Of a stretch of DNA of 39,574 nucleotides, positions 1 to 39,574 are shown one piece after another. Source of the DNA: a virus. The DNA lies in the IMG/VR virus record IMGVR_UViG_3300015242_000031, positions 1 to 39,574 of that record; one strand, written 5' to 3'. The stretch's first letter is position 1. Every line of letters begins with the position of its first letter. The notes under the pieces were generated by a model. The model had not been told where the DNA came from. It made no database searches and saw only the letters and a list, made by a program, of their open reading frames with translations. The translations under genes and the position numbers were made by a program.

Positions 1-322
1 CACTCAGGCAGCCCAAAGCGCGCAGGGCACGGGCGCCAACATGGCCTTTCAGCAGAATCAGGCGAATAACGCGCGGGATCTGGCGACACGCCAGGAGCAG
101 TACAACGAGATTTCAGCAGCCCTCGGCGGCAGTCAGTTGCAACCTGTGGGTGCCTATGCCGGCGGCAGCGGCGGCAGCGTCGATGCAACGGGCGCATTCA
201 ATGCACAGAACAATGCGCAGCTGGCCAACTACAACGCGGGTCAGCAGAGCAACAACGCCATGTTGGGTGCCGGGGCAGGATTGGCGGGCACGGGTATCAC
301 AGCCGGCATCATCGTGTTTTGA
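1..322 (+). CDS. Q/N-rich virion protein, C-terminal part (allele A, 5'-truncated by window start)
   Basis: Partial gene whose start lies beyond the window edge. It is the diverged second version of the C-terminal third of the 286-aa protein at 37441-38295. Both are Gln/Asn/Ala-rich, contain the Gly/Ser stretch AYAGGSGGSVDATGAFNAQN, and end in a hydrophobic glycine-rich tail (AGITAGIIVF). The stop TGA overlaps the ATG of the next gene (TGATG). In this allele nothing lies between the two genes, whereas the other allele has an HNH gene there. Its place after portal and GNAT genes suggests a virion or DNA-ejection component, which is inference from position and composition only. Confidence 0.75.
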   Translation, partial: TQAAQSAQGTGANMAFQQNQANNARDLATRQEQYNEISAALGGSQLQPVGAYAGGSGGSVDATGAFNAQNNAQLANYNAGQQSNNAMLGAGAGLAGTGITAGIIVF

Positions 323-1041
323 TGAATGCGCCAACCAAAGCCCTTTGCTTCAGCGGCGGAAAAGATTCACTCGCGTGTCTGTATCTACTGCGCGCGCAAT
401 GGCCTGATCTCTATGTGGTCTGGGTCAACACCGGTGCGGCCTATCCGGAAACCCTGGAGCAGATGGAGGGCATTCGTGCGCTGGTGCCGCACTTTCATGA
501 GGTGAAGAGTCGGCAGTATCTGGAATTCGGCTGGCCGACAGACCTACTGCCTCATCGCAGCACCAAGGTCGGCACGCTCACTTATCGCACGGGCGGTTCG
601 GCGTTCCAGAGCACGCTCGATTGCTGCTCACGTTCGATCTGGCGTCCGCTGGGTCAGGCCATCCGTGATCTGGGCGTGACCGTCATCTATCAGGGCGCAC
701 GCCAGGATGATCCGGGCAAAGGGCCGTGGCTGCCGGGGGATATCCATGAAGGCATCCGTCATGAGATGCCGGTATGGGATTGGACACAGGAGCAGGTCTT
801 TTCATACCTGCACGACATCGGCGCCGAGTTGCATCCGGGCTATCAGTACACCCATGGCGGCATGGATTGCTGGAACTGCACCGGCTACTTGTACGAAGTA
901 GAGAACCGGTTCAACTTCGCGCGTGATCGATATCCTGAGAAACATCGCGAGATCATGAGCAAGCTGCGCGAGATCCAAATCGCCGCGCGCACGGATCTCA
1001 ACATCCTGGATGAATTGCTTGCACGCTCGGAGACATCGTAA
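322..1041 (+). CDS. PAPS reductase-like PP-loop protein (allele A)
   Basis: A 239-aa protein of the phosphoadenosine-phosphosulfate reductase / adenine nucleotide alpha-hydrolase superfamily. The PP-loop SGGKDS is near residue 10, followed by an NTGAAYPET strand-turn. Cysteines occur at CCSRS and in the C-terminal CWNC, which could bind metal or an Fe-S cluster, though that is inference. It sits inside the virion operon, overlapping the previous stop (TGATG) and touching the next ATG. Sulfate assimilation is unlikely there. Nucleotide or tRNA thiolation, or another ATP-dependent modification, is possible but unproven. It is nearly identical to the copy at 38807-39520, differing at about a dozen residues outside the N-terminus. 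Confidence 0.8.
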   Translation: MNAPTKALCFSGGKDSLACLYLLRAQWPDLYVVWVNTGAAYPETLEQMEGIRALVPHFHEVKSRQYLEFGWPTDLLPHRSTKVGTLTYRTGGSAFQSTLDCCSRSIWRPLGQAIRDLGVTVIYQGARQDDPGKGPWLPGDIHEGIRHEMPVWDWTQEQVFSYLHDIGAELHPGYQYTHGGMDCWNCTGYLYEVENRFNFARDRYPEKHREIMSKLREIQIAARTDLNILDELLARSETS

Positions 1042-2819
1042 TGGCCATGCCGGCAATCAACCCGTATGCAATTCAGATGCAGCAGCTGCAACGCCGGCAA
1101 GCGCTGGCCGATGCCCTGATGCAGCAATCGCAGCAGCCGCTGGACACACAGTACACCGAGGGCGCCAATTCGGTCGCGGTGCGTCGAAGTCCGTTCGAAG
1201 CGCTAGCCAAGGTCGCGCAGGCGGCAGGCGGTGCATTTATCCAGAACAAGAACGATCAGAAATATCAGGACATTGCCACCCAGATGATGGGCGCGCAGCA
1301 ACGCGCCTTGCAGGGACTCGCCGGGGATACGGGTGCGCCGGCCGGCTCCAGCGGTGCGCCGCCTGCCGCAGGGCTACCGAGCGATGCCGGCGTGCCGCCG
1401 ACACCCAGCGCCACCGCGCCGACGAATCTGCCGCCTCCACTGCTCACGAACCCCGGCTATTCGCCGCCTCCTGTACCGGCTCCGCCTTCATCCGCGCCCA
1501 CAGCCCCATCCGGCGGCGGCTTCGGCGGCCCGAGCCTGGCGCAGATCCTCTCATCCTCGCAGGACGCCATTAACTACGGTGTCGATCCCAAGGTGGTGGA
1601 AATCGCCGCCTCGGCGCGCGCGCCCACGACCGAGATGCGCAATATCGCGGCTATCTATGGCAATTCACCCGAAGCCCGCGCCGCCCTCGAGCGCACGGTG
1701 AATCCTGCGGTCGCGACCAATGCCAACTCCCCGCTCGCGCGCTTCAACCCGGCTACTGGTCAGTACGAAACCGCCTATGCCCCGCCGGACATCAGCAAGG
1801 GCATCGCCCCGGTCATTACCAACGGGCAGATCACGGGTGTCACCAAGTTGCCCGGATCCGAAGAGGTGAACGCAGGGCAGGCAGCGGCCACGACGGCCGC
1901 GACGCAGGCCAATACGCCCAAATGGGTCGACGATCCGATTCATCCGGGCCAAGGCCGCTATGTCTATCCGACGCCGCCGGCCTATGGCGGGGGTGTGAAT
2001 GATCTGGGCGGCATTGGACGCACGCCCAAGCCGGTCATTCAGACGGCCGCCGGAGCGGTGCCTGCAACGACAGTTGGCACCGGCCCAAACGCCACGCCGG
2101 CACCCGCGCGCGTGCCCACGGCCGCCGATCTGGAAGGGCAGAAGGTGGGGGCGAAGACGGGGCAGGATTACGCCGCAGATATCACGGCCAAAGCCGCGGA
2201 TGCCATGGCCGGCAAGCGCACGCTATCGGAAATGGACAATCTGCTGCAGGGCTTCACACCTGGAGCCGGTGCGCCGCTGCTGACGAAGCTCGGTGCCGCC
2301 GCGCAAGCCATGGGCGCAGATCCGGCCACGGTGCAGAAGCTCACGAGCATCAACCCAGGCGATGCAGAAGCCTTCCAGAAGGGCACGGCTGCGTTGGCTG
2401 GCGAAGCGGCCAAACAGGTCACCAATCGCGTCACTCAGACTGAGTTCAAGGTATTTCTCGCCAACAATCCCAACTGGATGATGACGCCGAACGGAATCAA
2501 GCGCGTCATGGATTTCATGGGCAAAGGATTCGATCAGCAGATCGACATGCAACAGCAGTTTGCTAGCTGGTCCAAAGGTGCGCCGCCGGATCGGTGGGGC
2601 ATCGACTTTCCGGCTGAGTACAACAAGCGGCAGCTGGCCGCCATCAATGCAGGCCAAACCAATTCAGTGCCGTCCGCGTTCGCATCGACAAAAACTTCAA
2701 CGGATATCGCGAAGTCAACCGGTGCGTCCGTGTCGGTCGCGAGCAAAGCCGAGTTTGACAAACTGCCCAAGGGAACGAAGTTCGTCGGCCCTGATGGCAT
2801 TGCGTACGTGAAGCCATGA
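1041..2819 (+). CDS. Putative internal virion / ejection protein (592 aa)
   Basis: I recognise no domain. The N-terminus (about residues 1-95) is Gln-rich and helical. Residues 95-165 are a Pro/Ala/Gly-rich disordered stretch. The middle is again Pro/Gly-rich, and a helical domain follows at about 365-530 (e.g. TLSEMDNLLQGFTPGAGAPL). It lies downstream of portal, GNAT and PAPS-like genes and overlaps the next large gene by 4 nt, where podoviruses often encode ejection (pilot) proteins. That function is inferred from position, size and composition. The final 55 bases of the window repeat its first 55 bases. Confidence 0.6.
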   Translation: MAMPAINPYAIQMQQLQRRQALADALMQQSQQPLDTQYTEGANSVAVRRSPFEALAKVAQAAGGAFIQNKNDQKYQDIATQMMGAQQRALQGLAGDTGAPAGSSGAPPAAGLPSDAGVPPTPSATAPTNLPPPLLTNPGYSPPPVPAPPSSAPTAPSGGGFGGPSLAQILSSSQDAINYGVDPKVVEIAASARAPTTEMRNIAAIYGNSPEARAALERTVNPAVATNANSPLARFNPATGQYETAYAPPDISKGIAPVITNGQITGVTKLPGSEEVNAGQAAATTAATQANTPKWVDDPIHPGQGRYVYPTPPAYGGGVNDLGGIGRTPKPVIQTAAGAVPATTVGTGPNATPAPARVPTAADLEGQKVGAKTGQDYAADITAKAADAMAGKRTLSEMDNLLQGFTPGAGAPLLTKLGAAAQAMGADPATVQKLTSINPGDAEAFQKGTAALAGEAAKQVTNRVTQTEFKVFLANNPNWMMTPNGIKRVMDFMGKGFDQQIDMQQQFASWSKGAPPDRWGIDFPAEYNKRQLAAINAGQTNSVPSAFASTKTSTDIAKSTGASVSVASKAEFDKLPKGTKFVGPDGIAYVKP

Positions 2820-4981
2820 GCAGTCCAGCCGATTGGGGAGCGGTTCCGATGACTCAAAGCCCTGCGGATTGGGGCGCGGTGCCCGATAAACCCGAGATCG
2901 ACACGCCGCAGAACAAAGCGACCATCGAGCGCCGCAATCGGGAAGCGACGAGTCAGAAAGCGTTCCTCACGAGCATGGCTCAGGACACGCAGCCGGGACT
3001 GTTGGCGCGCATGGGGCGCGGCATGTTGGATCTGGGGCAGGGCGTCAATCAGGGCGTGCTGAACATTGAGGACGCGATCGGCGGACCGCGAACTCCGCAG
3101 GCGGTCTACAACCCGCAGACACAGCAGAACGAGCCGGTGACGACGACGGTCGATCCGACCTCACCGGACTACACCGCACAGGTGAATCAGGAGCGCGCGC
3201 AGTACGATCAGAGTCGTGCGGCCGCGGGTCAGACGGGCATCGACTGGGCGCGCGTCTTCGGAACCGGTGTGGCTGCGGCGCCTGCGGCACTGGCCGCGCC
3301 TGAAGCCGCTCCTGGCTTTCTGGGCCGTGCTATTGGGGGCGCCACTGCGGGCGGATTGGCGGGAGCGGCCGAATTCGCACCGACTGACAGCCTTCTTGAG
3401 CGCGGAAAGAATGCGGCGGTAGGAGCCGCGACCGGTGCTGTAGTAGCACCCGTTGCCGGTGCAGTCGGCGATAAGGCCGGGCAGCTCTATCAAACGCTCG
3501 CGGGACGGGCGGCCGGCGCATCTGAACTGGCACAGCCCTCGACCGTCGACGACATCATAAAGCAGGTTCCAGCGATTGCATCGGTTCCAGCGGAAGCACA
3601 GCAATCGCTGATCGCCGAGGCGCAGGCGCAGTTGAAACAGACAGGTCAACTGAACGCTGACCAGCTCGCGCGCAAGGCCAATCTGATCGCCCAAGGTGTG
3701 TCACCGACCAAATCCATGGTCACGCGAGACCCTGCTGATTGGACCGTCGAGCGCAATCTGCAGAAGCTCTCTCAGAGCCCGGATGAATCGCTGTCCGGAC
3801 CCGGGCGCGAGCTCACCAGCATCTATGAGGCGAATGATCGCGCGCTCACCGCCTCACTGGCGCGGCAAAACGCAGGCCTCCCTCAGGGCACCATGGAGGC
3901 ACACGGCATGGCGGCGATGAAAGCGGCCGATGACCTGGCGAGCTTGAGTCAAAAGGACGTGTCGGCCGTCTACGATTCGGTGCGCGCCGCTCATGGGGAC
4001 GAGTTGGCCTCGGATGGTGGCAACGTTCTGGCCACACTAAACCATCCGGACGTAGCGGATAACGCCTATGCAGAACCTGTCATCAATAGCGTGACCCGCC
4101 GGTTGCGCCGTTACGGGATGCTCGATGATCAGGGTAAGCCGACCGCAGAGACGATGACGGTCACGCAGGCGGATGAATTCCGGAAGTACCTGCAGACCTT
4201 GAAATCAGGCGATCCGAAGACCGACCGCATCGTCACGCAGCTCATCAAGGCAAATGACCAGGATGTACTGACGGGCGCGGGATCGAATGCCATGGCGCCC
4301 GCTCGCGCAGCTGCGACTGAGCGCTTCGATACACTGGCGAATCCTGCTACCCAGCGCGCATTGAATGCCTATGGTGAGTTGAATCAGGGCAAGACGGCTC
4401 AGAATTTCATCCAGACGAACGTCATCAACGGTGCGGATCAGGACGTCGATTCACTGCTCACGACCTTGGCGAAATTGCCATCTGAGCAGGCGAAGAGTGC
4501 AACCGATGCGATCCAGGCCGGTGTCATCCGACATCTGCAGGATAAGGCGATCAATCCGAACTCCGGCCAGTTCTCAGGTGCCAAACTCAATGACGCATTG
4601 AATGACATCGGGGATACGAAGCTGGCCCGGATCTTCGGCATTCAGAAGGCAACCGAGTTGCGCAACCTGGCGCGTGCGGGACTGGACGCGACCTACCAGC
4701 CGCCATATTCGGCTGTGAACAACTCCAACACGGCACCCATGCTGCTCTCGCTCACCCGCGCTGCCCGCGCCATTCCGGGCGTACCATTGATTGTGAGCGA
4801 TGAAGCGCAGAAGGCTGCTGCACGCATTGGATATGCAGGTCAGTTGAAGGATATCCGGGCAGCTCAGAGTCAGGCACCGCAACCGGAAGTGCCTGACATC
4901 CTCAAACAGATCGCAGGATTACTTCCGCGGAGTGCCGGACCCGCTGGAGCGGTCGTGGCGGCCCAGAATGCGCGTCGATAA
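2816..4981 (+). CDS. Putative large ejection / DNA-transfer protein (721 aa)
   Basis: The N-terminus contains a tandem SPADWGAVP motif (residues about 3-11 and 15-23), a short repeat seen at the start of some phage virion proteins. Residues about 145-225 form a Gly/Ala-rich hydrophobic segment with small-xxx-small spacing (e.g. AIGGATAGGLAGAAEF), typical of membrane-inserting ejection proteins. The rest is mainly helical and polar. The start overlaps the previous stop (ATGAG). It is the last plus-strand gene before the minus-strand moron. A role in forming a transenvelope conduit for DNA is inferred from composition and operon position; no catalytic motif was seen. Confidence 0.55.
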   Translation: MSSPADWGAVPMTQSPADWGAVPDKPEIDTPQNKATIERRNREATSQKAFLTSMAQDTQPGLLARMGRGMLDLGQGVNQGVLNIEDAIGGPRTPQAVYNPQTQQNEPVTTTVDPTSPDYTAQVNQERAQYDQSRAAAGQTGIDWARVFGTGVAAAPAALAAPEAAPGFLGRAIGGATAGGLAGAAEFAPTDSLLERGKNAAVGAATGAVVAPVAGAVGDKAGQLYQTLAGRAAGASELAQPSTVDDIIKQVPAIASVPAEAQQSLIAEAQAQLKQTGQLNADQLARKANLIAQGVSPTKSMVTRDPADWTVERNLQKLSQSPDESLSGPGRELTSIYEANDRALTASLARQNAGLPQGTMEAHGMAAMKAADDLASLSQKDVSAVYDSVRAAHGDELASDGGNVLATLNHPDVADNAYAEPVINSVTRRLRRYGMLDDQGKPTAETMTVTQADEFRKYLQTLKSGDPKTDRIVTQLIKANDQDVLTGAGSNAMAPARAAATERFDTLANPATQRALNAYGELNQGKTAQNFIQTNVINGADQDVDSLLTTLAKLPSEQAKSATDAIQAGVIRHLQDKAINPNSGQFSGAKLNDALNDIGDTKLARIFGIQKATELRNLARAGLDATYQPPYSAVNNSNTAPMLLSLTRAARAIPGVPLIVSDEAQKAAARIGYAGQLKDIRAAQSQAPQPEVPDILKQIAGLLPRSAGPAGAVVAAQNARR

Positions 4982-5092
4982 CACATCTTTGGCTGTCCCT
5001 TCACGCATGCGGCGAAGTATAAAACGACCCAGCGCGCGAACCAACGCGGCGATGACAAACGCGAAAGCGATAGCGAAGGAAGTTTCGATCAA
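4919..5092 (-). CDS. Possible small membrane protein downstream of lipoprotein
   Basis: Short minus-strand frame, 57 aa if started at TTG 5092. One strongly hydrophobic segment (SFAIAFAFVIAALVRALG) is followed by a positively charged tail. It begins a few bases after the lipoprotein stop and overlaps the convergent end of the 721-aa gene. It otherwise accounts for the gap at 4982-5096. There is no ATG and no clear Shine-Dalgarno site, so it may be chance. If real it would form a two-gene moron with the lipoprotein. Confidence 0.3.
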   Translation of the reverse strand: MIETSFAIAFAFVIAALVRALGRFILRRMREGTAKDVLSTRILGRHDRSSGSGTPRK

Positions 5093-5096
5093 TGCT

Positions 5097-5363
5097 TCAT
5101 TTGCCGCAGGCGACGATCATGGTCCTGTATTCCAGAGCAATCGTCATGTTTCCCATGGGGGCAGATCCAGCAGAATCACCGTCCTGCGACACGATCTGGT
5201 ACGGGCCTTTGCACGCTTTCGCAGCTTTGTTCATGCAATACGACCAGTTATAGCCGGCACCCGAGCAATCAACCGCAATACCTTGCTGACCATTCGGCAA
5301 CGCGACCGGTTTGTTTGCAATGCAGCCATTCAATAACACCGCGATCCAGAGATATCTAGCCAT
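5097..5363 (-). CDS. Small lipoprotein (moron)
   Basis: An 88-aa protein with a lipoprotein signal: charged start, hydrophobic stretch WIAVLL, then lipobox LNGC. After cleavage the mature part carries four further cysteines (DCSGAGYNWSYC, KAC, VAC), suggesting disulfides in the periplasm. It is the only well-supported minus-strand gene within the rightward virion operon, the usual arrangement for a moron expressed from a prophage. Lysogenic conversion, such as surface change or exclusion, is a plausible role but inferred. An alternative ATG at 5375 has AGGAG only 3 nt upstream. The ATG at 5363 shares a CATG with the divergent gene's start at 5362. Confidence 0.7.
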   Translation of the reverse strand: MARYLWIAVLLNGCIANKPVALPNGQQGIAVDCSGAGYNWSYCMNKAAKACKGPYQIVSQDGDSAGSAPMGNMTIALEYRTMIVACGK

Positions 5364-5745
5364 GCCCACGTACATGTACTCCTGTCGATGCGGGACTCAG
5401 GAGGAGGCTATCCGAACCGTCGCCGATCGCCATCAGGGTCCATCACATTGTGGACATAAAATGAGCCTGACCATCACCGCTTCTTACCATATACAGCCCG
5501 GATTCGAGCCCTACCGCGCAGTCGGGATCGACGGGCGCATCGTCACCACCCGAAAACAGCACCGCGACATGCTCCGCGAGTTCGGCAAGGTCGAAGTGGG
5601 CAACGATTCGTCGGTTGCTCCGCCGAAGATGGAACCCGGCGAGTTCGAACATCGGCAAGCGGCTAAAAAACGCGAAATAGTGGCGAGTTTCGCCGAAACT
5701 GACGCTTTAGCTCACGATCTTGCTAAATTCACAGGAGAACGATAA
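5362..5745 (+). CDS. FmdB-type zinc-ribbon-like phage protein
   Basis: A 127-aa protein. Its N-terminus (MPTYMYSCRCGTQEE... HCGHKM) resembles the FmdB/putative regulatory zinc-ribbon family, although the CxC and single later Cys make only an incomplete Zn site. The middle (YRAVGIDGRIVTTRKQHRDM) resembles a module common in phage head-operon proteins. The stop touches the scaffold ATG (TAATG). Position just upstream of scaffold and capsid suggests a structural or assembly role; the molecular function is unknown. Confidence 0.65.
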   Translation: MPTYMYSCRCGTQEEAIRTVADRHQGPSHCGHKMSLTITASYHIQPGFEPYRAVGIDGRIVTTRKQHRDMLREFGKVEVGNDSSVAPPKMEPGEFEHRQAAKKREIVASFAETDALAHDLAKFTGER

Positions 5746-6719
5746 TGTCGGAAGCTGAGGTCAGCCCGGAAACGGCAGCTGATTTGTCGATCGAAGATGA
5801 ATTGACTCAAGCGTTCGGCGCGGAAACGCCAGCTGACGCTGACAGTCCTCCTGCAAGTGCAGCGCAGCCCGCATCCTCAGCGGCTCCTGTCGGCGACTCG
5901 CAGTCACAAGCGGCTACAGCAGCCGTTGCTCCCCAGCATTGGTCCGAAGCGGACAAGTCGCTTTTCAGCAAGGCCCCATCCGAGATCCAACAGCGTTGGA
6001 TTGCCCGTGAAGCCGAGTTGCAACGCGGATACGACGCGAAGTTCCAGGAAGTGGCGGGGTTTCGACGCGAGCGCGAGCAATACGACCAGATTTTGGGACC
6101 GTTCAAACGGGATCTGGAGCTGCGAGGCCTGTCCGCCCCGCAATTCATCCAGTCCCTGGTAGGCGGTCACAAATACCTGCAGGAAAGTCCGCGCGAAGCA
6201 CTGTTGTGGCTTGCCCAGACCTATGGCGTGGACCCGAAAACTCTGGCCCAACCTCAGGAGGGTGTAGACCCGAAATACGCGCAACTGGAGCAACGGCTCA
6301 ATCAGGTCACCGGTCAGTTCGAAAGCTATACGACGCAGGCCCAACAGGCAGCGCACGCTGAGAAGTTGACTCGGGTCGCAAGTTTCGCCGATGAGAAAGG
6401 TGCAGACGGTCAGCCGGCGCATCCGTTCTTCGACGAAGTCGCTGGCGACATCCTGGCACTGATGAAGGCCACTCCCGGACTGGCTCTCGAAACCGCCTAT
6501 ATCAAGGCGATCCGCATGAACGATGCGGTGTTCGAGAGGGTGCAACTCCAGCGCACCCAGGCCACCCAGGCAGCGAAAGACGCAGCTTCCAAGGCTGCGG
6601 TCGACAAGGCGCGACGGGCTGCAACACCGAATGGGACGGGGACGGCGAACGGGACCACGAAACCGAAATCTCTGGAGCAGGATCTGCGCGACGGGTTCGC
6701 CAACTGGGCACCCGAATGA
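5745..6719 (+). CDS. Scaffolding protein (putative)
   Basis: A 324-aa acidic, helical protein directly upstream of the capsid gene. The N-terminal 60 residues are Ala/Ser/Pro-rich and acidic. The centre is predicted long helices (HWSEADKSLFSKAPSEIQQR, REREQYDQILGPFKRDLEL). The C-terminus is Ala/Lys-rich with a final basic-to-acidic tail, as expected for a scaffold that binds the inner capsid wall. RBS CAGGAGAACGATA precedes ATG. Termination at 6719 lies 4 nt before a hairpin that masks the capsid start, so its translation may be coupled to capsid synthesis. Confidence 0.75.
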   Translation: MSEAEVSPETAADLSIEDELTQAFGAETPADADSPPASAAQPASSAAPVGDSQSQAATAAVAPQHWSEADKSLFSKAPSEIQQRWIAREAELQRGYDAKFQEVAGFRREREQYDQILGPFKRDLELRGLSAPQFIQSLVGGHKYLQESPREALLWLAQTYGVDPKTLAQPQEGVDPKYAQLEQRLNQVTGQFESYTTQAQQAAHAEKLTRVASFADEKGADGQPAHPFFDEVAGDILALMKATPGLALETAYIKAIRMNDAVFERVQLQRTQATQAAKDAASKAAVDKARRAATPNGTGTANGTTKPKSLEQDLRDGFANWAPE

Positions 6720-6722
6720 TGC

Positions 6723-6752
6723 ATGGCCTGCTCCTCACCAGGAGTAGGCCAT
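6723..6752 (+). promoter_or_regulatory. RBS-sequestering hairpin before the capsid gene
   Basis: Bases 6723-6735 pair with 6740-6752: ATGGCCT with AGGCCAT, one G-U pair (6730/6745), and CTCCT with AGGAG, closing a 4-nt loop. This makes a 13-bp stem. The 3' arm contains the AGGAG Shine-Dalgarno (6740-6744) and the first two bases of the capsid ATG (6751). No U-run follows, so it is not an intrinsic terminator. A ribosome finishing the scaffold gene at 6719 would reach into the 5' arm, which suggests translational coupling. Confidence 0.8.
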
Positions 6753-7719
6753 GGCCTCGCCGGGACTGTCAGAAATCGTCACAACGACGCTTCGCAATCG
6801 ACAAGGTAAGACCGCAGATAACGTGAGCAAGGGCAATCCGCTCCTGTTCATGTTGAAAGAGCAGGACGGATGGGAATCGGCCACGGGCCGCACCATCGTG
6901 CAGGAATTGGAATACGCCGAAGGGCGATTCCAGTGGTACGCCGGCTACGACATCCTGGATATCAGTCCCTCGGATGTCATCACGGCGGCGGAATATCCAT
7001 GGGCCCAGGCGGCCGCCGTCGTCGCCGCCAACGGTCTGGAAATCGACGTCCAGAACACGGGCAAAGAACAGATCATCAATCTCTTCAAAGGTCGCATCGG
7101 CAACGCCGAGCGCACCATGAAGAACCAGCTCACCTTCGGCATGTACTCCGACGGCACCGCATCCAGCGGCAAGATCGTGGGAGGATTGCAGCTTCTAGTG
7201 GCGGACAATCCGGCCACCGGAACGGTCGGCGGCATCAACCGCGCGACGAACGCCTTTTGGCGCAATCAGTTCTTTCGAGCCAATGCGGATGGTAGTGCGT
7301 TTATGACCGCTGCCAACATCCAAGGCTACATGGATGAGTTGTTCCTGCGCTGCCAACGTGGTGCGGATAAGACCAACATCATCATCGCCGATCGTCTCAG
7401 CTACAAGTTCTACTGGGCCTCTCTGCAGGCGATTCAGCGCATCACCGACGGCTCGACGTCCAAACAGGGTGCAGGTTTCCGCTCGCTCGATTTCACCGGC
7501 GTGCCGGTATATTACGAGGACAATCCCGGTATTCCATCCTCGCATATGTATTTCCTCAATACGGATTACATCAAATTGAAATACGCGCCGAAGCGCAATT
7601 TCACCCCTCTCCCGCAAGAGCGGGCCTACAACCAGGACTCGTTCGTGCAGATGCTTCTGTGGGCGGGCCAGTTTGTTACCAGCAATGCGTCCCTCCAGGG
7701 CGTGCTGAACAACAACTAA
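6751..7719 (+). CDS. Major capsid protein
   Basis: A 322-aa protein immediately after the scaffold, matching the size and general pattern of podovirus HK97-fold major capsid proteins. Visible features are N-terminal TTLRNRQGKTADNVSKGNPL, an extended-loop-like segment around residues 60-75, and the C-terminal half with FTGVPVYYEDNPGIP followed by SHMYFLNTDYIKLKYAP. The latter resembles the typical 'gvpv... d.. iP... myflN' close of these capsids. It is probably the most abundant virion protein. The RBS AGGAG and the start codon lie in a strong hairpin (6723-6752). Confidence 0.85.
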   Translation: MASPGLSEIVTTTLRNRQGKTADNVSKGNPLLFMLKEQDGWESATGRTIVQELEYAEGRFQWYAGYDILDISPSDVITAAEYPWAQAAAVVAANGLEIDVQNTGKEQIINLFKGRIGNAERTMKNQLTFGMYSDGTASSGKIVGGLQLLVADNPATGTVGGINRATNAFWRNQFFRANADGSAFMTAANIQGYMDELFLRCQRGADKTNIIIADRLSYKFYWASLQAIQRITDGSTSKQGAGFRSLDFTGVPVYYEDNPGIPSSHMYFLNTDYIKLKYAPKRNFTPLPQERAYNQDSFVQMLLWAGQFVTSNASLQGVLNNN

Positions 7720-7731
7720 GGAGCATCCAAC

Positions 7732-8508
7732 ATGTGGATTCCACTCGAACCTATCAATGTCGCCTCGGGTCCGGCGACACCGCCCACGGGCGCCATCTCG
7801 GCACTCGCCAACCTGTCCACCAACTACGGCGGCCCGCGTCTGATGGAAACAGACACGGTGCAGAACTTCCCGTTCGGCTACATGATTCGGGCATTTGACC
7901 CGATCTTGGGTGTCGGGGAATTCATCTATCTGCAAGGTGTTGCAGCCACGGTTGCTGGAACTGCTGTCACCTACAACTCACTTACGGGTGTGACGGCGTT
8001 GCTGGCGGCGACGGCCAATAGTGATCTGCCGGTAGCGATTGCGATGGCTCCCACGGTCGCCAATCTCTTTGGGTGGTATCAGATCAGCGGCGCGGCTAAT
8101 TGCGTGTCCGTGACCGCGGGTGTAGTCGGTACGGCCTATCAGGCGGCTGCTGGCATCACCAGTGGTGTGACGGCCAATCAGAAGATCGCTGGCGGCGCCC
8201 AGATTATCGTGGCAGCCAGCAGCACTTTTACCAAGACGGGAACGACGCGCAACGGCTCAACCGAAGTGTTCGTGTCCAATCTGGATGCGGTATTCGTGGG
8301 TCTGCCGGTGTCTGGCACTGGCATTCCGGGCGGCGCGACCGTGGCGCCGGGATATAACAACAGTCCGAATGCTCGCAATTCTAGCGCAGGAAGCGCGACT
8401 TCGTTCCTGCTGAGTGCCGCGGCGACGGCAGATGGCACAGTAACACTGACATTTACTCGCACCAACTTCTTGGTGATGGGTGGACAGCGTTATTGCACAC
8501 AGCCCTAA
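7732..8508 (+). CDS. Putative capsid decoration / head protein (258 aa)
   Basis: It follows the capsid gene with RBS AAGGAGCATCCAAC. The protein is rich in Gly, Ala, Thr and Val and predicted mainly beta. The first 90 residues (MWIPLEPINVASGPATPP... FDPILGVGEFIYLQGV) resemble small phage decoration or head-stabilising proteins, and residues 150-258 add a second beta-rich, Ser/Thr/Gly-rich domain. No enzyme motif is seen. The function is inferred from position and composition. Confidence 0.6.
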   Translation: MWIPLEPINVASGPATPPTGAISALANLSTNYGGPRLMETDTVQNFPFGYMIRAFDPILGVGEFIYLQGVAATVAGTAVTYNSLTGVTALLAATANSDLPVAIAMAPTVANLFGWYQISGAANCVSVTAGVVGTAYQAAAGITSGVTANQKIAGGAQIIVAASSTFTKTGTTRNGSTEVFVSNLDAVFVGLPVSGTGIPGGATVAPGYNNSPNARNSSAGSATSFLLSAAATADGTVTLTFTRTNFLVMGGQRYCTQP

Positions 8509-8552
8509 TCACAACGTGGCTTCGGCTCCCGTTCTCTTTGAGGAATCGACAG

Positions 8553-8807
8553 ATGAGATTGAGTGTATTGAATTACGATGATTTCAAGATAGTAGTCAAT
8601 TCTTTTGAAGGCGATCTGCAGAAGGTTTTCTATTCAAAAGCAGGCAGTGGTGCAGTCGCCTTCGCAACTGCTCTTTTCCATTCCCGCGATCAGTATGTTC
8701 AAGGAACATTGGTTCCGGGTGGCGTGGTTGAGAGTACGTTTTTGGCAGATTTCCCGGCTGCAATTCTACTGACCAGCACGACTGGTTTCATGGGTAGTGA
8801 TTTCTAG
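8553..8807 (+). CDS. Hypothetical small head protein (84 aa)
   Basis: The start MRLSVLNYDD is chosen because GAGG sits 10 nt upstream (8539-8542); an earlier ATG at 8493 would overlap the preceding gene and adds an unlikely basic extension. The sequence is mixed alpha/beta, ending AAILLTSTTGFMGSDF. I do not recognise a family. Its position between the decoration-like protein and the helix-hairpin protein points to a virion or head-assembly role. Confidence 0.6.
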   Translation: MRLSVLNYDDFKIVVNSFEGDLQKVFYSKAGSGAVAFATALFHSRDQYVQGTLVPGGVVESTFLADFPAAILLTSTTGFMGSDF

Positions 8808-8816
8808 GAGCAACCT

Positions 8817-9539
8817 ATGGGCGCACCTGAATTTGACCCGTCCGACTTCACGCCTGGAGTGCCGAGCAATACTCCGCTTGCCGCTGAAACTCCGGGATTG
8901 AGCGAAGGAGCGAAGCAGTTTATCCGTCAGTACGTCCCTGCTGACGACAGCAAGGATGTCATTGTCACGTTTGAAATCGTGAATGAGTTCAAGCCGGCAA
9001 AATCTCGTATTGCGAGTGAAGTAGCTGGCAAACCTGTCGAGATTTATGAGGATGTAGTGTTCATCCGCAAGAATGTGCGTGGGAACAACACCCTTGAAGT
9101 ACATCGGCCCGTCAGGGATGAGGACAAGCGCGAGTTTCCATTTTCCTGGCAGGAATTTCAGAAAGGAGAAAAGGCCGCAGCGCGCGGAACACCCCTCAAC
9201 AAACTCGTGGGCATGCATCCGTCTATCCTGCGTCAATATCACGCATTGAATGTGTTCACCATTGAGGATTTGGCTCTCGTTTCTGACATCGGACTGCAGA
9301 ATCTGGGAACGGGCTCTCGCGAACTGCGTCGCGCAGCCATCGAATGGGTCGAACGCATGCAGCCCGTCACGCCTACAGCCTCCGATCCGCAGTTGCTCGA
9401 CCTGGTCGCGCGCATGGATGCGAAGTTGGATTCGCAACAGGCTACCATCGAGAAGCTGATGGAGGAGAACGCCAAGCTCAAAACGGTGAAGAAGAAGCCG
9501 GGGCCGAAGAAGAAAGCGATCCCGCTTCCGGAGGCGTAA
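8817..9539 (+). CDS. Virion-associated protein with coiled-coil C-terminus (240 aa)
   Basis: RBS TAGGAGCAACCT precedes ATG. Residues about 30-120 form a mixed domain with a conserved-looking segment (EIYEDVVFIRKNVRGN). Residues about 125-175 contain LGMHPS-like helices and ALNVFTIEDLALVSDIGLQNLG, reminiscent of a helix-hairpin-helix/SAM-like fold. Residues 190-225 are a predicted coiled coil, ending in a Lys-rich tail (KKKPGPKKKA). It is found next to capsid and connector genes, so a structural or packaging-related DNA-binding role is suspected but unproven. Confidence 0.6.
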   Translation: MGAPEFDPSDFTPGVPSNTPLAAETPGLSEGAKQFIRQYVPADDSKDVIVTFEIVNEFKPAKSRIASEVAGKPVEIYEDVVFIRKNVRGNNTLEVHRPVRDEDKREFPFSWQEFQKGEKAAARGTPLNKLVGMHPSILRQYHALNVFTIEDLALVSDIGLQNLGTGSRELRRAAIEWVERMQPVTPTASDPQLLDLVARMDAKLDSQQATIEKLMEENAKLKTVKKKPGPKKKAIPLPEA

Positions 9540-10238
9540 ATGTCGCTGCTCTCGATCTGTCAGGCGGCTGCAGGAGCCAGCGGCTTCTCTGCGCCTGCGA
9601 CGATCATCGGCAATCCGGACGATACCGCCATCCTATTGTTGCGCCTGCTGAATAAGGGCGGCAAGAAGCTCGCCTGGAAGCCCTGGGAGATTCTGCAGAA
9701 GGAATACACCTTCGCCACGGTGGCGGCGACGGCGACATACGCCTTTCCCAGCGACCTGAAATATTTCCTCGACTACACCGCGTGGGATCGCAGTCAATTC
9801 TGGGCGCTACGAGGCTCGCTGAGCCCGTCTGAATGGCAGCGCTACAAGTCCGGCACCCAGACGACTACGCCGCGCACGCGCTTTCGTATCAAGGGAGGGC
9901 TGATCTATCTGGATCCCACTCCCGGTGGTGTCGATAACCTCGTCATTGAGTACATCTCCAGGAACTGGGTGACGGATGTCGGGGGTGCCAATCCGGCCAA
10001 TTCATTTACGGCGGACGCACAGGTCAGCCTGATCGATGAGGATCTCCTCGAGCTCGATCTGACGTGGCGATTCCTCGAACGCAAGGGATTGGCCTACGCG
10101 GAAGCGAAAGACGAATTTGATCAGGTCTTTGAATCCACCTTCGGTCGCGATGTACCCAAGATCCCGGTGAATGCCGGCATCGACTACGAGATCTGGCCGC
10201 CGCTGCCCACCTTGCCTAGCACAGGCTACACGGGCTAA
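9540..10238 (+). CDS. Head-tail adaptor / tail tubular-like protein (232 aa)
   Basis: It sits between capsid-cluster genes and the gp10-like hub, the position of the podovirus adaptor (P22 gp4 / T7 gp11 role). N-terminal helices (SLLSICQAAAGASGF... DDTAILLLRLLNKGG) are followed by a beta-rich region (YTFATVAATATYAFPSDL) and C-terminal helices (LLELDLTWRFLERKGLAYAE) that match the familiar pattern of these adaptors. Its stop overlaps the next start (TAATG). The assignment rests on pattern and gene order, not a catalytic motif. Confidence 0.7.
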   Translation: MSLLSICQAAAGASGFSAPATIIGNPDDTAILLLRLLNKGGKKLAWKPWEILQKEYTFATVAATATYAFPSDLKYFLDYTAWDRSQFWALRGSLSPSEWQRYKSGTQTTTPRTRFRIKGGLIYLDPTPGGVDNLVIEYISRNWVTDVGGANPANSFTADAQVSLIDEDLLELDLTWRFLERKGLAYAEAKDEFDQVFESTFGRDVPKIPVNAGIDYEIWPPLPTLPSTGYTG

Positions 10239-11791
10239 TGGCTGCGCGCAGAGGCATCAATCGGCAGCAGAAAGCGGAGCCGATTCCGTTTCCGAGTCCC
10301 GTGGGAGGCTGGAACGCACGCGATGCCTTGGCCGCAATGCCGCCGGAAGACGCAGTCGTGTTGGACAACTGGTTTCCCGGCCTGGGCTCGTGTCGAACCC
10401 GTGCAGGCGGAACGGCCTACGCGAATACGCTCGGCGGCGCGGTTCGCACGGTATTTGAGTTCAACGCAAAGACCACGCGCAAGTTTTTAGGCATGGCCGG
10501 CGGCAAGATCTGGGATATATCCGCCGCGGGTGCTGGCGTCTCCCTCGCCACGGGTTTTGCATCCGATGTCTGGGATTGTGCGCAGTTCGATGATGCATCC
10601 GGCGGCGCGCGCATGGGACTGGTAAACGGCTCGGATGCCCCGCAGAACTACGATGGCGCGACGGTCTCGGCCATGACGATTTCGGGCAGTGGATTAACAC
10701 CTGCGAACCTCAATGGAATCCAGATCCACAAGGCCCGATCTTATTTCTGGGACGATCGTAGTCAGGACTTCTGGTTTTCGGCCACCAACGCCTTGGGTGG
10801 CGTGCTCTCGAAATTTCCCTTAGGCCGATTGCCCAACACCGGTGGCAATCTCATGGCCATGGTGACGTGGTCGATCGATTCCGGAAATGGCCCCAATGAT
10901 GCGGCTGTGTTCGTAATGAGTTCTGGGGTCATATTGGCCTATTTGGGCTCTGATCCGAGCACGACGACAGATTGGTCGCTCGTGGGCCGATATAACTTGG
11001 GCGCTCCGATCAGCAAGCGGGCGATCAAGAAGATTGGTGCGGATGTCGTCATTGCGACCAAGTCCGGTTACGTGTCGCTTGCGCAGATCTTCCAAAGCGG
11101 CGACTTCAACGAGTCTTCGAGCGCGATCTCCACCAAAATCCGTCAAGCGGTCATCGATGCCGCGGCCTCATTCAGTGGGCTCTTTGGCTGGCACATGCAG
11201 CAGTATCCGAATGGCAATTATGCGCTGATCAACATCCCCACCTCGACCACGGATTTCCAACAGCACGTTTTCAACACCGAAACCAAGGCATGGTGCCGAT
11301 TCACCGGTCAAAACGCACTGTGTTGGGGGCTGTACAACGACAATCTATATTACGGCACTGCGGCTGGAACGGTCATCAAGGCTGACAGTGGCATGACCGA
11401 CAATGGCGCAGCCATTTTATGCAACGGCCAGCCGTCATGGAATGATCTGCAAAATCCCAGTAAGGAGAAACGACTGTCGGGGCTGCGGCTTTTCCTGAGT
11501 CGACAGGCCGCCACGCTCAATTACGTGGTGAACGTGGGGTTTGATTTCAAATCCCTCATTCCCATGATCAATCAGAACCTGTTGGATTTCACAGGGTCCA
11601 CATGGCCGTTGTGGGAATCCTCACCGTGGGACACCCAACCGTGGGGCGGTGGGGACTTGACCAGCAATCAATGGTGCTCGGCCTCGGGGGCTGGCTTTTT
11701 TGTGGGGATCGCTGTGCAGATGCAGCTGAATTCACAGCGCGTGCAATGGTACGCCACCAACTATTTGGAAGAACCCGGGGGAGTACTGTAA
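10238..11791 (+). CDS. P22 gp10-like DNA stabilisation / tail hub protein (517 aa)
   Basis: The N-terminus (IPFPSPVGGWNARDALAAMP ... DNWFPGLGSCRTRAGG) is the hallmark opening of podovirus tail-hub/packaged-DNA stabilisation proteins. Repeated beta-blade-like segments follow (KFLGMAGGKIWDIS, RMGLVNGSDAPQNYDG, LYYGTAAGTVIKADSG), consistent with a beta-propeller. It would plug the portal-adaptor channel and anchor the needle or fibres. It overlaps both neighbours by one base (TAATG). Confidence 0.8.
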   Translation: MAARRGINRQQKAEPIPFPSPVGGWNARDALAAMPPEDAVVLDNWFPGLGSCRTRAGGTAYANTLGGAVRTVFEFNAKTTRKFLGMAGGKIWDISAAGAGVSLATGFASDVWDCAQFDDASGGARMGLVNGSDAPQNYDGATVSAMTISGSGLTPANLNGIQIHKARSYFWDDRSQDFWFSATNALGGVLSKFPLGRLPNTGGNLMAMVTWSIDSGNGPNDAAVFVMSSGVILAYLGSDPSTTTDWSLVGRYNLGAPISKRAIKKIGADVVIATKSGYVSLAQIFQSGDFNESSSAISTKIRQAVIDAAASFSGLFGWHMQQYPNGNYALINIPTSTTDFQQHVFNTETKAWCRFTGQNALCWGLYNDNLYYGTAAGTVIKADSGMTDNGAAILCNGQPSWNDLQNPSKEKRLSGLRLFLSRQAATLNYVVNVGFDFKSLIPMINQNLLDFTGSTWPLWESSPWDTQPWGGGDLTSNQWCSASGAGFFVGIAVQMQLNSQRVQWYATNYLEEPGGVL

Positions 11792-12696
11792 TGGGCGGTT
11801 GGTCAGGTGGCGTCTATACCCGGTTTCGCAACTGGGTCAGTGACAAAGCAAACTCCATTAATCCACAGGCGGCGCTGTTCGATCAGGAGGATGATGGTTT
11901 TGCGGGCGGCCTGAATAACTGCGTTACGAAAGATGGCCTCAACAAGCCATCGGCCGCCATGGACTGGAATGGGCAGAATCTGACGGGTGTTTTGAACTTT
12001 GCCAATACCGGAACAGTGCAATTATCGGGCGGAAAAGTAACAGTCAATTCGACGGGTAATATCGTCATCATTCCGACGAATACGAGTAGCGGACTCGATC
12101 TAAACAACAATAACACCACTGTCGCGAATCCGACTCTACGGCTCATCAATGCCAATGCAGCCGCTCAGACCCTGGTCGATTGGTTTGCAAACTCAGTGCT
12201 CTCAGGCCGCATTCGAAATGATTTTACCGGCAGCATGAATTATGTCGCCTTTTCCACTGGATCACATTCATGGTTTGTGGGGGGCGATGCAGGCACAGGG
12301 ACCAACGCCGCGGCCATTACGACTGCGGGTATTTTGCGAGCGATTGACCAATCCAATAATTTGCAGGATGTGGGATGGCGCGATTGTCCGCAAAATCTGC
12401 AAAGTGCCAATTACACGTGTGTGCTGGGGGATCGTGGAAAACAGATGATGACCGTCACGGGCGGTATTACCTTCACGATTCCTGCCAATGCATCCGTTGC
12501 CTACCCTCTCGGGACGGTCCTGACGTTCTGCAACACCAGCGGTTCCAACATATCAATTGCCATCAACACCGATCAAATGGTTTTGGCTGGCTCTGGGTCA
12601 ACGGTGGGTACACGCACACTGGCCAATTCGGGTGTCGCGACTGCGATCAAAACACAGTCCACACAATGGCTGATCAATGGCGCGGGTTTGACCTGA
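11791..12696 (+). CDS. Tail fibre / receptor-binding protein (301 aa)
   Basis: The N-terminal 60 residues (YTRFRNWVSDKANSINPQAA ... FAGGLNNCVTKDG) are a typical podovirus tail-fibre attachment module. Beta-rich Asn/Thr/Gly repeats follow (e.g. TNTSSGLDLNNNNTTVANPT) and a C-terminal domain with GITFTIPANASVAYPLGTVL resembles fibre tip domains. It probably attaches to the hub encoded just upstream and contacts the host receptor. ATG overlaps the hub stop (TAATG), and its own stop overlaps the next start (TGATG). Confidence 0.75.
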   Translation: MGGWSGGVYTRFRNWVSDKANSINPQAALFDQEDDGFAGGLNNCVTKDGLNKPSAAMDWNGQNLTGVLNFANTGTVQLSGGKVTVNSTGNIVIIPTNTSSGLDLNNNNTTVANPTLRLINANAAAQTLVDWFANSVLSGRIRNDFTGSMNYVAFSTGSHSWFVGGDAGTGTNAAAITTAGILRAIDQSNNLQDVGWRDCPQNLQSANYTCVLGDRGKQMMTVTGGITFTIPANASVAYPLGTVLTFCNTSGSNISIAINTDQMVLAGSGSTVGTRTLANSGVATAIKTQSTQWLINGAGLT

Positions 12697-13292
12697 TGAG
12701 CGGCCTGCTGAATGTGCTCGCCGGGGGTACGCCGCGCTTTGTGCCCGTGACGAGTTCGCACCTGGCCGCCGGTTCCGGAACCGATACGATTCCCATCTAC
12801 TGCACTGGATTGACCATTGAAAACTGGGGCGGCTCCGGCGGTGGTGCAGGCGGGACTGGCAGCGGATGCGGAGCTTCCGCCGGATTCAAGGGCGCTTCGG
12901 GCGGCTACTGCAAGACCATAGTGGCCATTATTCCAGCCGATTGGGGCAAAACCATCAATTGGAGCAATGGGGCGGCTGGAACCGCGGGTGTCGGCACTGG
13001 AGGGGCAGGAGGGGCTTCTGCGATCAGTTCCGGAACCTATGCGGTTCCCGCCACGATGAATGCGGGTGGGGGTGCGGGTGCAGTCAGCGGAACGGGCGGG
13101 GGTGCGGGAGGTACCGCATCCGGTGGCAATACGACCAACACGGCAGGCAATGCCGCCGGGCCCGGGGGAACAGGCAATGGAATCGCAGGAACCAACGGCA
13201 CGGGTAACGGGGGTGGATCTGCCGGCGGTGTCGGGACGGGCCATCCGGGTGGCGCAGGCGGAAGCGGTCAGTCCATCTTCCGATATACGTGA
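12696..13292 (+). CDS. Glycine-rich tail-tip protein (198 aa)
   Basis: After an ordinary N-terminal 45 residues, the protein becomes extremely Gly-rich (AGGTGSGCGASAGFKGASGG; GNGGGSAGGVGTGHPGGAGG), like the polyglycine-rich domains at phage fibre tips and adhesins that can pack as polyglycine-II helices. It is translated by overlap with the fibre gene (TGATG). It is a probable variable receptor-contacting tip or fibre accessory; the role is inferred from composition and position. Confidence 0.65.
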   Translation: MSGLLNVLAGGTPRFVPVTSSHLAAGSGTDTIPIYCTGLTIENWGGSGGGAGGTGSGCGASAGFKGASGGYCKTIVAIIPADWGKTINWSNGAAGTAGVGTGGAGGASAISSGTYAVPATMNAGGGAGAVSGTGGGAGGTASGGNTTNTAGNAAGPGGTGNGIAGTNGTGNGGGSAGGVGTGHPGGAGGSGQSIFRYT

Positions 13293-13615
13293 CGCACTTC
13301 GAACACTACCAGTCGGGTCAGGTTTTCGGCATTCATTATTGGTTCGATTCCCGTGGCGATGCGATCCCCAAACACGTCCATGAGGCTGAGTTGGCGCACA
13401 ATCTCATTGTCATGCGCGGATCTGTCATGCTGTTGACTGATCAACGCCCGCGCATCTGTGGACCGGGAGTTTACGATCTGGAGTGGTCACAGCCGCATGA
13501 GATTATTGCCTTGGAGGATTGCTGCGAGACAATTCATCTTTTCCTGAACGGCCAGCCGCATGGTTATGATTCACTGTCGGACAATGAGTTGCGAGGCACC
13601 CTTGGCAACCCCTGA
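13289..13615 (+). CDS. Cupin-like protein (108 aa)
   Basis: It starts at GTG 13289, overlapping the previous TGA. The sequence fits a small single cupin barrel: GDAIPKHVHEAELAHNLIVM contains the H-x-H...E...H pattern of cupin motif 1, then MRGSVML, and QPHEIIALED resembles motif 2 with its His. It is located within the tail-fibre cluster and could be a carbohydrate- or metal-binding tail accessory, or a small assembly factor. No substrate can be assigned. Confidence 0.6.
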   Translation: MTHFEHYQSGQVFGIHYWFDSRGDAIPKHVHEAELAHNLIVMRGSVMLLTDQRPRICGPGVYDLEWSQPHEIIALEDCCETIHLFLNGQPHGYDSLSDNELRGTLGNP

Positions 13616-14129
13616 AGAAGAACGCGCGGCTCTCATGGCCCAGATTGCGAGCACCATGATGCCGAAGGCCTCACTCGATCCAACCTCTCCGATGTATGGC
13701 ACGACCGATGAGGCTGCCCAAGCGGCGTTCGGACGTCTGACTCCGGGGGATCTCGAGCAAGCAGGCGTGATCTATCAGATGCCCGATGGCAAATACGCCT
13801 ATTCCATCCCGACCACGCAAAATCAGCATGATCACTTCGCGCTCAAGGCTGCGACCGGTGACAGTCAGAAGTTGTCCGGGATTTATCACACGCATCCGGG
13901 GAGCGATGTGAATGGACAATATTTCTCGCCCAACGATATCGAGATCGCGAAGCAGTTGGCGGTGCCGAGTTACGTGCAGTTCCTGAAGGACGGCTCGATT
14001 CGCAGCTTCACCACGGGGAAGACCAAGACTCAATCACTCAGTACCGATGGCAATCGCTTCGCCATGACTAGAGTGGCGCACGGTGATCCTCTGATGCTGC
14101 CGCCGCCCACGCCAGTTGCACAGAATTGA
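13584..14129 (+). CDS. JAMM/DUF4329-like putative metallopeptidase (181 aa)
   Basis: Residues about 95-115 read GIYHTHPGSDVNGQYFSPND. This matches the JAMM-type zinc signature H-x-H-P...S-x2-D found in DUF4329 and other JAB/MPN-fold proteins. The C-terminus is Pro-rich. The start at 13584 (MSCEAPLATPEEE) is preferred; in-frame ATGs at 13560 and 13566 lie deeper in the cupin gene. A peptidase or isopeptidase acting at the host surface or on tail components is possible. The upstream catalytic Glu of classic JAMM proteins was not confidently located. Confidence 0.6.
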   Translation: MSCEAPLATPEEERAALMAQIASTMMPKASLDPTSPMYGTTDEAAQAAFGRLTPGDLEQAGVIYQMPDGKYAYSIPTTQNQHDHFALKAATGDSQKLSGIYHTHPGSDVNGQYFSPNDIEIAKQLAVPSYVQFLKDGSIRSFTTGKTKTQSLSTDGNRFAMTRVAHGDPLMLPPPTPVAQN

Positions 14130-14130
14130 T

Positions 14131-14373
14131 ATGACTGACTTGCTGATTCCGGGTCTAACACTGATTTGTGGTCTTGCCGGCGGCTTTGCCGGCGCGCGCG
14201 GTGCGGTCGTGCGCTTGGAAACGCAGATGCTCGATATGCGTAAACGAATGGACGCCGTCGAAGCCCGGGTGCAGCGGCATAGCAATGATCTGCTCGTCCA
14301 TGACATGGAGATTGAACTGGCGCTCACGAAACTCGATATCCCGCGCGTGCGTCGGCAAAGCGTGCAACAGTGA
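14131..14373 (+). CDS. Small membrane/coiled-coil lysis-cassette protein (80 aa)
   Basis: One N-terminal hydrophobic segment (LIPGLTLICGLAGGFAG) is followed by a basic patch and a predicted coiled coil (RLETQMLDMRKRMDAVEARV). This topology suits an inner-membrane spanin-like or holin-accessory protein. It is first in the lysis group, and its stop overlaps the GTG start of the endolysin. Family membership is not certain. Confidence 0.6.
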   Translation: MTDLLIPGLTLICGLAGGFAGARGAVVRLETQMLDMRKRMDAVEARVQRHSNDLLVHDMEIELALTKLDIPRVRRQSVQQ

Positions 14374-14717
14374 CTCTCGGTGAGCAGCAACGCAGATTTC
14401 TACCTCTCATCGCACGATTAATCGACTATACCTATTCGCAAGGGTATGAGCTGACGGCTGGTGAGTTCTATCGCACGCCTGAACAAGCCGCACTCAATGC
14501 CAAGAACGGGGCCGGGATCGCGCACAGCCTGCACACGCAGCGTCTGGCGGTCGACCTGCAGTTGTTCAAAGATCAGGTCTATCTGACCGATAGTCGCGAT
14601 TATGAATTGTTAGGTGAATTCTGGAAGACGCTGGATCCAGATTGTTGCTGGGGCGGTGATTTCATTAGCCGCGTTGATGGCAATCATTTTTCTTTAACGT
14701 GGGGTGGTGTTAAATGA
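14370..14717 (+). CDS. Endolysin, M15 (VanY-like) peptidase
   Basis: A 115-aa protein with the M15 peptidase zinc signature: SLHTQRLAVDLQL gives S-x-H-x6-D, and DGNHFSL supplies the second His ligand (N-H-F). The GGDF element precedes it, as in phage L-Ala-D-Glu endopeptidases. It would cleave peptidoglycan peptide cross-bridges at lysis. The GTG start overlaps the preceding TGA. There is no signal peptide, so export depends on a holin, probably the next gene. Confidence 0.8.
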   Translation: MTLGEQQRRFLPLIARLIDYTYSQGYELTAGEFYRTPEQAALNAKNGAGIAHSLHTQRLAVDLQLFKDQVYLTDSRDYELLGEFWKTLDPDCCWGGDFISRVDGNHFSLTWGGVK

Positions 14718-15037
14718 CTGATCCCGTCGCACTTCCGTGGTACCGATCCCGGATCATTGTGGGTATCGCAACCATCATCGCCACCCGATTGCTCGATTAC
14801 GCACAGAAGCAGTGGCACTTCGATGCATCCGTGTTCGGCCTGACGGTTACTGACATTGTGTCATTCATTCTGGATGGAATCGCGGCGATCTCGGCCTATA
14901 TGGCATTGCATGCCCGGGTTGCTCCCACAATCCCCATCCCGCCCGTCGTCACGCTCACCAAATCCGCCGCTGACCAAATCAATGGAGCACCCAATGAAAC
15001 CCCAGTTCCTCCTACTCCTCATGCTCCTTCTGGCTAG
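14714..15037 (+). CDS. Putative holin (107 aa)
   Basis: ATG overlaps the endolysin stop (ATGA). Two hydrophobic segments are visible (IIVGIATIIATRLLDYA and VTDIVSFILDGIAAISAYMA), then a Pro-rich cytoplasmic-type tail. Size, topology and adjacency to the endolysin support a holin that releases the enzyme through the inner membrane. No specific holin family was recognised. Confidence 0.6.
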   Translation: MTDPVALPWYRSRIIVGIATIIATRLLDYAQKQWHFDASVFGLTVTDIVSFILDGIAAISAYMALHARVAPTIPIPPVVTLTKSAADQINGAPNETPVPPTPHAPSG

Positions 15038-15332
15038 CTGCGCCCAGCTCGGACTCAGTACTCCGAAAGGATTCGATCAGCAGTTGGCGAACGCCTATGG
15101 CATTCACACCGCGGTCATCTCGGCGACCACCACGGCGCTGAATGCGGGCAGCCTGTCGAGCGCAGATGCCATTCAAGTGCAGACCATCGCCACCACCTCG
15201 AGAACGCTGCTGGATACCGCCAAAGCCGCTGAGACCGCCGGGGATACCGCAGGCGCCCAGAAGAACCTCGTGCTCGCCACGAGCGCGCTGCAGGCCTTGC
15301 AGGCCTACCTCAACACTCACGGGAGCAAATGA
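14994..15332 (+). CDS. Lipoprotein, possible outer spanin (112 aa)
   Basis: Lipoprotein signal peptide MKPQFLLLLMLLLASC with lipobox LASC; RBS GGAG lies 8 nt upstream. The mature part is Ala/Thr-rich and helical. It overlaps the end of the holin gene in another frame, the overlap style often seen for outer-spanin genes. It lies in the lysis cassette, so an outer-membrane spanin is a reasonable guess, although the length and Ala-rich helix also fit a general phage lipoprotein. Confidence 0.6.
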   Translation: MKPQFLLLLMLLLASCAQLGLSTPKGFDQQLANAYGIHTAVISATTTALNAGSLSSADAIQVQTIATTSRTLLDTAKAAETAGDTAGAQKNLVLATSALQALQAYLNTHGSK

Positions 15333-15333
15333 T

Positions 15334-15540
15334 ATGGGTACTGCTGTTGCCGTTGCTGTCGATCTGCTGGTAGAACTCCTGAAAAACGCCGGCCAGATCA
15401 GTCAGCTAATCCAGACCGCCCAGGCGAATGGGCAGACCATGCTCACACCCGAACAATGGGCCACTATCGTAGGTGCCGATGACTCGGCGGAAACCGCGTT
15501 GGCTGCGGCGATTGCCACCGCGAAGTCTCAAGGCAGATGA
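15334..15540 (+). CDS. Hypothetical protein (68 aa)
   Basis: The ATG follows GGGAGCAAATGAT. A helical, Ala-rich small protein (VDLLVELLKNAGQISQLIQT), ending AKSQGR. No family recognised. Its last six codons resemble the last six codons of the downstream endonuclease gene, suggesting the latter was inserted at this gene's end. Confidence 0.55.
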   Translation: MGTAVAVAVDLLVELLKNAGQISQLIQTAQANGQTMLTPEQWATIVGADDSAETALAAAIATAKSQGR

Positions 15541-15554
15541 GTTAGGATGTTGGA

Positions 15555-16079
15555 ATGCCAGCAAAGAAAAATATAGCCGTGGGACAACGGTTCGAGAGGT
15601 TGACAGTACTTGCGGAAGCAGATCGAAGCAGCGGCGGCCATATCCGATATTTCTGCGTATGTGATTGCGGTACGTTCGGAATTTTCAAAGGTACCAAACT
15701 TCTTAATTGCGAGACGCGATCGTGCGGCTGTCTAAGGCGTGCCGTTCAATTTAAGCATGGGCATGCGCCACATAGTGGCTACTCAAGGACTTATTCTTCC
15801 TGGGTAAATATGATTAGCCGATGCACTTATCCAACACATCCTGATTTCCATAATTATGGTGGCAGAGGAATTGAAGTGTGCGCCCGTTGGCGTTCTTCTT
15901 TCGCGGCATTCTTGGGCGATGTTGGGGAACGTCCTACGACAGACCATTCGATTGATCGATTTCCAGATAACAATGGAAATTACGAACCAGGGAACTGCCG
16001 ATGGGCTACCTGGAAGCAACAAGCAATGAATAAACGCATCTCTGTTTCACAACAGGGGAGCAAATCACAAGGTAGATAA
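15555..16079 (+). CDS. HNH/EDxHD-type homing endonuclease (putative)
   Basis: A 174-aa protein of a common free-standing phage family. An N-terminal zinc-ribbon-like part (CVCDCGTFGIF ... SCGCLRR) binds DNA. The centre has SWVNMISRCTYP and YGGRGIEVCARW, and the C-terminal nuclease-like motif is HSIDRFPDNNGNYEPGNCRW. The D..N/H pattern is similar to EDxHD and HNH-like homing enzymes (I-Bth0305I-type comparison from family knowledge). AT content is higher than the flanking genes and it separates two structural/lysis genes, both signs of insertion. Confidence 0.7.
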   Translation: MPAKKNIAVGQRFERLTVLAEADRSSGGHIRYFCVCDCGTFGIFKGTKLLNCETRSCGCLRRAVQFKHGHAPHSGYSRTYSSWVNMISRCTYPTHPDFHNYGGRGIEVCARWRSSFAAFLGDVGERPTTDHSIDRFPDNNGNYEPGNCRWATWKQQAMNKRISVSQQGSKSQGR

Positions 16080-16083
16080 AATC

Positions 16084-16662
16084 ATGGCCACCATTTCTTT
16101 CACCGCTGCCGAACTCGCCGCTCTCGCTAAACAGGTCGCTCCGCTGATTCCTGTGGGCACTACGCCCCCGGGGGTGACCCCTCCCGTGACCACACCACCG
16201 GCAGGAGCGTTCTACATCTTCAATGGGGGTGTTTCGACCAACGGGAACCTGGATTACAGCTACGGCAATCAACCCTGGTCGCTCAGCTACGGAAAGACGG
16301 TGCTCCTGAAGGGAGATGCTGCGTGGCAACCGCGCATGCCGAATGACAATCTCAGCACCAAGCCCTTCACCAAAGTCACTGTCAAGATTCGGCCGACTCA
16401 GCCCTCCACGTTCATTTCAGGCATGGAAATGATCGGCGATGTTCCGATCCCCGGCAGCAAGCCCGGGGGCGTCAATATCATGCAGTACGGACCCAATCCT
16501 ATGGTGATTGGTCAGTGGAATACCTACACCATTCCTTTGAGCGCTTATGGCAATCTGCCGGGACTGGACATCTACAAAGTATCTTTCCAGCACCAAGCGG
16601 GTCCGGGAGTCAATCTGGCGACGGATAGCTGCGAGTTTGATGCTCTCGCGTTCATACCTTGA
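16084..16662 (+). CDS. Putative carbohydrate-binding / virion surface protein (192 aa)
   Basis: The N-terminal 40 residues are helical then Pro/Thr-rich (TTPPGVTPPVTTPPAGAFY), forming a linker. Residues 43-192 are a predicted beta-sandwich with aromatic and Gly-rich strands (FNGGVSTNGNLDYSYGNQPW, QWNTYTIPLSAYGNLPGLDI), like carbohydrate-binding modules. It is the last gene of the rightward operon before the convergent junction. Function is inferred from fold-like pattern; possibly a host-glycan binding decoration. Confidence 0.55.
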   Translation: MATISFTAAELAALAKQVAPLIPVGTTPPGVTPPVTTPPAGAFYIFNGGVSTNGNLDYSYGNQPWSLSYGKTVLLKGDAAWQPRMPNDNLSTKPFTKVTVKIRPTQPSTFISGMEMIGDVPIPGSKPGGVNIMQYGPNPMVIGQWNTYTIPLSAYGNLPGLDIYKVSFQHQAGPGVNLATDSCEFDALAFIP

Positions 16663-16768
16663 GATTTATTTTCGATTCGACTACCTGATTTGCCTTCCTG
16701 AAATGTCTATCTAGGTAGGAGCAGGGAAGACACGGACGTCGATCTCATCCGCTATGAGCGTGCTCAGG
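16663..16768. other. Convergent intergenic region
   Basis: The rightward virion operon (stop at 16662) and the leftward early operon meet here. Transcription termination would be expected, but I see no convincing GC stem followed by a T-run. Only weak inverted pieces (CTACCT...AGGTAG) are present. The AT-rich stretch right after 16662 is unlike its surroundings. Confidence 0.5.
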
Positions 16769-16855
16769 TCAGAGCCCCGGGAGAATCCGATAGAGACGCA
16801 GGTATATGCGAGGCCCGAAGCCCGTGTAAATCAACTTCTGCCAATATTTCTTCAT
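16769..16855 (-). CDS. Possible 28-aa basic peptide at operon end
   Basis: A very short frame starting MKKYWQKLIYTGFGPRIY, whose ATG overlaps the stop of the ribbon-helix-helix gene (ATGA), the joining style used throughout this operon. It is basic and aromatic. It may be a genuine last cistron or chance; no family is recognised. Confidence 0.3.
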   Translation of the reverse strand: MKKYWQKLIYTGFGPRIYLRLYRILPGL

Positions 16856-17085
16856 GACTTCTCCTTCAGTTTCGCCGCAGCTTTGATGATTCCGCCTGAT
16901 AGTGATCCGCCGCCAAACCGCCGCAGCTTGTCTGCAACGGTCGGCGGGATCGTCACCTGATACCGCTCGCCCGTCTCGCCAGAAAGGGAAGGGCGCCCCC
17001 TACCGCGCTTAGCCTTCTCCACGGCCGCACTCAGCTTCGTAAGCCTCCTCAGCGCCACGCTCGCGCATCTCGTCTGCACGGTCAT
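16852..17085 (-). CDS. Ribbon-helix-helix DNA-binding regulator (77 aa)
   Basis: The start at ATG 17085 is chosen because GAGGA lies 8 nt upstream. After a basic GRGRP stretch (AT-hook-like), residues about 40-70 (RYQVTIPPTVADKLRRFGGG) form the beta-strand plus two helices expected of an RHH repressor. It overlaps the upstream gene by 77 nt in another frame. A promoter flanked by a perfect inverted repeat (17300-17339) lies two genes' width upstream, so autoregulation is plausible. Confidence 0.6.
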   Translation of the reverse strand: MTVQTRCASVALRRLTKLSAAVEKAKRGRGRPSLSGETGERYQVTIPPTVADKLRRFGGGSLSGGIIKAAAKLKEKS

Positions 17086-17260
17086 TGCGGTATTCCTCAA
17101 GTTCGTCCTGCGCCTCTGCGTAGGACATGTATCCCGTCGCACACTCATCTGGTGACTCAGTGGTATGCCACCGAGACTGCCACCAAAGCACACGGTATCC
17201 GTGCTGCGCTCCGTCTGGATGCACTTCGATCCTTGGTCCGCCATGAATTCCACTGCGCAT
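17009..17260 (-). CDS. Hypothetical acidic phage protein (83 aa)
   Basis: The start at 17260 is supported by GGGGAG 6 nt upstream of ATG. The N-terminal half looks beta-like (RIEVHPDGAQHGYRVLWWQ); the C-terminal half is a charged helix (AEAQDELEEYRNDRADEMRE). No known domain recognised. It is the first gene after the 17297-17324 promoter and overlaps the RHH gene, so the two are probably co-expressed. Confidence 0.6.
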   Translation of the reverse strand: MRSGIHGGPRIEVHPDGAQHGYRVLWWQSRWHTTESPDECATGYMSYAEAQDELEEYRNDRADEMRERGAEEAYEAECGRGEG

Positions 17261-17296
17261 CTTCGTCTCCCCGCCAGGACATCTGGCATGGGTATT

Positions 17297-17324
17297 AATA
17301 TACACCGATATTCTGTTGATGCAA
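17297..17324 (-). promoter_or_regulatory. Sigma-70-type promoter within the leftward operon
   Basis: Reading on the minus strand, a TTGCAT -35 (17324-17319) is separated by 16 bp from a TATATT -10 (17302-17297). It points at the 83-aa and RHH genes. The -10 overlaps the left arm of a 9-bp inverted repeat, and the -35 lies between the arms. Confidence 0.6.
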
Positions 17325-17339
17325 GCATTTTCGGTGTAT
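17300..17339. promoter_or_regulatory. Inverted-repeat operator ATACACCGA...TCGGTGTAT
   Basis: A perfect 9-bp inverted repeat, 17300-17308 and 17331-17339, separated by 22 bp. It brackets the promoter core. Two half-sites about three helical turns apart suit binding by a dimer pair or looping. The adjacent RHH gene is the obvious candidate ligand (inference). Confidence 0.6.
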
Positions 17340-17356
17340 TTAAATAGACGTAGTTC

Positions 17357-17512
17357 TCATCGACGCGACGATGGACTGTTGAACGGAACCAAGGCACACT
17401 TTCCAGTGTGGATATCTACCGCGACGGCATGGCCTGAATCCCAGATCGCGCGCAATTCGGCATAGCCACTGAGGCCCCAAGCCTTCGCTAATTGGTCGAG
17501 ATAGTCAGTCAT
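17357..17512 (-). CDS. Small hypothetical protein (51 aa)
   Basis: Begins MTDYLDQLAKAWGLSGYAEL; the ATG overlaps the upstream stop (ATGA). It reads as a compact alpha/beta domain, with AVAVDIHTGKCALVPF forming a strand pair. The join style and sensible composition support a real gene. I do not recognise a family. Confidence 0.6.
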   Translation of the reverse strand: MTDYLDQLAKAWGLSGYAELRAIWDSGHAVAVDIHTGKCALVPFNSPSSRR

Positions 17513-18312
17513 TCGGAGGTTCTCTCAGATAGACGGACTTTCCATGCCCGTGGCAGCTCGTGCCAGCAAGGCAAATCCCGATCAAATGATGAATGACGTA
17601 TCAGTCCAGCATCCGTAGCCACCTGATTTTTCTTGCTATTTGAAGCAATGTTCCAATTAGTCGCTGGGCAAACATGGCTTTGAGTTGCGATATAGTCTAA
17701 TCCGCAACCATTGCAGTGAGCATTTGCGACAGGTAACGGTTCCGAGCCTGCGCCCCGGGGCGCGCCCTCCGCGGTAGGCCCAAAGACTTCGAGCGTGATC
17801 TTGTTGCGGACACAACACCAGCAATGCTCGGCGAATTCTAGTCTGGGGAACGAAGCGCCCAGTAACGGTTCGTGCGAAGGGCGCTCAGCGATAAACCTCT
17901 CGTTTTCTTCCGTGAGGATATTGTTGCAGGTGGCGAGCGCGTCGTTCTCGTACTTCAGTTGCTCAATCTTCTGATTGCGCGCCGTGACGTTCGCCAGCGC
18001 TTCGGACCAGCAGTCACGCAGCCTGATGTTCTCGGCATGCAGCGAGGTTTGCGCTGCATCCTGTGTGTCGATCAGGCTGTCCTTCTGGCGGGCGATTTCC
18101 AGCCAGTGATCACGTTGAATAGTTAGACTGGCGCTCTCCTGCGTTGCATTCGCCAAGCCTTCCTCGGCCAGACTCAGGTTGCCGCGCAGGACCTCGTAGT
18201 CCTTGAGCGACACCAGTGGAGCCTCATAATCGGCGTATTCATTGCCGTTCGGGCCGACGTGGCACGCGCCTTGGACATACAACATGTATGTCTTGACCTT
18301 CGGATTTGTCAT
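17509..18312 (-). CDS. Coiled-coil phage protein with Cys-rich C-terminus (267 aa)
   Basis: The start MTNPKVKTYMLYVQG (18312) overlaps the upstream stop (ATGA). Residues 35-135 form a long coiled coil (SLAEEGLANATQESASLT...; KIEQLKYENDALATCNNILT). The C-terminal part has CWCC and HCNGCG cysteine pairs, suggesting a zinc-binding module. Similar layouts occur in accessory genes of temperate phages of Proteobacteria; function unknown. Confidence 0.6.
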   Translation of the reverse strand: MTNPKVKTYMLYVQGACHVGPNGNEYADYEAPLVSLKDYEVLRGNLSLAEEGLANATQESASLTIQRDHWLEIARQKDSLIDTQDAAQTSLHAENIRLRDCWSEALANVTARNQKIEQLKYENDALATCNNILTEENERFIAERPSHEPLLGASFPRLEFAEHCWCCVRNKITLEVFGPTAEGAPRGAGSEPLPVANAHCNGCGLDYIATQSHVCPATNWNIASNSKKNQVATDAGLIRHSSFDRDLPCWHELPRAWKVRLSERTSE

Positions 18313-18473
18313 GGGCGTGGCGCTTCGTGATACGCGCCGACCAGATCGATGTAGCCGCGCTCCTTCGCCTCGCGGTCTAGCCAGTCGTCGACGATCTGTT
18401 TGTTGACGCCTTCCGGGAACGGATCTGAGCACATCCACCAATCGAGAACTGTTCTAAACTCCGCTTGATTCAT
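18309..18473 (-). CDS. Small conserved-type phage protein (54 aa)
   Basis: Strong RBS CAGGAGAATAACT precedes ATG 18473. The protein (MNQAEFRTVLDWWMCSDPFP ... LDREAKERGY) resembles small conserved accessory proteins of temperate phages. It ends with TGA overlapping the next ATG. Acidic, Trp-rich, helical; function unknown. Confidence 0.65.
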   Translation of the reverse strand: MNQAEFRTVLDWWMCSDPFPEGVNKQIVDDWLDREAKERGYIDLVGAYHEAPRP

Positions 18474-18513
18474 AGTTATTCTCCTGTGAACGGGTTTGAG
18501 TTAAGAGCGTACA

Positions 18514-19317
18514 TTACGCGGCCTCTATATCTGAAAAACATCCGCAACCCCCGATTTCGAATGCATCGACTTGTGCTCCGCCTTCAATGCTAATCCGGAA
18601 ATCTTTCAGTGTTAGGGGCTTCTTTTTGCCATCACCGCTGCGATCCGTAAGAATCGATACAGGCTTGCCAATGAGCTCGATCAGGTCCTGCTCGTCTTGC
18701 TCGAAGCTTCGGAAACGCTCAGGAAGGGTCGTGTAGAGGCGCTTCATATGCCCCTGACCCGCTTTCACGCACTCGCCTCCACAGTTGTTGTGGCTAAAGC
18801 CCAGTTCATACATGCGGGGCGGTCGAATGCCATGAACCTTTTCCAATTCCCTCAATAAATCCTTTTTCAGCACATAGGGCGGTTCACAAAGTGGCGCGTG
18901 GTAATACCAACCTTCTTTAAGCCGATGATCCCTCAGCCGGATATAACGATGTTCTTCTGTCCAATCTATCCCGCAGTAGACTGAGGTCATCGGACGATCG
19001 CAGTTCTCGGTAAGCCAACGGTCGATTAGTTCACGTTTCAGAATTCTGGAGCACACATCGAATCGAGAGTTCGCGAGGAACTTCTCATCCTTCATAACCT
19101 GCATAGGCGTACGTCCGTCAGCAATTACTCTCAGTGGTGCGCCTACGTTCCACGCGGCCTCAATTAGGAATCGATAGGTATCTGGATCCTCTTTGCGTGT
19201 GTCAGCAAATAGCAATAGCATGTTCTGCGTGCCATGTTTTTCGGCAACGCGCTTGGCTGCTGCCCACGAACTGACACCGCCGCTGAATGTGACTACATGC
19301 ACTAACGTTGCTCGCAC
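18514..19317 (-). CDS. PP-loop ATPase / PAPS reductase-family protein (267 aa)
   Basis: The PP-loop variant SGGVSSWAAAKR is at residues about 12-23, followed by LLLFADTRKEDPDTYRFL (nucleotide-binding strand) and FDVCSRILKREL. The central YCGIDWTEEHRYIRL and the Cys-bearing SHNNCGGECVKAGQ are typical of a phage family of adenine-nucleotide alpha hydrolases. The C-terminal GGCGC adds more cysteines. ATP-dependent modification of a nucleotide or sulfur transfer is expected from the superfamily; the substrate is unknown. It differs clearly from the PAPS-like protein in the virion operon. Confidence 0.75.
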   Translation of the reverse strand: MRATLVHVVTFSGGVSSWAAAKRVAEKHGTQNMLLLFADTRKEDPDTYRFLIEAAWNVGAPLRVIADGRTPMQVMKDEKFLANSRFDVCSRILKRELIDRWLTENCDRPMTSVYCGIDWTEEHRYIRLRDHRLKEGWYYHAPLCEPPYVLKKDLLRELEKVHGIRPPRMYELGFSHNNCGGECVKAGQGHMKRLYTTLPERFRSFEQDEQDLIELIGKPVSILTDRSGDGKKKPLTLKDFRISIEGGAQVDAFEIGGCGCFSDIEAA

Positions 19318-19565
19318 ACGGTTTCCGATGACGCGCTGAGATTCTCAGTGGAATGTCCATACCAGCGGGTGTCATAAAACACTTCTGTCACGAGGAACTG
19401 ACGGAACTGGACTTTCCCATGATCGGAGGCGTCGATCTTCCGCTCACAGTGAGGGCAGCCGCCCTTGCAATTCTCTGCCGGGATGACAGTATTATCCCAC
19501 AGGCATCGATACCATCTGTTGCCGTTGACTTCATAAAAGTCGCCGTTGCAATCGCGGTTACTCAC
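19302..19565 (-). CDS. Cys-rich hypothetical protein (87 aa)
   Basis: GTG 19565 (MSNRDCNGDFYEVNG) is preferred because it overlaps the upstream stop by 8 nt; an upstream ATG at 19601 would lie deep in the preceding gene. The motif NCKGGCPHCERK looks like a zinc knuckle or ribbon. It overlaps the PP-loop gene's start by 16 nt, so the two may be co-translated. Confidence 0.6.
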   Translation of the reverse strand: MSNRDCNGDFYEVNGNRWYRCLWDNTVIPAENCKGGCPHCERKIDASDHGKVQFRQFLVTEVFYDTRWYGHSTENLSASSETVCEQR

Positions 19566-20031
19566 CGGACGCTCCTGCGCTGTGCGAAGCACTCTGTTCA
19601 TTCTTCCGCTTCTCTGCGGCTAATAGGCCCAGAGCGGTAGTTATATCCTTGCGGTTGCGGTCAATACATTCGGCCGGTGTCTCATCATCTTTCAGGAAAG
19701 GACTGCAGTTGCTGATGGTTGCAATCGCCGAGTGCACGGTGGCCATGCGTGCGATTAGACCGTGCGTGTAGAAGTCATCGGCAATTTTGCGAAGGTCTGC
19801 TAACAGACAAGAAATATCGGGGCGCTCAGTGGCTGCTTCTAGGCGAACCTCCATTGCATGGAAAGGATTGCGACTCGCTGCAGGAATGGGCTGCAATCGG
19901 GCCAGTTCGTCGCGCAGGTAGATGATTTCTGCCGCTGCAGCGTACTCGTCATCACTAACTGCGCTCTCCAGCCTGATGGCACGGGCACGCTGCTCGAAAT
20001 CAAGCGTCACCTTGGTGTTGATCTCATCCAT
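19558..20031 (-). CDS. Helical hypothetical protein (157 aa)
   Basis: Begins MDEINTKVTLDFEQRARAIR, overlapping the preceding gene by 8 nt. It is acidic and almost wholly helical. The middle, around LADLRKIADDFYTHGLIARM, looks like a small helical bundle. No recognised domain. It is typical of accessory genes in early phage operons. Confidence 0.6.
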   Translation of the reverse strand: MDEINTKVTLDFEQRARAIRLESAVSDDEYAAAAEIIYLRDELARLQPIPAASRNPFHAMEVRLEAATERPDISCLLADLRKIADDFYTHGLIARMATVHSAIATISNCSPFLKDDETPAECIDRNRKDITTALGLLAAEKRKNEQSASHSAGASGE

Positions 20032-20332
20032 TGTCCGATGAACCCTTGATAGCAGCGATCACTTCGGTGTCTTGCGTCTGACTTTCGACAGTGTCATCAC
20101 CATCAACGTCGAGCCTTACTTCTGGGCCCGTCTCATAGCGCTCACAACGCGATGCATTGGTCTTCGGCCAGTTATCCGGGTCCCGATGCCAGTCATATGG
20201 CTCATCTGACGGCAGATTCGGATTGAGTTTCACGGCGCAGTCCATGGTCGTTTCTTCGACCGTGTAGTTGCTATAGCCGGTATCTTGCGCAAATAGGAAC
20301 TTGCAGCCGACGCAGGATTGTTCGTTGCTCAT
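20024..20332 (-). CDS. Hypothetical protein with N-terminal Cys pair (102 aa)
   Basis: MSNEQSCVGCKFLFAQDTGY opens with C-x2-C, and two later cysteines (MDCAVK, SRCERY) could complete a zinc site. Residues around PYDWHRDPDNWPKTNASRC resemble a small phage metal-binding family. The start overlaps the upstream stop (ATGA); the acidic tail is probably disordered. Confidence 0.6.
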   Translation of the reverse strand: MSNEQSCVGCKFLFAQDTGYSNYTVEETTMDCAVKLNPNLPSDEPYDWHRDPDNWPKTNASRCERYETGPEVRLDVDGDDTVESQTQDTEVIAAIKGSSDNG

Positions 20333-20523
20333 TTGGTCTCCGGGAACGAAACGTCAGGACAGGATGTATTCGAAGGCGGTTCAGGCGGCACGCATCTCAG
20401 CCGCTCGTCGTCGGTCACCAGGTGCATCCCGCCGGTTTCGTTGCAATGTATGCACCTTGGGGATGCGTTCCACCACGGCTCCGTGGCCGGCTCAGGGGTG
20501 TAGTAGGTGGCCTCAATCTCCAT
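20329..20523 (-). CDS. Small Cys-containing protein (64 aa)
   Basis: MEIEATYYTPEPATEPWWNA... with CIHCNETGG and further Cys at RCVPPEPPSNTSC. The C-x2-C...C spacing hints at zinc binding. It overlaps both neighbours by short stretches as in the rest of the operon. Function unknown. Confidence 0.55.
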   Translation of the reverse strand: MEIEATYYTPEPATEPWWNASPRCIHCNETGGMHLVTDDERLRCVPPEPPSNTSCPDVSFPETK

Positions 20524-20701
20524 TCTGTACGGCGCTCAGCATGTCGGTGAACTGTTCACCGCCTGGATCTGCCAGTGAGACCAGCCATGCGGCCAGATTC
20601 AGGGCTTCCTCCTTCGAGAGGTACGACGGACCCCGGATGTTCATCAGGGTGATCTTGTCGCCCTGGACGCCAACCATGAATTTGTTGAAGGTATCCATCA
20701 T
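20513..20701 (-). CDS. Small hypothetical protein (62 aa)
   Basis: Start MMDTFNKFMVGVQGDKI (20701 or 20698), immediately after AGGAGAA. Strand-helix pattern: GDKITLMNIRGPSYLSKEEA then LNLAAWLVSLAD. This resembles small phage proteins with the signature 'V.g..ItimN.r..lskeeAlnLAawLv'. Function not known. Confidence 0.65.
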   Translation of the reverse strand: MMDTFNKFMVGVQGDKITLMNIRGPSYLSKEEALNLAAWLVSLADPGGEQFTDMLSAVQNGD

Positions 20702-20880
20702 TTCTCCTGTTGTTGTTCGCAGTGCTGTTTATCGTTCGGTCTGTTGTAAAGCCGCTCGCATACCCGCCGATGCTCGGCCCGCTCCAGCTCCTCGTTCTTG
20801 CGCTTGATGCGGATATAGCGGGCCGCACGCAGCGACAGCGGACTGCCTTCTGCCTCCAGGTCGTCTACGAGGTCACCCAC
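20698..20880 (-). CDS. Small charged helical protein (60 aa)
   Basis: GTG at 20880 (VGDLVDDLEAEGSPLSLRAA) overlaps the upstream stop by 8 nt and is preferred over an ATG at 20931 deep inside the upstream gene. The protein is a charged helix with a Gln/Glu/Lys-rich tail. No family recognised. Confidence 0.5.
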   Translation of the reverse strand: MGDLVDDLEAEGSPLSLRAARYIRIKRKNEELERAEHRRVCERLYNRPNDKQHCEQQQEK

Positions 20881-21082
20881 CGGATTTTGCCTCGTACTGT
20901 GGAGTGGGCGGTATGCGCAAAGGGCACTCATCTAAAAGCCGGTAGTAATAGCGACTGATCGGAAACGACCACGTGTCTCTCATGAGTCGTACCTGTTCTC
21001 GCGATACGGGTTCCCAGTCATCGCACTGCAGCGGATGTTCAACACGTACAGCCGCTCGAATCATGTTGACCAAGCCAATCAT
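20873..21082 (-). CDS. Small hypothetical protein (69 aa)
   Basis: MIGLVNMIRAAVRVEHPLQC starts at 21082 by ATGA overlap with the upstream gene. It contains DDWEPVSREQVRLMRDTWSF, a helical segment. The Pro-rich tail is probably disordered. No known domain. Confidence 0.55.
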   Translation of the reverse strand: MIGLVNMIRAAVRVEHPLQCDDWEPVSREQVRLMRDTWSFPISRYYYRLLDECPLRIPPTPQYEAKSGG

Positions 21083-21249
21083 GCGCCACCTTCCTTGCCC
21101 GACGACGGCGTTAGTGCCTCGGAGGCCACCGCAAAGACCATATCGAGGCAGCCTTCCCGGTCGTCGCACCGATACGAGTCCGGATTGTCTACATCGGTGA
21201 TATCCTTGATCCGCTGTAATGCATCCCTCAACTGTTCCACTTCGGTCAT
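21079..21249 (-). CDS. Small acidic protein (56 aa)
   Basis: Start MTEVEQLRDALQRIKDITDV (21249), overlapping the upstream stop (ATGA). An acidic helix followed by a short Cys-containing loop (YRCDDREGCLD) and a helix. Its N-terminus closely resembles that of the interrupted gene just upstream (MTELE-stop-LR), suggesting a shared N-terminal helix. Confidence 0.6.
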   Translation of the reverse strand: MTEVEQLRDALQRIKDITDVDNPDSYRCDDREGCLDMVFAVASEALTPSSGKEGGA

Positions 21250-21491
21250 ACGTCCTCGCTCAGAGCTGTGTAATGCCCGCATGGGCACTGATAGCCGACC
21301 GCATTGATTGCGGGGATGATGTCGTGACCGCAACCACCGCACACTTTGGCTTTCTGAGAACGACTGTCAAACAGCGCCGCATTTAGAGCATGCCATTCTG
21401 GGTAACTTTTCCACTCACCCCTAAATTCAGCCTTCTCTACAAACTTTCGAGCGGCTTGATCTATACAACGAAGTTATTCCAACTCCGTCAT
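21246..21491 (-). pseudogene. Zinc-ribbon gene interrupted by an in-frame ochre codon
   Basis: From ATG 21491 the frame reads MTELE, then TAA (21476-21474), then a sensible 75-residue sequence (LRCIDQAARKFVEKAEF... YPEWHALNAALFD) ending in a zinc-ribbon pattern (VCGGCGHDIIP... YQCPCGHY). No ATG, GTG or TTG follows the stop before the zinc ribbon's own region. A CAA-to-TAA change would restore MTELEQLR, matching the neighbour's MTEVEQLR. It is either a nonsense mutation, a sequence error, a non-standard start such as ATA, or recoding. The stop overlaps the next ATG, as for a normal cistron here. Confidence 0.5.
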
Positions 21492-21809
21492 ATGTGGTTC
21501 GCGCGTCTCGTTACCGTGCGCTTTTTCCAGCCGTCGTTCCTCCACAAACTGCCGATGAATGCGCCAGCTTCGATAATCCATATTGCCAATTGGCCCGTAG
21601 TGCAGTTCGCCTTTGTTGAGGGTCTTGCGGGTCGCAGAGCAGTGGGTCGTCTTGCGCAGCTTGCGGAGCGTCCACATGGCGGGTTCGGCCTTCTCGCCGG
21701 TTTCGATGACGTAGAGACCGTCTGCCATCTTTCTGACTATTCGGAAAAGCCCGATGACGCGCGGGTGCTCTGTGAGCTTCGCATCCGATGTTCGAACAAC
21801 ATCATTCAT
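21474..21809 (-). CDS. Hypothetical basic protein (111 aa)
   Basis: Begins MNDVVRTSDAKLTEHPRVIG; the ATG overlaps the upstream stop (ATGA). Mixed alpha/beta with a basic C-terminal helix (RIHRQFVEERRLEKAHGNET). Its last five codons are in frame with, and include, the MTELE start of the interrupted downstream gene, so its true C-terminus may have been altered. No family recognised. Confidence 0.55.
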   Translation of the reverse strand: MNDVVRTSDAKLTEHPRVIGLFRIVRKMADGLYVIETGEKAEPAMWTLRKLRKTTHCSATRKTLNKGELHYGPIGNMDYRSWRIHRQFVEERRLEKAHGNETREPHMTELE

Positions 21810-21955
21810 GGCTGTTGATCTCCAGCTTTCTCCGAACGACGGTTCTTTGCTACACGCTCAGTCCCGCAGTGCTCGCACCGCTCAAAACCACATCCGCCCT
21901 TGAGAGTCTCGACGGTCTCGAAATATTTCCATTGGTGAACGCATCCAGACGGCAT
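21806..21955 (-). CDS. Small zinc-ribbon-like protein (49 aa)
   Basis: MPSGCVHQWKYFETVETLKG followed by CGFERCEHCGTERVAK. Cysteines and histidine (C..H ... C-x2-C) form a plausible zinc ribbon, a type frequent in phage early regions. TGA overlaps the next gene's ATG. Confidence 0.6.
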   Translation of the reverse strand: MPSGCVHQWKYFETVETLKGGCGFERCEHCGTERVAKNRRSEKAGDQQP

Positions 21956-21981
21956 TGATCTTATTCGTCAGCGAGCAATGT

Positions 21982-22095
21982 TCACGGATGTCGTTCACTT
22001 GCTGTGATGTTGAAATGTGCGAAAGCCCATACCATCAATCCCATCACAGCAAGCATGGCGAGGAGGCACAGAGCGAACTTGATGCGGTGGTTCAT
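21982..22095 (-). CDS. Small membrane protein (37 aa)
   Basis: MNHRIKFALCLLAMLAVMGL: a positive start followed by one hydrophobic membrane segment to about residue 27, then a short polar tail. AGGGG lies 6 nt upstream of ATG. It is the first gene left of the attP region. Function unknown. Confidence 0.5.
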   Translation of the reverse strand: MNHRIKFALCLLAMLAVMGLMVWAFAHFNITASERHP

Positions 22096-22290
22096 GGGCG
22101 CCCCTAGAGGTCTCTAAGAGGCGGCCGAAATGACGGGCCTTTTGGAGCCGAAACCAACAGGTGGCTTAGAGACGAAAGGCTGGTTTTACCGAGAGATTGT
22201 GGACAGAGGCAAACGGCTCTTAATCTCTTGGTCGTAGGTTCGACTCCTACACGGCCCACCACTTTTTCCTCTAACACTTGGGAACCATCC
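22096..22290. other. attP region without genes
   Basis: Gene-free stretch between the 37-aa membrane protein and the HNH gene, holding the tRNA-derived attP core. The flank 22100-22216 presumably holds integrase arm and host-factor sites, but I could not define arm repeats. A translated frame here containing GRVGVEPTT is the usual false protein made from tRNA sequence. Confidence 0.6.
22217..22261 (+). other. attP: attP core: 3' half of tRNA-Lys(CUU)
   Basis: Bases 22217-22223 CTCTTAA are a Lys(CUU) anticodon loop. The T-arm GTAGG-TTCGACT-CCTAC follows, then acceptor strand ACGGCCC, discriminator A and CCA (to 22261). The 5' half of the tRNA, including the matching 5' anticodon stem AGAGA, is absent upstream. 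This is what a phage attP carrying the 3' end of a host tRNA gene looks like. The tyrosine integrase gene lies about 530 bp away. Integration would rebuild the host tRNA-Lys. Confidence 0.8.
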
Positions 22291-22791
22291 TCAAAGTTTT
22301 CGTTTAGCACGACGCACCAAATTCCAGAAAACGTCCTCGCCCCAGTCACTCATCGCCGCATTGACGATGCCGCAAACGAGACGGCAATTTGCATCATGAT
22401 AGTGGTCAGCTGCTGAAATTCGGTCGAGGCTCGGTGCCCAAGGCCTGCGCTGGGAACCGGGCCGTATTGCTAGCTGAAAGGGAATCCCGGTCACCTCACA
22501 CAGGCCCGCGGCTCGTTTGACAATCACGTCGTATTCGATGCGCGTAAGGACGAACGAAATTTCTCTCGTCCGTGCGTTCTTGCGGGCCGTGTGGAACACC
22601 TGAGGCATATAGCGCTCCATCGAAAGCCATGCCGGACCGCCATTGCCGCCCGCGTCCAATCCATGCTCGATACGGGAGTACCGAGCATTGGCGCTTAGGC
22701 GATCACCACCCAAATGCGTCCATTTATTGCCACGGACGTAATAAAAGCCGCCATCTTTCCAGTGCATTCGCGGCGGTAGGTCGCGCTTCAT
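22291..22791 (-). CDS. HNH-type nuclease with integrase-like N-terminus (166 aa)
   Basis: Residues about 8-45 (MHWKDGGFYYVRGNKWTHLG) follow the same pattern as the N-terminal arm-binding module of the adjacent integrase. The C-terminal half contains CEVTGIPF, then PSLDRISAADHYHDANCRLV and NAAMSDWGEDVF, an HNH-like nuclease signature of a family often found next to phage integrases. The start overlaps the integrase stop (ATGA). It could be a homing nuclease using integrase-type DNA recognition, or an accessory of integration; both are inference. Confidence 0.7.
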   Translation of the reverse strand: MKRDLPPRMHWKDGGFYYVRGNKWTHLGGDRLSANARYSRIEHGLDAGGNGGPAWLSMERYMPQVFHTARKNARTREISFVLTRIEYDVIVKRAAGLCEVTGIPFQLAIRPGSQRRPWAPSLDRISAADHYHDANCRLVCGIVNAAMSDWGEDVFWNLVRRAKRKL

Positions 22792-23708
22792 CGTACCGGC
22801 CTCGTGATCAGCGCCTTGCGATAGACGTTCTCCATCGCGGCGGCATGTCCCAACACAGAATGCTCTGAATCACTCTGCGCCTTCGAACGCAGATCCCGAA
22901 ATGCCCACGTCAGCCCCATGCGCTTCTTCTGGCTGTTGATCGCCCAGACGGTCCACTGCTGACCAAACTTGTTGGTGAACACGTACTCGGCTTCCGGAAA
23001 GCGCTCCATCGCCCGGCGCACAAAGAACCGCAGCGCTTCCGACCATTGCTTGGTGTGGGGCTTGCCGGTCTTGCTCTCCACGAACACAATCCCTTCCGGC
23101 TTCAAGTGCTCGATGCGCTTCCAGCCGATGACATCGGTCTGCCGGCAGCCGGTGAGATAGGCCACCGCAATCAGATCCTGAAACGGCAGGGGCGCGCGCT
23201 CGAAGGCTTCGAGGAATTCGATGTCCGTCACGAATCGCTTGCGGGGCTTCTCGCTGTTCCGGCGCACTTCTCGGCATGGGTTGGACTCGATCCAGCCCTG
23301 TCTCAGTGCAAATTCGTGCACCGAGGATAGGACGGCCCTCTCCCGATTCGCTGCAATTGCTCCCCGGCCTTTCTTGCGGCGCTTCTCGAGGAATACGGCG
23401 ACCTGGGAAGGGCGCAGAGTGCCGATCCGCATCTTGCCGAAGGTTTTGTCCAACCGCGTCAGGATGAGCCCATAACGCGCCTGCGTCGTAGGCTTCAGCC
23501 CGTCCATGCCCGCGGCGCGATAGGAGTCGATCATTTGGCCGATCGTCCCAGGGCGTGCGGGGTCGAGCTCGAAAAGTGACCGGTGAAGCGCTTGGACACC
23601 CTCATCGATCCGGGAAAGTCCGATCCATTCGTTTCGGACAACCTTGTAATAGCGCCCGTCTTTCTCGAAGACAGCCGGGATGGTGAGTCCGCAGGTGAGC
23701 TTTCCCAT
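22788..23708 (-). CDS. int: Tyrosine-type integrase (306 aa)
   Basis: The N-terminal arm-binding module (DGRYYKVVRNEWIGLSRID) precedes a SAM-like core-binding domain (about 55-145; GTIGQMIDSYRAAGMDGLKP). The catalytic domain shows AYLTGCRQTDVIGW with the first Arg, FRDLRSKAQSD with the second Arg (the usual HxLR His is replaced by Phe-Arg), LGHAAAMENVYRKA with the box-II His and nucleophilic Tyr. It would recombine attP (22217-22261) with the host tRNA-Lys gene. The DUF4224 partner lies just upstream with a long overlap. Confidence 0.85.
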   Translation of the reverse strand: MGKLTCGLTIPAVFEKDGRYYKVVRNEWIGLSRIDEGVQALHRSLFELDPARPGTIGQMIDSYRAAGMDGLKPTTQARYGLILTRLDKTFGKMRIGTLRPSQVAVFLEKRRKKGRGAIAANRERAVLSSVHEFALRQGWIESNPCREVRRNSEKPRKRFVTDIEFLEAFERAPLPFQDLIAVAYLTGCRQTDVIGWKRIEHLKPEGIVFVESKTGKPHTKQWSEALRFFVRRAMERFPEAEYVFTNKFGQQWTVWAINSQKKRMGLTWAFRDLRSKAQSDSEHSVLGHAAAMENVYRKALITRPVR

Positions 23709-23899
23709 TCGTAATCCGGCTCATTCTCGTTGTTTTTTCCACGATACAGCGCCCGGTTGAGCGCTTCCACTGTAGTGCAGGGTCGACCCTTCGCATCCCG
23801 AAAGGTCAGCACGCGATTTCGAGCGCACCAGGCCGCCACTGCCGTAACCTTGCGGGTCTTTACGTAGCTGGCCAGCATGTCGAAATCGATGGTACTCAC
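23531..23899 (-). CDS. DUF4224-type integrase-associated protein (122 aa)
   Basis: GTG 23899 (MSTIDFDMLASYVKTRKVTA) overlaps the upstream stop (GTGA). Residues 5-60 (AAWCARNRVLTFRDAKGRPC) match DUF4224, small proteins usually encoded just before integrases of this class and thought to act as excisionase-like or accessory DNA binders. The frame runs 178 nt into the integrase gene, giving an unusual 60-residue Ser/Arg-rich tail, so the natural C-terminus is uncertain. Confidence 0.65.
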   Translation of the reverse strand: MSTIDFDMLASYVKTRKVTAVAAWCARNRVLTFRDAKGRPCTTVEALNRALYRGKNNENEPDYEWESSPADSPSRLSSRKTGAITRLSETNGSDFPGSMRVSKRFTGHFSSSTPHALGRSAK

Positions 23900-24036
23900 C
23901 GCTTCGTCCCATCCGGGCTCTTGCCGGTCTTTTTGCAATGCGCCAACCAAGCCTCGCGGCTCTGGTACTTCGGAGCGAGAGGGCGCATGCAATACCATAG
24001 GGCCGCCACGTAATTGCAGACTGACTTCGGCTTCAT
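23896..24036 (-). CDS. Small basic protein (46 aa)
   Basis: MKPKSVCNYVAALWYCMRPL ... REAWLAHCKKTGKSPD. ATG overlaps the DUF1367 stop (ATGA) and its TGA overlaps the next GTG, so it fits neatly between two genes. Basic with aromatic residues and three Cys. No family recognised. Confidence 0.55.
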   Translation of the reverse strand: MKPKSVCNYVAALWYCMRPLAPKYQSREAWLAHCKKTGKSPDGTKR

Positions 24037-24488
24037 GCGGCTGCTCCATAGTGAGCATCCGCGTACTTCGATACCTCGGCCGCAAGGTCCGGTTCGCTCA
24101 TTTCTAGGATGCGAGCGCAGACCGTCATCATCGCCGATGCGACCTTGCCAAACTCAACATCGTCCGGAATCGCCTCGTAACTCAGGCTTTTGGGCATCGT
24201 GCAGATCTCGCCCTCAAGGCTGACATACGATTCGCTGTGCCCGGATGCCATGGCCACGGCGTAGCGGAACTGATTGAAACTGGCATACGATCGCGAGTAC
24301 TTCTCCGGCAGGTTCTCGTAGGTCAGATTGAGCAGCGCCATGATCAGCTTGTGGTGTTGGTAACTGCGCGGCTTCACCACATCGGCGCGATAAACCTCAC
24401 CGACCTTGTACTTGCGCAAGAGCGTTAGACTCGGTTCGTCGGCGGGTACAAAGCCGGTGAGGACCCTTTTGAGGTGAAGGCGTGCCAT
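24033..24488 (-). CDS. DUF1367-like protein (151 aa)
   Basis: LKRVLTGFVPADEPSLTLLR and VGEVYRADVVKPRSYQHHKL match the start of DUF1367 phage proteins, followed by LIMALLNLTYENLPEKYSRS and a helical C-terminus. The family is widespread in early operons of temperate phages and is linked by context to recombination and replication, but its biochemical role is unknown. It is separated by one base from the upstream recombination-type gene. Confidence 0.7.
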   Translation of the reverse strand: MARLHLKRVLTGFVPADEPSLTLLRKYKVGEVYRADVVKPRSYQHHKLIMALLNLTYENLPEKYSRSYASFNQFRYAVAMASGHSESYVSLEGEICTMPKSLSYEAIPDDVEFGKVASAMMTVCARILEMSEPDLAAEVSKYADAHYGAAA

Positions 24489-24489
24489 G

Positions 24490-25164
24490 TTAGTGCGGGA
24501 TGCTCTCGTCATCGAAAGCGACACGACGGTCGAGTTCCGCCTGAGCGCCCACCTTGAGAGGGGCAGGGGCTTTGTCCGACGAGATAACCCAACCGAGATA
24601 GTCATCTCCGATATCTGCCCATTTCTTGCCCCGATGTTTGCCAGACGGCACCGTGTTCGCATCCGCGGACTCATGGCGATCTGAAGGCATTTCCTCGGCG
24701 GGCGTCGCTTCGAATCCGGCCAGCGCCATGACCCACGAGAACGCGAGCCGCGCGGCTTTGCCGGTGGCGCGGGTGACAGCCATGGACCGCCGGGCGTAAC
24801 GAGCTCGACCGGCCCATGTCGGTTCGTCCATTCCGCACTCAGAGGAGGCACTGGAAATCACGGCGCCATCGGCCATGCGTACCAGAGAGACTTTGGCGAC
24901 ATACCCGCCATCCTCCAATGCCTCCACGCTATCCTCTCGCGGAATCACTCCCAGCAGGGCGGCCAGCGTGGTCCAGCCCTCGACACGCACGTACTCCTTA
25001 CCCTGGATAGTGCTGGCGAGTTTGTTCTTCCGAATGATCGTCGCGAGCGTGTCAGCAATCTGTGTTGCTCCCGAGACCAGCGCGGCGGGTGTGCTCGCCT
25101 GCAGCGTGCCGAGCTGCACGAGCATCTGCGGGGGCTGATTCTCCAGTGGAACCATGGCATTCAC
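24490..25164 (-). CDS. Recombination-associated protein with DUF3820-like tail (224 aa)
   Basis: Residues about 55-150 (VRVEGWTTLAALLGVIPRED ... RSMAVTRATGKAARLAFSWV) match a widespread phage family of recombination or ssDNA-annealing type, judged by context and pattern. The C-terminus (SGKHRGKKWADIGDDYLGWV) resembles DUF3820, a short nuclease-associated module. It sits where lambda-like phages place red/recT genes. The assignment is tentative without structure comparison. Confidence 0.55.
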   Translation of the reverse strand: MNAMVPLENQPPQMLVQLGTLQASTPAALVSGATQIADTLATIIRKNKLASTIQGKEYVRVEGWTTLAALLGVIPREDSVEALEDGGYVAKVSLVRMADGAVISSASSECGMDEPTWAGRARYARRSMAVTRATGKAARLAFSWVMALAGFEATPAEEMPSDRHESADANTVPSGKHRGKKWADIGDDYLGWVISSDKAPAPLKVGAQAELDRRVAFDDESIPH

Positions 25165-25361
25165 AATTCATTCATCCTTTTCTGTTGCAAATAATCAGCG
25201 TATTCCAACCCAGCCTGCCAGCAAGAAGCGCAAAAACATCCCGCTTCGTGAGGGGGCCTACGCGGCTCGACGGGTGGCAATGGGGTCTGATCGACCGGAA
25301 TGTCGCTCGCTTGGCAATCGAAGCTGATGGCGGGATCGTGTCGGTAGTGCCCGCGACTCAT
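25161..25361 (-). CDS. Small hypothetical protein (66 aa)
   Basis: MSRGHYRHDPAISFDCQASD ... GCFCASCWQAGLEYADYLQQ. The CFCASC cluster suggests metal binding. Starts and stops overlap the neighbours by 4 nt (ATGA). Function unknown. Confidence 0.6.
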   Translation of the reverse strand: MSRGHYRHDPAISFDCQASDIPVDQTPLPPVEPRRPPHEAGCFCASCWQAGLEYADYLQQKRMNEL

Positions 25362-25588
25362 GAGCGTTTACTCCTGTCAGGTGGTTGTTTCTGCTCCAAC
25401 AGCGCATCCCGATAGCCATCGAAATAAGTGCTTCTGTCCTCCAGTCGCCACGAGCCCGCCACGGTAGCGATCAACGCGCAGATGAGCCACATCCAGCCGG
25501 CCCACTGGTGTTGGATCCAACATTCCGCGGCTCGCATGAGGCTGGCGCCGCCGCTGAGGAAAAGACAGGCTGTGAAAAAGCGGTTCAT
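25358..25588 (-). CDS. Small membrane protein (76 aa)
   Basis: Two hydrophobic segments (FFTACLFLSGGASLM and WAGWMWLICALIATVAGSW) then a charged tail. A small inner-membrane protein in an early operon could affect superinfection or host membrane, but nothing in the sequence proves this. Overlaps the next gene by ATGA. Confidence 0.6.
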   Translation of the reverse strand: MNRFFTACLFLSGGASLMRAAECWIQHQWAGWMWLICALIATVAGSWRLEDRSTYFDGYRDALLEQKQPPDRSKRS

Positions 25589-25597
25589 GGCTGCCCC

Positions 25598-25975
25598 TCA
25601 GAACGGCGCTGCGAGAGTCGAACCCGCTTCTGTATGTACCGGCGCGCTGCGTACGTCTCCCGAATGTCCATGAACGGATTTGTCCAAACACCGAGCCTCA
25701 CATGTGGGCAAGACAGCGACTTTGGGCGGCGCGGCTTCATAACTGTTCCTCAGTTGGTCAGCGAATTGGGCCATGTAGGCAGCGGTGCTGGGATGCGTGT
25801 TCTTCATCGCTTTGGCGCAGTTGTTGATATGCGACAGCAGCATCAGGCGTTGACCTTCGAGTTGGATCACCCGCATGCGTTCGGCATGAATCTCATCGAG
25901 CAAGCGTCGGCGTGTGGCATCCAACTCTTTGCAGACGTCGAGGTACATGTCCTGATAGATATCCGCGACGCTCAT
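25598..25975 (-). CDS. Coiled-coil hypothetical protein (125 aa)
   Basis: MSVADIYQDMYLDVCKELDA ... with a heptad-like helix RRRLLDEIHAERMRVIQLEG and QRLMLLSHINNCAKAMK. The C-terminal 50 residues look disordered. ATG overlaps the stop of a short upstream gene. Function unknown. Confidence 0.6.
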   Translation of the reverse strand: MSVADIYQDMYLDVCKELDATRRRLLDEIHAERMRVIQLEGQRLMLLSHINNCAKAMKNTHPSTAAYMAQFADQLRNSYEAAPPKVAVLPTCEARCLDKSVHGHSGDVRSAPVHTEAGSTLAAPF

Positions 25976-26139
25976 GAAATCACTCCAGCTAGCGCAGCCT
26001 CAGCCAAGAGGGCGGCGTTACATAGGTCCTGTTCCTTCCTGCGCAGCACTTCCAACGTGCGCTCGGCGCGGATGCGATCCTCTGTAGCTTGGCGGGCTAA
26101 ACCGCGAGCGCGGATGGCGGACTGCTGTTGGTCGGTCAT
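25972..26139 (-). CDS. Small helical protein (55 aa)
   Basis: MTDQQQSAIRARGLARQATE ... RTLEVLRRKEQDLCNAALLA: a single basic helix. Both ends overlap their neighbours through ATGA, which strongly supports a genuine cistron despite its size. No family recognised. Confidence 0.6.
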   Translation of the reverse strand: MTDQQQSAIRARGLARQATEDRIRAERTLEVLRRKEQDLCNAALLAEAALAGVIS

Positions 26140-26333
26140 GCGTCTTTTCCCCAGATACTTTTGGCATAGCGCCGCAGTGAGAAGTACACACTCGGCTCCA
26201 GGGCAATCTGTGGGTTCTGGCCATCGCCTGTCTTCAGCCAGATGTGGTAACCATCGAAGGAGGCATACACGCCGTCTCCCAGATAGGTTGATTCAGCAGG
26301 TGACTGGGAACTCACATCAACCGGATCGTTCAT
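26136..26333 (-). CDS. Small conserved-type phage protein (65 aa)
   Basis: MNDPVDVSSQSPAESTYLGD; the core GVYASFDGYHIWLKTGDGQN followed by ALEPSVYFSLRRYAK is a widely seen short phage protein pattern ('YLGDGVYaSFDGyhIwL'). AAGGGA lies 8 nt before ATG 26333, which is preferred over an upstream ATG. Function unknown. Confidence 0.7.
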   Translation of the reverse strand: MNDPVDVSSQSPAESTYLGDGVYASFDGYHIWLKTGDGQNPQIALEPSVYFSLRRYAKSIWGKDA

Positions 26334-26485
26334 GATGTTTGTCCCTTCTGCTGTTCCAACCATCGATGCGCAGCTTCAGCATCCCTGCGCACCTGCTCGA
26401 CAAACATCGCCTGTGCCGGATCAGCCGCATAGGCTGCGGAATAGGCGGCGTAGGCTTTGGCGCGGGCGGCCAGATCGTTCTTCAT
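26330..26485 (-). CDS. Small Ala-rich helical protein (51 aa), first gene of the leftward operon
   Basis: MKNDLAARAKAYAAYSAAYA ... VEQVRRDAEAAHRWLEQQKG. RBS GAGGAGAG stands 6 nt before ATG 26485. It is the first gene downstream of the leftward operator region, in the position of an early leftward gene. Amphipathic helices with unknown role. Confidence 0.6.
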   Translation of the reverse strand: MKNDLAARAKAYAAYSAAYAADPAQAMFVEQVRRDAEAAHRWLEQQKGQTS

Positions 26486-26696
26486 GATGGCTCTCCTCGA
26501 GGGAGAACCCGGATCGCAAATCGCGCCGCACAAGGGGTTTGTCAGCTGCGGATTGTTCACGACCGGGTTCATGGGGAGAGAGTCTGGGACAACTTGTCCC
26601 GGAACGCAAGGACATCTTATCCCCGCGAATGCAAAGTGCGTCACAGGCCTGAGACTAAAGCCTACTTCACGACAGTCAGGTAGTGCGGGGGATCAG
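26486..26696. promoter_or_regulatory. Leftward control region (PL-like)
   Basis: Gene-free 211 bp between the repressor gene and the first leftward gene. It holds two repressor-type operator sites (26586-26623). A TAAGAT -10-like box lies within operator 2 on the minus strand, but I see no good -35, so the promoter itself is inferred. Confidence 0.5.
26586..26623. promoter_or_regulatory. Left operator pair (OL1/OL2)
   Basis: OL1 26586-26600 is GGGACAACTTGTCCC, a perfect palindrome around a central C. OL2 26609-26623 is AGGACATCTTATCCC, matching OL1 at 12 of 15 positions. The centres are 23 bp apart. Two similar sites with the same spacing occur on the other side of the repressor gene, pointing to binding by the encoded repressor. 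Confidence 0.7.
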
Positions 26697-27002
26697 CTAA
26701 GCCGCGTGGCTTCGTGAGGCCGTCGGGAGTGCGCGGCCCAATTTGAAAGGGACGCCGGTGAGGATCATATAGGGGTCGGCGCCGGTAACTTCGCAGAACG
26801 GGATTATGAGATGGTGCGGTAGAAGAGCACGACTTTCCCATTTCTTATAAGTGTCGAGCTTGATAGGCAGGCCCGTGCGCTTGCACAGCGCATCTACGAC
26901 TTGTTCTCGATCCATTCCAGCCACGAGTCGCGCCGCCTCAATCCTGGCAATGAAATCCTCCCTGTACTGGCGGGGAGTGCTGGGGCGGCGCTTCGGCTGC
27001 AT
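26697..27002 (-). CDS. CI-like repressor, HTH domain (101 aa)
   Basis: ATG 27002 (MQPKRRPSTPRQYREDFIAR) is conservative; GTG 27038 would add 12 residues. Residues about 14-75 (RIEAARLVAGMDREQVVDAL ... YKKWESRALLPHHLI) form a Cro/CI-type helix-turn-helix. The protein lacks a self-cleaving LexA-like domain, so induction is not by classic RecA cleavage. It lies between two operator pairs, as expected of the lysogeny repressor. No strong Shine-Dalgarno is seen. Confidence 0.75.
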   Translation of the reverse strand: MQPKRRPSTPRQYREDFIARIEAARLVAGMDREQVVDALCKRTGLPIKLDTYKKWESRALLPHHLIIPFCEVTGADPYMILTGVPFKLGRALPTASRSHAA

Positions 27003-27038
27003 CCCCAGAATATTCAATTGTAGAACGAGTCCAGTCAC

Positions 27039-27076
27039 CGAAAAACTTATCCCCGCTTGCTAGGATAAATAGTCCC
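27039..27076. promoter_or_regulatory. Right operator pair (OR1/OR2)
   Basis: OR sites at 27039-27053 (CGAAAAACTTATCCC) and 27062-27076 (AGGATAAATAGTCCC) each match the left palindrome at 11 of 15 positions, and their centres are again 23 bp apart. The second site lies between the -35 and -10 of the rightward promoter, so binding would block it. Confidence 0.65.
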
Positions 27077-27084
27077 GGTATAGT
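27057..27084 (+). promoter_or_regulatory. Rightward early promoter (PR-like), probably giving a leaderless mRNA
   Basis: TTGCTA (27057-27062) and TATAGT (27079-27084) with 16-bp spacing. Transcription would start near 27091, at or just before ATG 27092. No ribosome-binding site precedes that ATG, so the first gene may be translated from a leaderless message. Confidence 0.6.
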
Positions 27085-27091
27085 GTGCTCG

Positions 27092-27328
27092 ATGCAAGAG
27101 TTACGGGACATATTCGCGATCTGGCCCTCCATCCAGGTGATGGCGGACGACCTGGATGAGAAGTACGACACAGTTAAGCGGTGGCGCTTCCGCGGTCGCA
27201 TCCCTCCCACTGTGTGGCCAAAGCTCATCGAGAAAGCGGCGCGACGGGAACAATTAGTCACCGCGACGCAGCTCCTCGAGCTCAACAAACCCACGCCGCG
27301 GATGCAGCGCGAAACCCGAGTCGGCTAA
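27092..27328 (+). CDS. CARPH-isopro-type regulator (Cro-position, 78 aa)
   Basis: MQELRDIFAIWPSIQVMADD, then YDTVKRWRFRGRIPPTVWPK and AARREQLVTATQLLEL: the pattern of the CARPH-isopro HTH domain used by phage Cro/CII-like regulators. It is divergent from the repressor and first in the rightward operon, the position of cro. ATG 27092 is chosen; GTG 27083 lies inside the -10. It ends overlapping the next gene (TAATG). Confidence 0.7.
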   Translation: MQELRDIFAIWPSIQVMADDLDEKYDTVKRWRFRGRIPPTVWPKLIEKAARREQLVTATQLLELNKPTPRMQRETRVG

Positions 27329-27432
27329 TGCTGCGAGCCCATCACGATCCGCTCCGCGCTCGCGTGTGGAAGGTCCTGTTGATCCTCATCGCGATTTTCT
27401 GGACTGCGGTCATTCATTGGCTCGTGCCCTGA
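27328..27432 (+). CDS. Small membrane protein (34 aa)
   Basis: MLRAHHDPLRARVWKVLLIL then IAIFWTAVIHWLV: a basic N-terminus and a single hydrophobic helix. It is linked to both neighbours by TAATG and TGATG overlaps, which makes chance unlikely. Function unknown. Confidence 0.5.
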   Translation: MLRAHHDPLRARVWKVLLILIAIFWTAVIHWLVP

Positions 27433-28169
27433 TGGCACGCATTCGGACGGTCAAACCAGAATTCTGGACGGACAGACGAGTCGGCGAATGTTCGCCGAAC
27501 GCTCGCCTACTCTTCATCGCCACATGGAACTTCGCAGACGATCATGGCGGGCTCGACCGTTCGGCCAAGCAACTCAAGGCGCAGGCGTTCCCCTACGACG
27601 ACATCAACTGTGAGCCCCTGGTCAAGGAGCTTTTGGATGCCGGGTTGTTGGTCGAATATGAGGTTGCAGGGGATAAGTATCTGCATATCAAGCACTTCCG
27701 GAAGCATCAGCGCATCGACAAACCGCAGAATGCTCGCATACCAGTCTACGAACATTCCGAGAATATTCCAAGAACGCTCCTGGATCCCTCCAAGACCATT
27801 CAACGCTCTAAGGGATTGGAAGGGAATGGAATGGATAGGAAGGGAGAAGGAGAGAGAGAGGTTCGCGCTGCGCGCTCCACCCTCGCCACGCGGTTGCCTG
27901 TCGATTTTGGATTGACCCCCGAGAGGCGGGCGATAGCGGAAGCCGAGAAGGCGGACCCGGAGCGGGAGTTCGCGCAGTTCACCGATCACTTCCGCGCCGC
28001 GCCGGGCGTCAAGGGTCGCAAGAACGACTGGGACGCGACATGGCGCAACTGGTGCCGGCGCGCTCCGGACTTCAAGCCGCACGTCAATGGCACGGCCCGC
28101 AAGCCATTCGTCGCTGCTCCAACAACCGCAGAACTCGAAGCCCGGGAGGCCGCACGTGGAAACCGGTGA
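27432..28169 (+). CDS. Replication initiator-like protein (245 aa)
   Basis: Residues 1-90 (MARIRTVKPEFWTDRRVGEC, NARLLFIATWNFADDHGGLD) match the winged-helix N-terminal domain common to phage replication proteins. The C-terminal part (FAQFTDHFRAAPGVKGRKND, WDATWRNWCRRA) is the helicase-recruiting end pattern seen in O-like proteins. The middle is charged and disordered. Position right after the switch fits a role in loading the host helicase at the phage origin. Confidence 0.75.
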   Translation: MARIRTVKPEFWTDRRVGECSPNARLLFIATWNFADDHGGLDRSAKQLKAQAFPYDDINCEPLVKELLDAGLLVEYEVAGDKYLHIKHFRKHQRIDKPQNARIPVYEHSENIPRTLLDPSKTIQRSKGLEGNGMDRKGEGEREVRAARSTLATRLPVDFGLTPERRAIAEAEKADPEREFAQFTDHFRAAPGVKGRKNDWDATWRNWCRRAPDFKPHVNGTARKPFVAAPTTAELEAREAARGNR

Positions 28170-28716
28170 ACGCCTGGCGTTCGAAACCATTCTCGGTGAG
28201 ATGTTCGCGGCAATCGACAAGCCATTGGGCGATGCGAAGATCGAGGCGTTTTGGAAGGGACTGCAGCGGCTGTCGATCCTCGACATGGCACGAATTCGCG
28301 ATGAGATGCTGGTCTCGCTCGAGACAACCGAGCCCCCGAAAATCTTCAGCGTTTCGGACATCTGGGCAATTAAGCGCCGTCTGCGCGCCCGAGCCCCGGT
28401 AGTCATGAATCACAATCAGCCGGTCAACTTTGAGGCGGCCCTCCAGAATGAAATCGCGCGCCTGACCGCGAATGACAAGCCGGAGCGCGCCGCCGAGTTT
28501 GCCAGCTATATCCGCCAGAACGTTCGGCACTGGGAAGACCGGCGGAGAGCTGACCCGGAGAAATGGCGCAAGGATGTTCAAATAGCGAAGTTGGATCGGA
28601 TCATCGCCACAGAGCACCCGGATTCACCCATCTATGCCCGCGCCCTGTGCGAGTGGAGGCACACTCGCGGTATTCATGTTGGCGTCAAAGAATGGGAGGC
28701 TGTGGGCGGACGATGA
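28156..28716 (+). CDS. Putative helicase loader, P-like (186 aa)
   Basis: GTG 28156 with GGAGG 7 nt upstream. The first 60 residues (LGEMFAAIDKPLGDAKIEAF, WKGLQRLSILDMARI) resemble the loader fold typical of lambda P/G40P-inhibitor-like phage proteins, followed by a helical, charged C-terminus (RHWEDRRRADPEKWRKD). It overlaps the initiator gene by 14 nt, so the two probably act together in replication. Confidence 0.65.
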   Translation: METGERLAFETILGEMFAAIDKPLGDAKIEAFWKGLQRLSILDMARIRDEMLVSLETTEPPKIFSVSDIWAIKRRLRARAPVVMNHNQPVNFEAALQNEIARLTANDKPERAAEFASYIRQNVRHWEDRRRADPEKWRKDVQIAKLDRIIATEHPDSPIYARALCEWRHTRGIHVGVKEWEAVGGR

Positions 28717-28928
28717 ATCTGCACGATGAAGCATGGCTCGCTCAACGGATGTTGGATCATCGCGGCCCGGACGTGTTTGACGGTGTTTCAGATCCAACGA
28801 TCCGCAAGCAGCGCATGCGGGAGGCAATCAAACACTGCGGGTTGGAATGCGTGGTGATCGGTGCGAAGGAGGGTAAGCCTGTAAACTGGCGCGCAGCATT
28901 TGAATCGCTGTACGGGGAGCCTCTGTGA
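28713..28928 (+). CDS. Hypothetical protein (71 aa)
   Basis: MNLHDEAWLAQRMLDHRGPD ... KQRMREAIKHCGLECVVIGA. Starts by ATGA overlap with the loader gene and ends by overlap with the nuclease gene. The alpha/beta pattern is unassigned; it may be a replication accessory. Confidence 0.55.
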   Translation: MNLHDEAWLAQRMLDHRGPDVFDGVSDPTIRKQRMREAIKHCGLECVVIGAKEGKPVNWRAAFESLYGEPL

Positions 28929-29218
28929 GGAGGGCGGCCAAATGCGATACCGCCAAAGCGGACATTGTGAAGGCTTTGCGCATCCACGGCATCGAGGTCT
29001 ACGACATGAAGCAGCCCGTCGATCTGCTGTGTCGCTGGTACTGCAACACCTTGCAGGGGTATCGCTGGCAACCGCTCGAGGTGAAGACCGGCTACGGCAA
29101 GAAAGTCCCGAAGGCCCGGATCGACAAACGTCAGACCGCGCAGATCGAATTCATTGCAGCGACCCGCTGCCCGGTGGTAACCACGCCTGAGCAGGCGCTC
29201 GCGGTATTCGGCCGATGA
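28925..29218 (+). CDS. VRR-NUC / resolvase-like nuclease (97 aa)
   Basis: GTG 28925 overlaps the preceding TGA. The sequence IVKALRIHGIEVYDMKQPVD ... PLEVKTG shows the D...E-x-K core of PD-(D/E)XK nucleases in the arrangement used by short phage VRR-NUC proteins. The final ATRCPVVTTPEQALAVFG matches their usual tail. It probably trims branched or recombining DNA in the replication module. Confidence 0.7.
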   Translation: MRRAAKCDTAKADIVKALRIHGIEVYDMKQPVDLLCRWYCNTLQGYRWQPLEVKTGYGKKVPKARIDKRQTAQIEFIAATRCPVVTTPEQALAVFGR

Positions 29219-29433
29219 GGCCGCGCAAGCTCACCGATGCGCAGGTCGTGCAGATTCGAGCCAGTATTGCCGCACGCAAAGCCCTCCCGACGCATGCTCA
29301 ACTCGCCGAACAATTCGGAGTCAGCAAGCGCGTCATCGATGACATCGCTTGCGGCAAAGCCTACAAATCGCCACGTGAAACGGTAACGAAGTTACATGCT
29401 GCAATGGTGGAGTTAGGTTTGGCTAAATCGTAA
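29215..29433 (+). CDS. HTH DNA-binding protein (72 aa)
   Basis: LTDAQVVQIRASIAARKALP and LAEQFGVSKRVIDDIACGKA form a helix-turn-helix of the type often called Trp-repressor/resolvase-like. ATG overlaps the nuclease stop (ATGA). It is likely a small regulator or replication-site binder. Confidence 0.65.
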   Translation: MRPRKLTDAQVVQIRASIAARKALPTHAQLAEQFGVSKRVIDDIACGKAYKSPRETVTKLHAAMVELGLAKS

Positions 29434-29444
29434 TCTGGCAAGTT

Positions 29445-29912
29445 ATGCGCACGTTCATCATCCTGCTCTGCCTGCTCGCCACGTTGGCCTTCGGCCGCCC
29501 CACACACGCCGCGGTCAACCTGCAGACCTGCACAGTCACCCCCACCTCGGGGGGGCTGATCGGTTGTCCCACCGCGAGTGTCAGCTTTGCGCCGGTCACG
29601 TCGACCACGCTCGTGCGCAGCATCGTCGCCAACGCGCAGGGCTTTCGCGCCTTCAACTCGCTGAAGTCTTCGGATATCGTCTACGCCCAGGACGGTCAGT
29701 GGCACACGCTGAGCAGCATTACGGTGGCATTACAGCCGACATCGACGCCACCCCCTCCCATGATCGTCCCTCCACCCCCGAGCCTCACCCAGGACGTCCT
29801 GATCACGCTCGTGGGCGGTACGGCTCCGCAGTCGGTCGTCTTCAGCGGCGTGAGTGTGCCGGCGTGCTTTGCGATCGGCCCGCAGCCGGCCAAGCAGGTA
29901 TGCCTACCGTGA
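29445..29912 (+). CDS. Secreted Pro-rich hypothetical protein (155 aa)
   Basis: A classic Sec signal peptide (MRTFIILLCLLATLAFGRPTHA) predicted to be cut after THA. The mature part is beta-rich with paired cysteines (QTCTVTP, LIGCPT, PACFAIG, QVCLP) and a TPPPPMIVPPPP linker. Export of a protein encoded between replication regulators and late genes is unusual; it could be an envelope or surface-exclusion factor. No family recognised. Confidence 0.6.
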   Translation: MRTFIILLCLLATLAFGRPTHAAVNLQTCTVTPTSGGLIGCPTASVSFAPVTSTTLVRSIVANAQGFRAFNSLKSSDIVYAQDGQWHTLSSITVALQPTSTPPPPMIVPPPPSLTQDVLITLVGGTAPQSVVFSGVSVPACFAIGPQPAKQVCLP

Positions 29913-30136
29913 CCTTCCGGGACGTCATGAGCAGCCATGCGGGGGATTATCTCTACGAGTCCCTGGTCCGCAGTGGCGGCAACGTGACGGCCGCCGCGCG
30001 GCTCGCGGGCCTCTCGCGTAGCGGGTTCTACCGGCTATGTACCCGCCATGGCATCAGCACCGGCCGGCCCATCCAATCGCATACCGTATTGCACTCGCGA
30101 TCCCAGCGCCGCGCACCGCGCATGGCGCACGCCTGA
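29909..30136 (+). CDS. Fis-type HTH regulator (75 aa)
   Basis: GTG 29909 overlaps the preceding TGA (an ATG at 29900 is also possible). LYESLVRSGGNVTAAARLAG and LSRSGFYRLCTRHGI exactly follow the Fis/NtrC C-terminal HTH pattern. A stand-alone Fis-like domain before the late genes is a candidate late-transcription activator or nucleoid-type binder. Confidence 0.75.
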   Translation: MTFRDVMSSHAGDYLYESLVRSGGNVTAAARLAGLSRSGFYRLCTRHGISTGRPIQSHTVLHSRSQRRAPRMAHA

Positions 30137-30489
30137 TGCACATCAGTGCCGATATCACCCTCCACCTGCACGACGTCGACACGCCGCGCATTCTCGCCGC
30201 CATTCAACACCTGAAGGACATTTTCATGACTTCCCAAGCTGAACTGTTCACCGCGCTCACCACCGCCAACGACAGCATCACCTCCATTGGCGCCGGCGTG
30301 GACAAAATCGGAACCGAGACCCAAGGCCTCCAAAAGGCTGTGGCGGATCTCACCACGGCACTGGGCAATATCCAGACGACGCCCGAAGTGGACGCTGCGC
30401 TGGCGACTCTGCAGGCCTCGGTCGCCTCAGTCGCCAGCCGCGTGAAGGCGGTCGACGATCTCGTTCCGGACGCGCCCGTCACCCCGTAA
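30136..30489 (+). CDS. Coiled-coil hypothetical protein (117 aa)
   Basis: MHISADITLHLHDVDTPRIL, then a long helical repeat (ALTTANDSITSIGAGVDKIG, AALATLQASVASVASRVKAV). ATG overlaps the Fis-type gene's stop (TGATG). It resembles small phage proteins with a short beta start and coiled coil. Function unknown. Confidence 0.55.
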   Translation: MHISADITLHLHDVDTPRILAAIQHLKDIFMTSQAELFTALTTANDSITSIGAGVDKIGTETQGLQKAVADLTTALGNIQTTPEVDAALATLQASVASVASRVKAVDDLVPDAPVTP

Positions 30490-30492
30490 GCC

Positions 30493-30663
30493 GTGACGCA
30501 TCCGGTCTACCTCATCCCGCAAGTGCAATGCGCTGAATGCCTGAGCGTCATGTCAATTGGCCGCAGAAAAGACACATTGCAGGCCTGGTGCGCTCACTGC
30601 GATATCACCGTCATGCTGCCGATTGCATCCGTGGCCTGCGAAATCGTTTCCTCTGCCACATGA
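30493..30663 (+). CDS. Small zinc-ribbon protein (56 aa)
   Basis: GTG 30493: VTHPVYLIPQVQCAECLSVM ... QAWCAHCDITV. Two C-x2-C pairs 18 residues apart make a zinc ribbon. TGA overlaps the next ATG. It is a probable small regulator or DNA/RNA-contact protein. Confidence 0.6.
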   Translation: MTHPVYLIPQVQCAECLSVMSIGRRKDTLQAWCAHCDITVMLPIASVACEIVSSAT

Positions 30664-30833
30664 TCGCCCATCGCATCCAGGACTTCGGCAAAGCCCGCCT
30701 GGCCGTGGCTGAAACACGCTACGGCCAATGGTGGCTCACGGTCACGAAACCGCTCAAACCGAACGAAACGCCGGATTGGATTGCCCTCGATCGCATCCTC
30801 ATCCAACCCGGTCCCGTCCCGGAGGCCTCATGA
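30660..30833 (+). CDS. Small hypothetical protein (57 aa)
   Basis: MIAHRIQDFGKARLAVAETR ... RYGQWWLTVTKPLKPNETPD. ATG overlaps the zinc-ribbon gene's stop (ATGA) and the end overlaps the next ATG. Beta-rich; unassigned. Confidence 0.55.
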   Translation: MIAHRIQDFGKARLAVAETRYGQWWLTVTKPLKPNETPDWIALDRILIQPGPVPEAS

Positions 30834-31084
30834 ACATGACCGGCTACGCGCCCGCACCCCTGACGAACATGGCGCCTCAACTGAACCCCCAGCGCTCCCA
30901 GATCGCCGCATTGATGGGCTCACGTCCGGGCATTCCGCCCACGGGACAGGCGATGGGAATGGCCGCAGCCCCGCAAGCTATGCCACCCGCCATGCCCATG
31001 CAAGGCGCTCCCATGGGTCAGCCCCCGATGGGACAAGCGATGCTTCGGCCAGTCATGCGCCTGCCTCAATCGATGATGCGATGA
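30830..31084 (+). CDS. Met/Pro/Gly-rich small protein (84 aa)
   Basis: After MNMTGYAPAPLTNMAPQL the protein becomes Met/Pro/Gly-rich with repeats such as GMAAAPQAMPPAMPMQGAPM. This low-complexity type often occurs just before terminase genes in related phages, perhaps as a minor virion protein. Overlaps both neighbours (ATGA). Confidence 0.55.
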   Translation: MNMTGYAPAPLTNMAPQLNPQRSQIAALMGSRPGIPPTGQAMGMAAAPQAMPPAMPMQGAPMGQPPMGQAMLRPVMRLPQSMMR

Positions 31085-31272
31085 ATGGCACTCCCAAACT
31101 CGAGATTCTCTACTACCAAGGCTACGACTTATTGGAGATTCAGCCTTCCGGCTCCGTGCTCTCCCCTGCTGAATTCGAGTGGGTACAAGAGCCGGGCCTC
31201 ATCGTGGATGCAATCAACAACGTTGTGATTGAGCCCAATGGCACCGTAACTCCATTCGAATCAACTGACTGA
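31081..31272 (+). CDS. Small hypothetical protein (63 aa)
   Basis: MNGTPKLEILYYQGYDLLEI ... ALVSPAEFEW-type strands: in fact SPAEFEWVQEPGLIVDAINN. Beta-rich, ATG overlaps the previous stop (ATGA). Lies directly before the small terminase gene; function unknown. Confidence 0.5.
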   Translation: MNGTPKLEILYYQGYDLLEIQPSGSVLSPAEFEWVQEPGLIVDAINNVVIEPNGTVTPFESTD

Positions 31273-31282
31273 TCTACACATT

Positions 31283-31570
31283 GTGCCCAGCCGCAAAGGA
31301 AGTCCGAACAAGCTCAACGCCGGGGCGAAAGAGAATATCGCCGCTGTCTTCACACGCCTGGGTGGAACAGCCGAAATGGCCAAATGGGCAAAGGCCAATC
31401 AGACCGAGTTCTACCGCCTCTATGGCCGGCTCGTTCCGGTCGAACAGCAGCATAGCGGGGCGGTAGGTACTTATGCAGCCCAGCCCATCCCCGTCGAACA
31501 ACGAGACGCTTTACCCCTGGCGGGCACAAACGGGTCCGCAGTTAACGGCCATTCAACGCCATCTGATTGA
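31283..31570 (+). CDS. terS: Small terminase subunit-like protein (95 aa)
   Basis: GTG 31283. KGSPNKLNAGAKENIAAVFT then LGGTAEMAKWAKANQTEFYR fits the small DNA-binding helical domain of phage small terminases, although the protein is shorter than usual. It overlaps terL by 98 nt in another frame. It would recognise the packaging site and regulate TerL; the assignment is from position and pattern. Confidence 0.65.
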   Translation: MPSRKGSPNKLNAGAKENIAAVFTRLGGTAEMAKWAKANQTEFYRLYGRLVPVEQQHSGAVGTYAAQPIPVEQRDALPLAGTNGSAVNGHSTPSD

Positions 31571-33773
31571 CGAGCTGTTCTACGGCGGCGCCGTCGGGGG
31601 CGGCAAGAGCGATTACCTACTCGGTGACTTCGCCCAGGACGTGCCCAGTCCCTGGGGTGCGCATTGGCGCGGGATCCTCTTCCGCAAGACCTACGCCGAG
31701 CTCGAAGACCTGATCAGCCGCAGCCAGCAGATCTATCCGCCTTGGTTCCCGGGCTGCAAGTGGAGCGTGCAGGATAGCCTATGGAGCTGGCCCAACGGCG
31801 CGACCTTGAAGATGCGCTACCTCGAGTCCGCCACCGATTGGATGCGCTACTGGGGCCACGCCTATACCTGGATCGGCTGGGATGAGCTGCCCAATTGGCC
31901 GGACATGGATTCCTACGTGAAGATGAAAGCGCGCCTCAGGAGTGCCTATGACGTTCCCAACAAACGAATCCGTGCCACCGGAAACCCTGGCGGACCGGGT
32001 CACTCGAGCGTCAAAGCTTATTTCCGAATCGACCAGCATCCGCTCGGTGGTGAAATCTTCGAACAAGGGGGCATGAAACGACTTTTCGTGCGATCCCGAC
32101 TCGCTGACAACCGCATTTTATTGCGTCATGACCCCAAATACGCGCAGAGACTTGCGGGGCTGGGTTCCCCCGACCTGGTCCGCGCCTGGCTGGAAGGCGA
32201 TTGGAACGTCATTGCGGGTGCGTTCTTCCCGGAGTTCGGCGATCGCCACATTGTCGACCCCATCGAACTACCGAGCCATTGGACGCGCTTTCGCGCCATG
32301 GACTGGGGATCGGCCAAGCCCTTCAGCGTCGGCTGGTATGCGGTCTCAGACGGCGAGCTGCCACAGTTTCCCCGCGGTGCGCTGATCAAATATCGCGAGT
32401 GGTACGGCATGATCGAAGGCCAGCCCAATACCGGCCTGAAGATGACCGCGACCGAAGTAGGGAAGGGCATTGTCGCGCGGCAGGAGAAGGACGAACTTAT
32501 CTCCTATTCGGTGCTCGATCCCAGCGCGTTCGCCGAAGATGGCGGACCCAGCATTGCGGAAATGCTCTCCAAGGCCGGCGCCGTCTTCCGAGCGGCCGAC
32601 AACAAGCGCATAACGCAACGCGGAGCCATGGGCGGCTGGGACCAGGTGCGCGGACGCTTGAAGGGCGATGCCAAGCCCATGCTCTACTTCTTTTCCACCT
32701 GCACGCATACAATCCGGACGCTTCCGGCGCTCCAACATGACGTCACGAAGCCGGAAGATGTCGACACAGACGCCGAAGATCACTGTTTTGCAGCCGACAC
32801 AATGATTGCGGTTGAGGGAGTCCCTCGGACTATCGCATCGCTTGTGGGCACTTCAGGGCGGATTCATTCGAAGAGCGGCTTGGCCGATTACCGCAACGCG
32901 CGGTTGACGAGGCGTAATGCACGTGTGGTTCGAATCTGGTTCGCGGATGGCACAAACGTGGTTTGCACCCCGGACCATCGATTTATGCTGATTTCCGGAG
33001 ACTGGAAAACAGCCGAGGACCTAACGGATGAAACCTGCTATTCTAAAGCATGGTCATCATCATCAGTGCGACGATTCAAGAATTCCACGGCGTTCGCTAT
33101 TACCGCTGCGGTCCGTATTTCCAGCGCAAAGGCGTACGCCTTCATCGTGCGGTGTGGGAAAGCATTCACGGGGCCATTCCAGATGGATTCCACATCCATC
33201 ACGTGGACCACGACCGAGCCAATAACGAGCCCGAGAATCTCCAACTCATGCTCGGGACTGAGCACGTTGGAGAGCACGGCCGAGACATTGCCAACCTTGC
33301 TCAGATCGTCCCTCGATTGGAGCAGGCGCGCATCGCCGCTGCTTCATGGCATGGAAGCGATGAGGGCAAACGCTGGCATAGCGAGCACTACGAACGGCAC
33401 ATCCGGCCGGTCATGGGGCGAACGGTTGAGAAGTCTTGCCAGCAGTGTGGCAAGCATTATTCAGTCATTGCTTCCAAAGCGGGCGAATCCAAGTTCTGTC
33501 ACGCCAATTGCAAAGCACGCGCATTGCGTGCGCGTCGAAAGGCTCAGCGAGCCGACTGACGTCTACTGCCTGACGGTTCCGGACGCGGGGTGCTTCGCGC
33601 TCGCATCGGGCGTCATCGTCTCCAACTGCGGAGACGAGACACGCTATGCGTGCATGTCCCGTCCCTGGACTCAGTCTATTCCCGCAGATTCAGGACCGCC
33701 GCGAGGCGCGCGCACCATCGAGGAGATGGTCCGGCGTCACGAAGCACGGCAAGAGGAATACAGGAGGATCTAA
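31473..33773 (+). CDS. terL: Large terminase subunit (TerL) precursor containing an intein
   Basis: A 766-aa precursor. The ATPase half has Walker A GGAVGGGKS (residues 38-46), Walker B WIGWDE (133-138) and the GNPGG coupling element. The nuclease half begins AMDWGSAKPFSVGWY. Its final active-site motif DTDAEDH...CGDETRY is split by a 281-residue intein between His437 and Cys719. After splicing the protein would be 485 aa, normal for TerL. It translocates DNA into the prohead and cuts the concatemer. The stop TAA overlaps the next ATG. Until splicing, the nuclease motif is broken, so packaging depends on splicing. Confidence 0.9.
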   Translation: MQPSPSPSNNETLYPWRAQTGPQLTAIQRHLIDELFYGGAVGGGKSDYLLGDFAQDVPSPWGAHWRGILFRKTYAELEDLISRSQQIYPPWFPGCKWSVQDSLWSWPNGATLKMRYLESATDWMRYWGHAYTWIGWDELPNWPDMDSYVKMKARLRSAYDVPNKRIRATGNPGGPGHSSVKAYFRIDQHPLGGEIFEQGGMKRLFVRSRLADNRILLRHDPKYAQRLAGLGSPDLVRAWLEGDWNVIAGAFFPEFGDRHIVDPIELPSHWTRFRAMDWGSAKPFSVGWYAVSDGELPQFPRGALIKYREWYGMIEGQPNTGLKMTATEVGKGIVARQEKDELISYSVLDPSAFAEDGGPSIAEMLSKAGAVFRAADNKRITQRGAMGGWDQVRGRLKGDAKPMLYFFSTCTHTIRTLPALQHDVTKPEDVDTDAEDHCFAADTMIAVEGVPRTIASLVGTSGRIHSKSGLADYRNARLTRRNARVVRIWFADGTNVVCTPDHRFMLISGDWKTAEDLTDETCYSKAWSSSSVRRFKNSTAFAITAAVRISSAKAYAFIVRCGKAFTGPFQMDSTSITWTTTEPITSPRISNSCSGLSTLESTAETLPTLLRSSLDWSRRASPLLHGMEAMRANAGIASTTNGTSGRSWGERLRSLASSVASIIQSLLPKRANPSSVTPIAKHAHCVRVERLSEPTDVYCLTVPDAGCFALASGVIVSNCGDETRYACMSRPWTQSIPADSGPPRGARTIEEMVRRHEARQEEYRRI
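32784..33626 (+). mobile_element. Intein in TerL (281 aa) with out-of-frame nested endonuclease
   Basis: The intein spans Cys438 (CFAADTMIAVEG, block A) to Asn718. Block B is GTNVVCTPDHRFM with the TxxH motif, then SGDWKTAEDL. Block F is TDVYCLTVPDAGCFAL and block G is SGVIVSN before Cys719; the penultimate His is replaced by Ser. The region between (about 33050-33527) shows no endonuclease in this frame: it is Ser/Thr/Arg-rich (e.g. STSITWTTTEPITSPRIS). An HNH gene occupies it in a different frame. The intein is therefore a splicing domain split by an overlapping free-standing endonuclease. Confidence 0.9.
33050..33559 (+). CDS. HNH homing endonuclease nested out of frame inside the intein (169 aa)
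   Basis: Reads in frame 2 while TerL/intein reads in frame 3, i.e. -1. Residues about 8-45 (RYYRCGPYFQRKGVRLHRAV) are followed by the HNH core GFHIHHVDHDRANNEPENLQ-LM, then a C-terminal zinc site (SCQQCGKHYS ... FCHANCKARAL). A TAA at 33044 stands two codons before the ATG, so the gene starts there and is not reached by ordinary -1 shifting before it. No good Shine-Dalgarno is seen. Its last ten codons overlap intein block F coding. It would cut intein-less terL to spread the intein; this is inference. Confidence 0.85.
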   Translation: MVIIISATIQEFHGVRYYRCGPYFQRKGVRLHRAVWESIHGAIPDGFHIHHVDHDRANNEPENLQLMLGTEHVGEHGRDIANLAQIVPRLEQARIAAASWHGSDEGKRWHSEHYERHIRPVMGRTVEKSCQQCGKHYSVIASKAGESKFCHANCKARALRARRKAQRAD

Positions 33774-34834
33774 TGGCTAATGCCACGCTCGTAGATGATC
33801 TGGGAAATGCCCTACGGTTCGCGCCGGCCATCGTGGGCTACCAATTGCCGATCACGCCGCTGCCCGATGTGCTGATGATCGACAACTTCAATGGCACGGT
33901 CATCGATACGGTGAGCCGCTGGCAATCCCCAGTCCTGGCCGGGGCCGGCACGATGACGCAAGTGAGCGGCAACCTCGTCACGACCTTGGGTACGACCGCC
34001 TCCAATGGCGCGGCCATCAGTACGATTGAGAACTTCGAACCCTCCATCGGCGCCATCACGGTCGGCGCACTGATTCAGACCGAAGCGTCCCCCAGCATCA
34101 ATACCAACCGCTGTTTCGGTTTCTATACGCGCCCGGGCAGCTTTACGGCGGCGACGCCGGTGCAGGACGGCTATGTTTGGGAACTGGATACTAACGGTAG
34201 TTTCGGCGCCAGCATCTACAACGGCGGCGTGCGCATTTCCCGCACTGTCTTTCAGTTGAGTGGCAGTACGTTCATCCCGATCAGCATCAGCTTCCAGGGA
34301 TTGAATGCGCTGTTTTTCCTGAACGACTTCTCAACCCCAGTATTGAAGGTGCCGTTCCTGCAGCCTTCCACGCTGAACCTGCCGTTCGGCTTCCATTCCA
34401 TCAATCATACCTCAGGCCCTGCGGGCGCTCCGACCTGGGCGCTCTACGGCATGGCCGTAATCGACGCTTCCGGATGTCAAGCCACCCAGTGGAACGGGCA
34501 GAACATCTCGCGCGTACGCACCCCCAACCGATTCATCAATCTCAACGCCGTTTCGGTGACCGCCGAAGGCACGATCTGGACGCCGGCCACGGGCAAGAAA
34601 TTCAGGCTCATGGGTTATGTGTTGGAATCGGGAACCATTGGCGGCAATGTGCTGCTCAAAGACAACACGGCAGGTGCCACGATCCTGATCGTGCCCTTCG
34701 GTGCGGCTAATGGAGTGATTCAAAGCCAGCCCATGGGCAACGGAATTCTGAGTGCCGCGGCGAATAATGTACTCACCGCAACCGGCACCGCGACTCAAAC
34801 ATTGAGCGGGTACGTGTTCGGATGCGAGGAATAG
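33773..34834 (+). CDS. Virion structural protein, beta-rich (353 aa)
   Basis: RBS AGGAGG lies just before ATG 33773, which overlaps the TerL stop (TAATG). The protein is beta-rich throughout (e.g. MIDNFNGTVIDTVSRWQSPV; FGFYTRPGSFTAATPVQDGY), with a jelly-roll or lectin-like pattern and a separate C-terminal domain. Found between TerL and portal it may be a head fibre, decoration or adhesion protein. No family is assigned with certainty. Confidence 0.6.
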   Translation: MANATLVDDLGNALRFAPAIVGYQLPITPLPDVLMIDNFNGTVIDTVSRWQSPVLAGAGTMTQVSGNLVTTLGTTASNGAAISTIENFEPSIGAITVGALIQTEASPSINTNRCFGFYTRPGSFTAATPVQDGYVWELDTNGSFGASIYNGGVRISRTVFQLSGSTFIPISISFQGLNALFFLNDFSTPVLKVPFLQPSTLNLPFGFHSINHTSGPAGAPTWALYGMAVIDASGCQATQWNGQNISRVRTPNRFINLNAVSVTAEGTIWTPATGKKFRLMGYVLESGTIGGNVLLKDNTAGATILIVPFGAANGVIQSQPMGNGILSAAANNVLTATGTATQTLSGYVFGCEE

Positions 34835-34835
34835 T

Positions 34836-37046
34836 GTGTCCGTAGATCCGCAAATCCTCGGTGCCGATCTCAAGCAAGCAATCGACCCCGCCACGGATAA
34901 ACAACGCCAGGCGGATCGCGAGCTCGCGCAGAAGTGGCTGAAGGAGATCAAGCGCATCCGCAACAAGGAGGACAAATGGCGCAAGAAGGCCAAGGAGGTG
35001 CTGGAGCGCTATCGGGATGACCGCGGCCTGGATGATCACGTCAGTAAGTTCAACATCCTGTGGAGCAATACCGAGACCATCAAGCCGGCGATCTTCGCCC
35101 GCATGCCGGTCCCTGACGTGCGTCGACGTTACCTCACCCAGGACCCCATAGGCCGGACTGCAGCCATGATCCTGGAGCGCGCACTGTCGTATTCGATCAG
35201 TACATACGACTTCAAGGATACGTGTGATCGCTGTGTGGAGGATTACATTCTGCCCGGGCGGGCGGAAGCGTTCGTCTGCTACGAGCCGCTGATCCTCAAC
35301 AAGCCGGTACGCAAGCCGGTTGAGCCGCTGCCGCCGAGCGATCCAGATCTGGGCAAGGATGACGATGACATTCCCGATGACCTGACCGCCCCACCGATGG
35401 ATGCCGCACTGCCGCCGCCGCAGTATCCGCCCGGCACGCAGTTCGATGCGCAAGGGGCTTTCCAGATGCAGCCCCAGGAGTACAAAGCCTGGGAGTCGGT
35501 CTATGCCAAGTATGTGCCCTGGGATTTGTTCGGCTTCAGCGAATGCACGCAATGGTCTGAAGTGCCCGCTGTCTGGATGGGCGAGTATTTGACCAAGGAG
35601 CAATGCAAGGATCAGTTTCCAGACTTCAAAGACTGGGAGAACGTCACTTTCGCGCAGGCGAAAACCAGTTCCTCGAGTGCGGATCTGGACGACTCGATGC
35701 AACAGCCGCCCTCGACCACGACCATTTGGAAGGTTTGGCACAAGGCCACGCGCACCTATCTAGTATTTGCGCAGGATTATACCGAGGGGCCGATCGCACG
35801 CCAGGAAGATCCCACGCAGCTGGAAGGCTTCTTCCCGATGCCGCAGCCAATGTATTCCCTGCGCACCAATGGCACCTGGATCCCCAAGCCTGAATTCCTG
35901 ATGTATCAGGATCAGGCGAATGAGTTGGATATCGTCGTCAACCGCCTGCGCAATCTGGTGAACGCGCTGAAGGTGCGCGGTGTATATGACAAGGCCATGG
36001 ACGAGCTGGCCAAGATCAGTGAGTTATACAAGGCGCCCGATCTCACGTTCATGCCGATCCCCGATTACCGCATGCTGGCGGAGAAAGGCGGATTGGATGC
36101 GCTGATCAGCACGCTGCCGATTGAAGAGATCGCCGCGGCCATTGGTCAGTTGACCGAGCGCGAAGCGAAGCTCAAAGAGGAGATCTACGAGCTCTATGGC
36201 GTCGCCGATATCATGCGCGGCGCCACGGAAGCCTCAGAGACACTCGGTGCACAGCAGCTCAAAGCCCAGTACGGCGGATTGCGCATCAGCATCCGGCAGG
36301 AGCGCTTCCAGATGTTTGTGCGCGATATCCTACGCATCAAGGCGGAGCTGATCGTGGAGCACTTCGATGCGGATACGCTGCGCCTGATGACCGGCATCCA
36401 AGTGATGCCCGATCAGCAGTTCCAAATGATGCAGCAACAGCAGTCATTGCCCGTCGGCGCAGTCAGTCAAAGCGAGTTTGACGGGGCCATTGCCGTGCTG
36501 AAATCCGACAAGCTGCGCGGCTTCAAGGTGGATATCGAGACCGATTCCACCATTCCCGTCGATCGCATGCAGGATCAGCAGAATCGCATCGCCTTCATTG
36601 GAGCGGTGGGTCAATACCTGTCGGGCGTCATTCCGGCCGTGCAGGAAGGCGCGATCCCGATGAAGGTGGCTCGCGAGGGACTACTCTTTGTGGTGCGCGG
36701 CTTCAAGGTCGGCACTGAGTTGGAAGAGGTGCTCGAAGAGTTGGGCCAGGACGGCGATCAGGCGCAGCAGCTGTCGCAGCTTCAGAAGACTGTCGACCAA
36801 CTGCAGCAGCAGAATCAGGAATTACAGCAGGAATTGCAGCAGGCACAGCAGAAAGGACAGGCCGATGCCGCACGGGCGCAGGCGGATATCGTCGTCTCCA
36901 ACACGCAGGCATCGAACGATATCGCCTCTGACAATGTGAAGACCGCCAACACCATTGCGATTGATCGGGCGCAGGCCATGCACAAAATGGCGGTGGTTGC
37001 ACATATGGCTGCGAACCGGCCGCCACCGAAAGCGGGCGTGCAATGA
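34836..37046 (+). CDS. Portal protein (736 aa)
   Basis: GTG start two bases after the previous stop. NILWSNTETIKPAIFARMPV near residue 75 is characteristic of podovirus portals of this type. The stem/clip region carries acidic Pro-rich segments (about 150-190), and the C-terminal 100 residues form a Gln-rich coiled coil (LSQLQKTVDQLQQQNQELQQ), forming the barrel. It makes the dodecameric vertex for packaging and tail attachment. Confidence 0.85.
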   Translation: MSVDPQILGADLKQAIDPATDKQRQADRELAQKWLKEIKRIRNKEDKWRKKAKEVLERYRDDRGLDDHVSKFNILWSNTETIKPAIFARMPVPDVRRRYLTQDPIGRTAAMILERALSYSISTYDFKDTCDRCVEDYILPGRAEAFVCYEPLILNKPVRKPVEPLPPSDPDLGKDDDDIPDDLTAPPMDAALPPPQYPPGTQFDAQGAFQMQPQEYKAWESVYAKYVPWDLFGFSECTQWSEVPAVWMGEYLTKEQCKDQFPDFKDWENVTFAQAKTSSSSADLDDSMQQPPSTTTIWKVWHKATRTYLVFAQDYTEGPIARQEDPTQLEGFFPMPQPMYSLRTNGTWIPKPEFLMYQDQANELDIVVNRLRNLVNALKVRGVYDKAMDELAKISELYKAPDLTFMPIPDYRMLAEKGGLDALISTLPIEEIAAAIGQLTEREAKLKEEIYELYGVADIMRGATEASETLGAQQLKAQYGGLRISIRQERFQMFVRDILRIKAELIVEHFDADTLRLMTGIQVMPDQQFQMMQQQQSLPVGAVSQSEFDGAIAVLKSDKLRGFKVDIETDSTIPVDRMQDQQNRIAFIGAVGQYLSGVIPAVQEGAIPMKVAREGLLFVVRGFKVGTELEEVLEELGQDGDQAQQLSQLQKTVDQLQQQNQELQQELQQAQQKGQADAARAQADIVVSNTQASNDIASDNVKTANTIAIDRAQAMHKMAVVAHMAANRPPPKAGVQ

Positions 37047-37450
37047 TGGATATCGTGATCAACGATCCGCGCGCATCTGATTGGGTGAAGGAGAAAATCC
37101 CGAAGGTGCAATCATGGATGGGCGAGCACAAATCACTGGCCGCATTGGAGGAGGGCGAGATCATCGGTGCGGTCGTCTATGATGCCTTCACGCCATACGA
37201 CTGTTGCATCCACGTGCGATTGGACAAGGCCGGATGCAAGGTGCCGGACGTGCTCAAGCAGGTATTCGGCTATCCGTTTGAGCAATTGGGACTGACGCGT
37301 ATCACGGGACTCGTGAGCAAGTCGAACGAGAAGGGTATCGCGCTGTGTACGTGGTTGGGCTTTACGTTCGAAGGCGTGAAACAAAAAGCGCTGGGCGATG
37401 AGGACGAAGTGATCTTCGGCATGTTGAGGAGTGAATGTCGATGGCTCTGA
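37043..37450 (+). CDS. GNAT-family acetyltransferase (135 aa)
   Basis: ATG overlaps the portal stop (ATGA). VFGYPFEQLGLTRITGLVSK and SNEKGIALCTWLGFTFEGV follow the GNAT motif A/B pattern, and the tail EDEVIFGMLRSE is the usual closing strand. Phage GNATs in virion operons occur in related podoviruses; their target, possibly a virion or host protein, is unknown. Confidence 0.75.
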   Translation: MMDIVINDPRASDWVKEKIPKVQSWMGEHKSLAALEEGEIIGAVVYDAFTPYDCCIHVRLDKAGCKVPDVLKQVFGYPFEQLGLTRITGLVSKSNEKGIALCTWLGFTFEGVKQKALGDEDEVIFGMLRSECRWL

Positions 37451-38295
37451 ACTTTCGACTCGATGCACAGCGGCACTACAAAGGTGGTTCAGCGCCCGTG
37501 CCCGATCCTACTGTGCAGATTGCTGCTCAGAAGTCGGCCGATCAATACAACGTCGTCGGGCCGGGCGGCTCTACGAAATGGACTCAAGGAAATCCGATAG
37601 TCACTGGTTATGACCAGAGCGGCAAGCCTATTTACAACGCGCAATCAACGCAGACCACCACGCTTGCGCCGGATCAGCAGAAGCAATATGACCTGCAGAA
37701 TCAGATCGCAGACCAGCTATTGAGCGGTGCGAATCAGAACATCGGGACATTCGTCAATACGCCCTATAGCGGCGGCAGTAGCTTTGATTACAACACCGCC
37801 ACTCCAGATGCGGCCAAAGCCGCCTATCAGCAACAGGTCGATCTACTGCAGCCGCAGTTCGCCAATGCGGACAAGGCCTTCGACACGAAGCTGGCTAACC
37901 AAGGCATTCCCATCGGTTCAGATGCATATGCGGATGCTCAGCGTCAGCACGAGAACGATCAGAATTTCGCGCTCACTCAGGCAGCCCAAAGCGCGCAGGG
38001 CACGGGCGCCAACATGGCCTTTCAGCAGAATCAGGCCAATAACGCACAGGCGCTGCAGGCCCGGCAGGAGCAATACAACGAGATTTCAGCCGCCCTGGGC
38101 GGTAGTCAGTTGCAGCCCGTGGGGGCGTATGCCGGCGGTAGCGGCGGCAGCGTGGATGCGACGGGCGCATTCAACGCACAGAACAACGCACAACTGGCCA
38201 ACTATAATGCAGGGCAGGCCAGCAACAACGCCACGCTGAGCGCCGGGGCGGGCCTCGCAGGTGCCGGTATCACCGCCGGTATCATCGTGTTTTAG
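37441..38295 (+). CDS. Q/N-rich virion protein (allele B, complete, 284 aa)
   Basis: ATG 37441 is preferred: GAGGAG stands 9 nt upstream, while ATG 37435 is only 3 nt away. The N-terminal half is polar, with TQTTTLAPDQQKQYDLQNQI helical; the middle is Gln/Asn-rich helices (FANADKAFDTKLANQGIPIG); the C-terminus is Gly/Ser then hydrophobic (AGAGLAGAGITAGIIVF). It is probably an internal or ejection protein. It ends with TAG immediately before the inserted HNH gene; the allele at 1-322 lacks that insertion. Confidence 0.7.
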   Translation: MALNFRLDAQRHYKGGSAPVPDPTVQIAAQKSADQYNVVGPGGSTKWTQGNPIVTGYDQSGKPIYNAQSTQTTTLAPDQQKQYDLQNQIADQLLSGANQNIGTFVNTPYSGGSSFDYNTATPDAAKAAYQQQVDLLQPQFANADKAFDTKLANQGIPIGSDAYADAQRQHENDQNFALTQAAQSAQGTGANMAFQQNQANNAQALQARQEQYNEISAALGGSQLQPVGAYAGGSGGSVDATGAFNAQNNAQLANYNAGQASNNATLSAGAGLAGAGITAGIIVF

Positions 38296-38814
38296 ATGGA
38301 AAACTGGAAAGCAATTGCTGGGTATGAGGGATTTTACGAGATCAGTGATCTCGGTCGCGTTCGTGGGATTGATCGCCTTGATCCGCGTGGCAAGAGAATC
38401 AAAAGCCGGGTGCTGCGGCCTTCCATAAATAAGGGATATCCCAACGTGCATTTGAGCCGGCGCGGCAAAGTTAAAACATTCCAAGTGCATACGTTGGTGT
38501 TGACAACTTTCATTGGACCAAAGCCCAGCGGTAAAGAATGCGCGCATGCCGATGGCGATCCTGGGAATGCAGCTCTTTTGAATCTTTCATGGAAAACGCC
38601 CAAGGAGAACTGCGCAGATTGGCTTCGTCACGGAACAGATAAGCGCGGTGATAAACACCCGCTTGCGCGCCTTTCTCAGGATGATGTAGTGCAAATCAAG
38701 GCGCTGCGAGCAGCGGGAGCCATGTACAAAGTGATTGGATGGAAATTCTCAATTCATCCTATCCACGCCAGAAATATTGTCATAGGCAAACGGTGGAAAC
38801 ACGCAAATGCCTAA
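38296..38814 (+). CDS. NUMOD4-HNH homing endonuclease (172 aa)
   Basis: Opens with the NUMOD4 motif (NWKAIAGYEGFYEISDLGRV), then an HNH nuclease core (VHTLVLTTFIGPKPSGKECA, HADGDPGNAALLNLSWKTP) and a C-terminal helix-turn-helix for DNA binding (LARLSQDDVVQIKALRAAG). It starts directly at the stop of the virion gene and ends overlapping the PAPS-like gene. The homologous junction at 320-324 lacks it completely, showing it is an insertion. It would cut HNH-free copies of that junction. Confidence 0.85.
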   Translation: MENWKAIAGYEGFYEISDLGRVRGIDRLDPRGKRIKSRVLRPSINKGYPNVHLSRRGKVKTFQVHTLVLTTFIGPKPSGKECAHADGDPGNAALLNLSWKTPKENCADWLRHGTDKRGDKHPLARLSQDDVVQIKALRAAGAMYKVIGWKFSIHPIHARNIVIGKRWKHANA

Positions 38815-39520
38815 TCAGGCTCTACTTTTTTCCGGAGGAAAAGATTCACTCGCATGTTTGTATCTACTGCGCGCGCAATGGCCTGATCTTTATGTAGTCT
38901 GGGTCAACACCGGTGCCGCCTACCCGGAAACCCTCGAGCAGATGGCGCGCATTCGGGCAATGGTGCCGCACTTTCACGAGGTGAAGAGCCGCCAGTATCT
39001 GGAATTCGGCTGGCCCACGGACTTGCTTTCCCATCGCAGTACGAAGGTCGGGACGCTCACCTATCGCACGGGCGGTTCTGCGTTCCAGAGCACGCTCGAT
39101 TGCTGCTCACGCTCGATCTGGCGCCCGTTGGGTCAGGCCATTCGGGATCTGGGCGTGACGGTCGTCTATCAGGGCGCGCGTCAGGATGATCCGGGCAAAG
39201 GCCCCTGGTTGCCGGGAGATATCCATGCAGGCATCCGCCATGAGATGCCCGTATGGGATTGGACACAGGAGCAGGTGTTCTCGTATCTGAACGACATCGG
39301 CGCCGAGCTCCACCCTGGCTACCAGTACACGCATGGCGGCATGGACTGTTGGAACTGCACCGGCTACCTGTACGAGGTGGAGAACCGGTTCAACTTCTCG
39401 CGCGATCGCTATCCTGAAAAACATCGCGAGATCATGAACAAGCTGCGCGAAATCCAGGTTGCCGCGCGCACGGATCTCAACATTCTGGATGACTTGCTCG
39501 CACGCTCGGAGACACCGTAA
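38807..39520 (+). CDS. PAPS reductase-like PP-loop protein (allele B)
   Basis: A 237-aa allele of the gene at 322-1041, with SGGKDS and the same Cys motifs (CCSRS, CWNC). The N-terminus differs (MPNQALLFSGG versus MNAPTKALCFSGG), close to the endonuclease insertion, and its start now overlaps the HNH gene by 8 nt. Function as for the other allele: an ATP-pyrophosphatase-type enzyme of unknown substrate. Confidence 0.8.
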   Translation: MPNQALLFSGGKDSLACLYLLRAQWPDLYVVWVNTGAAYPETLEQMARIRAMVPHFHEVKSRQYLEFGWPTDLLSHRSTKVGTLTYRTGGSAFQSTLDCCSRSIWRPLGQAIRDLGVTVVYQGARQDDPGKGPWLPGDIHAGIRHEMPVWDWTQEQVFSYLNDIGAELHPGYQYTHGGMDCWNCTGYLYEVENRFNFSRDRYPEKHREIMNKLREIQVAARTDLNILDDLLARSETP

Positions 39521-39574
39521 TGGCCATGCCGGCAATCAACCCGTATGCAATTCAGATGCAGCAGCTGCAACGCC
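39520..39574 (+). CDS. Start of internal virion protein gene (truncated by window end)
   Basis: The 55 bases are identical to 1041-1095 and encode MAMPAINPYAIQMQQLQR. The gene continues beyond the window and corresponds to the 592-aa protein. It shows that the window wraps onto itself. Confidence 0.8.
   Translation, partial: MAMPAINPYAIQMQQLQR

Follow-up and report, generated by a model that had tools for sequence, protein, structure and literature searches.

A putative HNH homing endonuclease gene nested out of frame in a terminase intein, and the states of one TerL insertion site

Introduction

A mobile intein is usually regarded as a single bifunctional protein, and the entry of endonuclease genes into inteins is a debated step for which few intermediates are available. 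A viral locus raises this question in an unusual form. In IMG/VR record IMGVR_UViG_3300015242_000031, of which the stretch analysed here (39,574 nucleotides, positions 1 to 39,574, hereafter the window) was first read from its letters and open reading frames only, the gene for the large terminase subunit (terL) contains an intein, and an HNH endonuclease is encoded within that intein in a different frame. Are both frames genes, could the open double frame be an accident, and how might such a locus have arisen? The reading that we consider highly probable is that of an intein which only splices, with the homing endonuclease supplied by a separate gene that is nested in it and has an internal start. 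In the following, we summarize the anatomy of the locus, the states found at the same TerL site elsewhere, the constraint on the two frames, and the possible translation and origin of the HNH gene.

The TerL intein and the nested HNH gene

The sequence-only reading had placed an intein with splicing blocks A, B, F, and G in TerL and a complete 169-residue HNH protein with its own ATG, closely preceded by an in-frame TAA, in the -1 frame; all coordinates and the splicing residues were confirmed (Table 1). The first residue of the intein is Cys1 (32784) and the last is Asn281 (33624-33626), which is followed by Cys+1 (junction SN/C). Taken alone, it matches Pfam Intein_splicing with an E value of 4.6e-9, which passes the curated cut-off, and among 42 diverse inteins of the family no column is invariant except those of the splicing residues Cys1, Thr62, His65, and the terminal Asn281. 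Cys1, a block B of the type TxxH, and a C-terminal Asn followed by Cys, together with a Hint fold and a precise insertion into a conserved gene of which intein-less alleles exist, characterize it as a class 1 intein. Split inteins of fractured genes occupy two ORFs, whereas terL of the window is a single one (31473-33773), and the intein differs from a bifunctional intein, in which the endonuclease is in frame and part of one polypeptide, by an HNH gene in the -1 frame with its own start and stop.

Table 1 Features of the terL locus in the window
Feature	Position	Strand	Basis or remark
terL (large terminase), single ORF, 766 codons including the intein	31473..33773	+	PHROG 2 / 979 terminase large subunit, E 1.5e-29 / 1.1e-26; TerL homologues
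Intein, 281 aa, within TerL nuclease-domain motif EDH^xxDxxRY	32784..33626	+	Intein_splicing, invariant residues, Hint fold model, empty-site DNA
N-terminal splicing part: block A from Cys1; block B TPDH, Thr62 (32967), His65 (32976)	32784..33049	+	
TAA in the HNH frame closely upstream of the HNH start; HNH frame closed toward the N-terminal intein part	33044..33046	+	
GCA TGG (Ala-Trp in the intein frame), final A + TG = HNH ATG	33048..33053	+	Shine-Dalgarno absent upstream, dG +2.2
Putative nested HNH homing-endonuclease gene, -1 frame relative to TerL, 169 aa, ATG to TGA	33050..33559	+	HNH_3, PHROG 15471, model
HNH catalytic core: His32, His50-His51, Asn59, Asn63, His72	33143..33265	+	Invariant in 27 nested HNH proteins
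Zinc-ribbon-like tail: Cys130, Cys133, Cys150, Cys154	33437..33511	+	Invariant in 27 nested HNH proteins
C-terminal splicing part: block F TDVYCLTVPD, block G GVIVSN; Cys+1 next, at 33627	33555..33626	+	TIGR01443
TerL C-extein CGDETRYACM...	33627..33773	+	

No endonuclease is encoded in the intein's own frame, as had been noticed, and the endonuclease slot holds the HNH_3 gene in the -1 frame instead. The HNH ORF matches Pfam HNH_3 (E 6.1e-14) and the HNH endonucleases of PHROG 15471 (E 4.3e-35), and it resembles homing endonucleases of this kind in its catalytic residues and in its patchy presence alongside carrier-free alleles. Its structural model has a pLDDT of 92, and its best solved relative is I-HmuI (PDB 1U3E), with a profile E value of 0.0012 and a weak fold match. 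Read in the TerL frame, the HNH core becomes the string STSITWTTTEPITSPRIS, which was found as claimed. In the AlphaFold model of the window intein, residues 1-90 and about 245-281 have pLDDT values of 84-98, mostly 96-98, and residues 91-210 are mostly below 57; the model thus predicts with confidence a Hint fold and, where the HNH gene is read out of frame, a mostly disordered loop, in agreement with the earlier proposal that the host frame reads this region as a linker. The predicted fold matches the DnaB, RecA, and DnaE inteins in the PDB, and the nearest solved intein by sequence is gp41-1. Downstream of the portal gene and a virion structural protein gene, at 38296-38814 on the plus strand, the window contains another free-standing HNH endonuclease gene of a different kind (PHROG 1492, E 2e-41).

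The insertion site lies in the nuclease domain of TerL. Among 82 TerL homologues (80 viral contigs and two phage records), the site is empty in 80, one sequence is cut off before the site, and a single one (L218) carries an intein, in which an HNH gene is again nested in the -1 frame. One TerL with an empty site (L170) is 95% identical to that of the window, so the insertion is either recent or mobile. The empty site reads GAAGATCAC directly joined to GCAGGAGATGAGACACGC; the filled site of the window reads GAAGATCAC, then the intein (TGT...AAC), then TGCGGAGACGAGACACGC.

States of one TerL site

A census was made with the TerL-intein junction as query, i.e., blind to the endonuclease, to avoid the bias of HNH-seeded searching. 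It comprises 67 non-redundant loci (clusters), of which 42 have the HNH gene nested in the -1 frame (in a few of these the C-terminal part of the intein was not seen), three have it nested in the +1 frame, and 14 are split inteins with an HNH gene; the remainder consists of one split intein lacking the HNH gene, five mini-inteins, one in-frame fusion, and one locus of undetermined class. The nested -1 arrangement of the window is therefore not unique but the commonest state at this site. The arrangement recurs in dozens of diverse phages, and the worry of the sequence-only reading that no homologue might share it is dispelled.

The nested form is present in the records of Tetrasphaera phage TJE1, Acinetobacter phage Highwayman, and a Rhodobacteraceae phage, and assemblies from bacteria and archaea contain it too. 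Annotation of the three phage records that were checked (OP947163, TJE1, and Highwayman) shows only TerL at the locus and misses the nuclease. One nested -1 HNH intein lies in a TerL-like gene of a Candidatus Nitrosotalea assembly (L126), on a contig binned as archaeal; this could be an archaeal virus or a case of mis-binning. In an assembly of an uncultured Clostridium sp. (L146), a single TerL gene is interrupted twice by inteins with a nested -1 HNH gene; both insertions lie elsewhere in TerL than the one in the window, apparently close to Walker B and to nuclease motif I.

The ordinary bifunctional form, an in-frame HNH fusion, occurs in one lineage of the census only (L303/L306). This lineage lends some appeal to the idea that sequencing or assembly indels merely shifted an ordinary in-frame HNH intein, a concern that the sequence-only reading had raised itself. 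The -1 frame, however, was found in dozens of independent contigs and in phage records, among them those of TJE1 and Highwayman, and +1 loci exist too; each case would take two compensating indels without creating stops, and the HNH gene has its own start and stop and often a Shine-Dalgarno sequence. As a general explanation, sequencing indels are refuted by this recurrence, and we regard such an artefact at the present locus as next to impossible.

The other states of the site differ in what has become of the HNH gene. In three loci (L304, L316, and L320), the nested HNH gene is partly deleted and the intein frame is still open. The mini-inteins (L252, L279, L298, L299, and L309) comprise 126-170 residues, are inserted at the same TerL site, and are scattered among nested inteins on the tree; they are also candidates for short natural cis-splicing inteins. 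In the split loci, the N-terminal ORF usually ends shortly after the HNH start, many have a strong HNH Shine-Dalgarno sequence (GGAGGT, dG near -10.6), and the start of the C-terminal intein half often overlaps the HNH stop as ATGA or GTGA. The loci L166, L130 (a Leuconostoc falkenbergense contig), L052, L056, L084, L087, L102, and L113 have such split TerL inteins, the two parts of which flank the HNH gene; L166 is Lactobacillus phage CL2, for which terminase, HNH, and portal are annotated and the split intein is absent from the annotation. As judged from these sequences, the pattern looks like a homing life cycle in which the nuclease is gained and lost and the splicing domain stays.

Open double frame and selection

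How surprising is an intein frame that stays open across the HNH gene? The expected number of stops was obtained by holding the HNH protein fixed, re-drawing its synonymous codons by shuffling, and counting stops in the intein frame. Under this shuffling, a stop-free intein frame in the window has a probability of about 0.05-0.11 given the HNH protein, so that the open double frame of the window is by itself only suggestive and could have arisen by chance. The same calculation was applied to a set of 73 loci, which was assembled from an HNH-seeded search, phage records, and a scan of reading frames in which the splicing parts served as profiles, and from which near-copies were removed by hand. 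In this set, the HNH gene is in the -1 frame of an uninterrupted intein in 49 loci and in the +1 frame in 10, 14 loci are split, and in none is it in frame. Not a single intein-frame stop occurs across the HNH gene in the 49 nested -1 and 10 nested +1 loci, where synonymous shuffling predicts 1-5 stops in most -1 loci (fewer than one in a few) and 4-16 in the +1 loci; the summed log10 P for stop absence is about -67 for the former and about -32 for the latter. The split loci serve as a built-in control because the split form does not need the intein frame, and their intein-frame stops are close to the expected number. The absence of stops across the relatives is decisive for the open double frame.

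By the same shuffling, the -1 register costs fewer stops than the +1 register. The GC-rich free-standing HNH genes of Yuavirus (L032 / L033) are also stop-free in the register used by the nested HNH genes; this is probably due to chance, and such an open register may be one reason why this HNH family can be nested.

Differences between close relatives show which of the two frames is maintained. The loci L005 and L009 differ at HNH codon positions 1, 2, and 3 by 7, 4, and 49 nucleotides, with 96% identity in the HNH frame versus 66% in the intein frame, and the +1 pair L051/L059 differs at these positions by 10, 5, and 25. Since close relatives vary mainly at HNH third positions, the HNH frame is the selected one. 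In the window, the GC content of the overlap by codon position is 0.65, 0.44, and 0.63 in the HNH frame, which is like that of the TerL and portal genes; read in the intein frame it is 0.44, 0.63, and 0.65, unlike these genes. The third-position differences and the HNH-frame GC pattern together indicate a real HNH gene under selection, which in its relatives is of the purifying kind. Across the overlap, the intein frame is constrained mainly against stops. The locus is also a clear natural example of overlapping frames under highly unequal constraint.

These data also bear on the alternative that the HNH gene is a fossil, an inactive and untranslated remnant in an intein that now only splices. 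The window HNH gene is not preceded by a Shine-Dalgarno sequence, and the site does harbour mini-inteins as well as nested HNH genes that are degraded; against this, the window HNH gene is full length with every invariant catalytic and zinc residue, its codon positions have a coding-like GC content, and the HNH frame of its relatives is under purifying selection. We therefore regard a fossil as improbable.

Translation of the HNH protein

In the window, neither a Shine-Dalgarno sequence at the HNH start nor, locally, a promoter-like site for the HNH gene was found, and the predicted RNA fold at the start is not unusual (z -0.62). A Shine-Dalgarno sequence is likewise absent in most +1 loci and in most loci in which the HNH gene starts at a Gly-Trp motif; it is present before the HNH start in 10 of 22 late-start -1 loci and, among the split loci, in 10 of the 13 to which a start was assigned. 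An intein Trp codon that follows A or G supplies the HNH start in many -1 loci (xxR-TGG giving RTG), and this origin of the start may help to explain why the -1 register is preferred. Reuse of the conserved intein Trp codon is a tendency and not a rule: it does not hold for all -1 loci, and Cys codons are used in others.

The -1 register common to most nested loci would also be expected if programmed -1 ribosomal frameshifting were the sole source of the HNH protein, which would then always be fused to the N-terminal part of the intein, and an in-phase slippery heptamer is located near the HNH start in 5 of the 49 nested -1 loci. The other 44 lack such a heptamer, the +1 class would require the opposite slip, and in the window the HNH frame contains a TAA two codons ahead of its start, which leaves room for a slip only after this stop; moreover, the Shine-Dalgarno sequences at many HNH starts point to separate initiation. 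Frameshifting as the sole route is thus very unlikely, still less likely than a fossil gene, and internal initiation of a separate HNH protein remains the preferred reading.

Proposed mechanism and origin

The mechanism that we propose would work as follows. Two separate genes on shared DNA would form one mobile element. The class 1-type intein, made as part of TerL, would consist of a splicing domain and a disordered loop, the latter arising when translation of TerL reads the HNH region in the wrong frame, and it would excise itself so that the nuclease motif of TerL is restored. The HNH_3-type endonuclease would be translated separately by internal initiation at the ATG inside the intein gene and would cut the intein-less terL (EDH^xxD site) of co-infecting phages, and repair of the cut terL would copy the whole intein together with the nested HNH gene. 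Selection would preserve the HNH protein and in the intein frame would mainly forbid stop codons. The earlier suggestion that splicing and cutting are carried out by separate products stands insofar as the two are encoded in separate frames of one locus; the activities themselves are inferred.

For the origin of the arrangement, the sequence-only reading had proposed that a free-standing gene invaded a mini-intein. Relatives of the nested HNH genes do occur as free-standing genes beside an intein-less terL in Yuavirus and other phages, and mini-inteins occupy the same site, so that it is plausible that an endonuclease gene linked to terL invaded a mini-intein. Free-standing relatives adjoin terL in many phages (L031, L032, L033, L036, L167, and L169), and in Shemara (L167) the HNH gene lies near terL on the opposite strand, which suggests terL-linked homing endonucleases before or without an intein. 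The mini-inteins scattered among the nested ones could equally be HNH losses, and loss does happen, because degraded nested HNH genes exist. The best trees contain 11-12 state changes, of which strongly supported branches force only 1-3 per class; they suggest several changes between states, with a direction that is left unfixed by their poor resolution.

A different origin, which concerns only how the nested form came about, would be the closure of a split intein by loss of the gap stops between two intein genes. Split inteins whose halves flank the HNH gene, with ATGA/GTGA overlaps, are frequent at this site, and they have the best Shine-Dalgarno sites for HNH. They are, however, mostly confined to one region of the (poorly resolved) tree, whereas nested forms are widespread, and losing many stops at once is harder than gaining one. 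This origin is unlikely in our judgement, though it deserves more weight than the fossil and frameshift alternatives.

Starting again from nesting by invasion, we lean slightly toward a broader interpretation, in which out-of-frame nesting is a recurrent and stable mobile-intein architecture: free-standing HNH genes would repeatedly settle in splicing domains in either alternative frame, with the nuclease selected in one frame and mainly selection against stops in the other, and the locus would move among mini-intein, nested, and split states. If recurrent nesting is true, it would supply a missing intermediate in the invasion of inteins by endonucleases and a route to natural split inteins. 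With empty, mini, two-frame nested, in-frame, degraded, and split forms at one site, these steps can be ordered and tested.

Comparison with known systems

I-HmuI is encoded in a group I intron. It shares the HNH core with the window protein, and apart from that core identity is low. The free-standing HNH proteins of the Yuavirus members PAE1, SN1, and FBPa53 and of Brevundimonas phage Poludnitsa belong to the same family (44-51% identical), but unlike the window gene they are encoded at their own locus beside an intein-less terL and are not nested. Dassa and colleagues reportedly described in 2009 fractured genes whose split inteins flank a free-standing endonuclease (gp41-1 / NrdJ-1 type). 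These genes share with the window an independent endonuclease ORF in the endonuclease slot; the window intein, in contrast, is contiguous in cis, and the split form is a sister state at the TerL site.

The inteins of mycobacteriophage TerL proteins contain LAGLIDADG endonucleases and are placed in the ATPase domain by Kelley et al. (PMC5050341). Such canonical bifunctional inteins (PMC5050341) are like that of the window in having the endonuclease between blocks B and F of the Hint domain, TerL as host, and empty alleles; they are unlike it in that the window endonuclease is separate, out of frame, of the HNH_3 instead of the LAGLIDADG type, and located at a site in the nuclease domain. The closest published precedent comes from a phage methylase, in which the ShiLan domain is an HNH insertion in an alternative frame; the authors found no splicing domain, neither intein nor intron, and predicted that the insert stays in the protein (PMC11855218). 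Common to both cases are an HNH with zinc fingers in an alternative frame, a host frame that is open throughout, a patchy distribution, and a translation that is unexplained, whereas the window HNH gene lies inside a clear intein with all splicing residues and has terL as host gene.

In the searchable literature, no inteins were found to be described elsewhere that contain an endonuclease in another frame. The preprint 10.1101/2025.01.02.630785, which PMC11855218 cites for actinobacteriophage inteins with a 'non-canonical architecture', may describe the same arrangement. Within the searchable literature, what is new relative to known mobile inteins is the endonuclease as a separate gene nested in the intein.
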